From NCBI GenBank assembly GCA_027623325.1, contig JAQBXY010000003.1, forward strand, positions 124,001 through 188,000: a stretch of DNA of 64,000 nt. The letters are read 5' to 3'. The notes beneath the pieces were generated by a model, which did not search any database, had not been told where the DNA came from, and saw nothing but the letters and a program-made list of their open reading frames with translations. A program made the translations under genes and the position numbers. Shown in pieces: positions 1-64,000 of this stretch. How positions within the stretch are numbered: the first letter of the stretch is position 1; each line of letters starts with the position of its first letter. Source of the DNA: Gemmatimonadota bacterium (GTDB lineage Bacteria > Gemmatimonadota > Gemmatimonadetes > Longimicrobiales > Gaopeijiaceae).

Positions 1-2
1 GA

Positions 3-89
3 CATCTGATTCCTCCTCCGGAGCAGGCGCTCTACGAGGGCTTCTCCGAGGGAAACACGCTGGTGGGCCTCACCAATCGGCCCATCTAG
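3..89 (+). CDS. C-terminal fragment of an unknown protein
   Basis: The window opens inside a reading frame of 28 codons that ends at the TAG at 87-89. The last residues read EGFSEGNTLVGLTNRPI. The fragment is too short to assign a family. It lies on the same strand as the sigma factor that follows 149 bases later, and a hairpin sits directly after its stop codon. The frame is real only if the gene continues upstream of the window, which cannot be seen here. Confidence 0.45.
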   Translation, partial: HLIPPPEQALYEGFSEGNTLVGLTNRPI

Positions 90-91
90 TC

Positions 92-117
92 CCTTCGGGG
101 CGAACACAGCCCGAAGG
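92..117 (+). terminator. Hairpin just after the first stop codon
   Basis: An 8-bp perfect inverted repeat, CCTTCGGG at 92-99 and CCCGAAGG at 110-117, starts three bases after the stop at 89. It has no following T-tract, so it would be a U-less or Rho-assisted terminator at best. Confidence 0.35.
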
Positions 118-146
118 CGAGCGCGAGTAAGGCGCAAATTGGTGCC

Positions 147-175
147 TTGAACGCCTCGTGTTCTTCGAACATCTT
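147..175 (+). promoter_or_regulatory. Possible promoter of the ECF sigma gene
   Basis: TTGAAC at 147-152 is followed after 17 bases by CATCTT at 170-175. The -35 match is fair and the -10 match is poor (3 of 6). It would give a leader of about 55 bases to the ATG at 239. Confidence 0.25.
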
Positions 176-238
176 AATGGGTCAAGCATTTTTGCCCCTG
201 CGAAGGCAGGCGGCGCTAAGAGCCTGGACGTTTGATTT

Positions 239-868
239 ATGATCGACGCCAATCCGGAAAACGTGGCCCTGATGCTCGAGGATGAGCCTCTCGAGGATCT
301 CACCGACGAGGAGCTGGTCACAGCGCACCTCGAGGGACGACCGGGTGCCTTTCAGCGCCTGTATGATCGCTACCGGGATCGCCTGATCCACTTCATCACC
401 AGGAAGACGGGGGACGGCGACCGCGCTCAGGATCTCGTGCAGGAGGCGTTCATCCGGGTCACGCGACACCTTCACCGCTTCGACACGTCGAAGAAGTTCT
501 CGACTTGGGTGTACACGATCGCGGGCAACCTGTCGAAGAACGAGCTGCGCAACCGCTCACGGAGTCCGGTCGTACTGTTTCAGCGCCTGACGGGGAACTG
601 GGAGGACGATCATCGACCCATCCAGTTCGAGGACTTCTCCATGCGGCCGGACGATCTATACCGGAAGCGGTACCTCCGCCGCCTCGTCGAAGACACGGTG
701 CAGACGCTCCCCGAACATCATCGGCTCGTTTTTCGCCTTCGCGAGTTGGAGGGCAAGAGTTACGAAGAGATCGCGGAGATCACGGGCGTGAACCTCGGTA
801 CGGTAAAGAGTCGCCTTCACCGAGCCCGCAACTCGTTCGCTCAGCGGATCGAGCCCTTCCTGAACTGA
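239..868 (+). CDS. RNA polymerase ECF-type sigma factor
   Basis: A 209-residue sigma-70 family protein of the extracytoplasmic-function type, which directs RNA polymerase to a limited set of promoters. Region 2 spans about residues 35-105, with AQDLVQEAFIRV and the promoter-melting FSTWVYTIAGNLSKNELR. A 40-residue spacer follows. Region 4 spans about 150-200, with LPEHHRLVFRLRELEGKSYEEIA and the helix-turn-helix GVNLGTVKSRLHRAR. Regions 1 and 3 are absent, as expected. No anti-sigma gene with a recognisable zinc-binding domain is adjacent; the next gene is a coiled-coil protein on the same strand. The acidic N-terminal 25 residues are unusual. The ATG at 239 has no clear Shine-Dalgarno sequence. 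Confidence 0.92.
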   Translation: MIDANPENVALMLEDEPLEDLTDEELVTAHLEGRPGAFQRLYDRYRDRLIHFITRKTGDGDRAQDLVQEAFIRVTRHLHRFDTSKKFSTWVYTIAGNLSKNELRNRSRSPVVLFQRLTGNWEDDHRPIQFEDFSMRPDDLYRKRYLRRLVEDTVQTLPEHHRLVFRLRELEGKSYEEIAEITGVNLGTVKSRLHRARNSFAQRIEPFLN

Positions 869-932
869 AGCATCGTCCCCACTCTGTGCGTAGAGTGAAG
901 AGACGATCCACGGTCCGAGCCGGAACTGCCAG

Positions 933-1601
933 ATGTTCGACGACCTTCGTGCCGCCTTCCGCGAGGCACTCGACAACTTCAACAAGGAGTTGAGTCGAGA
1001 TCAGGTGCCCGAGACGGTCGACAAGCTGCTCGCGGGCATGAAGCGGGAGATCGTCGACGAGAAGGCACAGGTCGCGGGCCTGGAGGATCAGCTCGAGAAG
1101 ACCCGAGCGCAGATCCAGCGCCTCGTGGACGAAACCGCCACTGCTCGGCGGCGCGAGGAAATGGCCCGCCGAATCGACGACCAGGAAACGGTCAAGCTGG
1201 CCGTTCAGTACGCCGTCAAGGCGGACGGGCATCGCGCCGTCTTGGAGAAGAAGGTGACCGCCCTCCAGGAGGAATGGGAGTTTCGTCAACGCACCGTCGA
1301 TGAGATGTACGCACAGTTCGACCTGGCGCAGGAGAAGAGGGACTCGCTCACCGCGACGACCGGACGTTCAGGCGCGCGGGAGTCACTTTCTGCGGCGGAC
1401 GACCTGTTCAGCGAACTCGACCGAATGGCGGACAAGATCGAAGGCAACAAGGCTCGCGGAGACGCGGCCGAAGCGTTCGATGCGTTGGATCTGGACGAAC
1501 CCAGTGAGTTTCACGTCTCTATGGACGAGGAGCCGCCGCGGGAGGAGCTCGATGTCGACGCGGCGCTCGAGGAATTGAAGCGGCGCATGCGCGACGGATG
1601 A
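933..1601 (+). CDS. Coiled-coil protein of unknown function
   Basis: A 222-residue, highly charged protein with no signal peptide or membrane segment. Residues 1-125 are almost entirely helical heptads rich in E, K, R and A, which indicates a long coiled coil. The C-terminal part (about 140-222) is acidic and probably disordered, ending in a short charged helix. The pattern is loosely like PspA/IM30 proteins, but no diagnostic motif is visible and I do not assign that family. It lies 64 bases after the ECF sigma gene on the same strand, so the two may be cotranscribed; this protein could be its partner or a target. Confidence 0.7.
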   Translation: MFDDLRAAFREALDNFNKELSRDQVPETVDKLLAGMKREIVDEKAQVAGLEDQLEKTRAQIQRLVDETATARRREEMARRIDDQETVKLAVQYAVKADGHRAVLEKKVTALQEEWEFRQRTVDEMYAQFDLAQEKRDSLTATTGRSGARESLSAADDLFSELDRMADKIEGNKARGDAAEAFDALDLDEPSEFHVSMDEEPPREELDVDAALEELKRRMRDG

Positions 1602-1617
1602 GGTAGCCGAGGACGCG

Positions 1618-2130
1618 CTATTCGTCCTCGCTCGGATCGGAGGCGTCCACAGCGTCTGCCAGATCCCTCAAGAAGAGCAGGCCGGCGCATTCTCCTGCCA
1701 GGAAGAGGATGTCTTCGCGTGCCCGTGCGCTGAGCGGGGTCGTGCGAGTAGAGCCCCCGTCCACGAGTAGCGTCCAGCTCCGACCAGCTCGTGCTCCGAG
1801 ATACACGACGAGACCCCGTGCATCGAGATCGAGCAGAGATGGAGCTTCGTCCACTCCGAACCTCGGAACGTCATTCGGATCTACGTCTGTCCGCGCGGGC
1901 TCATGCGCCAGGTCGAGAGCGACGAAGGGCGTCAGATCCTCAACGCCGCCCGGTTCCCTCCAGAGAATGAGGCCGCGCTCCGCGCCCGCGAGGTAGATGA
2001 TCCGCCAGAGCGGCAGAGCAAACCTCGACCGTTCACCATCAGCGCCCCAGAGGGCCATCGAGCCCCTCGGCAGGTCGCTCGCGGGCTCCCGCTTCAGGTA
2101 CCGGGTGATGTCGATGATCTCATTACCCAT
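1618..2130 (-). CDS. Hypothetical cytoplasmic protein
   Basis: A 170-residue protein with no recognised domain, signal or membrane segment. It starts MGNEIIDITRYL, has a run of alternating hydrophobic strands in the middle (FALPLWRIIYLAGAERGLILW and GLVVYLGARAGRSWTLLVDG) and ends with an acidic helix. It is convergent with the coiled-coil gene, 16 bases apart. The coding frame is supported by its length and by ordinary amino-acid composition in a region where the other frames look arginine/proline-rich. I can offer no function. Confidence 0.6.
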   Translation of the reverse strand: MGNEIIDITRYLKREPASDLPRGSMALWGADGERSRFALPLWRIIYLAGAERGLILWREPGGVEDLTPFVALDLAHEPARTDVDPNDVPRFGVDEAPSLLDLDARGLVVYLGARAGRSWTLLVDGGSTRTTPLSARAREDILFLAGECAGLLFLRDLADAVDASDPSEDE

Positions 2131-2260
2131 GCCGGAATGAACTAGGCGCGGCCGGACCCGTCAAACTGGGGGAGCGGTCTGGCTCTACCCGAAGGGTTCG
2201 GATAACTTTTCCGAGCGATTTTTTCTCGCGCGCGAACGACTCGAGACTCTTGTATCAGAT

Positions 2261-2539
2261 ATGCAGAACTGGATCGGCATCGCCATCTGGATCGTCATGG
2301 GCGCCTCGATCGGGCTCTTGATGAAAGCCATCATCAGTCGCCCCGAGGAGCAGCCCGGGCATACGCAGATCATCGCGGTCCTGGGTGCCTTTGCGGCCGT
2401 GATCGGCGGCATGCTCGGCGTCGGCACCTTTCATCTCTACGAGCCCCTGGCCATCAGTGTCGGTGGGATGGCAGGCGCCGCGGTCTTCGCGACCTTCATG
2501 ACATTCGTCTACCGTTGGGGTCTCCGCTCGCTCATCTAG
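2261..2539 (+). CDS. GlsB/YeaQ/YmgE-type small membrane protein
   Basis: A 92-residue inner-membrane protein with three hydrophobic helices: about 3-22, 35-57 and 62-88. The small-residue pattern (GASIGLLMKAI, AVIGGMLGVG, VGGMAGAAVF) fits the transglycosylase-associated GlsB/YeaQ/YmgE family, whose members are mostly stress-induced and biochemically undefined. The ATG at 2261 gives the first helix directly. A short dyad, CCGAA-GGG-TTCGG, lies upstream at about 2190-2202 but is not clearly linked to its control. It stands alone, 47 bases before the M20 dipeptidase. Confidence 0.7.
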   Translation: MQNWIGIAIWIVMGASIGLLMKAIISRPEEQPGHTQIIAVLGAFAAVIGGMLGVGTFHLYEPLAISVGGMAGAAVFATFMTFVYRWGLRSLI

Positions 2540-2586
2540 CTGCCCGGCGTTAGGGAACGCACTTCCTCTCCCTGGGGGCAAACCGC

Positions 2587-3948
2587 ATGTCTGACGTGCT
2601 GACGTTCATCGATGAGAACCTCGGTCGCTTTCGGGCCGAGCTCTACGACTTTCTGCGAATTCCGTCGATCAGCGCGAAGTCCGAACACGACGCGGACACC
2701 CGTGCAGCCGCAGAGTGGTTCTCGGAGCGCCTGCGAGAAGCGGGCCTCACCACGGAGACTCTGACCACTCCTGGCCACCCCATCGTCATCGGTGAATGGC
2801 AAGGCGCGGGTCCCGACGCGCCGACCGTCCTCATCTACGGTCACTACGACGTGCAGCCTCCTGAGCCACTAGAGCTGTGGACCTCTCCGCCCTTCGAACC
2901 AACCGAGCGCAATGGTCGCATCTATGCGCGCGGCTCGGCGGACGACAAGGGGCAGCTGTACATGCACGTGAAGGCACTCGAGGCGCATCTCGCGACCGGT
3001 AGCCAACTTCCGGTCAACGTTGTCGTGCTCGCGGAGGGAGAAGAGGAGGTCGGTTCACCCAACCTGGTGCCTTTCGTCGAGGCCAACCTCGAACGGCTCG
3101 CGTGTGATCTCGTGCTGATTTCGGACACGGGAATGTTCGCTGAAGGCCTCCCCTCGTTGCTGTTTTCGCTCCGCGGGCTCGCCTACTTCGAGATCCACGT
3201 GCACGGAGCACGGAGCGATCTGCACTCCGGGGAGTACGGCGGAGCTGTCAGGAATCCGGGGAATGCGCTCGCCCAGATCATCGCGTCGCTTCATGACTCC
3301 GACGGGCGCGTAGCTATCCCGGGCTTCTATGACGACGTCGTTGAGTGGGACGAGGAGACCCGCGCTCAGATCGCGGCTCTCCCGCACGTCGACGCCGACT
3401 TTGCGCGCGCGCTAGAGCTGGACGATCTCGCCGGCGAGTCTGGGTACGGCACGCTCGAGCGCCTCTGGATCCGGCCGACCTGCGACATCAACGGCATTCT
3501 TTGTGGCTACACGGGCGAGGGCGCCAAGACCGTCCTGCCGAACCACGCCCTGGCGAAAGTCAGCTTCCGCCTCGTTCCCGACCAGAACCCCGACCGTGTA
3601 AAGGGGCTCCTAGAGGCGCACCTCGCGGCGGTTGCTCCTACCGGCGTCACCGTCGAGATCCGAGAACTCCATGGTGGCCGCCCGTGGCGGGCGAGCGTTT
3701 CGGGACCGGCGTTCGAAGCCGCATCAGAGGCGCTGGAAGAGGCGTTCGGCACGAAGCCCGTTCCGATGGGTGGGGGAGGCTCGATCCCGATCGTCGTCGA
3801 GTTCGAGGAGAAGCTCGGGGCGACCGCCCTGCTCGTCGGCTTCTCGCTGCCCGGCTGCAATTTGCACGCCCCCGACGAGTGGCTGCCGATCGAGAACTAC
3901 GAGAAGGGCATTTCTGCCCTGGCCCTTCTTTACGGGAAGCTCGGGTAA
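2587..3948 (+). CDS. M20 family dipeptidase
   Basis: A 453-residue zinc metallopeptidase of the M20/ArgE/DapE/CPG2 superfamily, dipeptidase (carnosinase-like) branch, probably cytoplasmic because no signal peptide is seen. Metal and catalytic motifs are present in order: GHYDVQPP (about 84), GSADDKGQ (about 118), the catalytic-base region EGEEEVGSPN (about 150), SDTG (about 180) and the final histidine in GCNLHAPDEW near 430. The lid/dimerisation domain lies at about 205-320. The length is normal. The start at 2587 follows a purine-rich stretch. LysK, the LysW-pathway carboxypeptidase, is also M20, but this gene is 27 kb from lysW and has dipeptidase features, so I do not assign it that role. 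Confidence 0.9.
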   Translation: MSDVLTFIDENLGRFRAELYDFLRIPSISAKSEHDADTRAAAEWFSERLREAGLTTETLTTPGHPIVIGEWQGAGPDAPTVLIYGHYDVQPPEPLELWTSPPFEPTERNGRIYARGSADDKGQLYMHVKALEAHLATGSQLPVNVVVLAEGEEEVGSPNLVPFVEANLERLACDLVLISDTGMFAEGLPSLLFSLRGLAYFEIHVHGARSDLHSGEYGGAVRNPGNALAQIIASLHDSDGRVAIPGFYDDVVEWDEETRAQIAALPHVDADFARALELDDLAGESGYGTLERLWIRPTCDINGILCGYTGEGAKTVLPNHALAKVSFRLVPDQNPDRVKGLLEAHLAAVAPTGVTVEIRELHGGRPWRASVSGPAFEAASEALEEAFGTKPVPMGGGGSIPIVVEFEEKLGATALLVGFSLPGCNLHAPDEWLPIENYEKGISALALLYGKLG

Positions 3949-3952
3949 CGCC

Positions 3953-5452
3953 TCAGACGACCGTCTTCACCATCGCGGCCGCCCTCAGGAGCGCGCGCGC
4001 CTTGTTGATCGTCTCGTCGTATTCCTTGCCGGGATCGGAGTCGGCCACGATGCCTGCCCCGGCTTGCACGAACGCCCAGCCCTTCGTGGCAACTACCGTG
4101 CGAATCGTGATCGCGGTGTCCATGCTGACGCCGCCGTAGTTGAAGTGGCCGACGGCCCCCGCGTACGCTCCTCTGCGGACCGGCTCGAGCTCCTCGATGA
4201 TCTCCATGGCCCGAACCTTCGGCGCGCCGGAAACCGTGCCGGCAGGGAAGCATGCCCGGAAGACATCCATCGCGCCGAGACCCTCCCGCAAGCGGCCCTC
4301 GACCTGACTCACCATGTGCATGACGTGGGAGTAGCGCTCGATCTTCATGAGTTCCGTCACCACGACCGAGCCGTATTCTGCGATTCGCCCGACGTCATTT
4401 CGACCGAGGTCGACCAGCATGCGGTGCTCTGCCAGCTCCTTCTCGTCTGCCAAGAGATCTTCGGCGAGCGCCCGCTCTTCCTCAACGGTGCTTCCTCGCG
4501 GCCGTGTCCCGGCAATCGGCCGCACGGTCGCCTTGCCCTCCTCGACGCGCACCAGGACCTCCGGAGAACTCCCGATCAACGACACTCCATCCAACTCCAA
4601 GAAGAAGAGGTAGGGCGAAGGGTTCAGACTGCGCAGGGCACGGTAGAGCTCGAATGGGGTCGACCCGAGAGGAAACTCCAACCGCTGACTGAGCACAACC
4701 TGGAACGCGTCTCCGGCGCGTACGTACTCCCGGATGCGCTCTACGCCGGCCTCGAAGTCAGCGCGCGACATCGAACTTTCGAACGCCGGGTCCTCCTCCG
4801 GCTCCGGCGAAAGCGCGAGAGCGGCCGGCGGCGCTCCGTCCGCGAGCCTTCGAACGACCTCGGCGGTGGATTCGATCGCGCCGTCGTAGAGATGCCGCAA
4901 CTCGGCGGGGGTCGCAGCCTCGTCGACCGGCACTGCCGCGATCGCCATCGCTCGCCCTTTCAGATTGTCGATCGCGAGCACGATGTCCGTGAATACGAAC
5001 AGACCGTCCGGAACGTCGCTGTCGGACCGTGCTCGTTCGGGAAGCCGTTCGATATGACGAACGACGTCATATCCGAAGTACCCCACCGCACCACCCCAGA
5101 AACGAGGCAGCCCCGGCACCTCTGCCGGCACTCGAGCGCGGAGGCGATCGTCCAAATCGGTGAGCGGATCGTCGGTCGCCACCGCTTCCCATCCAGCGTC
5201 GGCGGACCAAAGGCTCACCTCGCCGTCTTGGAGCCTCCAGGCCCCCTTCGGGCGCGTTCCCAGGAAGGAGTAACGTGCCCACTGCTCTCCCCCGACGACC
5301 GACTCGAGGAGGAATCCGAACGGGGGTTCTGCTAGCTTCGCATACGCGGTAACCCCCGTATCCACATCGAAGAGAAACTCCCTCCAAACGGGCACGAGGC
5401 CCGCCCCCGCAGCGAGGGACGAAAAGTGTTCGAATGAAGGAAGGGTCTGCAT
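3953..5452 (-). CDS. trpE: Anthranilate synthase component I
   Basis: A 499-residue chorismate-using enzyme that makes anthranilate in tryptophan biosynthesis, with ammonia normally supplied by TrpG. The N-terminal domain holds the tryptophan-binding LLES motif at about residue 48, so feedback inhibition is likely. The chorismate-binding domain fills the C-terminal half: SSPEVLVRV, IAGTRPRG, ELAEHRMLVDLGRNDVG, the HMVSQVEG segment and FPAGTVSGAPKVRAMEII. All expected motifs are present. No trpG or other trp gene is adjacent, so the pathway is scattered. It is convergent with the dipeptidase gene (4-base gap) and divergent from the hydantoinase-like gene, with about 40 bases between the starts. 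There is no room for a leader peptide. Confidence 0.96.
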   Translation of the reverse strand: MQTLPSFEHFSSLAAGAGLVPVWREFLFDVDTGVTAYAKLAEPPFGFLLESVVGGEQWARYSFLGTRPKGAWRLQDGEVSLWSADAGWEAVATDDPLTDLDDRLRARVPAEVPGLPRFWGGAVGYFGYDVVRHIERLPERARSDSDVPDGLFVFTDIVLAIDNLKGRAMAIAAVPVDEAATPAELRHLYDGAIESTAEVVRRLADGAPPAALALSPEPEEDPAFESSMSRADFEAGVERIREYVRAGDAFQVVLSQRLEFPLGSTPFELYRALRSLNPSPYLFFLELDGVSLIGSSPEVLVRVEEGKATVRPIAGTRPRGSTVEEERALAEDLLADEKELAEHRMLVDLGRNDVGRIAEYGSVVVTELMKIERYSHVMHMVSQVEGRLREGLGAMDVFRACFPAGTVSGAPKVRAMEIIEELEPVRRGAYAGAVGHFNYGGVSMDTAITIRTVVATKGWAFVQAGAGIVADSDPGKEYDETINKARALLRAAAMVKTVV

Positions 5453-5491
5453 GACGAAACAGCGTTCCGGAGCGAGGTGTTGAGCGAGGCA

Positions 5492-7486
5492 ATGTCCCGA
5501 GGCCCGAGGGAGCAGTCAACGCCGGTACTCGCGGTCGATACCGGGGGGACGTTCACCGACCTGGTTCTCCTGCGCGATGGGCAGATCCGCACGCTGAAGG
5601 TGCCGTCCACGCCCGACGATCCGTCACAGGCGGTGCTCGACGGGATCCGTGAGATTCTCGGTGAGAGCCCCGACTTCGTGCTCCTTCACGGCTCGACGGT
5701 CGCGACGAACGCTCTCCTGGAGCGCCGCGGTGCGCGGGTCGTCCTCATCACCAATGAGGGCTTCGAGGATGTGATCGAGATCGGGCGCCAGGACCGCCCG
5801 CAGCTCTATGCACTGGTCGGCCACAGGCCTGCGCCACTGGTCCACCGGGACGATCGCCTCGGGGTCGGAGGCCGGCTCGGGCCCCGCGGGGAAGAGGTCG
5901 CCCCTTTGGATTCGGCCCAACTCGCCACACTTTCGGATCAGATCCGCGCACGGGGTGCCGACTCGGTCGCGGTTTCGTTGCTGCACTCATACACGAGGCC
6001 CGACCACGAGCAGGCTGTCGCCGCCGCCGTTGCCGACTGTGGGCTTCCGGTCTCCGTATCGAGCGTGCTCGTTCCTGAGTTCAGGGAATACGAACGGACA
6101 TCCACGACGGTCGTGAACGCATATGTAGCCCCGGTCATGGATCGCTACCTCGGTCGCCTCGCACGCGAATCCGGGGCGCAGCGCGTTTCGATCATGGGAT
6201 CCAACGGGGGTTCACTCCCAATCGATCGTGCACAGAGGGAGCCGGTCCACACCGTGCTTTCCGGCCCCGCCGGAGGGGTCGTCGGCGCGCTGACCTGGGC
6301 GAAACGTGCGGGCCATGAAGCGGTGATCTCCTTCGACATGGGGGGGACATCCACAGACGTCTCGCTGTGCCCAGGCCGCCCGCTTCGCACGCGCGAGTTC
6401 ACGATCGGGGGGCAGCCGGTGGCGATCCCGGTCCTCGACATCCACACCGTCGGCGCCGGGGGAGGTTCGGTCGCCCGCGTCGACGCGGGGGGAGCCCTTC
6501 GAGTCGGACCCCAGAGCGCGGGAGCGCAGCCCGGCCCGATCTGCTACGGGAACGGTGGGTCGGATGTCACGGTCACCGACGCACACGTCTGGTTGGGCCG
6601 ACTCCCCGCTGAGGCATTCCTCGGAGGGGGCCGTACGCTCGACCGGGACGCGGTACGAGAGCCGCTGTCCAGGATCGCAGAAGCTCTCGGTTCTGACCTC
6701 GAAGCCGCGGCTGAGGGCATTCTCGCCGTCGCGGACACAGCTATGGAGCGAGCGCTTCGTGTCATTTCCGTGGAACGAGGCTACGACCCCATCGACTTCG
6801 CCGTGGTGGCCTTCGGTGGCGCCGGCGGGCTGCATGTGGCCGAGCTCACGACCCGATTGGGCGCTCGAAAGGCGCTCGTGCCTCCCGATCCAGGGCTCCT
6901 GTCTGCGTACGGAATGCTCGCGTCGCCCGTCACGAGGGAACTCTCTCGGACCGTGTTGCTCGGCACTGATCATCCTGACGTTCAAGTGCGGCTGCGCGAG
7001 GTGCTCGACGCGCTGGAAAGCGGCGCCCGGAACGAAATGCAAGAGGAGGGCGCCGCACCGGAGGCGCTCACGGCGGAGCGCTGGATCGACGCCCGATATC
7101 GCGGCCAAAGCTTCGAACTCGGCGTCCCGGCGGAGGATTGGATCAAGGCGTTTCACCGAGCCCATCACGAACGATACGGCTACCAACGCCCGGAGACGCC
7201 CGTCGAGGCGGTGACCCTCCGTGTCGTGGTCACCGCGCCGTCGCTGGAGCTCAACGTCGAAGCCATCGAAGCGGCGACGAGCGCTCCCCTCACACGGAGC
7301 ACACTCGTCGTATTCGGGGGGGAGGAGCTTCAGGCGAAGGCGGTCTGGCGGCGGGACCTCAGAGCCGGCCACGAACTCCCTGGCCCTCTCGTGGTCCAGG
7401 AGTACAGCGGTACGACTTGGGTCCCTCCTCGTTGGATCATGACGGTCGACGAGTGGGGATGTCTGCATCTCGCGCACCCAGCGTGA
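5492..7486 (+). CDS. Hydantoinase A / 5-oxoprolinase A-type protein
   Basis: A 664-residue member of the hydantoinase/oxoprolinase family (HyuA type), an ATP-dependent activator of cyclic amides or ketones. The N-terminus carries the actin-like phosphate-binding motif AVDTGGTFTDLV. Further family motifs follow: HGSTVATNALLER, NGGSLPIDRA, LSGPAGGVVGA, SFDMGGTSTDVS and VAFGGAGGLHVAEL. It is full length for a separate A subunit. Such enzymes normally need a B subunit (HyuB), which is not encoded next to it; the following gene is unrelated. The ATG at 5492 is preferred; a GTG at 5477 in the same frame is also possible. The substrate cannot be assigned. Confidence 0.9.
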   Translation: MSRGPREQSTPVLAVDTGGTFTDLVLLRDGQIRTLKVPSTPDDPSQAVLDGIREILGESPDFVLLHGSTVATNALLERRGARVVLITNEGFEDVIEIGRQDRPQLYALVGHRPAPLVHRDDRLGVGGRLGPRGEEVAPLDSAQLATLSDQIRARGADSVAVSLLHSYTRPDHEQAVAAAVADCGLPVSVSSVLVPEFREYERTSTTVVNAYVAPVMDRYLGRLARESGAQRVSIMGSNGGSLPIDRAQREPVHTVLSGPAGGVVGALTWAKRAGHEAVISFDMGGTSTDVSLCPGRPLRTREFTIGGQPVAIPVLDIHTVGAGGGSVARVDAGGALRVGPQSAGAQPGPICYGNGGSDVTVTDAHVWLGRLPAEAFLGGGRTLDRDAVREPLSRIAEALGSDLEAAAEGILAVADTAMERALRVISVERGYDPIDFAVVAFGGAGGLHVAELTTRLGARKALVPPDPGLLSAYGMLASPVTRELSRTVLLGTDHPDVQVRLREVLDALESGARNEMQEEGAAPEALTAERWIDARYRGQSFELGVPAEDWIKAFHRAHHERYGYQRPETPVEAVTLRVVVTAPSLELNVEAIEAATSAPLTRSTLVVFGGEELQAKAVWRRDLRAGHELPGPLVVQEYSGTTWVPPRWIMTVDEWGCLHLAHPA

Positions 7487-7553
7487 GCGTCACGTCGTTA
7501 TCTTTCGGGCTTCGTTTTCAAGGGCCGCAGGGCCTGACATCACCAGGTAACGC

Positions 7554-9869
7554 ATGACGATCGCAGATACCGGGCACGAATCCGAACGGATCGACTCGGG
7601 CACGGAAGCGAACGATCTCCGTCCGCCGTACAAGGCCGCCGCCATAGCGGGGGGCCTCGTATTCGGGCTGTACGTCCTCACACTCGCCCCGACCACGGCT
7701 TTCTGGGATACGAGCGAGTACATCGCCACGGGCCAGATCCTCGGCATCCCGCACCCCCCGGGCAATCCGCTCTTCGTTGTGCTCGCTCGGGCATGGTCCG
7801 TCCTGCTGGGTGTCTTCGGGATTCCCGTCGCAGTCCGCGTGAATCTCTTCAGCGCCGTCATGAGCGCCGGCGCGCACATGCTCTGGTTTCTGGTCGTCCA
7901 CCACATTCTTCGGTTCTTCTCGAAGGACCGGGTCTTCCGACTCGTAGGTGCCTCGGCAGCCGTCCTGGTCAGCTCCACGGCCTACACGGTATGGAACCAG
8001 TCGAATGTGAACGAGAAGGTCTACACCGTCTCGCTGCTGACCATCGCCCTGCTGTCGTGGCTCGCGTTTCGGTGGCAGGAAAACCTCGGGAAGGGCAAGG
8101 ACGACAACCTGCTGGTCTTGATGGTATTCGTGCTCGCACTAAGCGTGGGCAACCATCTCATGGCCTTCCTGGCCGCCCCGGCGATCGGGTTCTTCATCCT
8201 GTACGTTCACCCCCGCACGCTGCTCAATTGGCGGTTGTACATCGCGGGCGCCGCGGCTCTGATCCTCGGGCTCTCGATCCATCTGTTCTTGCCGATCCGG
8301 GCGGCACTCAGCCCCGTGATCAACGAGGCATCGCCGACGTGCCCCGACATCCCGTCCGCGATCGCAGCCGTCGTCACCTATGGCAAGTCAGGCTGCACCG
8401 CCCTCGCGGAGGCCCTGAATCGCACCCAATACTCGAAGCCCGATCTCATGGTGCGGCAGGCGCCGATATCGTCGCAGCTCGCGAACTATCTGCAGTATTT
8501 CGACTGGCAGTGGGCACGGTCACTCGATGGCGCCTCCACGGTCTTCGCTCGGTTACGGCTGCCGTTCACGATGCTCTTCACCGGCCTCGGCGTGTGGGGC
8601 GCGATCGAGCACGCTCGTCGGGACCGAGCGAGTTTCATCTATCTGGCGACCCTGTTCGGAACGCTCTCGCTGGCCCTCGTCTACTACCTGAACTTCAAGT
8701 ACGGCTATTCGCTCCAGGCGCCAACGGCCGACCGTGCTCTGCACGAGGTCAGAGAGCGAGACTACTTCTTCATCGTGAGCTTCTCGGTCTGGGGGCTCTG
8801 GGCCGGGATGGGCATCGCCACCTTGTGGCGCGAGGCCGCCCTCGAAGCCCGTACCACGCTGCGCAAGGCGAGCCCCATCCTGGGCATCGCATTCCTCCCC
8901 TTGATCCTCAATTGGGGATGGGCCACCCGCTCTTACGACTATGCGGCGCGGGACTGGGCGCACAACCTCCTCATGAGTGTCGAGCCCTATTCGATCCTGT
9001 TCACGAACGGTGACAACGACACGTTCCCGCTCTGGTATCTGCAGGAAGTAGAGGGCATCCGGCGCGACGTGACCGTGATCGTCACGTCCTACCTGAACAC
9101 GGATTGGTACACGCTGCAGCTGAAGGCTCTGACGGCTCCCTGCCCTGAGGGTGTCGATCCGTCCGAGGACTGGACTGTCATTCAGTGCCAGCGGCCGTAC
9201 ACCGCTGAGAATACCGGTGCCGCGTATGTCACGAGTGTCGATCAGGCGGGAACCAGAGTCCCGATCCTTCTCGAGGCGATCGCGGCGCCGACCAAGTCCA
9301 TCATCCCACTGACGGACGAACAAATCGTGCAGGCCTCTCAAGCCTACGCCCCCGTCGATCAGACCGTGACCATTCAGATAGGGAACGTGGCCGCAACGAT
9401 TGCGGGCGGCCAATACCTCGCGCCTTGGCAGCGATTCGCACTGACGCTGATGATCGAATCGATCGACGAGCGACCGATCTACTTCGCTTCGAGCGGTAAC
9501 TCGGCGGTTTCTCTCGGCGTCCAGCCGTATCTCATCCGTCAGGGACTCGCGTTCCGGCTCAACAACGGCCCCCTGTCCGAGGACGAAGAAGGGGAGTTCA
9601 CGCGCCTGGAATCATCACCCTATTCGCCCGTGACCGGTGCGTGGGTCGACGTGCCTAGGACCCAGCAACTCCTCGATGAGGTCTTTGTTCATCGTGAGGG
9701 CATGCCGGACAATTGGGGGCATTGGCCAGACGCGGCGACCATCGGGATTCCGAACTACTACGCGTGGGTCTACCTCTCCCTCGTGCAGTCGGCGCTCCAG
9801 AAGGGCGACACGGAGGCCCTTGATCGGTACCAAAGCAGGGCGGAGGCCTGGTCGACGCTGGGCACTTAG
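7554..9869 (+). CDS. DUF2723 membrane protein, GT-C glycosyltransferase-like
   Basis: A 771-residue integral membrane protein of the DUF2723 family, related to eukaryotic TMEM260 protein O-mannosyltransferases. The first extracytoplasmic loop has the family signature around FWDTSEYIATGQ and IPHPPGNPLF (residues 43-65), where the acidic residue is thought to be catalytic in GT-C folds. About ten hydrophobic helices lie within residues 30-490. A soluble extracytoplasmic domain of about 270 residues follows; it contains GDNDTFPLWYLQEV, a conserved feature of the family. Lipid-linked sugar transfer to a protein or lipid is likely, but donor and acceptor are unknown. The stop overlaps the convergent reductase gene by 4 bases. 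Confidence 0.88.
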   Translation: MTIADTGHESERIDSGTEANDLRPPYKAAAIAGGLVFGLYVLTLAPTTAFWDTSEYIATGQILGIPHPPGNPLFVVLARAWSVLLGVFGIPVAVRVNLFSAVMSAGAHMLWFLVVHHILRFFSKDRVFRLVGASAAVLVSSTAYTVWNQSNVNEKVYTVSLLTIALLSWLAFRWQENLGKGKDDNLLVLMVFVLALSVGNHLMAFLAAPAIGFFILYVHPRTLLNWRLYIAGAAALILGLSIHLFLPIRAALSPVINEASPTCPDIPSAIAAVVTYGKSGCTALAEALNRTQYSKPDLMVRQAPISSQLANYLQYFDWQWARSLDGASTVFARLRLPFTMLFTGLGVWGAIEHARRDRASFIYLATLFGTLSLALVYYLNFKYGYSLQAPTADRALHEVRERDYFFIVSFSVWGLWAGMGIATLWREAALEARTTLRKASPILGIAFLPLILNWGWATRSYDYAARDWAHNLLMSVEPYSILFTNGDNDTFPLWYLQEVEGIRRDVTVIVTSYLNTDWYTLQLKALTAPCPEGVDPSEDWTVIQCQRPYTAENTGAAYVTSVDQAGTRVPILLEAIAAPTKSIIPLTDEQIVQASQAYAPVDQTVTIQIGNVAATIAGGQYLAPWQRFALTLMIESIDERPIYFASSGNSAVSLGVQPYLIRQGLAFRLNNGPLSEDEEGEFTRLESSPYSPVTGAWVDVPRTQQLLDEVFVHREGMPDNWGHWPDAATIGIPNYYAWVYLSLVQSALQKGDTEALDRYQSRAEAWSTLGT

Positions 9870-10834
9870 ATGTCCACCACGATGCCTAGGCCATCGCGCT
9901 CCGACGCGGCCAACACCCGCGCTGCGACCGCGACGTCCTGCACCGCGTTACCGACCGACTTGAAGAACGTGATTTCGTCCTCCGACGTCCGGCCCACCGC
10001 ACGACCCAAGACCACATCACCGATCTCCGCGACCATCACCGCCTCCGTGACCGCACCGTCCGCGATGGGTCCGACGATGTCGCCCGCCTCCTCGAGGATT
10101 GCGGCTCGCTGATCGACGATCACTCGCGCCCGCATCACGAGCGCTGTATCGACCTCCCGCATCGCGGGGGTGAACGACCCGACACCCGTGACGTGTGTAC
10201 CTGGCTCAACCTTCGAGCCGTCGAACACCGGAGTCGAGCTGCTGGTCGCGGCGATGACGATGTCTGCGCCGATGAGCGCCGCGTCAGGATCATCGACGCG
10301 TCGAGCCGTGATCCCAGTCAACTCCGACACGAGTGCGTCTGCGCCGACACCCGTTCGTGATACGATCCGGACCTCGCGGATGGAGCGAACACACCGGACC
10401 GCCTCGAGTTGGGTCCTGGCTTGAACGCCTGCTCCGAAAAGGGCGACGGTCGAGGCATCCTCCCGCGCGAGAAGGTCGGCCGCGAGTCCACCGATCGCTC
10501 CCGTCCGCAACGCCGTTAGCCACGTGCCATCCATCAGAGCGATCGGCCGCCCGGTCACAGGGTCGAGCGCGATGACCACCGCGTGAATGACGGGAAGACC
10601 CAGGTCAGCGTTACCCGGGTTGACCGACACGATCTTGGCGCCTGCCGATGCCGACGCGGGGAGGTGAGCCGGCATGAAGAGGCTGACGCCGTGGTCGGTC
10701 TCGAGCGCGAGGCGAAGTGGTGCCGTCGCCGTGCCATCAGAGAGCGCCGCGAAAGCACCGCGCATCGCGTCGATCGCAGCTGGCATGTCGATCGCGGCCC
10801 GAACGTCGGCCGCCGAGAGGATCCGGATTTGCAT
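9866..10834 (-). CDS. Ornithine cyclodeaminase / mu-crystallin family reductase
   Basis: A 322-residue NAD(P)-binding protein of the ornithine cyclodeaminase/mu-crystallin family. Members act as ornithine cyclodeaminase, alanine dehydrogenase or reductases of cyclic imines such as pyrroline-2-carboxylate. The dinucleotide-binding motif is [17 protein letters not shown] at about 127-143. The family lysine region [12 protein letters not shown] lies near residue 66, and the C-terminal [17 protein letters not shown] is typical. I chose the ATG at 10834 because the fold begins there; the longer upstream frame is arginine/serine-rich. It is divergent from an amino-acid oxidase/ridA pair, which suggests imine or amino-acid metabolism. 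The exact substrate is undecided. Confidence 0.88.
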
Positions 10835-10931
10835 GCAGGTCGGGTTCTGTGCAGAGTTGCGCGGAAGGGCGCATGAGCGCCGCTCACATCTTACCCCCAG
10901 AGCACACTTGTCCGCACTTCTTGGAACAGTC

Positions 10932-12098
10932 GTGGTAGTCGGCGCCGGTGTCTTCGGCGCCGCCACCGCGCTCGAGCTTCGGGAGCGCGGGTACGGCGTG
11001 ACACTGATCGACCGCGGTCCCCTCCCGCACCCGGACGCGTCGTCCACGGACATCAGCAAGATGGTCCGCATGGACTATGGGTCGGACGTCTTCTATCACG
11101 AACTCGCCGAAGCGGCCCTCGACGGCTGGGATCGTTGGAACGCTGACTGGCCCGACAGGCTCTATCACGACGACCAGTTCCTCGTGATCACGAAGGGTCT
11201 CATGGAGCCAGGCGGCTTCGAGTACGAGAGCCATCGCGTCTTGCTCGAGCGCGGCTATGCTCCCGAGCGTATCGGCGGTGCGGAGCTATCTCGTAGATGC
11301 CCGGCCTGGAACGGCGATCGCTACCCGGACGGTTACTTGAGTCCAAGAGGCGGATGGGCGGAGAGTGGCGCCGTGGTCGCTCGACTCCTACGACTCTGCC
11401 AGGAGGCCGGCGTCCACTTGGCGACCGCGACGTTCGAGGCGATCGCCGCGACCGGATCACGCGTTCGAGGGGTCCGATCAACCACGGGCGAGACGCTTCC
11501 AGCCGACCACGTGATCGTCTGCGCCGGTGCATGGACTCCTGCAGTGATCCCCTGGCTTCGTGGGACGCTCAAAGCTGTTGCGCAGCCGGTCCTTCACTTC
11601 GGCGTCGAACGGCCGAACGACTTCCGAGGGAGGAGGTTTCCTCCGTTCGCCGCCGACATCTCAGGCAGCGGCTGGTACGGCTTTCCGGCTACCGATGATG
11701 GCCGAGTGAAACTCGGTCATCACGGGAACGGAAGAGAAGTCCATCCCGATCACCCGGGCGAAGTCGACCCACGGCACGTCGAACTCGCCCGAGACTTCTT
11801 GGCGGAGTCGCTCCCTCCACTCGCCGGCGCACCGGTCGTCGGAACGCGCGTCTGCATGTACTGTGACAGCATCGATGGTGACTTGTTGATCGCCCGAGAT
11901 CCCGACCGAGATGGGCTCGTGATCGCCGCGGGTGGGAGTGGTCACGCATTCAAGTTCGCGCCGGTTATCGGTGGTATCGTAGCCGATGTCGCGGAGGGGA
12001 AGGCGAACCGATGGAGTGATCGGTTTGCGTGGAGAACCTCTGGGTCACCCAGAACCGAAGAAGCACGATTCCATTCACCGACAGGAACCGAACGATGA
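10932..12098 (+). CDS. FAD-dependent amino-acid oxidase, sarcosine oxidase type
   Basis: A flavoprotein of about 388 residues, similar to monomeric sarcosine oxidase and N-methyltryptophan oxidase, which oxidise N-methyl or cyclic amino acids to imines with release of H2O2. The N-terminal FAD motif is VVGAGVFGAATALELRERG. Near the C-terminus, RVCMYCDS aligns with the monomeric sarcosine oxidase segment whose cysteine binds FAD covalently. It is followed by GLVIAAGGSGHAFKFAP, the second flavin contact. The start is uncertain: GTG at 10932 or an in-frame TTG at 10908, neither with a good Shine-Dalgarno sequence. The stop overlaps the ridA start in ATGA, so the two are translationally coupled. 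Confidence 0.85.
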   Translation: MVVGAGVFGAATALELRERGYGVTLIDRGPLPHPDASSTDISKMVRMDYGSDVFYHELAEAALDGWDRWNADWPDRLYHDDQFLVITKGLMEPGGFEYESHRVLLERGYAPERIGGAELSRRCPAWNGDRYPDGYLSPRGGWAESGAVVARLLRLCQEAGVHLATATFEAIAATGSRVRGVRSTTGETLPADHVIVCAGAWTPAVIPWLRGTLKAVAQPVLHFGVERPNDFRGRRFPPFAADISGSGWYGFPATDDGRVKLGHHGNGREVHPDHPGEVDPRHVELARDFLAESLPPLAGAPVVGTRVCMYCDSIDGDLLIARDPDRDGLVIAAGGSGHAFKFAPVIGGIVADVAEGKANRWSDRFAWRTSGSPRTEEARFHSPTGTER

Positions 12099-12472
12099 AA
12101 AAGATCTCGACGACCAACAGTCCGACGCCAGCGGGACACTACAGTCAAGCCGTCGTCTACGGTGGGGTGGTCTATGTCGCGGGTCAGCTCGGCAGCGACC
12201 CGAAGAACCCGGGCGGAGATCCCGGTGACGCCGGGCAGCAGACACGACAGGCGCTTGCCAATGTCGCGGCGATCCTCGAAGCGGCCGGATCACGATTGGA
12301 TTGTGTAATCCAGATGATGATCTACGTCACGGACATCGACATGTGGGGCGAGGTCAATGAGGCGTACGCCGAGGTCATGGGATCGCACAAGCCTGCCCGC
12401 GCGATCGTGCCCGTGAAGAACTTCAAGGACCGGTATGTAATCGAGGTGGTCGCGATCGCAGCGCTGGCGTAG
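12095..12472 (+). CDS. ridA: RidA family enamine/imine deaminase
   Basis: A 125-residue RidA/YjgF/UK114 protein that hydrolyses reactive enamine and imine intermediates to keto products plus ammonia. The family signature appears as GHYSQAVVYGG near residue 15, GQTR-like QQTRQALANVAAILEAAG in the middle and KPARAIVPV near 100. The residue equivalent to the conserved arginine of active RidA falls in this last segment. The ATG at 12095 has AGGAACC upstream and overlaps the oxidase stop (ATGA). The pairing makes biochemical sense: the oxidase yields imines and RidA clears them. A longer frame from 12029 would lie inside the oxidase gene and is not preferred. Confidence 0.92.
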   Translation: MKKISTTNSPTPAGHYSQAVVYGGVVYVAGQLGSDPKNPGGDPGDAGQQTRQALANVAAILEAAGSRLDCVIQMMIYVTDIDMWGEVNEAYAEVMGSHKPARAIVPVKNFKDRYVIEVVAIAALA

Positions 12473-12486
12473 AGCAGCCGGTCGCC

Positions 12487-12810
12487 TCAGACTCTCAGGC
12501 GGGGAAGTGTCATGTTGTCGAGAAAGAGCCGATCCCGACCCGACAGCGACTTCACTCCGTCGATATCGACGAGCCCGAGCAGTCGGACCACCTCTTCCTG
12601 ATTCAGCGGATGCAACCTGGGGAGGGTGATCCCACCCCAACGCTCGCGGTCCTCCTGGTTCCGGACTCCGGAGGAGGAGTAGTGCGAGTTCGGTCCCTCG
12701 ACACGACGGTTCGCAGCAATACGGAGCCGCCGCCAGCGACGATACCACAGCCGCATCGCAACGCCCCCCATCATCATCACGACAACAGCAGGAAGCAGGA
12801 TATTGATCAT
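12487..12810 (-). CDS. Small single-span membrane protein, unknown
   Basis: A 107-residue protein starting MINILLPAVVVMMMGG, with one hydrophobic segment at about 4-20. An arginine-rich stretch (RLWYRRWRRLRIAANRR) follows, which would place the rest in the cytoplasm by the positive-inside rule. The remaining 70 residues are polar, with LPRLHPLNQEEVVRLLGLVD. No family was recognised. The ATG at 12810 gives the membrane segment directly; a GTG 54 bases upstream adds only a glycine/proline-rich stretch. It lies at the 3' side of the SbcCD-like gene, separated by about 150 bases that contain a large inverted repeat. Confidence 0.55.
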   Translation of the reverse strand: MINILLPAVVVMMMGGVAMRLWYRRWRRLRIAANRRVEGPNSHYSSSGVRNQEDRERWGGITLPRLHPLNQEEVVRLLGLVDIDGVKSLSGRDRLFLDNMTLPRLRV

Positions 12811-12878
12811 TTCAGAACTCGGATCCCGACCTACCGGAGCAGCCCCCCGGCCGCCTCCGTACACATATCTGATACGAC

Positions 12879-12924
12879 GGAATTTGGGGGTGAAAGGTTG
12901 CAGAAACCAAGTCCCCCGAATTCC
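12879..12924. repeat. Inverted repeat with 12-bp arms
   Basis: GGAATTTGGGGG at 12879-12890 pairs with CCCCCGAATTCC at 12913-12924 (11 of 12 positions) across a 22-base loop. It lies between the SbcCD-like gene and the small membrane protein gene. It could end the upstream transcript or control the small gene. There is no T-tract on either side. Confidence 0.5.
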
Positions 12925-12963
12925 GCGCGAGGCGGACGCGGTCGACCCAGCGGGGGATACCCG

Positions 12964-15456
12964 CTAAGGGCCCTTGATCTTCGCGGCCGTACTCCCGACA
13001 GGCGATTTGAGCGCTAGTCGGCCGGGGCCCGCCGGCGCTGGTCGGAGAACGGGCCCTGCGAGGGAGCCCTCCTCGCTCACCTCGAGTACGTAGTCGAACA
13101 GTTCCGGGCGCGCGTCCACGGCGTCCCCGCGGCTGAACAGGACGACTCTGGGGATCTCGCGAAGAAGGCTCTTGGCGAGCACGAGCGTGCGAATCCGCGC
13201 CTCCTCGTCGAGGCGATCGAAGGGTTGCTCGAGTGGCAGGCTCGCCACGATCCGACCCTTGGCCCCGATGAGCGAGGCAGCCGCGAGCCGGATCGCGATC
13301 CTCCCCGCCGCCAGATCCTCCTCGGCGAGGGGCAGCAAGACGCCTTCGCTCCCCTGCAGATGCGCGACTCCTCCGTCCCACGTCATGGCAAGTATACGTC
13401 CCCCGGAGATCCGCGAGACGAACCGTGAGGCCCGGTCCAGCAGGACGTCGGTAGCTCGGGTGAGGCGTGCCGCCCGAACCCGCGTCAGCGCCGAGATCAC
13501 GTCCCCTTCCGGTCCTTCGCGAGGAGGATCCGTCGTCGCCCGGGAGCCATCGAGCTCTTGAAGTCGCGCCCGCAGCAACTCGAGACGCTCCGACCCGGCC
13601 TCGAGGGCGGCATGAAGTCTGAACGAGGTTCGTTCGAGTTCTTGCAGGTGTACCGGCTTGGGCTCCAGCTGCTCCCAACGGCTCCGCCACCAACCACCGT
13701 CCTGTACGACGGACTCCCACTCGTCCCGCAGTTCGGTCAGCACTTCCTGGTAATGGCTGTCGAGCACGCGACCACACGTCGGACAGGGAGCCTCCGGCCC
13801 GGAGGCCTCCATCGTTCGAATTCGGCCACGCACCTCTCGGGCGCGGTCCCGGTACGCGTAGAGCGTCGTCTCGGCGTCCTGCCGCTCCCGATGCCAGTCC
13901 ATCGTGGCCACCTCCAGATCGCCATCGACCTCGGTCACATCGGCTCGACTGGACAGCAACTCTCGCTCAGCGGTGCGGAATTCGGCGGCGACCTGCTCGG
14001 GATCGACTCGCACTGCCCCGCGCCGTGGGGGCGCCGGGGGGGGGCTCGCCGGCTCGACCGATGGGGCGTGCGCCCCGAGAGCCTCCAGGGCTGCATCGAC
14101 GAGCCCCAGCCCACGGCTTTCGGCGACCGCGTCGATCGCCCTACGCAAAGCGCCGTCGAGAGTCTCCGAGTCCGCACCGGCCCACCAGCGTGCGATCGCA
14201 CCGTCGGGGCCCGTCCTACCGGCCTCCAGGTAGAGGTCCGCAACGGCCCGGCGGGCCCTCCCACCTCCACCCAGCACCGCGGTCAGGCCCATCGGGATCG
14301 AAGTGCTCACGCGCCCCAGCCCAGGGAGCACACCGTCGAGAGCCTCGACGACACCGTGGGCCTCGTCTTCCGTGCCGCGGTCCGGAATGAGCCCTTGAAC
14401 AATTCGCTCGGTATCCGCACTGCCGGTCCCGCTGCGCCCGAGTTCGGCCAGGACGGATTCGCGCATCAGGCGCGGAGCATCGACAGGCGACCAGGCTTCG
14501 GCCGGAATTCGAAGGTCTCTACCCGCCTCGACCGCGATATGAAGCGCCTCGCTCCGGAGCGTTCGCAGGGGGTCACCCTGCAATGCGAGCAGATCGGCCG
14601 GAGCGGCACCTTGCAAGCGCAGTCGCACGATCTTGTCCGCGATACCGCCCGGGACTTCTCCGGTAACTTCGCGGACCCGACGTCGGAGCCGATCCGGGTC
14701 GCCGTGGCCGACCTTCACCGGAGCTAGTGCGACGACGGGACGCCCCGGGATCGCGTGGAAGCTCACCCTCCCGCTCTCGAGTTCGATGGTCAGGAAGCCC
14801 TTCTCGTCTGCCGCTTCATCCCATGGATCGAGCGCGACCCGTTCGAGAGACCCGGGATACCTGACTCGATCCGAGAGCTTCGTTCGGCGATGCTCGCCCC
14901 CGAGTGCGATGTAGTCCCATTCGCTTGGATCGACGAGGATCCCGCCTTCGCCACCCCGGGGCGCCTCCGCATGCAGCGCCAGGATATTCCATCGCATCCG
15001 CGGGTCGGGATCGGGCAAAGCCGGTGGATGACGCGTGACGGCCCGGTACGGGACTAGAGAGGCGTGGAGGCTCAGGCGTTCGATGAGAATGGACCGCGTG
15101 AGTCCCGTCGCCGCCTCCACGTTCGGGAAGGTGTCGAGCACCGCCAACGCACCCGGATCACCTGGTCGGCGCGGAGTATCGCGCGGACCCGCGACCATGA
15201 GCACAGGAGTGTGCGGCAACGCCACCCGCAGCGCCTCCAGCCCCCGAGCCAGTGCTACGACCGCGCTCGCCGGAGGGTCCGGACGGTCGAAGACGTCCCC
15301 CGCGATGATCACAACATCGGGTCGTAGACGTACCACCTCCTGGCTGGCCCTGTCGAACGCTGCGGCGACATCGCGCTCGCGCATGTCGGTCCCCCGTTCG
15401 ACACGCCCGTAGGCCCGAAACCCGAGGTGAAGGTCGGAGAGGTGCGCGACGATCAC
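12964..15456 (-). CDS. Single-chain SbcD-SbcC-like protein with degraded motifs
   Basis: An 830-residue protein. Residues 1-230 resemble the SbcD/Mre11 phosphoesterase: SDLHLG (7-12), GDVFD (53-57) and LHAE (161-164) are kept, but the NHD motif reads AGPRD (89-93) and the GHxH motif reads GGEHR (186-190). Residues 385-830 look like a shortened SbcC/Rad50. LTAVLGGGGRARRAV (391-405) sits where a Walker A would be but lacks the GKS. Charged helices flank a zinc hook CPTC (558-561), and EQPFDRLDEE near 743-752 resembles a Walker B/D-loop. It may be a DNA-repair-derived structural protein rather than a nuclease. The GTG start at 15456 overlaps the upstream stop (GTGA). It is the third gene of a coupled trio. 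Confidence 0.78.
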   Translation of the reverse strand: MIVAHLSDLHLGFRAYGRVERGTDMRERDVAAAFDRASQEVVRLRPDVVIIAGDVFDRPDPPASAVVALARGLEALRVALPHTPVLMVAGPRDTPRRPGDPGALAVLDTFPNVEAATGLTRSILIERLSLHASLVPYRAVTRHPPALPDPDPRMRWNILALHAEAPRGGEGGILVDPSEWDYIALGGEHRRTKLSDRVRYPGSLERVALDPWDEAADEKGFLTIELESGRVSFHAIPGRPVVALAPVKVGHGDPDRLRRRVREVTGEVPGGIADKIVRLRLQGAAPADLLALQGDPLRTLRSEALHIAVEAGRDLRIPAEAWSPVDAPRLMRESVLAELGRSGTGSADTERIVQGLIPDRGTEDEAHGVVEALDGVLPGLGRVSTSIPMGLTAVLGGGGRARRAVADLYLEAGRTGPDGAIARWWAGADSETLDGALRRAIDAVAESRGLGLVDAALEALGAHAPSVEPASPPPAPPRRGAVRVDPEQVAAEFRTAERELLSSRADVTEVDGDLEVATMDWHRERQDAETTLYAYRDRAREVRGRIRTMEASGPEAPCPTCGRVLDSHYQEVLTELRDEWESVVQDGGWWRSRWEQLEPKPVHLQELERTSFRLHAALEAGSERLELLRARLQELDGSRATTDPPREGPEGDVISALTRVRAARLTRATDVLLDRASRFVSRISGGRILAMTWDGGVAHLQGSEGVLLPLAEEDLAAGRIAIRLAAASLIGAKGRIVASLPLEQPFDRLDEEARIRTLVLAKSLLREIPRVVLFSRGDAVDARPELFDYVLEVSEEGSLAGPVLRPAPAGPGRLALKSPVGSTAAKIKGP

Positions 15457-16757
15457 AGACTCGCTCCCGCCGGCGACGCATGGAAGCCGTCGAGCAGGGC
15501 CGGCCACTCCGGGGCGGTCCCCTTCTTCGTCAGGACTACGACTTCGTCACCGGAGCGATTGGACTCTCTGCGTACTTCGAGGTACGCCCAACCATCCGCT
15601 ACCTCTGGCATTCCAGGCTCAGGAGCCGCAGGGCCCCAGGCCAGGGTCCCGCCGGCCGAGACCAAGTCCAGAAGTCTTCCGCGGGTGGTTCGCGACAACC
15701 CACCCACGACGCCACCGATCGGTGCCAGGGCAGCCGTATCGATCACGACCAGATCGTACGGTGACGCGAGTCGCTCCACGAGATCGTCGAGGTGCCCCAC
15801 CGTAACCCAGAGACGCTCCCCCCGTGCGATCGCCAACTCGGTCTCGAAGTACTCGCGGCCCAATTCCACCACAGCGCCGGTCCGGTCCAAGACGTCGACG
15901 TTCCCGAGGGGATGTTCGCGGAGCACGGTCCGAGCCGCAGACGAGGCTCCACCGCCGATCAGGAGCACACGCCAGGCGACCTCCGGACCGGGCATCGAGG
16001 CACGAATCAGGCTCACGTCCCACGGCACCGGTGCCACCCCTCGGTCGAGTGAGATCGTGCGTCTGATATGATCGCCCTCTCGCAGCACTCGAAGTGCCAG
16101 GTTCGCGATGGGCAGCCGTCGATCTTCGACGCTCACGTCTCCACCACGGACCGCGCGATGGCCACGAACGTCGATCTGCATCCGTGCGCCGAGGACCGAG
16201 CCGAAAACCATGCCCCCGAGCGAAAGCATGACGAGACACCCGAGAAGCAGCGAAGCCGGCATCGGCGCACGGGGAAGGACGAGACCGGTAAAGATGAAGC
16301 CGAGGGCGGCGCCGGCCGCTGCGGAGGCTCCCGGGCCGCGGAGACGCCCACCTGGATCGCTGCTCGACGCTACAGCGATGCCGCCCAGTACGGCTCCCGC
16401 GGCGAGCAGGGGGAGTCCCGCCAGAATCGTGAGCCCGATCCCCTGAGCGATGCGCCCCTCGCTCACTTGGGGGAGAAAGGTCCAGGCCGTGCCGTACAAG
16501 GCGGCCGCGAGGAAGGCCAGCAGACAGAGCAGCCATCGCCGCCTCAAGCGATCTACCAGGTCGGCGCCCGGCGTGGGGGCGCTCCAGAGGCCTGCGGCCA
16601 ACGCGGCACCCTCTACAGCGAGGATCACGGTGAGGGACCGTACAAAACCTGGACCGGTGTACAGCAGAACCGCGACGGCCACCTCCGCGACGATCGCCGC
16701 CGAGGCGCCGACCAGCAAAGAAGGCAGCCACCCGAAGCGGGGAACTCGGGAACTCAT
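15453..16757 (-). CDS. Membrane protein with spermidine-synthase-like domain
   Basis: A 434-residue protein. The N-terminal half (about 5-215) has some six or seven hydrophobic helices. The C-terminal half is a Rossmann methyltransferase-type domain like that of spermidine synthase: WRVLLIGGGASSAARTVL (about 268-285), VDVLDRTGAVVELGREYF, and YDLVVIDTAAL. In true spermidine synthases the first motif is GGGDG; here the aspartate is alanine, so polyamine synthesis is doubtful. Fused membrane/SpeE-like proteins are common but poorly characterised. The ATG at 16757 overlaps the flavin-reductase stop (ATGA), and its own stop overlaps the SbcCD-like start, so the three are translationally coupled. 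Confidence 0.8.
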   Translation of the reverse strand: MSSRVPRFGWLPSLLVGASAAIVAEVAVAVLLYTGPGFVRSLTVILAVEGAALAAGLWSAPTPGADLVDRLRRRWLLCLLAFLAAALYGTAWTFLPQVSEGRIAQGIGLTILAGLPLLAAGAVLGGIAVASSSDPGGRLRGPGASAAAGAALGFIFTGLVLPRAPMPASLLLGCLVMLSLGGMVFGSVLGARMQIDVRGHRAVRGGDVSVEDRRLPIANLALRVLREGDHIRRTISLDRGVAPVPWDVSLIRASMPGPEVAWRVLLIGGGASSAARTVLREHPLGNVDVLDRTGAVVELGREYFETELAIARGERLWVTVGHLDDLVERLASPYDLVVIDTAALAPIGGVVGGLSRTTRGRLLDLVSAGGTLAWGPAAPEPGMPEVADGWAYLEVRRESNRSGDEVVVLTKKGTAPEWPALLDGFHASPAGASL

Positions 16758-17239
16758 TCCTCGACCGAACTCATGCCGCCCCGATGAAAGAGTAGGGCTG
16801 CCCGATCGTTCACGGCACACCGCTCCACCCGCCCCACGAGTATCGAGTGATCACCCCCGCTCAGCACTTCGGTGGTCGAGCATTCGAGCCACGCGAGGCT
16901 GCCCCGAAGGATCGGATCACCGGACTGAGCCGGCCGCCATTCGACCTCGTCGAAGCGCCCCTCAGAGGGCTCGCGCGCGAACCGTATGGCGATCGCCTCC
17001 TGGTCGGCTGAGAGGACGTTGATGGTGAAGCTGGCAGCGGAAGTCAGGCGATCGTGCCAGGTCGATCGGCGGCCGACGCACACGAGCACCAGAGGCGGAT
17101 CGAGCGAGACCGACGTGAAGGAATTCACGGTCAGCCCGAACGGCGAGCCTCCCGCATCGAGACCGGCGACGACTGTCACGCCGGTCGGGTAGACCCTCAT
17201 CACCTCTCGGAGCGAGGGGGTCTCCGAATGATCGTCCAT
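16754..17239 (-). CDS. Flavin reductase-like FMN-binding protein
   Basis: A 161-residue protein of the flavin reductase/HpaC-type split-barrel family, which binds FMN and reduces free flavin with NAD(P)H, usually for a partner monooxygenase. Typical motifs are MRVYPTGVTVVAG (about 14-26), FGLTVNSFTSVSLDPPLVLVCV (about 34-55) and FTINVLSADQEAIA (about 71). The length matches the family. No monooxygenase is adjacent; it heads the coupled run with the membrane spermidine-synthase-like and SbcCD-like genes. The start at 17239 is the ATG closest to the domain. The promoter would lie in the 88 bases shared with the divergent lipoprotein gene. Confidence 0.85.
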   Translation of the reverse strand: MDDHSETPSLREVMRVYPTGVTVVAGLDAGGSPFGLTVNSFTSVSLDPPLVLVCVGRRSTWHDRLTSAASFTINVLSADQEAIAIRFAREPSEGRFDEVEWRPAQSGDPILRGSLAWLECSTTEVLSGGDHSILVGRVERCAVNDRAALLFHRGGMSSVEE

Positions 17240-17327
17240 GTCAGCTTGCTCACCGAGGGGGCGACGCTAGCTTACGAACCCCGGGATCCGCCGACGGACT
17301 CGGAGTGCGTACCGACCCAAGGGCTTG

Positions 17328-18314
17328 ATGCGAAAGCACTTACTAGCGATCGCGGTGATCTTAACCGTGGCCACGGGCTGCGACAACGTGGCTTGGGGCG
17401 GAATCGATGTCGAATTGAAGCCCCCGCCGCCCTCCTCCCGGACGGCCGTTGACGCCGACGAGCCGGCTGGGGTCGTCGGGCCGGTCAATGTCGCCGGGCC
17501 AATCCTCCTCGCCGGCACGAGAACCGGTGCCCGTGCCGACTTCGTGATCGTGGGCGAGGTTCATCCAGGAGTGCTTCGCGAGTTTCCACACCCGGCCTTC
17601 CCCGATGACACGACCCGACTCGAAGAGGTCACGGCTCCGGGCTCCGAGTGGATCCTCTTCTCCGAGGGCGTGCGCGTAGGACGGATGGTCGCCGATGCCG
17701 TGCGCCCGGCAGAAGGGTTTTGTGGTGCTCGCACCGTGCTGTCGGGCTTCGTCGAGTTGGTACCGACCGCCTCCGGAGCCGAACGACTGCTGGCGCTGCC
17801 GGCCGAATCGTCCGCTCAGCATCCATACGGGAACTACGCCGCAATCGCTCACGACTACGACCAGCGCGTGGCGACACTCGCGGTTGCCAATCGAGCGATC
17901 CCTGCAAACGGAGCCGCCTGGCCGCCGCTCGGGGTCCTCGACGCGAGGGATCACATCCAGGCGTTCCAACTCATAGGCAGCCAGGGTCGATCGGTCGCTG
18001 CAACTTTCCTTCATCAGGACGAACTGACGGTGGCATCTCCGCGGCAGGGTGCCTATTCCCTGTTCTTGATGAGCCAACAGGTCGGCGCGTCGTACGAAGA
18101 AGGGTACGTCTGGTACCGCTCGGTGGAATCCGAAGGAAAGGGAGCTCCGCGCTACTTCGACCACCTGGATTGGGACGGGAACGGATCGGACGACATCCTG
18201 CTCGATGTATTCGGGCCGAACCGGCGCTGGTTCGCAGTCCTGAGTCAGCGTGACGGTTCTTGGGCGCGCACGTTTGAGGATCCGTGCGGCTCTGGCTCCG
18301 CGACGGGAGGCTGA
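17328..18314 (+). CDS. Lipoprotein of unknown function, coupled to importer genes
   Basis: A 328-residue predicted lipoprotein. A signal peptide MRKHLLAIAVILTVATGC gives a lipobox ending at Cys18. The mature part is a soluble, mostly beta protein. Near residue 280, DWDGNGSDDILLDVFG resembles the calcium-binding loop of FG-GAP/VCBS repeats, but only one such unit is clear. The sequence has a DUF-like look without a recognised family. Its stop overlaps the start of the BtuF-like gene (TGATG), so it belongs to the importer operon and may be an accessory binding or surface component. The ATG at 17328 is preferred over the TTG immediately before it. Confidence 0.75.
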   Translation: MRKHLLAIAVILTVATGCDNVAWGGIDVELKPPPPSSRTAVDADEPAGVVGPVNVAGPILLAGTRTGARADFVIVGEVHPGVLREFPHPAFPDDTTRLEEVTAPGSEWILFSEGVRVGRMVADAVRPAEGFCGARTVLSGFVELVPTASGAERLLALPAESSAQHPYGNYAAIAHDYDQRVATLAVANRAIPANGAAWPPLGVLDARDHIQAFQLIGSQGRSVAATFLHQDELTVASPRQGAYSLFLMSQQVGASYEEGYVWYRSVESEGKGAPRYFDHLDWDGNGSDDILLDVFGPNRRWFAVLSQRDGSWARTFEDPCGSGSATGG

Positions 18315-19189
18315 TGTCCGGGCGCATGTCGCCCCTCGTCCTCGCCACACTCCTGGGGTGCCTGGTGGGAGTCGGGTGCCAGAAGGAGAGTCGGTCCGAC
18401 GGAACATCATCGGGTGAGGCGGGCGTGCTCGACGCGGCCGGCATCGCGCATGTGTTCGCGACCCCGGCCCTCCGAATCGTTTCGCTCGTTCCCTCTGCCA
18501 CGATGACTCTCTACGCGATCGGCGCCGCAGACCACGTAGTCGGTCGCACCGACTTCGACCACCAGGCGTGGGTCGCGGACCTTCCATCCGTAGGCGGCGG
18601 GCTAGAGCCGAACCTCGAGGCGATCGTCGCACTGTCACCCGATCTCGTCATTCGATTCGGAGGTGCCCAAGATCCTCGAACCGCGACTCGACTCGACGCC
18701 CTCGGTATTCGACACGTCGCGGTTCGACCCGATCACATCGAAGACATTTACTCCACCGCAGCGCTCCTCGGTCAGGCGACGGGACGGTCTGCCGCAGCGG
18801 ACTCGCTGACTGCATGGATCCAGGCCGGACTCGCTGAGATCGAACGAGGCGTACAGGATTGGCCGCGCCTCCGGGTTGCTTATGTGCTCGGCGGGTCACC
18901 TCCCTGGGTCGCGGGACCCGACAGCTATGTGGCGGAAGTGATCTCCCTGCTCGGTGGAGACAATACCTTCGCCGATCTGGGCGAGCTGTATGCGGCGGTG
19001 AGCCCGGAAGAGTTTCGGGTTCGGGCGATCGACGTCGTGCTCGTCTCCGCGCACGGTGACTTCGACGCATCCCTCGCACCGGATGCCCGCGTTGTGGTTA
19101 TCGGAGGCGGCCTCGAGATTCCGGGCCCGGGTCTTGTCACCGCCGCTCGCGAGATCGCAGGCCTGATGCACGGACGGCCGCTCCGGTGA
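18314..19189 (+). CDS. ABC importer substrate-binding lipoprotein, BtuF type
   Basis: A 291-residue helical-backbone (cluster A) binding protein, the periplasmic component for vitamin B12, haem or siderophore uptake. The signal peptide ends in the lipobox LVGVGC. The domain starts RIVSLVPSATMTLYAIGA, then has PNLEAIVALSPDLVI and the second lobe WVAGPDSYVAEVISLLGGDNTF; these are typical of BtuF. The ATG at 18314 overlaps the upstream lipoprotein stop, and its stop overlaps the permease start (GTGA). B12 is the best guess from the RIVSLVPSATE-like opening. No cobalamin riboswitch was seen upstream, so haem or an iron chelate remains possible. Confidence 0.85.
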   Translation: MSGRMSPLVLATLLGCLVGVGCQKESRSDGTSSGEAGVLDAAGIAHVFATPALRIVSLVPSATMTLYAIGAADHVVGRTDFDHQAWVADLPSVGGGLEPNLEAIVALSPDLVIRFGGAQDPRTATRLDALGIRHVAVRPDHIEDIYSTAALLGQATGRSAAADSLTAWIQAGLAEIERGVQDWPRLRVAYVLGGSPPWVAGPDSYVAEVISLLGGDNTFADLGELYAAVSPEEFRVRAIDVVLVSAHGDFDASLAPDARVVVIGGGLEIPGPGLVTAAREIAGLMHGRPLR

Positions 19190-20178
19190 CGCGCTGGAGT
19201 CTCGGCTTCCTGTTGTTGGCGGCCCTCGCGTTCTCGGTCGTCTTCGGCGTTCGCTTCGGCTCGGTACCACTGTCGTTCATCGAGGTTGCTGGGGCATTGA
19301 CCGGTGGGGGGACGGACATTGCACGCGATATCGTGGTCGGACTTCGCCTGCCGCGAACGCTGCTCGGCGTGCTGGTCGGAGGGGGTCTCGCGATGGCAGG
19401 CGCGACCTTCCAAGCGCTGCTCCGGAACCCGCTCGCCGAACCCTACATTCTGGGTGTTTCGGGCGGCGCATCCGTCGGAGCCGTACTGGTGCTCGCGTTC
19501 GGATGGGCTTCCGCCGGCTCCTGGGCCCTGCCCCTGGCAGCGTTCATCGGGGCGCTGGTCGCGATCGTGCTCGTCTTTCGCGTGGCGACGGCCTCAGGAC
19601 GCCCGATGGACGTCCGTGTGCTTCTGCTGGCGGGCGTAGTCGTCGCCGCATTCTTCTCGGCCTGCATCGCGCTCATCCTGTCGATATCCTCAGCGCGCAC
19701 CGTTCAGAGCGCGGTACTCTGGATTATGGGCAGCCTAGCTGGAGCGAACTGGCGGAGCGTGGTCGTCACGGCTGCCTATACGCTCCCAGCCTGTGTCGCG
19801 CTCATGGCGCTCGCGCGGCCACTCAATCTGATGGCGGTCGGAGAGGATACGGCGCTCTACCTCGGGGCCGATGTTGAACGTGTGAAACGGCGCGCACTCC
19901 TCATCGCTGCGCTTATCACGGCCTCCGGCGTGGCTGTGGCCGGCGTCATCGGCTTCGTCGGTCTCGTCGTCCCACACGGTATTCGAATGATCGTGGGCTC
20001 CGATCATCGCGCCCTTCTACCGCTCTCCTTTCTGGCCGGCGCCACCTTCCTCACGCTCGCCGATCTCGTTGCACGAGTTGTCCTCGCCCCCGCGGAGATT
20101 CCGATCGGCGTCATCACCGCTTTCGTTGGGGTGCCCTTTTTTCTCTTGCTGCTGCGGCGCAGCCTGTACGCCGGATGA
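19186..20178 (+). CDS. ABC importer permease, FecCD/BtuC type
   Basis: A 330-residue inner-membrane permease of the FecCD family with about nine or ten helices, forming the translocation channel for the BtuF-like protein. Family motifs seen are RLPRTLLGVLVGGGLAMAGATFQALLRNPLAEPYILGVSGGAS-type segments between about 48 and 92, and the ATPase-coupling region GFVGLVVPHGIRMIVGSDHR near 265. GTG at 19186 overlaps the preceding stop and its own stop overlaps the ATPase start (ATGA). Length is normal for the family. Confidence 0.93.
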   Translation: MTRWSLGFLLLAALAFSVVFGVRFGSVPLSFIEVAGALTGGGTDIARDIVVGLRLPRTLLGVLVGGGLAMAGATFQALLRNPLAEPYILGVSGGASVGAVLVLAFGWASAGSWALPLAAFIGALVAIVLVFRVATASGRPMDVRVLLLAGVVVAAFFSACIALILSISSARTVQSAVLWIMGSLAGANWRSVVVTAAYTLPACVALMALARPLNLMAVGEDTALYLGADVERVKRRALLIAALITASGVAVAGVIGFVGLVVPHGIRMIVGSDHRALLPLSFLAGATFLTLADLVARVVLAPAEIPIGVITAFVGVPFFLLLLRRSLYAG

Positions 20179-20969
20179 ACGTCGCTACCGATCATCTCGT
20201 GGTCCGTTACGCGGGGCAGGCGACGCCCGCGCTCGACGGCGTCACAATGGAGGTGCCCACCGGATCGCTCTACGCGATCCTCGGGCCCAATGGGTCGGGC
20301 AAGTCCACGCTGATGCGAGCACTACTCGGCGTCGCACCAGCCGAATCCGGCCATGCGATGCTGGACGGACGAGCCACCGCTACATGGAGCCGTGAGGACC
20401 TGGCCCGTTCGGTCGGCGCCGTGGGACAGGCCGAGTCCATCGCGTTCCCGATCACCGTCCGTGAACTCGTGGGTATGGGTCGATACCCTCACCTGTCTCC
20501 GCTGGCGGCCGAGGGAGACCGGGATCGGACCGCCGTCGCGGCGGCCCTGGCCGCATGCGACCTGCTCGAGTTGGCTCGCCGCGACGTCACGACATTGTCG
20601 GGAGGTGAATTTCAGCGGGCCCGGATCGCACGGGCGCTGGCTCAGGAGCCGCGGGCGCTCGTGCTCGACGAGCCGACCAACAGCCTCGACGTACGTCATC
20701 AGATGGCGATCCTCGAGCTCCTACGTGAGTCGGCCGATCGTGGCATGACCGTCGTCTTGATCACGCACAGCCTCGACCTCGCCGCACAGTTCGCTGACCA
20801 CATGCTGCTGCTCTCCGAGGGGAGGGTAGCTGCGGAGGGCACGCCGGCGGACGTGCTTAGCGAACGCATCCTGACGGATGTGTACCGGTGGCCCATCTCG
20901 GTACACCGAGATGCGAGCACCGGGGTGCATACGATTACGCCGCTTCGATCGGGTTCCTCCGCTACCTAG
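20175..20969 (+). CDS. ABC importer ATPase, BtuD/FecE type
   Basis: A 264-residue ATP-binding subunit that powers the FecCD-type permease. All motifs are intact: Walker A GPNGSGKST (about 38), Q-loop at GQAES (about 82), signature LSGGEFQRARIARAL (about 141), Walker B LVLDEPTNSLD (about 163) and the switch histidine in LITHSLD (about 197). It starts with ATGA overlap to the permease gene and closes the four-gene operon. The next gene, rsgA, is convergent 24 bases away. Confidence 0.93.
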   Translation: MNVATDHLVVRYAGQATPALDGVTMEVPTGSLYAILGPNGSGKSTLMRALLGVAPAESGHAMLDGRATATWSREDLARSVGAVGQAESIAFPITVRELVGMGRYPHLSPLAAEGDRDRTAVAAALAACDLLELARRDVTTLSGGEFQRARIARALAQEPRALVLDEPTNSLDVRHQMAILELLRESADRGMTVVLITHSLDLAAQFADHMLLLSEGRVAAEGTPADVLSERILTDVYRWPISVHRDASTGVHTITPLRSGSSAT

Positions 20970-20993
20970 TAAGAGTCCGCAACGAGGAAGGGC

Positions 20994-21914
20994 CTACCGC
21001 TGTGCCGCCTCCTTGGCCTCCGCATGGAGTGACTCGTAGCTCGCATACCGTGTCTGGTGAACCCGGCCGGCTTCGAGCGCGGTCTGAACGCTGCAGTCAG
21101 GCTCGTGCAGATGGCTGCACGCCCGAAATCGACAATCGACGGCCAGCTCCGCGAACTCTGGGAAGCAGCCGGCAATCATGTCGGGTGGCACATCCCACAG
21201 CCCGACATCGCCAAATCCCGGCGTGTCCGCGACCACTCCGCCACATTCCAGCGAAAGGAGACGAGAGCCGACCGTGGTGTGCCGGCCCGTGCCCGTCTTC
21301 TTGGACAACTCACCCGTCTTCAGCGCCAACTCGGGCGCGATCGCGTTCAGCAACGAGGACTTTCCCACACCCGAAGGGCCGATGAAGGCAGACGAGCCCG
21401 AACAGATCTCCTGTCGTAACGCCGCCAGACCCGTCGAATCCTTCGTGCTGGTCGTGACCACTCGGTAGCCGATCCCTTCGTAGATGGCGGCGAGGCGACC
21501 CGCAGCCTCGACCGCACCCTCGAGGTCAGCCTTGTTCAGTACGAGAATCGGGTGCATACCACTCGACTCGACGAGCACAAGAATCCGATCGATGAGTTGC
21601 GTCGTGGCGTCGGGTGCTCGTAACGCAACCACGGCGAAGACTCGGTCGAGGTTGGCTGCAAGGATCTTCGCATCCCGGCGGCCCCTACCACGCCTCACCA
21701 ATTCGGTGGCTCGGGCCTCGACCGATTCGATCGTCCGGGATTCACCCGAATCCGAAACTGTGACCCGATCACCGATAACGACTCGGTTGCCCGTCCGTTG
21801 CTCCTGCTTCAGTCGACCCCTAAGGGTAGCCTCCACGCGGAAGCCATCTTCGAGGACCACCGAATACACGCCGCCGGTACCCTCATGAACGATGCCCGAC
21901 TGGACGCCGTCCAT
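20994..21914 (-). CDS. rsgA: Ribosome small-subunit GTPase A
   Basis: A 306-residue circularly permuted GTPase that acts in late 30S subunit maturation. An OB-fold domain covers about 1-75. The GTPase motifs come in the permuted order G4-G1-G3: LNKADL (about 126), FIGPSGVGKSSLLNAI (about 177) and DTPGFGDV (about 229). The C-terminal zinc domain has Cys, Cys, His and Cys ligands in CRFRACSHLHEPDC (about 261-274). Length and motifs are complete. It lies downstream of a strong terminator that separates it from the sigma gene on the same strand, so it needs its own promoter within a short gap. Confidence 0.95.
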   Translation of the reverse strand: MDGVQSGIVHEGTGGVYSVVLEDGFRVEATLRGRLKQEQRTGNRVVIGDRVTVSDSGESRTIESVEARATELVRRGRGRRDAKILAANLDRVFAVVALRAPDATTQLIDRILVLVESSGMHPILVLNKADLEGAVEAAGRLAAIYEGIGYRVVTTSTKDSTGLAALRQEICSGSSAFIGPSGVGKSSLLNAIAPELALKTGELSKKTGTGRHTTVGSRLLSLECGGVVADTPGFGDVGLWDVPPDMIAGCFPEFAELAVDCRFRACSHLHEPDCSVQTALEAGRVHQTRYASYESLHAEAKEAAQR

Positions 21915-21936
21915 CAGCGTGTCCGCGCCATCAACG

Positions 21937-21977
21937 AAAAACCCCCTGCCGAGACTCGCGCCTCAACAGGGGGTTTT
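21937..21977 (-). terminator. Rho-independent terminator after the sigma gene
   Basis: On the minus strand, CCCCCTG and CAGGGGG form a stem extended by A and T runs, with the loop about 18 bases. The minus-strand product ends in GGGGGTTTTTCG, which is a classical intrinsic terminator. It lies 42 bases past the stop of the sigma factor gene and upstream of rsgA. Confidence 0.85.
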
Positions 21978-22018
21978 CGTATTCGGTCGTACGGGCTATC
22001 CGGCGGATGCCCCTACCG

Positions 22019-22924
22019 TCATGCGGCAAAGGACTCCAGCGCATTGCCCTTCTCACCCTCCCGAAGACGCCGAAGCGCACGATCTCGTAGCTGCCGGATA
22101 CGCTCGCGGGTCACTCCGAGCATGTTGCCGATCTCTTCGAGTGTGTGCTCCCGTTCACCCTCGAGCCCGAAGTAGAGTCGCAGGACCTTCGCGTCACGGG
22201 CCTCGAGCGTCGACAACGCGGCCGTGATGGTTTCGATCAACAAACGACTCTCGACCTCGATTTCGGGCTCGGCAGCTTCTTCGGTGATGAAACGCTCGAC
22301 CAGCTGTGAGTCCTCTGAATCACCGATTGGTGCGTCGAGACGGATCTCGGCAGCGTTCAGCGTCTGAAGGGACTCGACGAGTTCCGGCGTAAGGAAGGTC
22401 GCCTCGGCCACCTCCCCGGTGGTCGGCTCACGTCCCTTCTCCTGCTTGAGGCGCTCCTTCTCACGAAAGATTCGCGCAAGATCGCTCGCACGGTTGAGCG
22501 GAACGCGCACCGCGCGTCCGTGGTTGGCGAGGGAGGCGAGAATGGCCTGACGAATCCACCAGACTGCATAACTGATGAACTTCACACCCTGCTCCGGATC
22601 GAATTTCCGGGCAGCCGTGACCAAGCCGACGTTCCCCTCTTGGATCAGGTCCGTGAGAGACACGCCTCGGTTCTGGTATTTTTTCGCAACGCTGATGACG
22701 AAGCGCAGGTTCGCTCGGGCAAGTTCCTGAATAGCCTCCTGGTCGCCTTTCTGGGCTCGGGCGCCGAGCTCTTTCTCACGTTCTGGCGTGATGAGCTCGT
22801 GGCGACTCACGTCGCGGAGGTATTGATCGAGAGCGCTCTGCTCTTCGACACTCGCATCGAAACCCGAAAGGAGGTTACCCTTCCCCCTGCGTTTCCGACG
22901 CTTCGTGGTCGTAGCAGCGGCCAT
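22019..22924 (-). CDS. Sigma-70 factor, short primary-type (RpoD/SigA-like)
   Basis: A 301-residue sigma-70 protein lacking region 1.1. The N-terminus is strongly basic (KRRKRRGKG). Region 1.2 covers about 30-60 (ALDQYLRDVSRHELITPERE). Region 2 has ANLRFVISVAKKY, LIQEGNVGL and FISYAVWWIRQAI, the full core-binding and -10 recognition set. Region 3 lies at about 140-200. Region 4 ends with HTLEEIGNMLGVTRERIRQLRDRAL, the -35 recognition helix. It is close to group 1/2 factors in sequence but about half the length of a typical primary RpoD. A good Shine-Dalgarno GAAGGAGAAT precedes the ATG. A promoter with TTGACA is visible upstream. Confidence 0.92.
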   Translation of the reverse strand: MAAATTTKRRKRRGKGNLLSGFDASVEEQSALDQYLRDVSRHELITPEREKELGARAQKGDQEAIQELARANLRFVISVAKKYQNRGVSLTDLIQEGNVGLVTAARKFDPEQGVKFISYAVWWIRQAILASLANHGRAVRVPLNRASDLARIFREKERLKQEKGREPTTGEVAEATFLTPELVESLQTLNAAEIRLDAPIGDSEDSQLVERFITEEAAEPEIEVESRLLIETITAALSTLEARDAKVLRLYFGLEGEREHTLEEIGNMLGVTRERIRQLRDRALRRLREGEKGNALESFAA

Positions 22925-23247
22925 CGCTATCTATTCTCCTTCGTGGCCTCCTCTTCCATCCGGACATCCGGTCGGAGCGAGGCGGCTTACAGTGCTAGGA
23001 AAGACGTGAAATCCTGAGCCATTTATCATGTCGGCTCGGCATTCCTCTGTCAAGATGGCGCGAAAAGGAACATCGAGTCGATTCGCTCCTCAATCCCGAC
23101 GCCATTTGGTAACCCCCATATGGGGCCCAGTTCCTCTCGCCGCCAGTACCGCGCTCGGCCTGCTGCAAGTTGCCGGTGAACGCCGGACGTCCCTACCTTC
23201 CGTGCCTCACACTCCTCTAGGAACCTGATGCCCTTGAGCCCTCGCAC
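22925..23247. other. 323-base intergenic region between divergent genes
   Basis: This gap separates the minus-strand sigma gene from the plus-strand PP2C gene. It holds the putative sigma promoter at 23025-23053. In the half nearer the phosphatase gene I see no convincing promoter hexamers, RNA gene or short coding frame; an in-frame TAG at about 23218 prevents an earlier PP2C start. Confidence 0.6.
23025..23053 (-). promoter_or_regulatory. Putative promoter of the short sigma-70 gene
   Basis: On the minus strand a perfect TTGACA (23053-23048) is followed after 17 bases by CATGAT (23030-23025), a 4-of-6 match to the -10 consensus. The leader to the ATG at 22924 would be about 95 bases. Confidence 0.55.
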
Positions 23248-24039
23248 GTGCCGAACTCGCCTTCCGTAGCCGGTCTATCCGACATCGGCAGAAATCGCAA
23301 GAGGAACGAGGACTCACTTTCGCTCCTGCCCGCTCTTGCCGTGGCCGTGGTCGCCGACGGGATGGGGGGGCACCCGGGAGGGGACGTCGCCAGCCGAATC
23401 GCGGCGGAGACGGCCGCGCGGCTCCTCGGGGCCGCTCGAGAAGACGGGGTACGAGGTGAGGAGAGCCTGGCCCACCTTCGGAGCGTCATGACCCAGTCGG
23501 TACTCGAGGCACATGCGACGATTCGAGCCCAGGGGTTGGACGAACCGGAGTTGGAGGGGATGGGCACCACGCTCACGGCAATGGTCGTAGACCCGGATAC
23601 GGACGGCTACGTCCTGGGTCATGTCGGTGACTCGCGCGCCTACCTCTTCCGCGCAGGAAAGCTGACGCAACTCACCCGAGACGACACTTGGGTGCAGGAG
23701 CGTGTGGAGAAGGGCGACATCCCGGCCGAGGCAGCCAGGAAGCACCCCTTCGGCCATCTCCTGACGCAGTGTCTGGGACTCGAGGATGCACCCGTTCCCC
23801 AGGTCCTCGACGGCCGCGTGGAGATCGGCGACATGTATCTCCTTTGTACGGATGGCCTGGTCGGCATGCTGGAAGACTTCGAGATGGAGCGGATCCTCTC
23901 CCTGGGTGCGTCCGCCAACGGATCCTCGGGGGCCTCCGACTGGGGCGCCCCGATCAAGGCTCTCATCGATGCCGCCAACGCGGCCGGTGGACACGACAAC
24001 ATCACCGCCGCCCTCGTGAGGATCGAAGCGCGCGACTGA
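23248..24039 (+). CDS. PP2C-family Ser/Thr protein phosphatase
   Basis: A 263-residue metal-dependent phosphatase that would reverse Ser/Thr kinase signalling. Metal-binding aspartates lie in the family motifs RNEDS (about 14), VVADGMGGHPGGD (about 33-45), HVGDSRAYLFRAGKL (about 128) and, at the end, GGHDNITAALV (about 247). DGLVGMLED near 205 is also typical. No signal or membrane span. GTG at 23248 is the first start after an in-frame stop. A kinase that could be its partner is encoded at 45.8-47.1 kb, not adjacent. Confidence 0.93.
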   Translation: MPNSPSVAGLSDIGRNRKRNEDSLSLLPALAVAVVADGMGGHPGGDVASRIAAETAARLLGAAREDGVRGEESLAHLRSVMTQSVLEAHATIRAQGLDEPELEGMGTTLTAMVVDPDTDGYVLGHVGDSRAYLFRAGKLTQLTRDDTWVQERVEKGDIPAEAARKHPFGHLLTQCLGLEDAPVPQVLDGRVEIGDMYLLCTDGLVGMLEDFEMERILSLGASANGSSGASDWGAPIKALIDAANAAGGHDNITAALVRIEARD

Positions 24040-24091
24040 GTACCGAGCTCTGCGCGACTAGGGGTCGAGCATCGACCGCCTGCCGGCTCTG

Positions 24092-25390
24092 CTACACCGC
24101 CTCCACCCGCCGTGTGATTCTCTGGAGCACCTGTTCGGCCGACACTTCTCGTCGCTCAAACGTGAAGACTCGCAGGACTCGTGCCGTGGTATAGAGTTCC
24201 TGGGAGACCTTCGGCAGGTCGAGTACGCCCTGGACGCCTTCCAAGTCGAGCCTCTGTATCGTCCCGTCCCTCCGTTCAACGAGGAGGTCCAGCTGGAACA
24301 TCGCCGGCTTGACCGGGAAGTCGATCACGACCTCGCCGGATTCGAGCCCGAGTTCTGCCGCGAGATCGTCCTCGACCGCTCGTTTCCAGGGCGAGTCACC
24401 GACCGCCCAGTCCTCGACCTGACGGCCGGAGAGATCGGCTGCGGTGAGCTCCAGGGCACGTTTGGGGAGACGCCGATGTCGGAGCGCCGGTAGCCACCTC
24501 GTGGCAATCCGTTCAGCGATCTCGCCGTCATCTTCCAGAACCCTCCGACCGATCTCGTACAGGAGTTCCTCGTCGGTCGGCCCGATCAGTTCTTCGGGAT
24601 CGATGAGCCCTGCGCGGACCGACTCCTCCACGATTCTCTTGTAGAGCGCGGTTGCGGCGCGCACGGCGTGGTGCCAGTAGACGTTGCGGAACATCTGGTA
24701 CTTCGCGAAGAGCAGCGACTCTAGCGCGGCCACGGCCTTCTCATGAACGCCGACCTCATACCGACCGCTGGCCGGGTCCTGAAGCAGCTGGAGGCCCTGA
24801 AGAAGGCGCGAGACGTCTACTTCTCCGTAGGGGACTCCACAGAAGCGAGCGTCCCGACGCAGATACTCCATCTTGTCGAGGTCCAGGCTTCCGCTCACCA
24901 GGCCGCGTAATGGCATCTCGCCCTCGCCTCGGATCAACTCGTGAATCCGATCGGGCGCGGTGAGCCCGAGAGGAGCGAGGGCATCGCGGAGCGCCGGAGA
25001 GGAGAAGAAGCGCCGGCTGACCTCCTCGTGGTGCGCGGGAAGACGCTCCGTCTCGAGCTCTTCGAGCGCATGCGAATAGGCGAAGTGACCGATGTCGTGA
25101 AGGAGCGCCGCGTAGGGGATCAACTCCTCGCCCTCCCACGCGTCCGGGGGCACGCCACCGCGCTCGCGGAGATGTCGAAGCGCTGTTTTCGTCAGGTGAT
25201 AAACCCCGAGCGCGTGGTCGAACCGGGTATGTGTTGCCCCCGGGTACACCAGGTGAGCCAGACCCAGCTGGCGGATGTAGCGTAGGCGTTGGAATTCGGC
25301 GGTATCGACGATCCGCACGGCCGTCGGATCCAGTCGAATGGTATCCCACAGCGGATCACGGATGAGTTTTTCCGAACCGGAAGTCGTCAT
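24092..25390 (-). CDS. HD-domain phosphohydrolase (SAMHD1/dGTPase-like)
   Basis: A 432-residue HD-superfamily protein of the SAMHD1/YwfO-like branch, metal-dependent hydrolases acting on dNTPs or related nucleotides. The metal ligands appear in order: HTRFDHALGVYHLT (about 53-66), LLHDIGHFAYSHALE (about 96-110) and SLDLDKMEYLRRDARFCGV (about 166-184), which also carries family signature residues. The C-terminal 150 residues are helical with no extra domain. It is divergent from the UvrC-like gene with the two starts nearly touching, and convergent with the phosphatase gene. Substrate and allosteric control cannot be told from sequence. Confidence 0.88.
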   Translation of the reverse strand: MTTSGSEKLIRDPLWDTIRLDPTAVRIVDTAEFQRLRYIRQLGLAHLVYPGATHTRFDHALGVYHLTKTALRHLRERGGVPPDAWEGEELIPYAALLHDIGHFAYSHALEELETERLPAHHEEVSRRFFSSPALRDALAPLGLTAPDRIHELIRGEGEMPLRGLVSGSLDLDKMEYLRRDARFCGVPYGEVDVSRLLQGLQLLQDPASGRYEVGVHEKAVAALESLLFAKYQMFRNVYWHHAVRAATALYKRIVEESVRAGLIDPEELIGPTDEELLYEIGRRVLEDDGEIAERIATRWLPALRHRRLPKRALELTAADLSGRQVEDWAVGDSPWKRAVEDDLAAELGLESGEVVIDFPVKPAMFQLDLLVERRDGTIQRLDLEGVQGVLDLPKVSQELYTTARVLRVFTFERREVSAEQVLQRITRRVEAV

Positions 25391-25392
25391 GG

Positions 25393-26589
25393 GTGAAGCC
25401 TACTTCGTTTGACGCGCGGAGCAAAATAGAGGAACGGGCCGTTCTTGGCGATGGCAAGTCCACCTCATATCTTCCCGAACAAACAACGAAAGCGCCAGCC
25501 CCGACAAGCCCAGTGCACGCCAACCCCACACTCCGCGAACACATCCGGGCCCAGGCCGAGAATCGGCCAGGCGTCTACCAGATGTTCGGGGCGGGGGACG
25601 AACTCCTCTATGTGGGAAAGTCGGTCCACGTTCGCACACGGGTGCTGTCCTACTTTCGTGCGGAACCGGGTGAGAAGGCGTGGGAGCTTATTCGAGCGAC
25701 CCAACGGATCGACTTCGAATACATCCCCAATGAGTTCTACGCGTTGATACGCGAGATGAAACTCATCCAGCAGTGGCAGCCTCGCTTCAACGTTCAGCAC
25801 AAACGAAAGCGCATCTACGCATTCGTGAAGGTAACCAGCGAACCGGCCGCGCGCGTGCTTCCCGTGACCCGGATCGCGGATGACCGCGCCACGTACTACG
25901 GCCCGTTCCCCAGAGTTCGTGCCGTCGCGAACACGGTGCGAGAACTCGCCACCGCGCTCGGCCTACGGGACTGCCCGGCGACGACGCCCGTGTTCTTCGA
26001 TGATCAACTGGAAATGTTCGCGGGAGGCAGGGTGCCCCACTGTATCCGCGCCGATCTGAAGAACTGCCTGGCTCCCTGCTGCGGTCGCCCGACCGAGCAT
26101 GCCTACCGAAAGGCAGTCGATCTCGCCCATCGATTCCTCGAAGGTCGAGCCGAGGTCCCGCTCGCGACCCTTGAAGTGCAAATGAACGAGGCTTCTACTC
26201 GCATGGACTTCGAGTACGCGGCGTTACTGCGCGACCGACTCGGGAGGCTTCGCAACTTTGCAGACGAACTGGTGGCATTCCGAGGCGCGGTCGAGGACCT
26301 GACGTTCGTATACCGCGTCCCGGGCTTCGGAGGCGACGATCGGCTCTATCTGATCCGGCACGGACGCATCCGAAAGCAGTTGGCCCATCCGAAAGGACGG
26401 CGCGCTCGAGAGGGCGTGGCCCGCGCGATCGACCACGTCTATGGCGATTTGGACACCGGCCCCGCCGGCTTGTCCCCGCAAGAGGCCGCGGAAATCATGC
26501 TCGTCGCGCGATGGTTCCGGCTGCATCCGAAGGAGCGTCGTCGGACACTGACTCCCAAGAAGTGGCTAGCGGAAAAGCTCCCAGCCTGA
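25393..26589 (+). CDS. Cho/UvrC-like GIY-YIG repair nuclease
   Basis: Up to 398 residues. The GIY-YIG nuclease domain starts near residue 58 (PGVYQMFGAGDELLYVGKS) and ends in LIREMKLIQQWQPRFNV, as in UvrC. A UvrC-type cysteine cluster follows, with CIRADLKNCLAPC near 220-232. A UVR helix pair (VQMNEASTRMDFEYAALLRDRL, positions about 263-284, quoted in part) could bind UvrB. The C-terminal RNase H-like nuclease and helix-hairpin-helix domains of full UvrC are absent, so this would make only the 3' incision, like E. coli Cho. GTG at 25393 leaves 2 bases to the divergent gene; GTG at 25513 would start just before the domain and may be the true start. Confidence 0.82.
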   Translation: MKPTSFDARSKIEERAVLGDGKSTSYLPEQTTKAPAPTSPVHANPTLREHIRAQAENRPGVYQMFGAGDELLYVGKSVHVRTRVLSYFRAEPGEKAWELIRATQRIDFEYIPNEFYALIREMKLIQQWQPRFNVQHKRKRIYAFVKVTSEPAARVLPVTRIADDRATYYGPFPRVRAVANTVRELATALGLRDCPATTPVFFDDQLEMFAGGRVPHCIRADLKNCLAPCCGRPTEHAYRKAVDLAHRFLEGRAEVPLATLEVQMNEASTRMDFEYAALLRDRLGRLRNFADELVAFRGAVEDLTFVYRVPGFGGDDRLYLIRHGRIRKQLAHPKGRRAREGVARAIDHVYGDLDTGPAGLSPQEAAEIMLVARWFRLHPKERRRTLTPKKWLAEKLPA

Positions 26590-26620
26590 GCGAGTCGGCT
26601 GCCGAGCGACCCGACGACGC

Positions 26621-29053
26621 CTACCGTATCGGTCGCAGGTCGATCCGGCGCGCGGTGACTTCTTCGACCCGGTCGCGAGAGTAGAAGACCGGATGGAACT
26701 CGTCGTTCGCCCAACGTTCGAACAGGTTGCGATAGAAGGGAGATCGAACGTCACCGCTCTGCCCCGGCGTATTCATCCCAACCGCGCGGTCCCAGTCAGA
26801 GGTGTCGACAATGATCCGGAACGAGGCCCCCGACGTCTGGTTAGCTCCGTTGCCCGTCTGGTTCACCGTGGAACCGTACCCACCGCGAGCCTGCGGGCCG
26901 ACCTCGAACAATGCGCGCGTCTCCGCGTTCACTGCGGTGCCCAATGGATGACGGAGGTACGCGTGGTGATAGCCCGGACGGCCGAGCTCCCAGCCTGACG
27001 GGTCGGGTCCGAATCGCTGGCTGAGCGACGCGACCGTAGTCTCCAGAGCGCCGACCAACATGTGATCGCGAGCAGCCAGCGGATCGGATCCGAAGCTCCC
27101 GGGAGGGATGACCAGCGCCTCGATGACCTTCTGGAGGGAGAGGCCGAGGTCGACACCGTCCGGCACGAGCGCGTCACGGACCACTCGACGCAACTCCGCC
27201 TCCCACGTTACGTAGATGCCCGCTTCGACCGAGCGCTTGTCGAGTACGTGATCCCAGTCGAGTAATCGAAGGCGCGCCTCCTCTGCTTCACCACTGGCCG
27301 ACAGATCGTCGAGCAGTGGAACGAGCTGACGCGCCGGCAGCGACAACTCGTCGGTCTGCAGACGCATCATGTCCGCCATCGAGAATTGTCGGCCTCCGCC
27401 AAGAACCTCCGCGATCCTCGCCCACCGATACGGATCCGACCAACTGAAGCCGATCGCGTCCATGTACGGGTAGTCCCGCGGAATCAGGTCGTTGTTCGCA
27501 GTCGCGAAGTAGCCCTCCGGCGGGTTCACCGTATTCGGTTTCGCGGTAATCGGGAGATAACCGTCCCACTCATAACGCCCATCTCCAGGCACCGGGACGA
27601 GCCCGCTCCAGTTCCTGCGTACCGGCGCGATCCCCACCGCCTGCCAACCGATGGTCCCTTTCCGGTCGGCCCATATCATGTTCTCGCCAGGAATGTTGGA
27701 GTAGTTGGAGGCCTCCCGGAAGTCTTCCCAGGTCTCGGACTGGTCCATCCGAAGCGATGCGAGATATGGGGCCCCACCTACTTCCATCCAGGCCGCACGC
27801 ACCGCGTACGCGAGATTCCGGTCACGGTCCTCGAAGACAACCGGCCCGTGCCTCGTGTACTTCAGTTCTGCCGTGTGAGGTCGGGCTCCTTTCACCGGGA
27901 TCTCCTCAGTGAGGACCGTCATCGACTCCCACGCACCTCGGTAACGGTACTGGTTCGGCTGAGACGGGTTGGTCTCGTACACGTACAGATCTTCACCGTC
28001 CGTGGCGAACACGGTCAGGCCCCACGCCCCGAACTCGTTGTGGCCGATGGACACGCCCGGGAGGCTGGGCTCACCCCCTCCGATCACGTTCCAACCTGGA
28101 CCCACCAGGTGCACCCAGTACCGGAGCGACGGCGCACCCTGAGCGCGGTGCGGGTCGTTGGCCATGATGGGATATCCGCTCTCAGATCTGGATCCGCTCA
28201 CGACCCAGTTGTTCGAGCCGACGTCCTGGGCTTCGTCGTACGCGACCGTCCGACCGGCATCGGCCGCGCTCCGCTCCAGGGCAGCGAACGCCTCCTGATC
28301 CGCACGCCGGCCCGGGACGATATCCTCCGGCAGAAATCGGACGCTGGCTCGAAAGGCGTCGTACAAGCCGAGGATGTCCTCGGATAACGCTGCGCCGTCC
28401 AGCGCGGGATCCAGTTCCAGGAGCGGATCCCCGGGCCCAAAGCTGGACAGTGCCTTCACCGGCTCCGACCCGATCTGGGCTACGAGCCTGCCGGTGCTCA
28501 ACTCGGCGCCGATGTTTCCGAGCAATCCTTGATGGCGCGAAATGACGACGTCGGGCGTCCACAGGCCGGGGGTGATCCCGAGCAACTCGAACTCGAGCGT
28601 CAGGAGGGAGGGGTCGCGCGCGGTCTGGCCGATGTAGGCGTTGATACCATCGACGTACGCGTTGACGATGCCCACGCCGTTGTCGTGATAGTGGTTCAAC
28701 TCCTGGTCGAGATCTCGACGAAACTTGAAGAGCCGGGTCCCGATGTCTCGCTCGAGTTCGCGGGCACCGAGAATCTCTGAAACGGTGCCGGTGGCCTGCC
28801 GTCGCCAAAGCTCGAGCTGGAAGAGGCGATCGCGGGCCGCGTTCCAACCCTGAGCGAAGAACAGATCGTGCTCCGTCTGTGCATAGATGTGGCTGATGCC
28901 CCAGCGATCTACCAGAATCTCGACCGCCTGATCGAGGCCATCGATGTCGAGTCGTTCAGACTGCTGGGCACTAGCCGCGAGCGGCAGGAGCGCGAGGGCG
29001 GCTGCTGCGCCAAAGACGACCTGCTTGGATCCGATCGGCAGTCTCCCGATCAT
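26621..29053 (-). CDS. Penicillin acylase family amidase, exported
   Basis: An 810-residue precursor of the Ntn-hydrolase family S45, which cleaves acyl amides such as penicillins, acyl-homoserine lactones or N-acyl peptides. A Sec signal peptide ends around AASAQQ (residue 30). The alpha chain covers about 40-260. The autocatalytic cleavage site is before Ser280 in GSNNWVVSG, the nucleophile of the beta chain; NDPHR, GVSIGHNEFGAWGLT and the distal TANNDLIP asparagine region follow. All key elements are present. The ATG at 29053 overlaps the stop of the amidohydrolase gene (ATGA), so the two are coupled. Substrate unknown; beta-lactams are unlikely to be the natural one. Confidence 0.92.
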   Translation of the reverse strand: MIGRLPIGSKQVVFGAAAALALLPLAASAQQSERLDIDGLDQAVEILVDRWGISHIYAQTEHDLFFAQGWNAARDRLFQLELWRRQATGTVSEILGARELERDIGTRLFKFRRDLDQELNHYHDNGVGIVNAYVDGINAYIGQTARDPSLLTLEFELLGITPGLWTPDVVISRHQGLLGNIGAELSTGRLVAQIGSEPVKALSSFGPGDPLLELDPALDGAALSEDILGLYDAFRASVRFLPEDIVPGRRADQEAFAALERSAADAGRTVAYDEAQDVGSNNWVVSGSRSESGYPIMANDPHRAQGAPSLRYWVHLVGPGWNVIGGGEPSLPGVSIGHNEFGAWGLTVFATDGEDLYVYETNPSQPNQYRYRGAWESMTVLTEEIPVKGARPHTAELKYTRHGPVVFEDRDRNLAYAVRAAWMEVGGAPYLASLRMDQSETWEDFREASNYSNIPGENMIWADRKGTIGWQAVGIAPVRRNWSGLVPVPGDGRYEWDGYLPITAKPNTVNPPEGYFATANNDLIPRDYPYMDAIGFSWSDPYRWARIAEVLGGGRQFSMADMMRLQTDELSLPARQLVPLLDDLSASGEAEEARLRLLDWDHVLDKRSVEAGIYVTWEAELRRVVRDALVPDGVDLGLSLQKVIEALVIPPGSFGSDPLAARDHMLVGALETTVASLSQRFGPDPSGWELGRPGYHHAYLRHPLGTAVNAETRALFEVGPQARGGYGSTVNQTGNGANQTSGASFRIIVDTSDWDRAVGMNTPGQSGDVRSPFYRNLFERWANDEFHPVFYSRDRVEEVTARRIDLRPIR

Positions 29054-30723
29054 GCCTCGTACACCGTCCTGCCACCCACGACAGTGCGTACGATTTCGAT
29101 TTCCTTGATGCGGTCCGGGTCGACCTCGTACGGACTCTCGGCAAGTACCACGAAGTCACCCAGCTTCCCGGCGCTGATCGATCCCTTGTCGTTCTCTTCG
29201 AACGACGCGTGGGCCCCGTGCAACGTGCAGATCTTGAGCGCTTGATCGAGGGTGACTCTTTGACTCGGACCCCACACGCGACCCGCGAAGTCCTTGCGGG
29301 TCACCATCGACTGCAGCGCCATCAGGGGCTCGTAGGGCCCGGGACCATGGTCCGACGCCGGTGCGACCATGATGTCGTAGTCGAGGAACGACTTGTGGGC
29401 GAACATCCATTCCATCTTTTCCTCTCCGTACTCGATCCACTTCTCGCCGTGGTAGTGCGCGTACGTGTAAAAGGGCGCCGGAATAACGCCCCCGTCGGCG
29501 ATGCGACGAAGCAACGACGGATTCACGAGGGAGCAGTGTTCGATGCGATGGCGAGCATCAGGGCGGGGCCACTCGCGCTGCACTCGCTCGTAGGCGTTCA
29601 GCACCATATCGATGGTGACGTCGCCATTGGCGTGGATCGCGACCTGCCACCCGGCACGATGCGCCTCTTCGACCGACTCGTGGATCTGCTCCTGGGTCAT
29701 GGTCAGAATCCCGAAGTCGTCCGGCCGACCCGCGTACGGCGTGCTCATCGCCATCGTTCTCTCGGACGCCGAGCCGTCGGCGGCGAACTTGACCGGGCCC
29801 ACCCGGAGCCACTCGTCCCCAAACCCCGTGCGCACACCGCCGGCGTTCAACGCGGGAAACGAACCGCCACGAGCCATGAGGGACATCCGCAGGCTCAGAT
29901 CTCCGGATTCGCGCGCGTCCTGGAACGCGGTAAACGCGGTCGAATCCGTCCCCGCCTGATGAACCGACGTGAGGCCGGCTGCGTTCATGCTTCGGCAGAT
30001 CACCGCGACACCCTGAGCGCGATCCTCACGGGTCGACTCATTGGGCACGTCGAACGCGCCTCTCGCCCGCTCCGCAACCTTGCCGGTCAGCTCGCCGCCT
30101 TCGCGGTAGAAGTGTCCGCCGAACGGATCGGGGGTGTTTACCGTCACGCCGGCGATCTCGAACGCTCGCGAGTTGTACACGCCCGTGTGGCCCCCTCGGT
30201 GTCCGACAACGATGGGGTGCTCGGTGCTCACCGCATCCAGGTCGAGGCGATTCACGGGTCGACCCTCTTCCTGTTTGGTGTCGTCGTACATGAAGCCGAC
30301 GATCCACTCGCCCGGCGGCGTCAACGCGGCGCGCTCCCGCAGCGCGGCCTGGATTCGCGAGATGCTGCCCAGATTCGTATCCACGTTCTTCAGTTCGTTG
30401 AGCCCAGCACCCGACGGATGGGAGTGTGCGTCGATGAAGCCTGGCACCACCGTCGCTCCGGCTGCGTCGAACACCTGCGTATTCGTGGAGGCCAAGTTGC
30501 GAATGTCACTGGTGGAACCCACGGCCACGAAGCGCCCGCTCTTGATCGCGAAGGCTTCGGCGGTCGGCTGGGCGTCGTCCTGTGTCAGCACGCTCGCGTT
30601 TACCACGACAACGTCCGGGGTTACGGACAAGCCACCGGCGGACGATGGCGCGCACCCCGCGACCACCCCCGCAGTCGCGACAGTTCCGAGTCCGAGGAAG
30701 TCCCTTCGATTGATCTCACTCAT
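29050..30723 (-). CDS. Tat-exported amidohydrolase, YtcJ type
   Basis: A 557-residue metal-dependent hydrolase of the amidohydrolase superfamily, YtcJ/NfdA branch. The N-terminus has a Tat signal, NRRDFLGLGTVATAGVVAGC, which also ends in a lipobox cysteine, so it may be anchored as a lipoprotein. Metal motifs are VVPGFIDAHSHPSG (about 77-90), VGHRGGHTGVYNSRA, the carboxylated-lysine region VGPVKFAADGSASE, VAIHANGD and HRIEHCSL, with a late aspartate in MVAPASDHGPG. The ATG at 30723 is preceded by GGAG nine bases upstream and is preferred over the GTG or ATG farther out. It is coupled to the penicillin acylase gene and lies 84 bases after lysZ-lysJ. Confidence 0.9.
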   Translation of the reverse strand: MSEINRRDFLGLGTVATAGVVAGCAPSSAGGLSVTPDVVVVNASVLTQDDAQPTAEAFAIKSGRFVAVGSTSDIRNLASTNTQVFDAAGATVVPGFIDAHSHPSGAGLNELKNVDTNLGSISRIQAALRERAALTPPGEWIVGFMYDDTKQEEGRPVNRLDLDAVSTEHPIVVGHRGGHTGVYNSRAFEIAGVTVNTPDPFGGHFYREGGELTGKVAERARGAFDVPNESTREDRAQGVAVICRSMNAAGLTSVHQAGTDSTAFTAFQDARESGDLSLRMSLMARGGSFPALNAGGVRTGFGDEWLRVGPVKFAADGSASERTMAMSTPYAGRPDDFGILTMTQEQIHESVEEAHRAGWQVAIHANGDVTIDMVLNAYERVQREWPRPDARHRIEHCSLVNPSLLRRIADGGVIPAPFYTYAHYHGEKWIEYGEEKMEWMFAHKSFLDYDIMVAPASDHGPGPYEPLMALQSMVTRKDFAGRVWGPSQRVTLDQALKICTLHGAHASFEENDKGSISAGKLGDFVVLAESPYEVDPDRIKEIEIVRTVVGGRTVYEA

Positions 30724-30807
30724 GACCTGATCTCCGCGTGGCATGACCCGACCGGACAAACGTGCGGACTGATCCTACGCACGGGTGCCGGCCGTGGCCA
30801 GCGCCGA

Positions 30808-32835
30808 TCAGTCGTCGGTCGGACGATCCTCGGACAGGACGTCGAGCAGGATCGCACCGACCGCCTCGGCCTCCGCCGCCGTGATCACGAGCGGGGGCAG
30901 AAGTCGGAGTACGGTTCGACCGGCAGTCAGCGCGAGCACACCCCGCTCCTGCAACGCACTGACATAAGGCCGAGCCGGCACCTTGAGTTGGATTCCGATC
31001 ATCAGCCCGATTTGACGGACTTCCCGGACTACGGGGAGTCCGCCGTCCTGGATCGGCCGGCACATCCGAGCGCCTAAGCCATCCACCTCTGCCATCACCC
31101 CGCTGTCCAACAAGACGTCGAGCGTCGCCCGGCCCACGGCACAGGCGATCGGATTGCCCCCGAACGTCGACCCGTGCTCACCGACGCCGAGCCCGATTCC
31201 CGAGCGAACCACGGTAGCGCCCAGCGGCAATCCACCTGCAATGCTCTTGGCGAGACACAGAACGTCGGGGATCACGCCCGAATGCTCGAAAGCGAACAGA
31301 TGTCCCGTGCGACCAAAGCCCGTTTGCACCTCGTCGAAGACTAGGAGTGCACCGTGGGCGTCGCAGGCCGCGCGCGCTGCCCTCAAGAAGTCGGGGTCCG
31401 CGGCGTGGACGCCCCCCTCCCCTTGCACGGGCTCGAGTACGACGGCCGCGACCGAGGCGTCCACCACTCCCGCCAGCGCCTCGGGCTTGTTGAACGGAAT
31501 CCGCCTCACCTCACCGAGGAGTGGGCCGAAGGGATCCCTGTAGCGCGCTTCGGCGGTAATCGACAGAGCGCCCAGGGTACGGCCGTGGAAGCCCCGCATC
31601 GCCGCGACGAAGTCGGAGCGACCCGTATGGGCGCGCGCGATCTTGAGCGCCGCCTCGATCGCCTCGGTGCCGGAGTTGGAAAGAAAGGTCCGGTCGAGCT
31701 CCGGGGGCAGCGCCTCGTGGAGCCTCTCCAGGAGCCTCGTGCGCGGAGGGCTCCCGTAGGAGCCCGGGACGAACCAGATGCGGCTGGCCTGATCCACGAG
31801 AGCGGCCTCGAGCGCAGGGTGCCGATGCCCGAGCGCCAAGGCGCCATGCCCCCCGACGCAGTCGATGTACTCCCGCCCTTCGTCATCTCGGACCCGACAT
31901 CCGCTACCCGATACGAGCGTGATGCCTCGCTTGCCATAGACATCGAGTTCGTGCCTTGCCTGTCGTGACAGCCAACCCCCGGCATCCTCCGACGTCGCCG
32001 GGACTGGATCCGGGGGTGATCCCCCGTCCACGGCCCCACGAGTGATCAGCGTCCCGGCCCCACCCAGGGCGTCGGTGACCGGCCGCGCGCCACGCCCGTC
32101 ACTGATGCGGACGCGCGGACCCGGTGTCGCAGCGCGGTCGAACAAGGAGCGGAGCGCACGGATCTTTCTTCGCATGCGCCCATCGACCCGCTCTTCCCAC
32201 TCGGCGAGATCCGCAACTTCGACCGTACGCACCAACGTCGACGGGTCGTCACGGGAGACAAGAAGGCCGACCTCCTCGATGAGGGACACGACGTCCGTAG
32301 CCGCGAGTTCAGCTGACAGGAGTGCGAGCACCTCGTCGTTCTCCGTATTGAGCGCCGCGCCGTCCTCTCCCACGATAGGAACCGTGAGGACGGGCACGTA
32401 GCCGTCCGCCAGGAGTCCTCGGAGGAGCGTCCCATTGATCGACTTCGGCTTTCCGGACTGATCGCGGAGCAGGACCTTTCGGTCCCCCCGCTTTACGCGG
32501 ATGCCCTGGTTCTGCTCTCCGCGAACCAGGCCGCCGTCCAAGCCCGTAAGGCCGATCGCATCTACGCCCTGCTTACGCAGGGCCTCGACGATGCGCTTGT
32601 TCCGGATGCCCGCGTAGGCTGCCAGCAAGACATCGATCGCGTCGTCATCGGTCAGAACACTCGAGTAGCCCGACACCGACTCCACGACCTGCGACGGCCG
32701 TCCCAGATCCGTCGCCATTCGGTCGCGCAGCCTGTTCGCGCCATGAAGTACGACCAACGGTCGCTTCTGTCTCGACAAGTCGACCGCGACAACGTCGATA
32801 TCGAAGTCGCCACCGCCCAGCTTCACGATCAGCAT
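30808..32835 (-). CDS. Fused LysZ kinase and LysJ aminotransferase
   Basis: A 675-residue two-domain enzyme. Residues 1-260 are an amino-acid kinase of the LysZ/ArgB type: LIVKLGGG at the start, VVLHGANRLRDRM, AIGLTGLDGGLV, and NTENDEVLALLSAELAATDVV for nucleotide binding. A linker of about 50 residues follows. Residues 315-675 are a class III PLP aminotransferase of the LysJ/ArgD type, with SNSGTEAIEAALK, EPVQGEGGV, FDEVQTGFGRTG and the PLP lysine in LAKSIAGGLPLGA. In Thermus these activities are separate proteins acting on LysW-bound aminoadipate. The ATG at 32835 overlaps the stop of the amidotransferase-like gene by 7 bases. Both domains look catalytically complete. Confidence 0.93.
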   Translation of the reverse strand: MLIVKLGGGDFDIDVVAVDLSRQKRPLVVLHGANRLRDRMATDLGRPSQVVESVSGYSSVLTDDDAIDVLLAAYAGIRNKRIVEALRKQGVDAIGLTGLDGGLVRGEQNQGIRVKRGDRKVLLRDQSGKPKSINGTLLRGLLADGYVPVLTVPIVGEDGAALNTENDEVLALLSAELAATDVVSLIEEVGLLVSRDDPSTLVRTVEVADLAEWEERVDGRMRRKIRALRSLFDRAATPGPRVRISDGRGARPVTDALGGAGTLITRGAVDGGSPPDPVPATSEDAGGWLSRQARHELDVYGKRGITLVSGSGCRVRDDEGREYIDCVGGHGALALGHRHPALEAALVDQASRIWFVPGSYGSPPRTRLLERLHEALPPELDRTFLSNSGTEAIEAALKIARAHTGRSDFVAAMRGFHGRTLGALSITAEARYRDPFGPLLGEVRRIPFNKPEALAGVVDASVAAVVLEPVQGEGGVHAADPDFLRAARAACDAHGALLVFDEVQTGFGRTGHLFAFEHSGVIPDVLCLAKSIAGGLPLGATVVRSGIGLGVGEHGSTFGGNPIACAVGRATLDVLLDSGVMAEVDGLGARMCRPIQDGGLPVVREVRQIGLMIGIQLKVPARPYVSALQERGVLALTAGRTVLRLLPPLVITAAEAEAVGAILLDVLSEDRPTDD

Positions 32836-33503
32836 GCCATCTCCACCAGTGCCCGGGTCGTGAGGTTGGGGAGCGAGTCCCACTCCGGGCACACATCCAC
32901 CGTGGCAATGACCTCGGAAGAGATGAGCGTCGTGCGGGCCGACCCAGGGATCGATGCGGTGTGCAGCGTGAAGTACTCGGGATCTTCCGAGTACCGCGTA
33001 TTCACGAAGATGGAGCGACCGTCACTCACGAGGACGTTCAGAGCCCGTACGTAGTCCGTGCGCGTCGCGATCAGCTGATCGAGCCGGGATAGGGCGGCCA
33101 GTACATCCCCGTCCGCGGCTCGGGTGAAGCGATCGAGGAGATGGAATAGGCGCGCCGCCCCCGTCTCGCCAGGCACCGAGAGCCGGACCTCGCGGAGTTC
33201 CCCGTTGAAGGCGAACGCGAGGGCGCCGCCGAGAAAGGGCATGTTGTTCTCGACCACGATGCCTTCGTTACGAAACGCACTCCGCGCATGGACCAGAGCG
33301 AGCGACGTCGCCGGCACCTCGATCGTATCCTCCCAGATCGGGCGGATCGAACGGTATCGCTCCCAGCCATCGCCGGTCCACCAAGACACGCCCCAGCCGT
33401 GGCCCTGAAACTCCTTGCTCGCGCGACAACTCACGGCGAAGGCCTCGAGCCAGGGGACTACATCGACGGGCTGTGCGGCCTGGATGCCAAGGAGGCGACA
33501 CAT
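32829..33503 (-). CDS. Class II glutamine-amidotransferase-like Ntn hydrolase
   Basis: A 224-residue protein of the YafJ/EgtC group of class II glutamine amidotransferases. The N-terminal MCRLLG gives Cys2 as nucleophile after Met removal. Other active-site elements are HGWGVSWW (about 35-42), LVHARSAF with the substrate-carboxylate arginine (about 70), NNMPFLGGALAFAFNGEL with the oxyanion Asn-Gly (about 85-102) and LISSE near 194. No synthetase partner domain is fused or adjacent. It sits between lysY and the fused lysZ-lysJ, 6 bases after the former and overlapping the latter. EgtC-type enzymes hydrolyse gamma-glutamyl amides, the same bond that links substrates to LysW, so a product-releasing role is likely (inference). 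Confidence 0.88.
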   Translation of the reverse strand: MCRLLGIQAAQPVDVVPWLEAFAVSCRASKEFQGHGWGVSWWTGDGWERYRSIRPIWEDTIEVPATSLALVHARSAFRNEGIVVENNMPFLGGALAFAFNGELREVRLSVPGETGAARLFHLLDRFTRAADGDVLAALSRLDQLIATRTDYVRALNVLVSDGRSIFVNTRYSEDPEYFTLHTASIPGSARTTLISSEVIATVDVCPEWDSLPNLTTRALVEMAC

Positions 33504-33509
33504 GTTCGG

Positions 33510-34547
33510 TCAGATGGGGTGAAGGCCAGGGAAGCCAAGCCCCGTCCGTTCGTCCCACCCCATCATGATGTTCATGGCCTGAATCGCCTGCCCTGCGGAG
33601 CCGCGAACCAGATTGTCGATCGCCGACACGACGACCAGTCGCTCCGACGCGGCGTCCAGTTCGAAGCCGATGTCACAGAAGTTGGTCCCTGCCAGCAGCT
33701 TCGGCTCTGGAAGGCGGTAGGGGCCACTCCGCTCCGAGACGAGTCGGACGAAGGGCTCGTCGGCGTACCGACTGCGTAGAATTTTCCAGATGTCTTTTTC
33801 GGTTAGCCGTTCCGACAGAAAGACGTGCGACAGCGCGGCGGCACCACGCACCATGTCGATCGCCGAGACGCTTAGATGTACTCGCGCGGCCCCGGAACGT
33901 CCCAACACCGCTTCGATTTCGGCCGTGTGGCGATGACCGGTCGCTTTGTAGGGTCGCACGACGCCGCTACGGACCGGGTGGTGTGAGCCTTCGTTGGACT
34001 GCGCCCCGGCCTCGCTGGAACCGACCTTCACATCGATGACGGTCCGATCCCGATGCACGACATCAGCCTCGTAGAGCGGCAGCAGAGCGAGAATCGAAAC
34101 GGTGGCGTTGCACCCCCCGGTTGAGACCCTGGTCGATGTCCTGATCTCCTCACGGTTCACCTCAGCCAGACCGTACGTGAACGTCGGCAAGAGGTCGGGG
34201 CGCTTATGCGGCCCGTAGTGCTGCGAGTAGATCTCCGGATCATCGAGGCGGAAGTCCGCGCTCATATCGATGAATCGCTCGGCGCGCGATGACAGACTGT
34301 CCCACTGACTCGACGCCTCGCCATGCGGGAGAGCAAGAAAGAGCAGGTCGCACCCCGTCACCTCGTCGGGATCACAAAAACGAAGGTCAGTCGCGCCGCG
34401 AAGGTTCGGGTGCGCACGGGTCACCGGTTTGCCGGCGAGGCTCCGAGAAGAGATCGCCGATACGGTGACTTCGGGATGCGCGAGCAGAAGACGGAGTAGC
34501 TCGCCGCCGCCGTAGCCCGATCCTCCGAGTATGGAAGCTCGGATCAT
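33510..34547 (-). CDS. lysY: LysW-aminoadipyl/glutamyl phosphate reductase
   Basis: A 345-residue NADPH-dependent semialdehyde-forming reductase of the ArgC/LysY family. It reduces the acyl phosphate made by the LysZ kinase domain. The N-terminal nucleotide fold begins SILGGSGYGGGELLRLL. The catalytic cysteine lies in VSTGGCNATVSILALLPL (about 134-151). The second domain has VIDVKVGSSEAGAQSNEGSHHPVRSG-type segments near 170-195 with conserved histidines. ATG at 34547 overlaps the lysX stop (ATGA). Sequence alone does not tell an ArgC from a LysY; the LysW context makes LysY the better name, and one enzyme may serve both lysine and arginine. Confidence 0.9.
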   Translation of the reverse strand: MIRASILGGSGYGGGELLRLLLAHPEVTVSAISSRSLAGKPVTRAHPNLRGATDLRFCDPDEVTGCDLLFLALPHGEASSQWDSLSSRAERFIDMSADFRLDDPEIYSQHYGPHKRPDLLPTFTYGLAEVNREEIRTSTRVSTGGCNATVSILALLPLYEADVVHRDRTVIDVKVGSSEAGAQSNEGSHHPVRSGVVRPYKATGHRHTAEIEAVLGRSGAARVHLSVSAIDMVRGAAALSHVFLSERLTEKDIWKILRSRYADEPFVRLVSERSGPYRLPEPKLLAGTNFCDIGFELDAASERLVVVSAIDNLVRGSAGQAIQAMNIMMGWDERTGLGFPGLHPI

Positions 34548-35428
34548 CGAGCCACAGCTGCCCGCTGTGCGAACTGCTCCAACACGAAGTCCGCAACGAA
34601 GCCGGGAATGTCGACACCCGTGGTAGCGACCGAATTTCGAAACTCCATCGTCCCGTTGACCTCGTTTACGAGATACCCTTCGTCCGTTTCGAAGACGTCG
34701 ACCGCGACCGCGCCGCTGCCCACCGCAGCCGCCGCGGCTTCCGAGACCCGCTTGAGCTCCGGATCGAGCGTGAGACCGGTCGCCTTCCCGCCGAGAGCCG
34801 TATTGGTCTTCCAGCCCGCCGAGGTCCGTGCGATGGCAGCAATGCAGCGATCGTGCACGACGAACGAGCGAATATCCCGCCCTCCGGTGGGTACGAAGCG
34901 TTGGAGGTACGTCACCGAGTGAGGGGCACCGCCGAGCGCCTCCTTGTGATCGAGCGCGAGATCCAAGGCGTCCGCATCGTTCACCTTTCCGATCAGCCGT
35001 CCCCAGGAACCGATCACGGGCTTCACGACGAGGGGATACCCAACACCCTCCGCGGCCAGGGCCCCACTCTCCTGCGAGAAGGCGATCGACGCGCTCAGGG
35101 TCGGCACTCCGGCACCCAAGAGCGCGAGCGTCGTGAGCACCTTGTCTCCGCACGTCTCGAGCACTCGGCTCGCATTCACGGGCTGGGCGCCCAGGCTTTC
35201 GAGCCAGTGGGCGATCGCGACGTTTCGCCAATGCCCCTTGGAGCGCAAAAGGACGGCGTCCACGCGGGGGAATCCCGCGGGCCACGAGGAGAGGTCCCCG
35301 TGAATGGTCCGGTCATCGATGACGTGCAGTTCGACGTTCCGCGCCGCGAACGCCTCGGCCAACATGCGCTCTTCCGCCCGGACGCCGGTGCACACCATCC
35401 CCACGGCCGGCGAGCCGGGAGTGTTCAT
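34544..35428 (-). CDS. lysX: LysW ligase (ATP-grasp), LysX type
   Basis: A 294-residue ATP-grasp ligase of the RimK/LysX family. It would join the alpha-amino group of aminoadipate (or glutamate) to the gamma-carboxyl of the LysW C-terminal glutamate. ATP-grasp features are CGDKVLTTLALLGAGVP (about 107-123), YPLVVKPVIGSWGRLIGKV (about 142-160) and the magnesium-binding end FETDEGYLVNEVNGTMEFRN (about 245-264), followed by TTGVDIPGFV, a hallmark of LysX proteins. It starts 7 bases after the lysW stop and overlaps lysY. Whether it accepts aminoadipate, glutamate or both cannot be read from this sequence. Confidence 0.94.
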   Translation of the reverse strand: MNTPGSPAVGMVCTGVRAEERMLAEAFAARNVELHVIDDRTIHGDLSSWPAGFPRVDAVLLRSKGHWRNVAIAHWLESLGAQPVNASRVLETCGDKVLTTLALLGAGVPTLSASIAFSQESGALAAEGVGYPLVVKPVIGSWGRLIGKVNDADALDLALDHKEALGGAPHSVTYLQRFVPTGGRDIRSFVVHDRCIAAIARTSAGWKTNTALGGKATGLTLDPELKRVSEAAAAAVGSGAVAVDVFETDEGYLVNEVNGTMEFRNSVATTGVDIPGFVADFVLEQFAQRAAVAR

Positions 35429-35435
35429 CGCAGAG

Positions 35436-35618
35436 CTACTCTCCCCAGTCCTCGGCCGACATCGGGGCCTCGCGCACTTCGATAGCCGGGGTGAGCTGCG
35501 TTACCTCGAGCTCCGAACCGCATTCGTCACAGTCGAGGAGCTCCCCCATCATCGCGTCACCCGGTACACCGACCATTCCTGCGCACACCGGACACTCGGT
35601 CGCGACGGCAACACTCAT
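35436..35618 (-). CDS. lysW: Amino-group carrier protein LysW
   Basis: A 60-residue acidic carrier protein. A zinc ribbon is formed by CPVC (residues 9-12) and CDEC (about 30-33). The C-terminus is EDWGE, the invariant end of LysW; the gamma-carboxyl of the last glutamate carries the amino-acid intermediate during lysine (and in some organisms ornithine) synthesis. The ATG at 35618 has GGAG/GGAAG upstream and gives the normal length; a GTG 18 bases earlier is also open. It is the first gene of the minus-strand operon and shares a 122-base control region with the divergent ACT-domain gene. Confidence 0.96.
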   Translation of the reverse strand: MSVAVATECPVCAGMVGVPGDAMMGELLDCDECGSELEVTQLTPAIEVREAPMSAEDWGE

Positions 35619-35706
35619 CTTCCTGACTCCTGACAAAGTTGTGTTGTGAAGCGGGGAGTATCGGGCGGTTGGCGGAAGGCGCGAAGGAATTCGGTAAAAA
35701 ACGGTA

Positions 35707-35735
35707 TTGCTAACAGTTTTTGTTTGTTTTATAAC
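35707..35735 (+). promoter_or_regulatory. Promoter giving a probably leaderless transcript
   Basis: TTGCTA at 35707-35712 and TATAAC at 35730-35735 are separated by exactly 17 bases. The TATAAC hexamer matches the -10 consensus in 5 of 6 positions and sits in an AT-rich island in otherwise GC-rich DNA. Transcription would start at or next to the ATG at 35741, and there is no Shine-Dalgarno sequence in between. Confidence 0.65.
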
Positions 35736-35737
35736 AA
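35724..35737. promoter_or_regulatory. Putative operator TTGTT-N4-AACAA
   Basis: A perfect 5+5 dyad, TTGTT at 35724-35728 and AACAA at 35733-35737, overlaps the -10 hexamer of the ACT-domain gene. A regulator bound here would block that promoter and could act on the divergent lys operon. Confidence 0.45.
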
Positions 35738-35740
35738 CCC

Positions 35741-36382
35741 ATGATCAAAGTAGCCGATGCGGTCCGTGACGTCGTGGACAACGACCCCGCACTGAAGACG
35801 GGGCTCGCCCAGGACCTTCTCAACCTGACGAAGGTCGCTCGGCACATTCATTCCACCGTCGAAGCCAGAACCCAAAAGAGCGTCCAACTCGGGGCGATCA
35901 CGATGGCCCTCTCACGACTGCGCTCGGATCTTCCGTCCTTCGAGGCGGCTTCGAAGCTCCGCCTTGCGGACCGGATCACGGTGCAACGGGGCCTCGTCGT
36001 ACTCACCTTCCCCAACACGGACCGGGTGCATACAGGACTACTGAAGCTCCAGGAGAAGATCCGTGGCGCGCGCCGGTACCTCACCATCACAGAAGGCATC
36101 CGCGAGATTACACTGATCATCGAGCAGGCCATGCTCGACAGTGTGGCCGAGTCCGTGGGCGAACGCCCGGCGCGGGTGGCGCGCAACATCGCCAGTCTCT
36201 CGGTGTCGCTGACCGAGGCGAATCTCTCCGAGCCAGGGGTGCTCTATCGGCTGCTGCAGCCGCTCGCCCTCCAGGGGGTCGCGCTCGCCGAGGTCGCCTC
36301 GACGACGAAGGAGTTCCACGTCTATCTCGCCGAACGAGACGTGATGCTGGCCCTGGATTCGCTCTACGGCGCGTTCCGTTGA
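35741..36382 (+). CDS. ACT-domain protein, likely regulator of the lys operon
   Basis: A 213-residue protein. The C-terminal 65 residues (about 148-213) form an ACT-like domain: LSVSLTEANLSEPGVLYRLL, then GVALAEVASTTKEFHVYL and a final helix, as in the amino-acid-sensing domains of aspartate kinase. Residues 1-60 are helical, with KSVQLGAITMALSRLR, and could be a DNA-binding helix-turn-helix of the kind seen in archaeal and thermophile regulators with ACT domains. The middle (60-145) may be another small ligand fold. It is divergent from lysW, so end-product control of the lys operon is the simplest role. This is inference; binding was not testable here. Confidence 0.72.
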   Translation: MIKVADAVRDVVDNDPALKTGLAQDLLNLTKVARHIHSTVEARTQKSVQLGAITMALSRLRSDLPSFEAASKLRLADRITVQRGLVVLTFPNTDRVHTGLLKLQEKIRGARRYLTITEGIREITLIIEQAMLDSVAESVGERPARVARNIASLSVSLTEANLSEPGVLYRLLQPLALQGVALAEVASTTKEFHVYLAERDVMLALDSLYGAFR

Positions 36383-36432
36383 GGTTTTAGCCCCCGAGTG
36401 CCGCGATTCGCGCCTGAGCCTCCCTCTTCAGC

Positions 36433-37917
36433 TCACGCCCGGAACAACGGCCCCACCGACTCGTGCACCGCCTCGAACTCCGCGACTGCCTCCGCGTTCG
36501 GCCGGGTCAGCAGGCTGACCGAGACGCACGCTGCGAGTCCGACAAAGAAGCCCGGGATCATCTCGTAGAGATCGTAGAATCCGGTCTTGAACAGTTCGAC
36601 CCACAGAACCGTCACCGCAAAGCCGACGATCATTCCGGCGATAGCCCCTTCACGGGTTGTCCGTTTCCAGAAGAGCGAACATAGGACCACGGGCGTGAAC
36701 GCGCAGGCGATGCCCGACCACGCGAACAGGACGAAGTCGAAGATCAGGCGTACCTCGAGTAGCGCGACGGCGAGCCCGACGAGTCCGATGACGACGGTCA
36801 CCCCTTTTCCGAGCATCGACAGCGACCGCTCCGACCAGGTGGATCCCATGGCCTGCTGGACCACGTCCCGCACCACGACGGAGGAGGCCAGAATGAGCAG
36901 AGAATCAACGGTCGACATGATCGCCGCGAGCACGACTACGAGGAACATGCCAGTGAAGAACGCGGGGAAGAGCGATGCGCTCATTTGAGGCAGAATCGTC
37001 TCCGGATCGAGCAGGCCAGGGTAGAGCGTCCTCCCTGCCATGCCCGCGAATACCGCACCGACATCGAAGCCGATCACGCATAGGACCGCCCACAGCCCAC
37101 CGTCGACAATCTGTTTCTGGTCGCGCGCGGCCATGAAGCGCGTCAGGAGCTGAGGCGAGCCCAGGAAGGCCAACCCGATGGCGACCGATCCGGCGGCGCT
37201 CGCGATGCCCGCAGGCCCGAGCCCGAAGGACCCCATCGGATCCAGGAGCGCCGGGTCCTGAGCGCCGAGGGCGGAGATCATTTCGCCCCAACCACCGGCC
37301 GCCACGATGCCCACGATCGGTAGGATGATCAGACACGCCAGCATCAGGACACCCTGCACGAAGTCGGAGTATGCGACCGCCTTGAAGCCGCCGACCGTGG
37401 TGTAGAAGAGGACGATGCCGAGGCCGATCCACACGCCCTGCGTGTAGCCGGTGCCCAAGAAAGAGTCGAAGGCCTTCCCCGAGGCCGTCAGCTGAGCCGC
37501 CGTGTACGCCATCACCATGCTGAGAATGATGATCGCGGATATCCAGCGGAAGATGTGACTCGTGTCGCGGAACCGTTCCGTCAGATAGTCCGGTACCGTG
37601 ATGGAGTCGTACCGATCGGTGTACTCCTTGAACGGACGCGCGACCCAAATCCACGCGCACGCCACACCGAGTACCTCGCCCATGATGATCCAGAAGGCGT
37701 GGACTCCGATCATGTACCCCATGCCGGTGAGGCCGAGCAGCAGCCAGGCACTCTCACCAGTGGCGTTGGAGCTGAAGGCAATGACCCAGGACGGGAGTTT
37801 CTTCCCGGCCACGTAGTAGCCCCGGAGGTCGCCCGACTCCTTTCTGCCCCAAAATCCGATCGCCAGCAGAACGATCAGATAACCGACGAGGACACCGATG
37901 ATGGTCAGCGACGTCAT
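36433..37917 (-). CDS. Sodium:solute symporter, PutP type
   Basis: A 494-residue integral membrane transporter of the SSS family with about 13 helices. Features include GYYVAGKKLPSWVIAFSSNATGESAWLLLGLTG-type segments in the first two helices (about 33-65), YTTVGGFKAVAYSDFVQG (about 172-189), the helix-8 sodium-site region around IMSTVDSLLILASSVVVRDV (about 325) and SGIACAFTPVVL. It is close to proline and pantothenate carriers. It closes a minus-strand operon with an aminotransferase and a semialdehyde dehydrogenase, so it probably imports the amino acid they degrade. The ATG at 37917 overlaps the stop of a 51-residue membrane protein gene (ATGA). Confidence 0.93.
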   Translation of the reverse strand: MTSLTIIGVLVGYLIVLLAIGFWGRKESGDLRGYYVAGKKLPSWVIAFSSNATGESAWLLLGLTGMGYMIGVHAFWIIMGEVLGVACAWIWVARPFKEYTDRYDSITVPDYLTERFRDTSHIFRWISAIIILSMVMAYTAAQLTASGKAFDSFLGTGYTQGVWIGLGIVLFYTTVGGFKAVAYSDFVQGVLMLACLIILPIVGIVAAGGWGEMISALGAQDPALLDPMGSFGLGPAGIASAAGSVAIGLAFLGSPQLLTRFMAARDQKQIVDGGLWAVLCVIGFDVGAVFAGMAGRTLYPGLLDPETILPQMSASLFPAFFTGMFLVVVLAAIMSTVDSLLILASSVVVRDVVQQAMGSTWSERSLSMLGKGVTVVIGLVGLAVALLEVRLIFDFVLFAWSGIACAFTPVVLCSLFWKRTTREGAIAGMIVGFAVTVLWVELFKTGFYDLYEMIPGFFVGLAACVSVSLLTRPNAEAVAEFEAVHESVGPLFRA

Positions 37918-38069
37918 GGCGCGTCCGCGCGGCCGTCGATGGCGCTACCGCGTCCTGGCCCACCGCGGGCCCTTCGTTGGGCACGCCAGAAGAGAAGCTC
38001 CAGACTCAACCCCAACCCGACTGCGACGATCAACAGCAGCCAGGAGTCTACGGGCAGGCCGAAGACCAT
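37914..38069 (-). CDS. 51-residue single-span membrane protein
   Basis: A short frame of 51 codons starts MVFGLPVDSWLLLIVAVGLG, with a hydrophobic helix at about 9-27. A basic tail follows (RAQRRARGG) and it ends RADAP. Its stop overlaps the symporter start in ATGA, and its ATG is 3 bases after the aminotransferase stop, which leaves no room for anything else. Small one-span proteins beside SSS transporters exist in other bacteria and are thought to be accessory subunits. The tight coupling supports a real gene even though it is below usual length cut-offs. Confidence 0.72.
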   Translation of the reverse strand: MVFGLPVDSWLLLIVAVGLGLSLELLFWRAQRRARGGPGRGSAIDGRADAP

Positions 38070-38072
38070 GGG

Positions 38073-39392
38073 CTAGGCACCCACCTGGTCGATCGCTCGG
38101 CCCAGCTTCTCGATGCCCTCGGCCATCTCTGCTTCGGTGATGAGCAAGGAGGGGCCCAGGCGGATGACCGTACCGTTCAGCCCCCCCTGCCCGATGAGGA
38201 CCCCTTCCGCTCGCGAGGCCTCCATGAGAGCGGCCGTGCGCTCGGCGTCGGGCTCCTTCGTGATCGGGTCTTTGACGATCTCGATGGCCTGCATGAGTCC
38301 CATCCCTCGGACGTCGCCGATCCAGGAAGGGTGTCGTTGCTGCATCTCCTCCAACGCCGCGCGCAATTGGTCGCCGCGATCCTGAGCGTTCGTCGGCGCG
38401 TCGTGATCTCGCATCTCGTCCTGGGTCGCGCACAGAGCAGCCATGGAGACGGGATTGCCTCCGAACGTCGAGATCGTCTTTCCCTTCCAGCCGTGGGCGA
38501 TCTCGTCGGTCGTGATCGTGGCCCCGACCGGAGCACCATTCGCGATGCCCTTCGCCATGACCATGATGTCGGGCACTACGTCCCAGTGCTGAATGCCGAA
38601 CCAGTGTGTACCCGTGCGAGCGAAACCGGCCTGCACCTCGTCGACGATGAAGAGGCCGCCGTAGTGTCGAATGACCTCGGCCGCTTTCTGGAAGTACCCG
38701 GGCGGCGGTACGACATAGCCGGCGACGCCCTGGATGGTCTCCGCAATGAACGCCGCGGGCCGGCCGTTCGTCGTAGTCTTGATGACCTCTTCGAGGTCGT
38801 CCACGAACTTGTCGACGCACGTCTCGTCGCACGGCTGCTTGAAGGGGCACCGGTAGGGATTCGGTCCCTTGGCGTGTTTGATGCCCGCGACCGGCGTTGC
38901 CAGAGGCCGCCATCCCGAGTGGGCCGTCACACTCGTCGCCATGAAGGAGCGTCCGTGGTAACCGACGCGCAGACCGATGATCTCGCTCCGGCCCGTTGCC
39001 AGACACGCCATCATGAGTGCCGTCTCGATCGCCTCGGTGCCTGAATTGCTGAAGAAGGTACGCTTCAACGCCCCCGGCGAGATGTCGGCGATCTTGCGGG
39101 CTGCTTCGACCTGGATCTCGGTCGCATAGAGCGTCGAGACGTGACCCAGTTTGTTCATCTGCTTGGTCGTCGCCTGGATGACCTTCGGATTACAGTGCCC
39201 AACCGACGTCGTCAGGATGCCGCTGAAGAGGTCCAGGAATTCGTGTCCCTCTGGGTCACGCACCCGGACGCCAAGCCCTTCGGACAGGACCAAGGGCTCC
39301 TTGTAGAGATGCAGGATCGACGGGAGCAGGTACTCCCTCTGCCCGTGGACCGTCTCCGCACTGGTTACCGTCTTTGCCAGACCGTCTGTCAT
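38073..39392 (-). CDS. Class III aminotransferase (GABA/beta-alanine type)
   Basis: A 439-residue PLP-dependent transaminase close to 4-aminobutyrate, beta-alanine and alanine-glyoxylate (AGXT2-like) aminotransferases. Motifs: FLDLFSGILTTSVGHCNP (about 52-69), FFSNSGTEAIETALM (about 113), the GYHGRSFMATSVT region, IVDEVQAGFARTGTHW (about 247) and the PLP lysine in VMAKGIANGAPVGA (about 277). Residues 175-190 hold an insertion with CPFKQPCDETC, as in AGXT2/PhnW-like members. Together with the next dehydrogenase it would convert beta-alanine or a branched beta-amino acid to acyl-CoA. The gap to mmsA is 4 bases. Confidence 0.9.
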   Translation of the reverse strand: MTDGLAKTVTSAETVHGQREYLLPSILHLYKEPLVLSEGLGVRVRDPEGHEFLDLFSGILTTSVGHCNPKVIQATTKQMNKLGHVSTLYATEIQVEAARKIADISPGALKRTFFSNSGTEAIETALMMACLATGRSEIIGLRVGYHGRSFMATSVTAHSGWRPLATPVAGIKHAKGPNPYRCPFKQPCDETCVDKFVDDLEEVIKTTTNGRPAAFIAETIQGVAGYVVPPPGYFQKAAEVIRHYGGLFIVDEVQAGFARTGTHWFGIQHWDVVPDIMVMAKGIANGAPVGATITTDEIAHGWKGKTISTFGGNPVSMAALCATQDEMRDHDAPTNAQDRGDQLRAALEEMQQRHPSWIGDVRGMGLMQAIEIVKDPITKEPDAERTAALMEASRAEGVLIGQGGLNGTVIRLGPSLLITEAEMAEGIEKLGRAIDQVGA

Positions 39393-39396
39393 GTGC

Positions 39397-40845
39397 TTAC
39401 CATCGAGAGATGACGACCCTTTGGTCGGTGAAGAATGACACTCCGTCTTTCCCTTGTGCCTTCAGGTCGCCGAAGAACGACTGCTTCGAGCCACCGAACG
39501 GGAAGAAGGCCATCGGCGCCGCGACTCCAATGTTGACGCCGATCATGCTGATGCCGGCCTGGTAACGAAACTCTCGCGCCGCCTTCCCGCTGGTCGTGAA
39601 GATCGAGCAAGCGTTCCCATAGCGACTGCCATGCATCATCCGGATCGCACCGTCCACATCGTCGGCGCGATTGATGGTCGCGACGGGTCCGAAAATCTCC
39701 TCGGTGCCGATCGAAATGTCGGGGGCGACATCCTCGAAGATCGTCGGGCCTACCCAATAGCCTCCGTCGAAACCAGCCACCTTGGGACCACGGCCGTCGA
39801 GGCTGAGCTTCGCGCCGTCCGCGACACCCTGGGTGATATACGCGTTCACACGATCCCGATGCTCGGCCGAGATCACGGGGCCCATGTCGGTATCGGCCGC
39901 GAGCCCGTCCCCGAGTCGGATGGACGCCGCCGAGTCGAGCATGCGTTCGCGGATCGCTCCGTGGGCATCGCCGACCCCGACGATCACGCTCCCTGCGAGA
40001 CACCGTTGGCCCGATGACCCGAAGATCGACGCGTGACACGCCTCGTGGGCCAAGTCCATGTCCGCGTCGGGCAGTACGATCATGTGGTTCTTGGCGCCGC
40101 CGAGCGATTGAACCCTCTTCCCGGATGCAGCGGCGCGCCGATAGACGATCTCCGCCACGCGACTCGAACCCACGAACGATATCCCGACGACGTCGGGATG
40201 ATCGCACAGGGACTCGACGGTTTCCTGCCCGCCGTGAACCACGTTGAGAACCCCGGCCGGAAGTCCGGCTTCCTCCGCGAGGTCGATGATTCGCTGGTGC
40301 GTAAGCGGATCCTGCTCGCTCGGCTTGAGCACGACGGTATTTCCCGTCGCAACCGCGTAAGGCCAGAACCAGAGCGGAATCATCACGGGAAAGTTGTATG
40401 GTGTGATGATTCCGAAGACGCCCAGCGGCTGACGCCAAGAAGCGCTGTCGATGCCCGGGGCGATCTCCTCGAGCGTGTCGCCCATCATCAACGTGGGGAT
40501 GCCGCACGCGTGCTCGACGTTCTCGATGCCTCGCTGAACTTCACCTCGCGTCTCAGCGACGACCTTACCGTGCTCCGTGGTGAGCTGACGCGCCAACTCC
40601 TCTTTGTGTTCTTCCAGAAGTGCCTTCAATCGGAAGAGCACCCGAGCGCGCTGCGGAGCCGGCGTGGACCGCCACGCCGGGTAGGCTGCGCGGGCCGCCT
40701 GGACCGCCGCGTCGACATCGCGACTGGTGGAAAGTGGCACTCGCCCAATCTCGGCGCCTGTGGCCGGATTGGTAACCGATAGCGTCTCGGTGGCTGACGA
40801 ATCGCGCCACCCTCCTCCCACGTAATTGCGGATCTTCATGCTCAT
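39397..40845 (-). CDS. mmsA: CoA-acylating (methyl)malonate-semialdehyde dehydrogenase
   Basis: A 482-residue aldehyde dehydrogenase of the CoA-acylating MmsA type, which turns methylmalonate or malonate semialdehyde plus CoA and NAD into propionyl- or acetyl-CoA and CO2. The catalytic cysteine is in GQRCLAGS (about 282-289), as in MmsA rather than in hydrolytic ALDHs. NAD and substrate motifs include GIITPYNFPVMIPLWFWPYA (about 144), KPSEQDPL and FVGSSRVAEIVY. The C-terminal KDGVSFFTDQRVVISRW is typical of the family. It is cotranscribed with the aminotransferase, consistent with beta-alanine or valine/thymine catabolism. Confidence 0.94.
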   Translation of the reverse strand: MSMKIRNYVGGGWRDSSATETLSVTNPATGAEIGRVPLSTSRDVDAAVQAARAAYPAWRSTPAPQRARVLFRLKALLEEHKEELARQLTTEHGKVVAETRGEVQRGIENVEHACGIPTLMMGDTLEEIAPGIDSASWRQPLGVFGIITPYNFPVMIPLWFWPYAVATGNTVVLKPSEQDPLTHQRIIDLAEEAGLPAGVLNVVHGGQETVESLCDHPDVVGISFVGSSRVAEIVYRRAAASGKRVQSLGGAKNHMIVLPDADMDLAHEACHASIFGSSGQRCLAGSVIVGVGDAHGAIRERMLDSAASIRLGDGLAADTDMGPVISAEHRDRVNAYITQGVADGAKLSLDGRGPKVAGFDGGYWVGPTIFEDVAPDISIGTEEIFGPVATINRADDVDGAIRMMHGSRYGNACSIFTTSGKAAREFRYQAGISMIGVNIGVAAPMAFFPFGGSKQSFFGDLKAQGKDGVSFFTDQRVVISRW

Positions 40846-40854
40846 GGGCGCGGC

Positions 40855-42447
40855 CTACATTCGCTCGCTGCCGCGTGATGCGCGCTGCGCCGGCGTGCAG
40901 GTCGGCCACTGCGCGGGACCGCCGCCCTGTCCGGTCACGATGGTCCGCCGGGTCCGATCCACGAAGTCAGGATCTTCCGAGGCCAGGTAGACGAGCGAAG
41001 CCGTGAGCACCGCGTTGTTCTTCAAGTCGTCGAAGACGAGCTTGTCGAACGTGTCGCGGTGCGTGTGCCAGGTGTGCGAGCTGTAGTCCCACGACAGCGC
41101 GCTGAGACTGAATCCGGGCGCACCATGGCATACGAAGGAGGCATAGTCCGAGCCGCCTCCGCCGGGGTTCCCGGGCAGTTCGAGATCGACGTGGCGAGAT
41201 ACCTCCGTGGGGACCAGCGACAGCCACTTCGCCAGCGATCCCCCCGCACCGGTCAGCCCCTGGGCCGAGATGCGTTCGACCCTCCCTGTGCCGTTGTCCT
41301 GATTCCAGAGCGCCTGCAGCCCACGTACCACTTCGGGGTGATCCTCCGTATACGCCCGCGAGCCGTTGAGCCCCTGCTCCTCACCGCTCCATAGGCCGAT
41401 CAGGATGGTGCGCTTCGGATTCGGATAGACCTCCTTGATGATCCGCATCGTCTCGAGCATGAGGACCGAGCCGGAGCCGTTGTCGGTCGCGCCCGAGCCG
41501 CTCTCCCACGAATCGAAGTGTGCCGACAGCATCACGTACTGGTCCGGCCAGGTCGTGCCCGGGATCTCCCCGATCACGTTGAAGACCGGCACCTCACCGC
41601 GGTTCTCCGCCTCAGCGGTGAGTCGGACGATCGGGTTCTGGCCGTTGGCGGCCAGCCGGTGGACCAGCGAGTAGTCCTCACAACCCAACTCGAAGGTCGG
41701 CGTCTCGCGATTGTAGGCGTTGAAGACGCGGGTCGTCCCATAGGAACCGGGCCAATCCGATGTGATCACACCGGCCGCGCCGGCGGCCTCGAGCTGTGAA
41801 TGGACATCCCGCCGACGGTTGTCTCTCGACACCATCGCCAGACTCCTCTCCCACCTCTGCTCGGCCATCGCTCTCGCAACCGCCATCCGCTCGGGCGAAC
41901 CCTCCATGCCGAATTCGATCCACTGCTCATCCGCGCGGCACGTCGGCTCGGGGAAGGAGATCATCACCCACTTGCCGCGAACGGTCCCCAAGAAGGCCGT
42001 CCAATCCGCCGGAGTGTTGATCTCCGGCAGGTAGGTGACCGCACCTTCTACCGGTCGCCCCGCCGTTCCTGGGCTCCACGCGAGTATACGCCCTTCGAGG
42101 GATCGCACTCGCGGTGACACGAGATCCACGTGGCTCACCCCGCGATTCCAACCCTCCCACGTTCCGTACTGCTCCAGGCGGGCCTCGATGCCCCAGCCAC
42201 GGAGTGTCTTGGCCGCCCAATCCTGGGCACGTTCCATACCCGGCGAGGCCGTCAGGCGGGGTCCGATCGAATCGAGTAACGCTTGGGCGAGGGACTCGAA
42301 ATGGGAGTTGTTCATGCCCTCTTCCCAGATCCGCGACAGGACCGGGTCGGCGGTGGCCAGCTGCTGCGCATCGGCTACGCTGGGCGCCACCGCAAGGACC
42401 GGAACGACCAACACCGCTGTCAGCAGCGTACAAAAGTGTCTACGCAT
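40855..42447 (-). CDS. Exported M28 family zinc aminopeptidase/carboxypeptidase
   Basis: A 530-residue exported peptidase of family M28, near plasma glutamate carboxypeptidase (carboxypeptidase Q). The signal peptide MRRHFCTLLTAVLVVPVLA is cleaved near ADAQQ. A PA-type insert covers about 130-260. The zinc ligands are in order: His in LSAHFDSWESG (about 309), bridging Asp in GATDNGSGS (about 320), catalytic Glu-Glu in GLWSGEEQGLNGSRAY (about 355), an Asp in WNQDNGTG and a late His in HTWHTHRDTFD. The ATG at 42447 is preceded by AGAGGGG. It probably frees amino acids outside the cytoplasm for the downstream catabolic genes. Confidence 0.92.
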   Translation of the reverse strand: MRRHFCTLLTAVLVVPVLAVAPSVADAQQLATADPVLSRIWEEGMNNSHFESLAQALLDSIGPRLTASPGMERAQDWAAKTLRGWGIEARLEQYGTWEGWNRGVSHVDLVSPRVRSLEGRILAWSPGTAGRPVEGAVTYLPEINTPADWTAFLGTVRGKWVMISFPEPTCRADEQWIEFGMEGSPERMAVARAMAEQRWERSLAMVSRDNRRRDVHSQLEAAGAAGVITSDWPGSYGTTRVFNAYNRETPTFELGCEDYSLVHRLAANGQNPIVRLTAEAENRGEVPVFNVIGEIPGTTWPDQYVMLSAHFDSWESGSGATDNGSGSVLMLETMRIIKEVYPNPKRTILIGLWSGEEQGLNGSRAYTEDHPEVVRGLQALWNQDNGTGRVERISAQGLTGAGGSLAKWLSLVPTEVSRHVDLELPGNPGGGGSDYASFVCHGAPGFSLSALSWDYSSHTWHTHRDTFDKLVFDDLKNNAVLTASLVYLASEDPDFVDRTRRTIVTGQGGGPAQWPTCTPAQRASRGSERM

Positions 42448-42467
42448 GTGCCCCTCTTTCCTTCGCA

Positions 42468-42938
42468 TCACCGTGAGCGTTTCAGGCCAGCCAACTTCGT
42501 GACCCGATCGAATTCTTCCTTCTTGACCGCCTGCACCGAGAGCCGACCGTAACGCACCAACTCCATATCGGCGAGGGCCGGATCTGCCTTGATGTCGGGA
42601 AGTCCCAGCGGCTGAGCCGTCTGCGAGACATACTCGATGTCCACCATGAACCAGCGCGGCTTATCCGGATCGGACTTCGCGTCGAAATAGTCGCTCTTTC
42701 GGTCCAACGCGAGAGCGTCGGGGTACGCCTCTCGGCATACCCTCGCGATGCCGACGACCCCGGGGGGCTTGGCGTTCGAGTGATAGTAGAGCACTTCGTC
42801 GCCGACCTTCATGGCCATCATGTTGTTGCGGGCCCTGTAGTTGCGGACGCCCTCCCATGAGGTCGACCCGTCTCGCTCCAGATCCTCGATGGAATACACG
42901 TCGGGCTCGGACTTCATCAGCCAGTACTGCTTCGCCAT
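42468..42938 (-). CDS. EVE domain protein
   Basis: A 156-residue single-domain EVE protein, related to the PUA/YTH superfamily that recognises modified bases in DNA or RNA; human THYN1 binds oxidised cytosines. Characteristic residues are QYWLMKSEPDVYSIEDLE (4-21), WEGVRNYRARNNMMAMKVGDEVLYYHS-type segments (about 28-54) and WFMVDIEYV. The family length is 140-160. It stands between the MATE and M28 genes, 20-30 bases from each. The link to peptide use is not obvious; it may simply share the transcript. Confidence 0.93.
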   Translation of the reverse strand: MAKQYWLMKSEPDVYSIEDLERDGSTSWEGVRNYRARNNMMAMKVGDEVLYYHSNAKPPGVVGIARVCREAYPDALALDRKSDYFDAKSDPDKPRWFMVDIEYVSQTAQPLGLPDIKADPALADMELVRYGRLSVQAVKKEEFDRVTKLAGLKRSR

Positions 42939-42968
42939 GTCGTCTCCTTCTTCTGGATCAGCCCGGAG

Positions 42969-44384
42969 TCAGGCCGTCTCGGCTGCTCCGATGTCCACCT
43001 CGATATTGCGCCACTTCTCGCGTCGAAAGACGATCACGCTCAGCGTGGCTCGAGTCAGATGTCCGAGCACGATCGCCATCCAGATGTGCCGCGGTTCGAG
43101 CGTCGAGAACGTCTGTATTCCGAAGCACATGCCGAGCGGAATCACGATCTGCGAGACGATCGAAATATACATGGGGCTCTTGGTGTCACCGGTGCCCTGC
43201 AGCCCACCCGTATAAGCGAGCGCCACCGTGATGAACAGCCCCGAGACCGCGAGATATCTCAGCAACTCGACTGCCAACCCGACGACCACCGGCTCGTCCA
43301 TCCCGAAGATCCCGAGTAGCTGATTGGGAAAGATGAAGAACATGAGGCCGATGGACGCCGCAAGCGACAGCCCGATACCCGCCGCAACGTTCACGGATTG
43401 GGCGGTCCGGTCCGGTTGCCCGGCCCCGAGGTTCTGCCCCGCGACCGCCGCGGTCGCGCCCATGATTCCGACCGACGTCCATGTGACGAACGAAAAGAGC
43501 TGAGTGTAGCTCACGACGTAGGCGGCCTGCGCCTGCGCGCTGGTGGCGAGCGAGCCGACGAAGGCGAGCAGAAGAACACCGCCCACGTTCATCGCCACGC
43601 CCTGGATTCCGGTCGGTAGCCCGAACTTGAACAGCTGCCGAATGATCGTCCAGTCAGGGGCCCATTCCATGCGCCTATGAAAGACGACCACCCACGTTCC
43701 GCCGAACAGCTTGAACAGGGAGTAGATCGCGATCGTTGCTCCGGCGATGACGGTTCCCATCGCGGCCCCCGCGGTACCGAACGCGGGGATGGGCCCTAGA
43801 CCGCGAATGAAGACGACGTTGAGCACGATGTTCAGGATCGTGAGCGCGATCCCGAGCCGGAGTGGTGTCTTCGCATCACCGGCCGAGCGCAACGCACCAC
43901 CCAGCATGAAGAACACGAGCATGCCGAACGAGAAGACAAACATGATCCTCAGGTAGGGCAGCGCCTCGGTTTGGACTGCCTCGGTCGCATTGACGAGGTC
44001 GAGGAGAATCGGCGAGAGCAGATAGCCGATCGGGGCCAGGACGAACACCACCAACATGATCGAGGTCAGGAACGCCTGGTAGACCGTCCGGTTCACCTTG
44101 TCGGGCTCATTCGCACCCGTAAAGCGGGCGACGAGCACGCCCATCCCGGTAAAGAGTGAGCTGATGAAGACGATGACGACGAGAAAGATCTGCCACGATA
44201 CGCCTATGGCGGCGTTGCCGGTGTAGCCGACGTAGTTGCCCACCATGGCGTGGTCGACGATCCCCTGCATCCCGCCGATGATGTTCTGCAACATCGTCGG
44301 CCAGGCGAGTTTCCAGACCGCACCCCGGATGGGCCCTTCGACGATGGAGCGGTCGAAGGCTTTCCCTTTCTTGGGCGCTACCAA
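42969..44384 (-). CDS. MATE family multidrug/toxin exporter
   Basis: A 471-residue integral membrane protein with 12 predicted helices in two pseudo-symmetric halves (about 25-230 and 245-455). Typical MATE positions include PTMLQNIIGGMQGIVDHAMVG in helix 1, GNAAIGVSW in the next, and GGLQGTGDTKSPMYISI in the second half. It exports organic cations or drugs using a sodium or proton gradient. I chose TTG at 44384 because it follows the upstream gene by a 7-base overlap and precedes the first helix by about 30 residues; the longer frame would run back through the M24 peptidase gene. Confidence 0.88.
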   Translation of the reverse strand: MVAPKKGKAFDRSIVEGPIRGAVWKLAWPTMLQNIIGGMQGIVDHAMVGNYVGYTGNAAIGVSWQIFLVVIVFISSLFTGMGVLVARFTGANEPDKVNRTVYQAFLTSIMLVVFVLAPIGYLLSPILLDLVNATEAVQTEALPYLRIMFVFSFGMLVFFMLGGALRSAGDAKTPLRLGIALTILNIVLNVVFIRGLGPIPAFGTAGAAMGTVIAGATIAIYSLFKLFGGTWVVVFHRRMEWAPDWTIIRQLFKFGLPTGIQGVAMNVGGVLLLAFVGSLATSAQAQAAYVVSYTQLFSFVTWTSVGIMGATAAVAGQNLGAGQPDRTAQSVNVAAGIGLSLAASIGLMFFIFPNQLLGIFGMDEPVVVGLAVELLRYLAVSGLFITVALAYTGGLQGTGDTKSPMYISIVSQIVIPLGMCFGIQTFSTLEPRHIWMAIVLGHLTRATLSVIVFRREKWRNIEVDIGAAETA

Positions 44385-45754
44385 ACGAGGTGGAACCGAT
44401 TCTGGCGACGGAAGACCCAGTGTCGTTCTCCATCCTCGTCGAGGTAAGCCTCTTCCTCCTGTCGGCAGGAGGCCGCCTTGCCGCCCCACTCCGGAATGGG
44501 AGTCGTGGCCTGCAGCTCGATCGAGTGCCAGACGTTCGGCAACATGATCGCCTCACCTCGGATCGGCACGCCCTCTTGTGCATCCCATCTCCCAATGAGA
44601 GGACCTGAACCGTGTCCGTGATCTCCGATGGGGTGTGTATAGACCGTGCCGTTGATTCCCTCAGCCTTCATCTGTGCCAGGGTGTTGGCGAGCACGGCGT
44701 TTCCCGTCAGGCCCGGCTCCATGTGCGAGAGCAGGATGTCCTGCAGGCGGTTCGAGTTGGCGAGGCACTGTTTCAGACCGGCCGGAACCTCGGTTTCGCC
44801 CTCCTTCATGACATACCCGAGATGTTGGGTATCCGTGTGAAGATTCTGCGCCACCACGCCGAAGTCGGTCCACAGCAGGTCCCCGCGCTCGATGACCGTG
44901 GCGCCCTCCCCGCCTCCAGAACCGGCCCGCTGGACGTCGACTGAGGTCTGAAACCAGGTGGTATAGCCCAGGTCCTGCAGCTTCTGACGCAGCCACCACA
45001 CGACATCGTCGGTGGTCGTCACGCCCGGGGTAATGACCGAGTTGGAGAACGCCTCGGAGATCATGGCGTGAACACTCTCTTCGATCTTCCGATAGCGTGG
45101 CATCATCTCGGGGATCCGGAGCGACACGTAGTTCATCGCCAGCCGCGGTTCCCGTCGGACTCGACTCGAGTACTTGTCGCCGAGCGCCTCCAAGAGGGCC
45201 TCCGCCTCACCCGCGTGCAGACCGTCCGAAAAAGCCCACTCCGGATCGATGTTGAGCACGATGTTGCCGGGATCCCGATCTTCGACGAGCTCACGCAACA
45301 GATTCCACTGTTCGTTGCCGACCAGCTCACCGGTTGGCTGCGTCGGGGCAGGGCGCGTCGAACGGAACGCTTCGAAGACGCCTCCCTGACTCGTGCCGCC
45401 TAGTGCAAGTCGTTCGAGCGTCCCGTCGTCTTGGCGGGTGATCACGTAGATCGAGCGCCGACGAGCAGCGAACGTCGTCGGAGAGGTAATCGACCAGAAG
45501 ACCGGATCCTCCGCGTACTCGCGCATGGAGAGGATCCACATGTCGGCTCCGTACTCCTGCATCAACGCAGGCAGGACGCGCTCGAGGCGCGTCTCGAGCC
45601 ACGCCTGTTGCTCGACCGCCTGCTCCCGTAGGGTGGGCAGCGGATGGTAGCGGGCCGGTGCCGCGTCGGGGACGGCCGCCGGGGCCTGAGCCGTGAGTGC
45701 CAGGGGAGCCGCGAGGACGGCAAGCGTGACAGGTACGATCGCGTTCCACTTCAT
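44378..45754 (-). CDS. Exported M24 family metallopeptidase (Xaa-Pro type)
   Basis: A 458-residue exported creatinase/prolidase-fold enzyme. A signal peptide of about 24 residues ends near LTAQAPA. The N-terminal creatinase-like domain covers about 40-200. The pita-bread domain has the metal ligands DFG (in LLWTDFGV), a second Asp eleven residues later (NLHTDTQH), His in THPIGDHGHG, and Glu in HSIELQAT and QEEEAY. All five ligands can be placed, though the spacing near the C-terminus is longer than usual. It probably removes residues from proline-containing peptides. The ATG at 45754 gives a normal signal peptide. It heads the eight-gene minus-strand run. Confidence 0.87.
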   Translation of the reverse strand: MKWNAIVPVTLAVLAAPLALTAQAPAAVPDAAPARYHPLPTLREQAVEQQAWLETRLERVLPALMQEYGADMWILSMREYAEDPVFWSITSPTTFAARRRSIYVITRQDDGTLERLALGGTSQGGVFEAFRSTRPAPTQPTGELVGNEQWNLLRELVEDRDPGNIVLNIDPEWAFSDGLHAGEAEALLEALGDKYSSRVRREPRLAMNYVSLRIPEMMPRYRKIEESVHAMISEAFSNSVITPGVTTTDDVVWWLRQKLQDLGYTTWFQTSVDVQRAGSGGGEGATVIERGDLLWTDFGVVAQNLHTDTQHLGYVMKEGETEVPAGLKQCLANSNRLQDILLSHMEPGLTGNAVLANTLAQMKAEGINGTVYTHPIGDHGHGSGPLIGRWDAQEGVPIRGEAIMLPNVWHSIELQATTPIPEWGGKAASCRQEEEAYLDEDGERHWVFRRQNRFHLVW

Positions 45755-45826
45755 GGAAATCGGTCCGGGCATCGGGTTGCGATTGGGCGAGCGAACGAAG
45801 CTAACGGGTCGCCCGCCGGACCGGGA

Positions 45827-47062
45827 TCAGCCTCCGACCACGATCCAGGCACTGATCGTGATCCAGATGACGCCGATCACGCTCAGCATGATCCACTCGA
45901 GGACATTGGCTTCCTGCTTGCCAGCCTCCCCATGGAACCAAGCCATGATCGTGGCCGCAGCGACACCGCAGGCCGCGAACGGAAGGCTCAGTTCCCAGAA
46001 TATCGGACCCAGCGATCCCATTTCGACGAGCAGACCGATCAGTTGGATGAAGCCCAGCGCCGCGGCGCCGGCCACCAGCACGATCTGCGGCACGCGTCTC
46101 TTGATCAGCTGCTTCAGGTCCGCCAGGTCTTCGACGCTGCCACTCGTGACCACCGCGCTGACCGGGATATCGCCACCGAGAACCCTCGCGGCGTCGGCGG
46201 CTCTTGGCCGATAGTTGGGCTCACGATTCAGGCAGCGCTTCAGCAGATCGGCGACGTCCGCTTCGACATCCGGACGTATGGCCTGCAGATCCTTCGGCGT
46301 TGCGCTGAGGTGCGCCGTGATCCACTGGGTGTTCGTCTTGGCGTCGTAGGGACCCTGCCCCGTATAGAGTTCATACCCCAGGACGCCGATCGCGTACATG
46401 TCTGCGAGTTCGGTGAGATCCTGGTCGAGAAGCTGCTCGGGACTGAGGTACCGCGGGTCCCCGACCATCTGGCCGGTCTTGGTCAGCCGGGTCGCTTCCT
46501 CGCCACCTGTGGCGAGGAGGGCTGCGATGCCGAAGTCGGTGAGGTGCGCGGAGCTGCTCTCTTCGTCCCACAGGATGTTGGCCGGACGGATGTCCCGGTG
46601 CACAATGCCCTGGGCGTGAGCCGCGGCGAGGGCCGAAGTCACGTTCTTCAGGACCTGCCTCGCAAGGTCCCTCGGGAGCCTTCCCTCCGCCTGGAGCCGC
46701 TCTTCCATGGTACGGCCCTTCACGAAGCGCATCACGAGATAGGGAGTCTCATCCGGCAAACGGCCGAACCGAAAAACCTGGACAACGTTCGGGTGCGACA
46801 GCGACGCCGCCGCCTTGGCCTCGCGTTCGAAGCGACGCCGGGCCGTCTCGTCGTTTGCGCGACCCGGGAGCAGAACCTTGATCGCAACGAGCCGACCGAG
46901 CGCCTTCTCTTTGGCGAGATACACCGACGCCATCGAGCCTTTCCCGAGCTTTCTGACGATCTCGAAGTCGTGGCCGAGCGCGTCCCGCAGCGCATCCATG
47001 GCTTGCTGGTCGGCTATGTCCGCGTTCGAGACCGCGGCGGCAGGGGCGTTTTCGCTGTTCAT
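45827..47062 (-). CDS. Membrane-anchored Ser/Thr protein kinase
   Basis: A 411-residue Hanks-type kinase. The kinase domain covers about 30-295: glycine loop LGKGSMASVYLA (about 39), VAIKVL lysine (about 60), catalytic loop HRDIRPANILWD (about 154-165), DFG (about 176) and the APE-equivalent LSPEQL (about 207). In the catalytic loop the usual lysine (HRDxKxxN) is arginine. After a juxtamembrane stretch there are three hydrophobic helices at about 327-345, 355-378 and 390-409, ending in GG; there is no extracellular sensor domain. It lies 72 bases ahead of the peptidase operon and is divergent from the YtrA-type operon. Confidence 0.9.
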   Translation of the reverse strand: MNSENAPAAAVSNADIADQQAMDALRDALGHDFEIVRKLGKGSMASVYLAKEKALGRLVAIKVLLPGRANDETARRRFEREAKAAASLSHPNVVQVFRFGRLPDETPYLVMRFVKGRTMEERLQAEGRLPRDLARQVLKNVTSALAAAHAQGIVHRDIRPANILWDEESSSAHLTDFGIAALLATGGEEATRLTKTGQMVGDPRYLSPEQLLDQDLTELADMYAIGVLGYELYTGQGPYDAKTNTQWITAHLSATPKDLQAIRPDVEADVADLLKRCLNREPNYRPRAADAARVLGGDIPVSAVVTSGSVEDLADLKQLIKRRVPQIVLVAGAAALGFIQLIGLLVEMGSLGPIFWELSLPFAACGVAAATIMAWFHGEAGKQEANVLEWIMLSVIGVIWITISAWIVVGG

Positions 47063-47192
47063 CGCGTGGCCACGTTAGGTGAGGGAAGGTGCTCCGACAA
47101 GCTCCACGGCCGAAAAGGGGGGGCGCTCGATCCTTCCGGCACCCATCCTCTTGCGTAGATCCGTCCCACTGTTTTACTGTATCGGTTAACTG

Positions 47193-47204
47193 GTACACTA
47201 GTAC
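47193..47204. promoter_or_regulatory. GTAC dyad, putative YtrA-type operator with -10
   Basis: GTAC-ACTA-GTAC (47193-47204) overlaps a possible -10 hexamer TACACT at 47194-47199. It is 30 bases upstream of the membrane protein gene that opens the GntR/ABC operon, the usual place for an autoregulatory site. A -35 element is weak. Confidence 0.38.
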
Positions 47205-47233
47205 ACAGATCACGGGATCAGAGGGGGAAACTG

Positions 47234-47626
47234 GTGGAAACGAGCAAGGAGCGGCTGTTGGCGGCAGGCGGGGCCCAGGTGCTCGCCCAGGCTCTCACTG
47301 CCTGGGCACTCATCGCCCACTTCCTTACCTCCTCGGACGTGTCGGTCTGGGTGGTGGCTTCACTCGGGGTGTCGTTCCTCGTTCCCTTCCGCCACGACGG
47401 CAGTCTTCGCGACCGGGCCGCAAGTAACTTCGGCGCCGGGCTGTTGGTGGCGGGAATCCTGTGGTGGGACGTCCTCGCAGGCGGGCTGTCGGGCCTGCTC
47501 GGGGGCTCCTTCGGATTCGGGATCGAGACCGTGTTCATGTTGACGGCGACGGTCCTCTTCTCGGTTGCGGGTGCCCTGTTCTGGCTCATGCGAGACGAGT
47601 CGGCCGGCGGCGGCGGCTGGGCCTAG
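47234..47626 (+). CDS. Small four-helix membrane protein, unknown
   Basis: A 130-residue hydrophobic protein with about four membrane helices (15-32, 38-52, 66-88 and 97-118). No family recognised. GTG at 47234 is preceded by the strong Shine-Dalgarno AGAGGGGGAAA. It is the first gene of a three-gene operon with a GntR regulator (1-base gap region) and an ABC ATPase, and so may be part of the transport or sensing unit. The short tail is glycine-rich. Confidence 0.65.
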   Translation: METSKERLLAAGGAQVLAQALTAWALIAHFLTSSDVSVWVVASLGVSFLVPFRHDGSLRDRAASNFGAGLLVAGILWWDVLAGGLSGLLGGSFGFGIETVFMLTATVLFSVAGALFWLMRDESAGGGGWA

Positions 47627-47627
47627 G

Positions 47628-48011
47628 ATGTTCGAAGAAATCGACCCACGCAGTCCGACGCCGCTGTACGCTCAGATCGCCGCGCGCGTCCGAGTGGCGA
47701 TCGCTGCCGGCGATCTGTCGACGGGACAATCACTTCCGTCGGTGCGCACGCTCGCGAGGGATCTCCGTGTCAATCCGGCGACGGTCGTCCAAGCGTATCG
47801 TGACCTGGCGGCCGACGGCTTCGTCGAACTGCGGCACGGGCAGGGCACATTTGTTCAGGAGGTTTCCGCCTTCTTGAAGGATGAGGAACGGGCGACACGC
47901 GCCCAACAGATGGTGCGCAAGCTCCTCGAAGACGGTGCGCGGCTGGGGGTCGGGGCCGAGGAGCTTTCGCGAGCCTTCAACGCAGAAGTAGGAGCCGAGA
48001 TCAGTGAATAA
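47628..48011 (+). CDS. GntR family regulator, YtrA subfamily
   Basis: A 127-residue transcription factor. The winged helix-turn-helix covers about 5-75: PLYAQIAARVRVAIAAGDL, GQSLPSVRTLARDLRVNPATVVQAY and FVELRHGQGTFV. The short C-terminal helical part (about 80-127) is the reduced dimerisation domain of the YtrA subfamily. Such proteins usually repress their own operon together with ABC transporter genes, often in response to cell-wall antibiotics. The ATG at 47628 comes directly after the upstream stop codon. The stop overlaps the ABC gene by 8 bases. Confidence 0.9.
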   Translation: MFEEIDPRSPTPLYAQIAARVRVAIAAGDLSTGQSLPSVRTLARDLRVNPATVVQAYRDLAADGFVELRHGQGTFVQEVSAFLKDEERATRAQQMVRKLLEDGARLGVGAEELSRAFNAEVGAEISE

Positions 48012-48600
48012 CGTCATCGAGCTCTCGAACGTCGGATGGAAGGCGGGGAAGTCCTTCGAGTTGAAGGATGTCTCGCTTCGTGTTCCGACAGGATCCATCT
48101 ACGGATTCCTCGGCCCGAACGGGTCCGGGAAGACCACCACGATTCGGGCCTTCATGGGCATGCTGAAGACCGATCGAGGACAGATCTCCGTGTTTGGCCG
48201 CCCCGTGCCCCGGGACATCAAGTCGATCCTGGCTCGAATCGGCTACGTGCCGGAACGGCCGCACGTGTATCCGGGCCTCACGGTGGGAGAACAGGTCAAG
48301 GTCCACTCCTCGTTCTACAAACTGTGGGACCGGGGATGGTGCGACGAGCTCATGGAGCGCCTCCAGCTCGATCCGCAGCGCAAGATCTCGCGGATGTCGA
48401 AGGGGGAGACCGGCAAATTGCTCCTGCTGCTCGCGCTGTCCCAGCGGCCCGACCTCCTGGTATTGGACGAGCCGACCGACGGACTCGATCGCCGGCCCGG
48501 CCCCACCCTTCCCCGCTCGGCGAGCAGCGGCAGTATGCTCGTTGTCAGTCTGCTTGTCGGCATCGCCTACCTGCGCACCCGCCAGCGGGTGGTGACCTGA
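48004..48600 (+). pseudogene. Truncated ABC ATPase joined to a permease-like tail
   Basis: 198 residues. The first 160 are a normal ATPase of the YtrB type: Walker A GPNGSGKTT (about 38), Q-loop region YVPERPHVYPG (about 80), signature MSKGETGKLLLLLALS (about 138) and Walker B LLVLDEPTDGLD (about 151-162). Directly after this the sequence changes to RRPGPTLPRSASSG and then a hydrophobic helix MLVVSLLVGIAYL with a short basic tail. The D-loop continuation and the switch histidine are missing. The tail looks like the last helix of an ABC permease, so an internal deletion may have joined the two genes in frame. It is unlikely to work as an ATPase. Confidence 0.72.
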
Positions 48601-48640
48601 GCGGCTTGCTGCCCGGCAATCACGATCGACCCTGAGAAAC

Positions 48641-48675
48641 GACGGGGCCGGCGCCATCTCGGCGCCGGCCCCGTC
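48641..48675. terminator. Strong hairpin between convergent genes
   Basis: A 15-bp perfect stem, GACGGGGCCGGCGCC at 48641-48655 and GGCGCCGGCCCCGTC at 48661-48675, with a 5-base loop. It lies between the truncated ABC gene and pckA, which converge. A short T-rich stretch (GTTTCTC) follows on the minus strand; it may serve both directions. Confidence 0.75.
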
Positions 48676-48683
48676 CAATTCCT

Positions 48684-50276
48684 CTAGCGAGGACCCGCTG
48701 CTCGCACCTCGTCGCCCACCTGGTCCGCAAAACGCTCGAAGTTGGTCTTGAACATCTGAGACAGCTTCCCCGAGGCGGCATCGTACGCGGCGCTGTCAGC
48801 CCACGTGTCACGCGGGCGTAGCACCTCGGGCGGAACGCCCGGTACCGCCGTCGGAACGTCGATCCCGAAGACCGGATCAGCGACGAACTCGGTCTTGTCG
48901 AGTTCCCCAGCGAGTGCCGCATTCACCATCGCTCGGGTATGGCGGAGTTTCATACGAGTCCCGACTCCGTACCCCCCCCCACTCCAGCCTGTGTTGACGA
49001 GCCAGACCTGTGCCCCGTGCTCGCGCAGGCGATCCCCGAGCATCTCGGCATAGACGCCGGGATGTCTCGGGAGGAAGGGTGCACCGAAGCAGGCGCTGAA
49101 CGTCGCGGACGGCTCGGTCACTCCCCGCTCGGTCCCAGCCACCTTCGCCGTGTAACCCGACAGGAAGTGGTACATCGCTTGTTCGGGCGTGAGACGCGAG
49201 ATCGGAGGCAATACACCGAACGCGTCTGCGGTCAGGAAGACGACGTTGCGAGGATGTCCGGCCCGGCTCGGTAGCACGGCGTTCGGGATGTAGTGGATCG
49301 GATACGAGGCCCGAGTATTCTCGGTGATCGAGGCGTCGTCGAAGTCGATCTCTCGGGTCTTCTCGTCGAGAACCACGTTCTCCAAGATGGTTCCGAACAT
49401 CTGGGTCGCCCTGTAGATCTCGGGCTCGCCCTCGGGTGACAGCCGAATCGTCTTCGCGTAGCAGCCACCCTCGAAGTTGAACACACCCTCTTCGCTCCAG
49501 CCGTGCTCATCGTCGCCGATGAGGCCACGCGAAGCGTCCGCGGACAGCGTCGTCTTGCCGGTTCCGGACAATCCGAAGAAGAGCGCCACGTCACCGTCAG
49601 GTCCGACATTGGCGGAGCAATGCATCGGGAACACGCCGTCAGCCGGCAGCAAGTGGTTGAGCACCGAGAAGATCGACTTCTTGATCTCACCTGCGTACCG
49701 CGATCCGACCACGAGAACCTCACGACGCGTGAAGTTCACCATGATCGCGGTCTCCGAGCGACAACCGTGCCGACCCGGGTCGGCCTTGAGATTCGGAGCG
49801 TGGAGAACCGTGAACTGCGGCTCGAAGCTGTCGAGCTCGGAGGCGCCGAGGCGGAGGAACATGTTGTACGCGAAGAGCGCGTGCCACGCGCTGTCCGTCA
49901 CGACGCGAACGTTGATCCCGTGCTTCGCGTCCTCCCCCGCCCGGGCGTCCTGCACGAAGAGGTCACGGCCGTTGAGATACTTCACGAGATCCGCACGGAG
50001 CGCGTCAAAGTGTTCTGTCGACACCGGCACGTTGACCTTGCCCCAGTCGACCGGCTCTTCCGAGTGCTCGTCGCGAACTACGAACCGATCGTTGGGTGAG
50101 CGACCCGTCGTGGGTGAGGTGACGGCCGCGATGGCACCCATGTGGACCAACTCGCCGTCGCCCTGCGCAAACGCCGCTTCATAGAGCCGAGCCGGAGACA
50201 GATTCCGGCGAACGCGGCCCGTGGGCTTCAGGCCGTGGCGGCCCAGGTCGTACGTATCTTCGTTCGTCGCCACCAC
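48684..50276 (-). CDS. pckA: Phosphoenolpyruvate carboxykinase (ATP)
   Basis: A 530-residue cytosolic enzyme that converts oxaloacetate plus ATP to PEP and CO2, the first committed step of gluconeogenesis. ATP-type motifs are clear: [11 protein letters not shown] (about 57), [10 protein letters not shown], the P-loop [15 protein letters not shown] (about 235-249), IGDDEHGW and the [10 protein letters not shown] segment (about 270), then [14 protein letters not shown] and [14 protein letters not shown]. Length is normal. GTG at 50276 is the likely start. It lies downstream of the malic enzyme gene on the same strand but behind a terminator, so it probably has its own control. Confidence 0.96.
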
Positions 50277-50305
50277 TTCAGCCCCTCCGGACTCGATGTC
50301 TTAAA

Positions 50306-50340
50306 TGAAAAGCTCCCCGTCGCGGGTGCGTCCGGGGGCT
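50306..50340 (-). terminator. Terminator after the malic enzyme gene
   Basis: On the minus strand AGCCCCCGG pairs imperfectly with ACGGGGAGCT, followed by TTTTCATTT. It lies only a few bases past the malic enzyme stop and before pckA. Confidence 0.6.
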
Positions 50341-50344
50341 GACA

Positions 50345-52615
50345 TCAAATGTGTTCACTTCGCGCTTGCCAGTCCACCGACGCGACGGTCGCGAGGTTGA
50401 GAACGTCCTGAAGTCCGCAGCCCCGCTGAAGGATGTGCACCGGCTTGGCCATCCCCAGGAGAACCGGCCCGATCAGGTCCGCGCCGCCGAGCATGTGCAG
50501 CAGTTTGTATGAGGCATTCGCGGCGGAAAGTCTCGAAAACACGAGGACATTGGCCGGGCCTTTCAGGCGGGAGAACGGATAGATATTGGCCAACTTGACC
50601 GCATCGACCGCGGTATCGGCCTGCATCTCCCCGTCGATCTCGAGTTCGGGGTCCATGGTCCTCACCATCTCGACCGCCGAAGCGACCCTCCTCGACTCGT
50701 CGTGGATGGCCGACCCGAAGTTCGAGAAGGTCACCATCGCGATCCGGGGCGTGATCCCCAGTTCTCGCACGAATTCGGCGGTCTGGACGGCGATCTCCGC
50801 CAGAGCCCTCGCATCGGGCTCGATGTTGACCGTGGTGTCGGAGAAGAAGAGCAACTCCCGATTCGGGAACGCGAGCATGTACAGTCCGGCGACCCGTCCG
50901 TTTCCGCCCGACTTGGGACCGATGACCTGCAGGCAGGGTCGCAACACCTCGGCGTAGTTCGCCTCGATGCCGGAGACTAGGGCATCGACCTCTCCGTGCT
51001 CGAGCATGCTCGCCGCGAAGTAAATCGGCTTGAAGAGATTCCACTGCGCCTCGGACAGCGTGAGTCCCCGCCGGCCCCTTCTCTCGAAAAGAATGTCCGC
51101 GAACTCCTCCCTCTTCGCCTCCATCTCGGCCCCGTAGATGATTTCAACACCGTCGAGCGGCACGCCCAGTTTCTTCGCCTTCTCCGCAATCCGCGAAGGT
51201 CGACCGAGTAACACCGGACGGCAGATGCCGTCTTCGACCATTTGGGATGCCGCACGGATCACGATGTCGTTATGACCCTCCGGGAACGCAACGCGCGCCA
51301 ATTTTCTGCGGGCGCGCGCGGTCATCCAACGCATCACCTCACGGCCCGGGCCGAGGCTGGCCCTCAGGCGGTCGCGATACTCGTCGAGGTCGACGGTCTC
51401 GCGCGCGACGCCCGAGTCCATTGCCGCCTTCGCGACCGCGGGCGAGACGTGAAAGAGAACTCGATGGTCGAACGGTTTCGGAATCAGGTAGTCACGCCCA
51501 AAGCTGATTTCCGATCCTTCGTACGCGCCGCGCACGGTGTCGGGTACCTCTTCACGAGCCAATTCGGCGAGTGCGTGTGTCGCAGCCATCATCATCTCGG
51601 AATTGATGCTGCGTGCACGCACGTCGAGTGCACCACGGAAGATGAAGGGGAAGCCGAGCACGTTGTTCACCTGGTTCGGATAGTCCGAACGTCCGGTGGC
51701 CATGATCGCGTCGTCCCGGATGGCCGCGACCTCCTCCGGCAGGATCTCCGGGTCCGGATTGGCAAGCGCGAATATGATCGGATTCGCGGCCATCGACTTC
51801 ACCATCTCGGGGGTCACCAGACCCTTGACCGACAGTCCCACGAAGACGTCCGCGTCGACGAATGCATCGGCGAGCGTGCGCCTGTCCGTCTTCACTGCGA
51901 ACGGCTCCTTATACTCGTTCATCCCCTCCGTGCGCCCCTCGTAGAGGACCCCCTTCGAATCGACGATGAGGATGTTGTTGAGGGGCACGCCCAGGCGGCC
52001 AAAGTGTTCCGCCGTCGAGAGGGCCGAGGCCCCCGCCCCACTGAACAGCACCTTCACTTCGTCGATCTTCTTGCCAGTAACCTCGAGCGCATTGATGAGC
52101 GCGGCCCCGGCGATGATCGCCGTGCCGTGCTGGTCGTCATGAAAGACCGGAATGTCGAGCCGTTCCTTGAGCGTCCTCTCGATGACGAAGCACTCGGGAG
52201 CCGAAATGTCCTCGAGATTGATCCCCCCGACGGTCGGTTCGAGGAGTTCACAGAACCGGATGACGTCTTCGGCCTTTTCCGATGCCACTTCGAGATCGAA
52301 GACATCGATGCCCGCGAAACTCTTGAAGAGGACGCCTTTGCCCTCCATGACCGGCTTCGCGGCCAACGGGCCGATGTTTCCCAATCCCAACACCGCCGTG
52401 CCGTTCGACACGACGGCAACGAGATTTCCGCGCGCGGTGTACTTGAAGACATCAAGGGGGTTCTTGTGGATCTCCAGGCACGGCTCGGCAACACCGGGTG
52501 AGTAGGCGAGGCTCAGGTCCCGCGCCGTAGCGACGGACTTGGTAGGCACGACCTCGATCTTTCCGGGGCGCCCTTCCGAGTGATAGTCGAGGGCTTCCTG
52601 ACGTCGCTTATCCAT
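50345..52615 (-). CDS. maeB: NADP-malic enzyme fused to phosphotransacetylase-like domain
   Basis: A 756-residue MaeB-type protein. Residues 1-425 are malic enzyme, which oxidatively decarboxylates malate to pyruvate: YSPGVAEPCLEI (about 38), GNIGPLAAKPVMEGK (about 76), FHDDQHGTAI (about 160) and VKVLFSGAGASALSTAE for the nucleotide fold. Residues 440-756 form a phosphate acetyltransferase-like domain (RVAFPEGHNDIVIRAA, PKSGGNGRVAGLYMLAFP, GPVLLGMAKPVHILQRG). In characterised MaeB proteins this domain senses acetyl-CoA and usually lacks catalysis. The ATG at 52615 is the start matching the family N-terminus. With pckA next to it, this is a C4-to-C3 node of central metabolism. Confidence 0.95.
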   Translation of the reverse strand: MDKRRQEALDYHSEGRPGKIEVVPTKSVATARDLSLAYSPGVAEPCLEIHKNPLDVFKYTARGNLVAVVSNGTAVLGLGNIGPLAAKPVMEGKGVLFKSFAGIDVFDLEVASEKAEDVIRFCELLEPTVGGINLEDISAPECFVIERTLKERLDIPVFHDDQHGTAIIAGAALINALEVTGKKIDEVKVLFSGAGASALSTAEHFGRLGVPLNNILIVDSKGVLYEGRTEGMNEYKEPFAVKTDRRTLADAFVDADVFVGLSVKGLVTPEMVKSMAANPIIFALANPDPEILPEEVAAIRDDAIMATGRSDYPNQVNNVLGFPFIFRGALDVRARSINSEMMMAATHALAELAREEVPDTVRGAYEGSEISFGRDYLIPKPFDHRVLFHVSPAVAKAAMDSGVARETVDLDEYRDRLRASLGPGREVMRWMTARARRKLARVAFPEGHNDIVIRAASQMVEDGICRPVLLGRPSRIAEKAKKLGVPLDGVEIIYGAEMEAKREEFADILFERRGRRGLTLSEAQWNLFKPIYFAASMLEHGEVDALVSGIEANYAEVLRPCLQVIGPKSGGNGRVAGLYMLAFPNRELLFFSDTTVNIEPDARALAEIAVQTAEFVRELGITPRIAMVTFSNFGSAIHDESRRVASAVEMVRTMDPELEIDGEMQADTAVDAVKLANIYPFSRLKGPANVLVFSRLSAANASYKLLHMLGGADLIGPVLLGMAKPVHILQRGCGLQDVLNLATVASVDWQARSEHI

Positions 52616-52677
52616 ATGAGAGATCGTTCTCCGGTGGTGATTCTGAGGGACGATGATCCTGTCGATGCAGATCACGC

Positions 52678-54012
52678 GTGTCAAACCGCTTCAGGGACCG
52701 GGGCGCACACGAACGGGTAGCAATCCCGTCGAAGAAAATCCTCCTTCCGTGGCCGGCCGAATTGCCTCAAAGAACCCGCCGGGCTGTGATCACAGGCATC
52801 GGACCGTTGACCGCGGCGGGAATCGGTGTCGAGGCGCTCCGGACGGGACTCCGGGCTGGCAGATCCCCGATCCAAACCGTCACACACTTCGACCCGGAAC
52901 CGTTTCGGAGCCGGATGGCGGCCGAGATCCACGACTTCGAGCCGACTCGATTCATGGATGAGAAGAAGGCCCGACGAACGGACCGCTTCGTTCAGTTCGC
53001 CCTGGCCGCGACTCGTCTCGCGCTCGACGATGCCGCCCTCCAGTCTCACGATCTGGATCCGAGTCGAACCGCGGTGCAGCTGGGATCCGCCATGGGTGGA
53101 ATCGCCCACGCGGAGGTCCAACTTCGCGGCTTTTTGGAACGAGGCGCTCGTGCTCTGGACCCCAGATTGGCGACCACGACCTTCGCGGGCGCGGCCAGTT
53201 GCCAGATCGCCATCGAGTTCGGGATCTCCGGGCCCAATTCCACGAACGCGATGAGCTGTGCTGCGGGGACGATGGCGATCGCGGAGGCCGCTCGCCTGAT
53301 CCGAGAAGGAGTGGTCGACGTGGCCCTCGCCGGTGGTGTGGACGCCCCGCTCGCTCCGGTCTGTTATGGAGCCTTCGCGGCGCTACGCGCGATGAGCACT
53401 CGAAACGACGCGCCCCACGAAGCGTGCAGACCGTTCGATGCGCACCGGGACGGGTTCGTGATGGGTGAAGGGGCCTGCGTTCTCGTGATCGAGGAGGCGG
53501 CTCACGCCGAAGCTCGCGGCGCCCGGATCTACGCGGACATCCTCGGCTACGGCACGAACAACGACGCGTTCCACATGGCCGCTCCCAGGCCCGACGGTTC
53601 CGGAGCGACCGATGCGATTCACGCCGCCCTCGCGACGGCGGGCCTCAGCGTGATCGATGTCGATCACGTGAATGCCCACGGATCGTCCACTGCACTCAAC
53701 GATCGGGCCGAGTCGCTGGCGCTGCGGACCGCCCTGGGCTCCCACGCAGACTCCGTCAGCGTCACTGGCACCAAGCCCTATCACGGACACGCTCTCGGGG
53801 CGTCCGGAGCCATCGAGGTCGCCATTACCGGCCTGTCCATCCTCGATCAATGGGTCCCACCCGTCCTGAACCTGCTCGAGCCGGGTGAAGGGTGCGACCT
53901 CGACTACGTGACGGGGACGGGTCGAGACGGTAGGATCGACGTGGCCCTCTCGAATTCGTTCGGATTCGGAGGCATCAACGCTGTGCTCCTCCTGACCGCT
54001 CCAGCCTCCTGA
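52678..54012 (+). CDS. Beta-ketoacyl-ACP synthase, FabF type
   Basis: A 444-residue thiolase-fold condensing enzyme. The catalytic triad can be placed: Cys194 in NAMSCAAGTMAIAEA, His in VNAHGSSTALND (about 335) and His in TKPYHGHALGASGAIE (about 370), with the conserved lysine just before. The end reads SNSFGFGGINAVLL, standard for KAS I/II. The sequence around the cysteine (MSC instead of TAC) and GSST (instead of GTST) differ from housekeeping FabF, so a specialised lipid or polyketide role is possible. No ACP or reductase gene is adjacent. Start uncertain: GTG 52678 or TTG 52762 (MPQRTRRAVITGIG). Confidence 0.88.
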   Translation: MSNRFRDRGAHERVAIPSKKILLPWPAELPQRTRRAVITGIGPLTAAGIGVEALRTGLRAGRSPIQTVTHFDPEPFRSRMAAEIHDFEPTRFMDEKKARRTDRFVQFALAATRLALDDAALQSHDLDPSRTAVQLGSAMGGIAHAEVQLRGFLERGARALDPRLATTTFAGAASCQIAIEFGISGPNSTNAMSCAAGTMAIAEAARLIREGVVDVALAGGVDAPLAPVCYGAFAALRAMSTRNDAPHEACRPFDAHRDGFVMGEGACVLVIEEAAHAEARGARIYADILGYGTNNDAFHMAAPRPDGSGATDAIHAALATAGLSVIDVDHVNAHGSSTALNDRAESLALRTALGSHADSVSVTGTKPYHGHALGASGAIEVAITGLSILDQWVPPVLNLLEPGEGCDLDYVTGTGRDGRIDVALSNSFGFGGINAVLLLTAPAS

Positions 54013-54019
54013 CCTGATC

Positions 54020-54994
54020 GTGTTCGGCGTCCCCCTGGAGGTATTGGCCCTCCTGCCGCTTTCGCTCGCGGCAGGTGTCGACCTCTACCTGACCCTCCTC
54101 TTCATTGGAGCCGCTCCGACCACGGGGCTGTGGGCTTCGCCTCTACCGGGCGCGCTCGGCGACCTCGACTCACCCGAAGTACTGATCATGGTCGGTACGT
54201 TCTACATCCTGGAGTTCGCGGCCGAACGCTTCCCGCCTGCCGCGCTCGCCTGGAACGCCTTCCACGCCATCATCCGGCCGGTATCGGGAGCGCTCCTCGC
54301 ACTTCTCCTCCTGGACGGGCAGCCGTTACCGCTGCTGATCGGCGGGTCTTTGCTGGGCGGCGCTCTGGCGTCACTCGCCCACGGCTTCCGAGCGGGAGGT
54401 GAGGTCGTACGGTGGTTGGGAAACGTGAGGACGCCGTCGGTCTTGCTCGTTTCACTCGCCGAGGACGTTCTCGTCGTGGGAATGGTCGCTCTCACACTCG
54501 ACGCGCCGGCGTGGGCCTTCTTCGTGGCGCTCCTCGCCATCGTGGCCGTCGGGCGCACCGCACCGTCGTTCGTGCGTGCGTTCGGCTTCGCGATACGCCT
54601 CGCGATCGGACGGGTATTCCAGACGTTACGGCAGCGGAAGTGGCCGGGGCCAGACGAGCTGCCGGAGTGGGTCCGAGCATCGCTCGAGGATGATGATGTG
54701 TTCGCCCCAGGTGGTGCGCTCCGCGGAAGCCCCGCCGGTGCCTACCGCCTGCAGGGCGCGCCCCATTTCTCCACCGGTTGGATCGTCGTCCGTGGCGGCA
54801 CACCTGTCTTCGTCTTCCGCCGGAAGGGGGGCGCCGCCCTCATCGACCTAGGCGCGCTCGCGGCCACCGGCATACGCGAAGGCGACTTCTTTCGAAGAGT
54901 CGACCTGCTAGGTCCAACAGCGGGGACGTGTGTCTTCTTCGGGCTGAACGGGCCGAGCGCGGAGAGCCTCAAGGCCGAATTTCTCTTCGCGTGA
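54020..54994 (+). CDS. DUF4126 membrane protein
   Basis: A 324-residue protein. Residues 1-200 carry about six hydrophobic helices and match the DUF4126 pattern, with LSLAAGVDLYLTLLFIG in the first helix and AAERFPPAALAWNAFHAIIRPVSGALLAL-type text near 68-97. A soluble C-terminal domain of about 120 residues follows (FSTGWIVVRGGTPVFVFRRKGG, then FFRRVDLLG), probably cytoplasmic. Function is unknown for the family. It starts 7 bases after the ketoacyl synthase stop, so the two are likely cotranscribed. Confidence 0.78.
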   Translation: MFGVPLEVLALLPLSLAAGVDLYLTLLFIGAAPTTGLWASPLPGALGDLDSPEVLIMVGTFYILEFAAERFPPAALAWNAFHAIIRPVSGALLALLLLDGQPLPLLIGGSLLGGALASLAHGFRAGGEVVRWLGNVRTPSVLLVSLAEDVLVVGMVALTLDAPAWAFFVALLAIVAVGRTAPSFVRAFGFAIRLAIGRVFQTLRQRKWPGPDELPEWVRASLEDDDVFAPGGALRGSPAGAYRLQGAPHFSTGWIVVRGGTPVFVFRRKGGAALIDLGALAATGIREGDFFRRVDLLGPTAGTCVFFGLNGPSAESLKAEFLFA

Positions 54995-55025
54995 GCCGCG
55001 CCGGCCGGTGCCGGAAAAAAAACCT

Positions 55026-55052
55026 TTGACCCTGGAAACACGCTTTTATACC
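55026..55052 (+). promoter_or_regulatory. Possible promoter of the second short sigma gene
   Basis: TTGACC at 55026-55031 and TATACC at 55047-55052 lie in an AT-rich stretch, but the spacer is only 15 bases. The leader to the ATG at 55186 would be about 125 bases. Confidence 0.38.
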
Positions 55053-55185
55053 TTCCTTTTCACCCTAAAGCATTTTCTGCTGGCCGCCCCGACCCCCTCC
55101 AAACCCAATCCCCAGGCGGATTGTCGGGTGTCGTCCCATCGAGCCAGCGCGCCTTCGACCCGCAGCCGAGGCATGGAAAAAACGG

Positions 55186-56046
55186 ATGTTTTCTTCCTCT
55201 CGTGGCCTGGATTCATTTGACCAGTACCTGCAGGACGTAGAGAAGTACCCCCTCATCCAAGACCCCCAGGAGGAGCGGGAGCTCGCCCGGAGAGCACGCG
55301 TCGGCGACAAGGAAGCTGCCGAACGGCTCGTGACGGCGAACCTCCGTTTCGTCATTTCGTATGTAAAGAAATACCAGGGACGGGGACTTGGACTCGCCGA
55401 ACTCGTGTGCATCGGCAATGAGGGCCTTCTCAAAGCGGTGAAAAAGTTCGATCCCGACAAGGGCGTGAAGTTCATCTCGTACGCCGTGTGGTGGATTCGA
55501 CAAACCGTCCTGCAGGCACTCGCGGAACAGACTCGGTCTGTCCGCATCCCGCTCAATCAGAACTCGAACCTCTCTCGGCTCGCGCGGACGAACACTCAAC
55601 TCACGCAGACACTCGGACGGTCTCCGACCGATCAAGAGATCGCGAACGAGATGGAGGAGCCGGTCGACACCATCCGCGCTCTTCGTCGAGTGGCGGCGTC
55701 CGAGTTGAGCCTGGATGCTCCCATCGACCGCGGTGATCGCGACAGCTCGAGCTTCGGCGAACGCTTCGCAGGCTTCGCGGCTGCCGACATCGAGGAGGAC
55801 GTGGAGTCCATCGCTCGCCGGGACTTCCTGGAGTCGATGTTCGACAGCTACCTGACCGAGCGGGAGAGGAAGATCCTCTACCTCTACTATGGGCTCGACG
55901 ATGGCGAGGAGCGCACGCTCGAGGAGATCGGATCACTCCTGGGCGTCACACGCGAGCGGATTCGCCAGATCAGGAACCGCGCATTCGATAAGCTGCGCGA
56001 AAGTCCGCATGGCGAGTCGCTGTCGGGATTCTGGAACGCCCACTAG
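55186..56046 (+). CDS. Sigma-70 factor, short RpoD/RpoH-like
   Basis: A 286-residue sigma factor without region 1.1. Region 1.2 is FDQYLQDVEKYPLIQDPQEE (about 11-30). Region 2 has VTANLRFVISYVKKY, ELVCIGNEGLLKAVKKFD and FISYAVWWIRQTVLQ. Region 3 covers about 125-190, including LGRSPTDQEIANEM. Region 4 is ERTLEEIGSLLGVTRERIRQIRNRAFDKL (about 245-273, quoted in part). It differs from the factor at 22 kb in region 1.2, in the region 2-3 linker and in lacking the basic N-terminus. One may be the housekeeping factor and the other a stationary-phase or heat-shock type; sequence reading does not settle it. Confidence 0.92.
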   Translation: MFSSSRGLDSFDQYLQDVEKYPLIQDPQEERELARRARVGDKEAAERLVTANLRFVISYVKKYQGRGLGLAELVCIGNEGLLKAVKKFDPDKGVKFISYAVWWIRQTVLQALAEQTRSVRIPLNQNSNLSRLARTNTQLTQTLGRSPTDQEIANEMEEPVDTIRALRRVAASELSLDAPIDRGDRDSSSFGERFAGFAAADIEEDVESIARRDFLESMFDSYLTERERKILYLYYGLDDGEERTLEEIGSLLGVTRERIRQIRNRAFDKLRESPHGESLSGFWNAH

Positions 56047-56080
56047 CCGTTCGGGCGCTCGGTAGCCATCCATACCGGAG

Positions 56081-56108
56081 AGGGCTCCGTCCTACGGGAC
56101 GGGGCCCT
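56081..56108 (+). terminator. Hairpin terminator after the sigma gene
   Basis: AGGGCTCCGTCC and GGACGGGGCCCT pair over 11 of 12 positions around TACG, a C(UNCG)G-type stable tetraloop. Only a weak T-rich stretch follows. It is 35 bases past the sigma stop codon. Confidence 0.55.
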
Positions 56109-56144
56109 CGTTCCGCCTTCGGCCGGCGAGCGCTTCCGACGCTG

Positions 56145-58148
56145 GTGATCTTCCTGGCGTCGACGGCAGCGCCAAGCGACGGCCAAGCTCAGGCGCCCGC
56201 CCAGAGGTGGAACGACGCGAGGGTCACGGAGCTGCTCCAACGAGCCCGCGCGGTCCGTCAGTCCGTTGCGGTCGATCCCGACCTCCAGTCGTACCAGGCT
56301 GAGGCCAGGGGCTATGTGTATTTCTTCGTTGATCGGCCGCAGCAGAGCGAGCCTGTCCTGGTGAAGGCCGACCAAGTCGCCCTCGACGTCTTCTGGCGCG
56401 CGCCCAACGACACGAAGCAGCACATCGTGGGCCTCAGAGACGAGAAGGTCCTTCCGACCCGAATTCGTTACCACCTCGACCACCTGACAGTCGTGATGGA
56501 TGACTTCGGGGACTTCATCCGACTCGGAGACGGGGACGAAGTGGGACAGGTGCTCCACCCGGTTGGGCCGGGCTCGGAAGGCACCTACGACTTCCAGCTC
56601 GTCGACTCGCTCACGCTGACCTACGCGGAGGGCCGCGAGGAGGTGAGGGTCTATGAGGTCCAGGTCCGGCCCAAGGATTTCGACCGTCCGGGCTTCCTGG
56701 GGACCGTTTATCTGGACCGCGACCGCGCGGCCATCGTACGCATGAACTTCTCCTTCACGCCGGCCTCGTACGTCGACCCTCACCTCGACTACATCCGCAT
56801 CTCCCTGAACAACTCTCTCTGGATGGATCGCTACTGGCTTCCCTACCGCCAGGAGACAGAGATCCGGAGGGAGATGCCGATGCTCGACTTCATGTCGGGG
56901 AGCGTCATCCGAGGCCAGTTCGACATCCGCCGCTACGACTTCAACGTCGACCTGGCGAACTCGCTCTTCGCCGGTCCTCCGGTCGGTGCCGTATCCGTCC
57001 GGGAGAGGGAGGCCTTTCCGTTCGAGAGAGGCATCTTTGACGATCTGGAAGAGCGAGGAGGCCTCGCCCCGTCCCCGACGATGGACGAGGTGCGAGCCCA
57101 GGTGCGCGAGGTCATCGAAGACGAGGTCTTGAGTGGCCTCGCGCCCGTTCGCCTGCACCTCGCAGGCCTCTCCGATGTGGCCCGTTACAATCGAGCCGAG
57201 GGGCTCTTCCTCGGCGGTGGCGTGACGCTCCGGCCGCGGGGTGACCTCCTCACACGGACCACTGCGGGCTATTCCCTCGGCCGCGGCCGAGGCTCCGGAG
57301 CCATCTCAGTGACCGGAGAAGGCAGCGGTGTGGCGCCGACGCTCGACGCGTATTGGGACCTCATGGGGGATATCGGGGGCCATCCCGGAGCGACCCGGAT
57401 GGAGAACACGATCAGTTCGTTGTCGGGTTCGAAGGACTATCTCGACCCGTATTTCCGACGCGGCGCCTCGCTGACCCTTTCTGCGCAGCCGTCGGGACGC
57501 ATCGCGTTCGGGCTCCGCTGGGAGAATCACCTCAGCGCGCGCGATGTGGTTTCCGATAGCCCCGACACCGAGTTCCGACCGGTGCGTTCGGTGCACGACG
57601 GATCCCTGGGTGCCGTCGACCTATCCGCCCGACTCGAGTTGCCCGCCGAGGGGCAGGCTCGGCTCTTCGCTACAGGCGGCAGACTCGGCGATCGCAACTT
57701 CGTCTCACTGCTGGCCGACACCGAATGGTCGCTCGCCCACCCGGACGGCGCATGGACCGGTCACGTAGGTGTGACGGCGGGAGTCACCAACCCCGGTGCC
57801 CCAGCCCAGACCTTCTTTCTTATCGGAGGTCGACACACGCTGCCCGGGCACGACTACCGAACCTTCGTGGGAAACGCGTACTGGCTCGTTCGCGCGGAGA
57901 CGACCGTGCCGATCTATCCCCCCTACGTCGGTGTTCGGGCCTTCACCGCCGTCGGCGCGACCTATCTGGGAGATACGTCCCTTCCCTCGGGCTGGGGCAC
58001 GCCATCGTCGTCCGGCGTTCGCGGAAGCGTCGGACTCGGCCTTTCGATCGGATGGGACTCCATGCGGATCGACGTCGGCCGAGGGATTTCGGGTGGCGGC
58101 TGGGAGGGAGTCTTCTCCGTCGCGCCTCAGTTCCGGAGTTGGATGTAG
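56145..58148 (+). CDS. Outer-membrane beta-barrel protein, unknown substrate
   Basis: A 667-residue exported protein. The N-terminus VIFLASTAAPSDGQAQA looks like the end of a signal peptide, so the GTG at 56145 may be slightly too late, but no better start codon is present in frame. Residues 30-330 form a soluble domain with alternating beta strands, similar in feel to the N-terminal part of DUF5686-type proteins. Residues 350-667 have repeated amphipathic strands with glycine and aromatic residues (YSLGRGRGSGAISVTGEG, GSVGLGLSIGWDSMRI) like a BamA/TpsB-type barrel, ending FRSWM with an aromatic. It could assemble or secrete other envelope proteins. Family assignment is tentative. Confidence 0.68.
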   Translation: MIFLASTAAPSDGQAQAPAQRWNDARVTELLQRARAVRQSVAVDPDLQSYQAEARGYVYFFVDRPQQSEPVLVKADQVALDVFWRAPNDTKQHIVGLRDEKVLPTRIRYHLDHLTVVMDDFGDFIRLGDGDEVGQVLHPVGPGSEGTYDFQLVDSLTLTYAEGREEVRVYEVQVRPKDFDRPGFLGTVYLDRDRAAIVRMNFSFTPASYVDPHLDYIRISLNNSLWMDRYWLPYRQETEIRREMPMLDFMSGSVIRGQFDIRRYDFNVDLANSLFAGPPVGAVSVREREAFPFERGIFDDLEERGGLAPSPTMDEVRAQVREVIEDEVLSGLAPVRLHLAGLSDVARYNRAEGLFLGGGVTLRPRGDLLTRTTAGYSLGRGRGSGAISVTGEGSGVAPTLDAYWDLMGDIGGHPGATRMENTISSLSGSKDYLDPYFRRGASLTLSAQPSGRIAFGLRWENHLSARDVVSDSPDTEFRPVRSVHDGSLGAVDLSARLELPAEGQARLFATGGRLGDRNFVSLLADTEWSLAHPDGAWTGHVGVTAGVTNPGAPAQTFFLIGGRHTLPGHDYRTFVGNAYWLVRAETTVPIYPPYVGVRAFTAVGATYLGDTSLPSGWGTPSSSGVRGSVGLGLSIGWDSMRIDVGRGISGGGWEGVFSVAPQFRSWM

Positions 58149-58170
58149 GCCTCGGAGGGATCGCCTGAGC

Positions 58171-58205
58171 GAGCCGCCCGGGGGCTGATGGGCCCCCGGG
58201 CGCTC
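58171..58205. terminator. Hairpin between convergent barrel and ssb genes
   Basis: GAGCCGCCCGGGGGC and GGCCCCCGGGCGCTC form a GC-rich stem with one bulged base and a short loop. It fills the gap between the two stop codons at 58148 and 58209 and may end both transcripts. Confidence 0.68.
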
Positions 58206-58208
58206 ACA

Positions 58209-58568
58209 CTACGCGGCCTCTTCCAACTCTTCTTCGACGGAAGCGCCCTTGGAGTTCAGGAGCACGACCTCTCGAATGATGATCTCCGCGGTCGGGATCA
58301 CGACGCCATCGCGCTCGTAGGAGTCGTATTCCAGGCGGCCCTCGACGTAGACGCGATCGCCCGAGCGGATGTAGTCCTCGGCGAACTGAGCCTGGCGGTT
58401 CCAGAGTGTCAGGCGGTGCCAGTCCGTGCGCTCTTCCTCATCGGAAGTGGTCCGGCGGTTCGTTGCCAAGGAAAAGTGAGCGACCTTGGTGCCGCTCTTG
58501 GTCTGCTGCATGTCGGGATCTCGCCCGACATTCCCGATCAAGGTGATCTTGTTCACGGACCGGCTCAT
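58209..58568 (-). CDS. ssb: Single-stranded DNA-binding protein
   Basis: A 119-residue OB-fold SSB protein. Diagnostic segments are NKITLIGNVGRDPDMQQTKSG (5-25, quoted in part), VAHFSLATNRR, DWHRLTLWNRQAQFAEDYI and RVYVEGRLEYDSY. It protects single-stranded DNA in replication and repair. It ends EEELEEAA: the acidic tail is short and lacks the usual DDDIPF tip that recruits partner proteins. It may be a second, specialised SSB rather than the main one. The ATG at 58568 is preferred over a longer start adding MEGT. It lies upstream of nothing on the minus strand; polA is 113 bases behind it. Confidence 0.93.
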   Translation of the reverse strand: MSRSVNKITLIGNVGRDPDMQQTKSGTKVAHFSLATNRRTTSDEEERTDWHRLTLWNRQAQFAEDYIRSGDRVYVEGRLEYDSYERDGVVIPTAEIIIREVVLLNSKGASVEEELEEAA

Positions 58569-58681
58569 GGTACCCTCCAATCTGAGTGCGATCGACCCGC
58601 GTTCTGGACTCGGGTCAGGGGAAGAACGATGTCCTGGACAACGGGGCGCGCGGATGGCGCGACGGGACCGAATGGTGTGAG

Positions 58682-61477
58682 CTAGCTCTTACACTCGTAC
58701 CAGGTCTTCCCCACACCCCAGTCGGCGACCAGCGGTACATCGAGCGTCATTGCGCCTTCCATGCGCGCAACCACGATGTCGCGCACGGCATCGACCTCTG
58801 CGCCGGGCACCTCGATCAATAGCTCATCGTGGACCTGCAAAAGAAGGACGGCCTTGGTACCTGCCGCGTCCAGCGCGGCTCCCACGTCGATCATCGCCTT
58901 CTTCATCATGTCGGCCGCGGTCCCCTGAATGGGCGTGTTTTGGGCAACACGTTCGCCGAACTGCCGCGTATTCCAATTCCCGGCCTTGAGCTCCGGGACG
59001 TAACGGCGTCGCCCCATCAACGTCTCGACATACCCCTGCGCACGCGCCATCTCGACCTGTGCGTCGAGATAGTCACGAACGCCCTGGAAACGTTCGAAGT
59101 AGGTGCTGATGAACTGCTTGGCCTCTTCCCGCGAGATTCCGAGTTGGCGCGCGAGGGAGAACGGGCCCTGACCATACAGGGTGGCGAAGTTCACCGTCTT
59201 CGCCTGCCCCCGCTGCTCCGCCGTGACCTGGTCGACCGGCACGTCGAAGATGACTGCCGCCGTCTGGCGGTGGACGTCGATCCCCTGCGTGAATGCGGTC
59301 ACGAACGCCTCGTCGCCGGAGAAGTGGGCGAGTACGCGTAGCTCGATCTGAGAGTAGTCCACGGCAAGGAAGACGTGGCCCGGCGCGGCGACGAACCCTC
59401 GCCGGATCTCGCGGCCGAGGTCGGTCCGGATCGGGATGTTCTGCAGATTGGGGTCACTGGATGAAAGGCGCCCCGTCGCGGCCACCGTCTGGTTGAAGCT
59501 CGTGTGGATCCGGCCGGTCCGCGGGTTCACCAGTTGAGGCAACGCATCGACGTACGTCGAGCGCAGCTTCTCCATCTCCCGGTATTCCATCATCAGCCGC
59601 GGTACTTCGTGGCCCATCTCCGCGAGCTCCTCGAGGACCGAAGCGTCCGTGGACGGGCCCGTCTTGGTCTTCTTGAGCACCGGCAGATCCAGCTTCTCGA
59701 AGAGAATCTGCCGTAGCTGCTGGGTCGAGTTCAGGTTGAAGTCCGTGCCCGCGACCTTGAAGATCTCCTCCTCGATGAGATCGAGTTCACGCTTGAGTTT
59801 CGAGCGCATCGACCGAAAGAAGCCCTCGTCGATGGTGATGCCGGCTCGCTCCATCCCCAGGAGCACAGGAACGAGCGGCATCTCCAGGTCGGCGAAGAGG
59901 TCGCCGAGCGACGCCTCGTCCAGTTGACCATCGAGGTGCTCCGCGAGGCGCCCCGACAGATCGGCCATCTCACACAGGTAGTCCCGCGCACGCCCGACCG
60001 GAGCCTCGGCGAACGCGATCTTCGTGCGGCCGCTTCCCACCACGTCCGACACGTCCGCGGCTTTGTGGGTGAACACGTCCAAGGACAAGATCTGGAGGTC
60101 GTGCCCCCGCCTACCCGGATCGAGTACGTAGCTCGCGATCATCGTGTCGAACGTCAGCCCCACGAGTTCGACTCCCGCAATCGATAGCACCAACGCCGAG
60201 CGCTTCAGGTCATGCCCGACCTTCGCCACCTCAGCATCCTCGAGAACCGCTTTCAGAGCGGACATCTTCCGGTGCATCAACACGGGAAGGTTCCGGACCT
60301 CCTCCGAACCCTCGCCCTCGAAGGTCAACTCGAAAGGCTCCTGGTGGCCGAACGGGAGATACCACGCCGTTCCGGGATCCACCGACAGCGCGAGGCCGAC
60401 GAGATCTCCTCGCAGCGCATCCGGTGCGGAGGACTCGACGGCGATGGCCACCCGGCCGGCCGCTCGTATCGCCTGCACGACCTCCGCGACCCCTTCGAGC
60501 GTATCGACGGTGCGGTACTCCGTGGCAACAGCCGCCGCCTCCGTATCGCCTGTGCCGAGTGGGCTCCCGCCCGCCGCCTGAGCGGCCGCGGCGAACTGGT
60601 CTGCGAGCCGCCGGAACTCCAGCACCATGAAGACGTCGCGAAGCGCCTCGTTGTCCGGCTGTTGGACACGAAGGGCCTCCAGGTCGAGACGGACGTCGAG
60701 ATCGGTCATGATCGTCACGAGCCGCTTCGACAGTCGTACCTGATCGGCATTCTCCATGATCGACTTCGCCGCCCGGGCCGGCTTGAGATCCGCCGCGTGT
60801 GCGATCAATTCCTCGATGGTCGCATGTTGCTGAAGGAGCTGCACGGCGGTCTTGGGCCCGACGCCGCGCGCACCCGGCACGTTATCCGACGAGTCACCCA
60901 CCAGCGCCAGATAGTCCGCGACCTGGGCCGGCCCCACCCCGAACTTCTCGTGAGCGTTCTCTTCGGTCACCCACTCGGCCGCGACCCCCGTCGAGCCACC
61001 GCGGCCCGGGTTCATGAGATGGATGCCGGGCCCCACGAGCTGATAGAAGTCCTTGTCCCCCGAGACGATCACGGCGTCGAGCCCCGCGTCGCGGGCCTGA
61101 ATCGCCAGCGTCCCGATCACGTCATCGGCCTCGTACCCGTCCAGTTCGACGACCGGGTCGTTGAAGCCCTCGACGATGGTACGGATCCGCCCGAGGCTGG
61201 CCCTCAGGTCATCCGGCATCTTCTCCCGGGTCGCCTTGTACCCGGGGTAGATCTCGTCCCTGAACGAATCCCCGGCGTCGAAGACCACCGCCAGATAGTC
61301 GGGCTCGAACTGCTCCCGGATGTCGAGTAGGAACCGCGTGAAGCCGAACGGAGCCGAGGTGTTCTCTCCGGCCGAGTTCGTGAGCGGGCGACTGATGAAC
61401 GCGAAGTACGACCGATAGATCAGTGCGTACGCGTCGATCAGGAAGATCCGTGGCTTCGTCTTCGGTGGGATCTGCAA
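58682..61477 (-). CDS. polA: DNA polymerase I
   Basis: About 931 residues. The 5' nuclease domain (1-300) is complete: IFLIDAYALIYRSYFAF, VVFDAGDSFRDEIYPGYK, IVSGDKDFYQLV and DNVPGARGVGPKTA. The 3'-5' exonuclease region (about 330-520) is present but its metal ligands are lost: the DTETD motif reads AVESSA, and YxxxD near CEMADLSG lacks the aspartate. The polymerase domain has motif A DYSQIELRVLAHFSGD, motif B RGQAKTVNFATLYGQG and motif C QVHDELLIEVP, all intact. So it should fill gaps and process flaps without proofreading. I chose TTG 61477; the longer frame to 61609 runs through the cold-shock terminator. Confidence 0.93.
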   Translation of the reverse strand: MQIPPKTKPRIFLIDAYALIYRSYFAFISRPLTNSAGENTSAPFGFTRFLLDIREQFEPDYLAVVFDAGDSFRDEIYPGYKATREKMPDDLRASLGRIRTIVEGFNDPVVELDGYEADDVIGTLAIQARDAGLDAVIVSGDKDFYQLVGPGIHLMNPGRGGSTGVAAEWVTEENAHEKFGVGPAQVADYLALVGDSSDNVPGARGVGPKTAVQLLQQHATIEELIAHAADLKPARAAKSIMENADQVRLSKRLVTIMTDLDVRLDLEALRVQQPDNEALRDVFMVLEFRRLADQFAAAAQAAGGSPLGTGDTEAAAVATEYRTVDTLEGVAEVVQAIRAAGRVAIAVESSAPDALRGDLVGLALSVDPGTAWYLPFGHQEPFELTFEGEGSEEVRNLPVLMHRKMSALKAVLEDAEVAKVGHDLKRSALVLSIAGVELVGLTFDTMIASYVLDPGRRGHDLQILSLDVFTHKAADVSDVVGSGRTKIAFAEAPVGRARDYLCEMADLSGRLAEHLDGQLDEASLGDLFADLEMPLVPVLLGMERAGITIDEGFFRSMRSKLKRELDLIEEEIFKVAGTDFNLNSTQQLRQILFEKLDLPVLKKTKTGPSTDASVLEELAEMGHEVPRLMMEYREMEKLRSTYVDALPQLVNPRTGRIHTSFNQTVAATGRLSSSDPNLQNIPIRTDLGREIRRGFVAAPGHVFLAVDYSQIELRVLAHFSGDEAFVTAFTQGIDVHRQTAAVIFDVPVDQVTAEQRGQAKTVNFATLYGQGPFSLARQLGISREEAKQFISTYFERFQGVRDYLDAQVEMARAQGYVETLMGRRRYVPELKAGNWNTRQFGERVAQNTPIQGTAADMMKKAMIDVGAALDAAGTKAVLLLQVHDELLIEVPGAEVDAVRDIVVARMEGAMTLDVPLVADWGVGKTWYECKS

Positions 61478-61585
61478 CGGCGAAGCGGTCCTGAGAATCG
61501 GGTAAGCGGCGTTCGAGGCCGGAAGATAGAGGTGGAGCCGGCACCGCGCGAAGAGGAGCGACCGGATCGCCCAGGAAACAACAAA

Positions 61586-61618
61586 GGGGCTCCGTGATCG
61601 TAGGATCACGGGGCCCCT
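61586..61618 (-). terminator. Rho-independent terminator of the cold-shock gene
   Basis: On the minus strand GGGGCCCCGTGATC pairs with GATCACGGAGCCCC around CTAC, followed by TTTGTTGTTT. It begins about 20 bases after the csp stop codon. Confidence 0.87.
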
Positions 61619-61639
61619 CGGGACCTTCCGAAGAAAAGG

Positions 61640-61837
61640 TCAGGCTCGCATCACGTGCGCCGCCTGACGGACCTTTTCGGAGTCGCGGAGCTCGAACTGG
61701 ACTTCTTCACCCTCAGCGAGCGTGCGAAAACCCTCTGCTTCGATCGCGGAGAAGTGAACGAAGACGTCCTCACCGTCGGGCCACTGAATGAACCCGTACC
61801 CCTTCGAGTCGTTGAACCATTTTACGGTCCCTTTCAT
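61640..61837 (-). CDS. Cold-shock domain protein
   Basis: A 65-residue CspA-family nucleic-acid chaperone. RNA-binding motifs are KGYGFI (RNP1, residues 12-17) and VFVHF (RNP2, residues 25-29). It starts [17 protein letters not shown], as most family members do; the C-terminal [11 protein letters not shown] is slightly unusual. A Shine-Dalgarno GGAGG precedes the ATG. A strong terminator follows, so it forms a single-gene unit between the transglycosylase and polA genes. No long structured leader typical of E. coli cspA is obvious in the roughly 70 bases upstream. Confidence 0.96.
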
Positions 61838-61907
61838 GAGCTGCCTCCGACCTCTGGGTCAATCCGCGCCACGCAACACGTAGCATGAATCAATTTTGGA
61901 GGGCAAA

Positions 61908-61936
61908 TCCGGCCCCGCGCAAGCGCGGGGACCGGA
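61908..61936 (-). terminator. GC-rich hairpin after the transglycosylase gene
   Basis: TCCGG-CCCCGCGC and GCGCGGGG-(A)-CCGGA form a long stem with almost no loop. On the minus strand a short T-stretch (TTTGCCC) follows. It lies about 90 bases past the transglycosylase stop and ahead of the csp gene. Confidence 0.63.
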
Positions 61937-62027
61937 CCGTCAGCTTTTTAGCGGATCTCTCGGGCAACCTGCTGCCAGCGACCCGCCCGCTCGTCCTCCG
62001 GGGAGACTACTGACTGGAGTGAGCTAC

Positions 62028-64000
62028 TTAGTCCTGGCCGTAGAGCGCGCGGTACAGTCCGAGATTGCGCCGCACACTCTTCACATAGCCCCGCGTCTCG
62101 TCGAACGGAATCCGCTCCGTGAACCGAAGCTGATCGGAGACCTCCGAGAAACGGCGCCACCGGGTCGCTCGCGTCGGGCCCGCGTTGTACGCCGAGAGCA
62201 CCAGAGGCAGGTCGTCGTCGTAGCGACGGCTCATATCAACGAAGAAGGCCGCGCCCAGGTGGAGATTCACCTCCGGCTTGGTGAGCGACTGGTCCGTGAA
62301 GCCTGCGGGTCCGTGCGTGCGTGCCAATTGAGCGCCCGTAGGCGGCATGACCTGCATGAGACCGATCGCCCCCGCGCTACTTACGATATCGGCCTTGAAC
62401 GCCGACTCCTGCCGGATGATCGCCGCCATCATGAACGGGTCGATGCCCCACTCCTTCGCTTCGCGCCGCACGAGCTCACGGTAGGGGAACGGATAGATGA
62501 TCCGGAGCAGCTCCTGGTCCCAGGACCCCTCCGACTCGAGGAGTGCCCAGCCGATGTTGATACCGTCGATCGTCCGGCCGCGTTCGATGAGACCATCGGC
62601 GAGGCGAAGCAGAGGTCCACGGGCGCCGTCCGCTTGCTGACGAAGCCGACTGATCTCCGACGCCGCCCCTGGCTCGAGGCCCGCTTCGGTCAGAACGTCG
62701 AGTCGGGCGAGGCCCTCCGTGAGCCAGCCCGGTTCCGCGGGCGCCGCGCCCGCTGGAGCGCCGACCGCGAAGGGGACGTCGAGGAGGTCTGCAGCCATCA
62801 CCGCGTAGTACTCCACAGGCTGCGTGAGCACGTGGTTGAGATGACGCTCGCCCACCGTCGCGTGGCCGAGTTCCATGCGCGTCCGGCCCGCCCAGTACGC
62901 CGCTTCCTGCCAGCGCCGTCCGGTCGGGAAGTCCTCGAGGTACTGTTCAAACACTTCCGCAGCGGCGTCGAGATTCCCACGCCGAAGGTGGATCTGCCCG
63001 GATCGCATCCTGGCCTGACCGGCGCGCGCGTGGCTCGGCACATGTTCGACGAGGAAGCCATAGTGATCGAGCGCCTGCGACAGCGATCCGCCGGCCTCCG
63101 CGTTGCTCCCCTGGCTCCAGGCGACCTCCGCTGCCTCGTTGCTCGTCGGGTATTCCTCGAGCAGCCAACGGCGCAGCGTGGTGACTTGAGCGGTCATGCC
63201 CTGCCGACCGCGAAGTTGCGCCCACACCTCCAGATTCCGAGCACCGATGCGCTCACTCTGGGTGCTCTCGCGAATCGAACGGAACTCCTCGATGGCCTCT
63301 TCCCGCCTCGAGGCCACCGTCCCCATCAAACGCGCGCGCTCCAGGCGACTAGCCTCTGGGAGTTCAACGCCGTCGCTCTGAAGCGAAAGGGCCCGGTCAT
63401 ATCCGCGAAGCGCACGCGCGCCATCCCCGGCACGGTCCAGAATTTGTGCCAGCTCGAGGGTGCGCGCGAAATCGTGACCGCCGAGGTCCATCAACGAAGC
63501 CGCCGCCATGACACGAGCGGCTCCTGTTGCGGCTTCGATCCCCTCGAGGAGCAAAGCCCGACCCTCCGAAGAGTCACCCGCTGCCACTCGGAGCCGACCC
63601 ACTTCGACGGTCGCCTCCGCGCGCCGGGAGCCGTCACTCGCGTCACGCAACGACCGGAAGGTCCTCTCGGCCGATACCGGGTCACCCGCCTGGAGAATGG
63701 CGTCGGCCTCGGCCCTCCACACCACAACCAGCGCAGCCGGCTCGATCACGTGCGCCGAAAGCGCTTGCACGCCCGCTGCATCGCCGCCCTCAGCCGCCGC
63801 CAGCGTCAGCTCCACGGCCGCCCAGCTTCGAGCGACGGGCAGCGTATGCAACTCGTTCAGTGCGGACAGGGCCACCTGGGTGTCCCCCGCAGACCAGGCC
63901 GTCCGCGCACGACGCACCAAAGCGGTCGGACGGCGTGAGTCGTCGGAGGCGATATGGTCGACGAAGTCGCCGTAGACCTTGGAAGCATCCGCCCAACGCT
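62028..64000 (-). CDS. slt: Soluble lytic murein transglycosylase, 5' end outside window
   Basis: At least 657 residues; the frame stays open to the window edge, so the N-terminus is missing. The first 440 visible residues are helical repeats (TPR-like, many of the form AxxxxR and GDxxEA) that make the ring-shaped domain of Slt proteins. The catalytic SLT domain covers the last 165 residues: ELVRREAKEWGIDPFMMAAIIRQESAF with the catalytic glutamate in RQESAF, then SSAGAIGLMQVMPPTGAQLA and VLSAYNAGPTRATRW. It cuts peptidoglycan to 1,6-anhydro products during wall remodelling. A GTG at 63920 could start a shorter protein, but residues upstream fit the repeat pattern. Confidence 0.9.
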   Translation of the reverse strand, partial: RWADASKVYGDFVDHIASDDSRRPTALVRRARTAWSAGDTQVALSALNELHTLPVARSWAAVELTLAAAEGGDAAGVQALSAHVIEPAALVVVWRAEADAILQAGDPVSAERTFRSLRDASDGSRRAEATVEVGRLRVAAGDSSEGRALLLEGIEAATGAARVMAAASLMDLGGHDFARTLELAQILDRAGDGARALRGYDRALSLQSDGVELPEASRLERARLMGTVASRREEAIEEFRSIRESTQSERIGARNLEVWAQLRGRQGMTAQVTTLRRWLLEEYPTSNEAAEVAWSQGSNAEAGGSLSQALDHYGFLVEHVPSHARAGQARMRSGQIHLRRGNLDAAAEVFEQYLEDFPTGRRWQEAAYWAGRTRMELGHATVGERHLNHVLTQPVEYYAVMAADLLDVPFAVGAPAGAAPAEPGWLTEGLARLDVLTEAGLEPGAASEISRLRQQADGARGPLLRLADGLIERGRTIDGINIGWALLESEGSWDQELLRIIYPFPYRELVRREAKEWGIDPFMMAAIIRQESAFKADIVSSAGAIGLMQVMPPTGAQLARTHGPAGFTDQSLTKPEVNLHLGAAFFVDMSRRYDDDLPLVLSAYNAGPTRATRWRRFSEVSDQLRFTERIPFDETRGYVKSVRRNLGLYRALYGQD

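Follow-up and report, generated by a model that had tools for sequence, protein, structure and literature searches.

In the LysW pathways the product is built on a carrier protein, and in characterised systems it is the last glutamate of the C-terminal EDWGE of LysW that bears the growing product (PMC10433800). These pathways are annotated with LysK (TIGR01902, NF003367), a metal-dependent enzyme of the M20 fold whose gene lies after lysJ, as the step that releases the product from this glutamate, so that a genome lacking LysK gives the impression of a broken pathway or of auxotrophy. Members of the class II amidotransferase superfamily are known from other settings. EgtC (4zfj, 4zfk, 4zfl), a Cys2 enzyme of ergothioneine biosynthesis, hydrolyses a small-molecule gamma-glutamyl amide with an amino acid as the leaving group. 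The YafJ-type putative amidotransferases (1te5, 3mdn) share their Pfam family and core motifs with the protein described here, and differ from it in keeping the GxTDSE motif and in having no known tie to lysW. In yeast glutathione degradation another member of the superfamily, Dug3, acts on a small-molecule substrate, outside LysW operons and in complex with Dug2, which is itself an M20-type protein. The Dug2-Dug3 complex cleaves the gamma-glutamyl-amino-acid bond of glutathione, giving glutamate and Cys-Gly (PMC6508711).

Here we analyse a locus of a Gemmatimonadota genome in which the gene for a class II amidotransferase (GATase) stands inside a LysW operon, between lysY and lysZ. We propose that its product, a cysteine Ntn hydrolase, is very probably the releasing enzyme of the pathway, working in place of the zinc carboxypeptidase LysK.

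An amidotransferase gene within a LysW operon

The window, by which we mean the whole stretch of 64,000 nucleotides that was analysed, carries on its minus strand an operon in the order lysW-lysX-lysY-GATase-lysZJ, in which the GATase gene is the fourth and lysK is missing (Table 1). Pfam and NCBIfam support the assignment of each of lysW (with its EDWGE terminus), lysX, lysY, lysZ and lysJ. The lysX and lysY genes overlap by 4 bp, lysY and the GATase gene lie 6 bp apart, and the GATase and lysZJ genes overlap by 7 bp (ATGCTGA); since the genes from lysX onwards overlap or nearly touch, their translation is probably coupled.

Table 1. Features of the window, with positions counted from its first letter
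Feature	Position	Strand	Description
lysW	35436..35618	-	amino-group carrier protein, 60 aa, two CxxC pairs, C-terminus EDWGE
lysX	34544..35428	-	ATP-grasp ligase loading Glu or AAA onto LysW; best PDB match Thermus LysX (3vpd)
lysY/argC-like	33510..34547	-	LysW-gamma-acyl-phosphate reductase; ATG overlaps lysX stop
GATase	32829..33503	-	224 aa, start MCRLLG; class II amidotransferase (Ntn-hydrolase) fold; proposed LysW-gamma-amino-acid hydrolase
GATase key residues	Cys2, Arg74, Asn100-Gly101, Gly115		Cys2 as predicted nucleophile, Gly115 at the Asp position; from sequence alignment
lysZ-lysJ fusion	30808..32835	-	kinase and class III aminotransferase (AA_kinase + Aminotran_3); ATG overlaps GATase stop
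Divergent gene	35741..36382	+	apparent ACT domain, no NCBIfam match; beside lysW in relatives
amidohydrolase_3 gene and large penicillin-amidase gene	26621-30759	-	downstream of lysZJ; the penicillin amidase is another Ntn hydrolase
M20 gene	about 2588-3946	+	dipeptidase (NF006053, 542 bits)

The GATase protein passes the Pfam profile GATase_4 with 30.8 bits against a gathering score of 23. This is its sole Pfam match, and the M20 metallopeptidase profile expected of a LysK is not matched. The nearest NCBIfam model is that of EgtC, at 40 bits against a cut-off of 218.65, which leaves the protein outside the EgtC equivalog family. Among 55 aligned sequences (this protein and 54 orthologs) EgtC was likewise the only NCBIfam model matched (best E 2e-17), and no curated NCBI family among the NCBIfam models covers these GATases. 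For five orthologs an in-frame TGA had been reported, which hinted at selenocysteine; each of these is simply the ordinary stop codon that ends the gene. A sequence-only reading of this DNA had described the open reading frame as an EgtC/YafJ-type class II amidotransferase with Cys2 and no synthetase partner, within an operon of lysW, lysX, lysY and lysZ-lysJ without lysK. The frame is indeed present on the minus strand and the description holds, the type being given by the GATase_4 match together with EgtC as nearest model and best fold match, and the lack of a partner by a single-domain protein, free of any synthetase domain, in an operon that otherwise holds only lysW, lysX, lysY and lysZJ.

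Two further features of the neighbourhood were observed. The divergent gene beside lysW may encode an amino-acid-sensing regulator of the operon, and it is kept beside lysW both in relatives of the genus and at five loci of other groups. Downstream of lysZJ and on the same strand lie the amidohydrolase_3 and penicillin-amidase genes.

Linkage to lysW and distribution of LysK

Within the genus, a GATase ortholog occurs in exactly the three genomes that have lysX, with the same operon gene order in each, and is absent where lysX is absent. Across the phylum it was found in 40 of 395 genomes, all 40 of which have lysW; the two genes share a contig within about 3 kb in 35 of the 40, contig ends interrupt the operon in three further genomes, and in one (G187) the GATase gene stands apart from lysWXY. 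Seven phylum genomes have a lysW match (E below 1e-8) without the GATase. Three of these carry the full operon lysW-X-Y-Z-J-K, with a LysK over the cut-off 4-5 kb from lysW, and they are, among the 395, both the only lysW-lysX genomes without the GATase and the only ones with a LysK over the cut-off; in one of them (G050) LysK also passes the '[LysW]-lysine hydrolase' model (NF003367, 390 bits against 363). The remaining four of the seven lack a lysX operon and were not counted as LysW operons missing a releasing enzyme: in three the LysW-like matches come without lysX or the rest of the operon, and the fourth (G335) showed no operon match. Lone LysW-like proteins without lysX were thus seen in three related genomes.

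Counted over the 43 phylum genomes with a LysW operon, the GATase is present in 40, LysK in 3, both in none and neither in none (Fisher P 8e-5, a value that ignores kinship), with the operon layout inspected directly in some 25 sampled GATase genomes. No LysK over the cut-off was found in any of 41 phylum GATase genomes, and the same search does detect LysK at that level in 4 of 14 control genomes. The checks proposed in the sequence-only reading, a conserved linkage to lysW and an anti-correlation with lysK, therefore both came out in its favour, LysK occurring only where the GATase is absent and never together with it in the genomes examined. The three LysK-bearing genomes form one clade and share a family with four GATase genomes. 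Their LysX and LysY nest inside the GATase-type tree beside a Myxococcota operon with 96% support, in a tree built without a Thermus or archaeal outgroup, which gives no direction for the swap. That the LysK form is confined to three genomes of the phylum, all of one clade, counts against a replacement of LysK by the GATase.

The analysed genome itself was searched for a lysK outside the operon, a finding that the sequence-only reading had named as speaking against its own proposal. No protein reaches the family cut-off of 163.1 bits (TIGR01902), the best scoring 63.5 bits in a search of the whole genome and 89 bits when the M20 proteins were scored, and on the '[LysW]-lysine hydrolase' model the best M20 protein of the genome scores 97 bits against the cut-off of 363. 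There are 29 M20-family matches in the genome, and ten of these proteins, identified singly, include an amidohydrolase, dipeptidases, an allantoate-type hydrolase, a YgeY-like hydrolase and a generic ArgE/DapE deacylase over its cut-off (TIGR01910, 223 bits). The M20 gene of the window was also considered as a LysK, and was ruled out as a dipeptidase. With so many M20 genes present, one conceivable alternative is that the deacylase passing the general DapE-ArgE cut-off, encoded away from the operon, frees the product and leaves the GATase to another task such as clearing misattached amino acids from LysW, and a DapE/ArgE-like M20 gene is found beside argH in several GATase genomes. We regard this as unlikely, since no M20 protein of the genome reaches the LysK models, none is encoded in the operon, and a proofreading role would leave the mutual exclusion of GATase and LysK unexplained.

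The association of the GATase with the LysW operon extends beyond the phylum. A scan of one genome per species (84,980 species) yielded 258 relatives, of which the best 80 were kept. These best 80 come from at least 10 phyla, including Gemmatimonadota, Calditrichota, Ignavibacteriota, Pseudomonadota and Acidobacteriota, with Myxococcota, Planctomycetota, Bacteroidota, Binatota and Woesearchaeota among the further groups, as well as KSB1 and Aminicenantes by record title. The GATase gene stands beside lysX, lysY, lysZ or lysJ in 80 of these 80, and lysK is beside it at none of the 80 loci; upstream, the distance to lysY stays within 200 bp at 72 of 75 loci, as does the downstream distance to lysZ at 77 of 77. 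The neighbours that would mark an EgtC, egtB and egtD, are absent from the window operon. A whole-genome search of 50 genomes from the best-80 set found a LysK over the cut-off in none, in a sample that was picked through the GATase and so gives no frequency of LysK use in other phyla. Distances among the GATases correlate with those of LysX and LysY (Mantel r 0.87, with 0 of 2000 permutations as high), as expected of an operon inherited as a unit.

Some loci carry additional genes. An amidase-signature enzyme is common to six of them, and in one lies directly upstream of lysW (L163:4750-5835). In a KSB1 operon (L178) a second lysX-like gene is placed between lysY and the GATase gene, and its specificity region reads EFKSIF as against EFKNSV.

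Predicted fold and active site

The AlphaFold model of the GATase (pLDDT 94.1) has EgtC chains as its thirteen best PDB matches (E 1.8e-12, TM about 0.73), among them that of the C2A mutant in complex with the gamma-glutamyl amide that is its natural substrate (4zfl), and GlmS and PurF also match it by fold. Together with the profile score and a Cys2 following Met in 81 of 81 sequences, this places the protein in the Ntn/GATase_4 superfamily. Identity with EgtC is only about 22%. Moreover, ten residues are invariant in the 81 sequences, namely Cys2, Arg3, His72, Arg74, Asn100, Gly101, Glu102, Gly112, Gly115 and Ala116. Of these, Gly115 replaces the Asp found in YafJ (1te5), 3mdn, EgtC and three paralogs (L022-L024), the motif being GRIGAEK or a variant here, GETDSE in 1te5, GSTDSE in 3mdn, STVDSA in EgtC, and GCSDAE and GASDSE in the paralogs.

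In GlmS and PurF, free glutamine is held by its alpha-amino group through the Asp of the GxTDSE motif. Most class II amidotransferases of known function act on free glutamine, and the GATase might accordingly be an ordinary glutaminase that supplies ammonia to a partner enzyme, or a regulator of nitrogen flow into the pathway. The Asp that would hold the alpha-amino group is, however, missing from all 81 sequences, the operon encodes no ammonia-using synthetase, and we know of no step in the established LysW pathway that uses ammonia. At the same time, the GATase excludes LysK, which a glutaminase would not do, and we consider this explanation extremely improbable.

The residues that are kept point instead to LysW. 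Arg74 of the GATase aligns with Arg73 of PurF, which pairs with the alpha-carboxylate of glutamine analogues through a salt bridge (PMC7953260). Judging from the alignment to enzymes of known structure, Arg74 probably binds the alpha-carboxylate of the substrate and Asn100-Gly101 would be the oxyanion pair. In a glutamate at the C-terminus of a protein the alpha-carboxylate is free and the alpha-amino group is not, so that a retained Arg combined with a change of Asp to Gly would fit such a substrate. This pattern, with Cys2, Arg and Asn-Gly kept and the Asp lost throughout, adds support that the sequence-only reading did not have.

EgtC (4zfl) and Dug2-Dug3 (PMC6508711) cut between a gamma-glutamyl group and the amino acid that is attached to it through its alpha-amino group. 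A bond of this type is also present in LysW-gamma-ornithine and LysW-gamma-lysine, and the simplest reading is a release through a Cys2 thioester. After removal of Met1, Cys2 would attack the gamma-amide that joins the LysW C-terminal glutamate to the product's alpha-amino group; the free amino acid would depart, a gamma-glutamyl thioester would stay on the enzyme, and its hydrolysis by water would give back LysW with a free gamma-carboxylate. In this scheme Arg74 would grip the free alpha-carboxylate of the LysW C-terminus, Asn100-Gly101 would form the oxyanion hole, and Gly115 would leave space for the peptide bond tying the C-terminal glutamate to the rest of LysW. Unlike EgtC, which keeps the Asp and acts on a small molecule, the GATase would thus have a carrier protein as its substrate. 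The GATase is itself net acidic (-7) and so shows no general basic surface to receive the acidic LysW, which speaks against this role. Nevertheless, operon, phyletic pattern, predicted fold and residue conservation together strongly suggest a releasing function, and the idea that the GATase is a releasing enzyme unrelated to LysK, put forward in the sequence-only reading, is backed by the linkage, the exclusion of LysK and the active-site pattern.

Product of the pathway and wider meaning

The analysed genome has lysA (483 bits) and a cluster argR-argG-argH, and lacks argJ. Its lysine therefore probably comes from diaminopimelate, and ornithine for arginine, rather than lysine, is the most likely output of the LysW operon. 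In other phyla, operons that contain a homocitrate-synthase-like gene, found after lysW in 15 of the 80 loci (best 80 of 258), probably make lysine; between the presence of homocitrate synthase in the operon and that of lysA in the genome there is only a weak negative association (Fisher P 0.09). The N-S motif of LysX, shared with Thermus LysX, was considered as a sign of aminoadipate and discarded, since it does not differ between operons that have homocitrate synthase and those that lack it. In eight GATase genomes a DapE/ArgE-like M20 gene lies directly beside argH, perhaps as part of a second, acylated ornithine route.

On the other hand, lysA, argJ and argH are all over the cut-off in 15 of 50 GATase genomes outside the phylum sample, and in these neither the lysine nor the arginine pathway accounts for the product of the LysW operon. 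Several gammaproteobacterial loci, L150, L152, L163 and L164 among them, combine the LysW-GATase operon with all three genes. The operon is then not obviously needed for lysine or arginine, and Dug2-Dug3 is able to transfer gamma-glutamyl groups (PMC6508711), which could suggest that the GATase is a transferase, handing either the gamma-glutamyl group of LysW or the completed amino acid to an acceptor other than water, with a conjugate or a third product as a possible result in some lineages. We judge this very unlikely, because the relatives' loci showed no conserved partner gene other than lysWXYZJ and the pathway of the analysed genome is most likely a source of ornithine, which needs hydrolysis only. 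Returning to the GATase as a releasing hydrolase, a broader proposal can be made tentatively, and we hold it to be possible though somewhat doubtful: that a cysteine Ntn hydrolase family present in at least 10 phyla was retuned, by loss of the Asp, for the gamma-glutamyl group at a carrier-protein C-terminus, and that it yields a third amino acid product in lineages with complete lysine and arginine pathways, such as many Gammaproteobacteria.

We found no prior report relevantly linking LysW with an amidotransferase in the open-access literature, most subscription journals being outside the search. What appears to be new, as the evidence strongly suggests, is a releasing enzyme for a known pathway, drawn from a known superfamily. 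If this is true, many uncultured lineages and some cultured ones, including a strain of Acanthopleuribacter pedis found among the GATase matches, would regain a complete lysine or ornithine pathway, and a subfamily of class II amidotransferases that lacks a curated NCBI model would acquire a function. It would also be a clear case of two unrelated enzymes serving one biosynthetic step, and the Asp-to-Gly change offers a simple test of how a fold suited to small gamma-glutamyl compounds came to act on the C-terminus of a protein. Bacteria of many phyla that make arginine or lysine on LysW appear to free the product with a cysteine enzyme, which seems to be a second, overlooked solution to its release.
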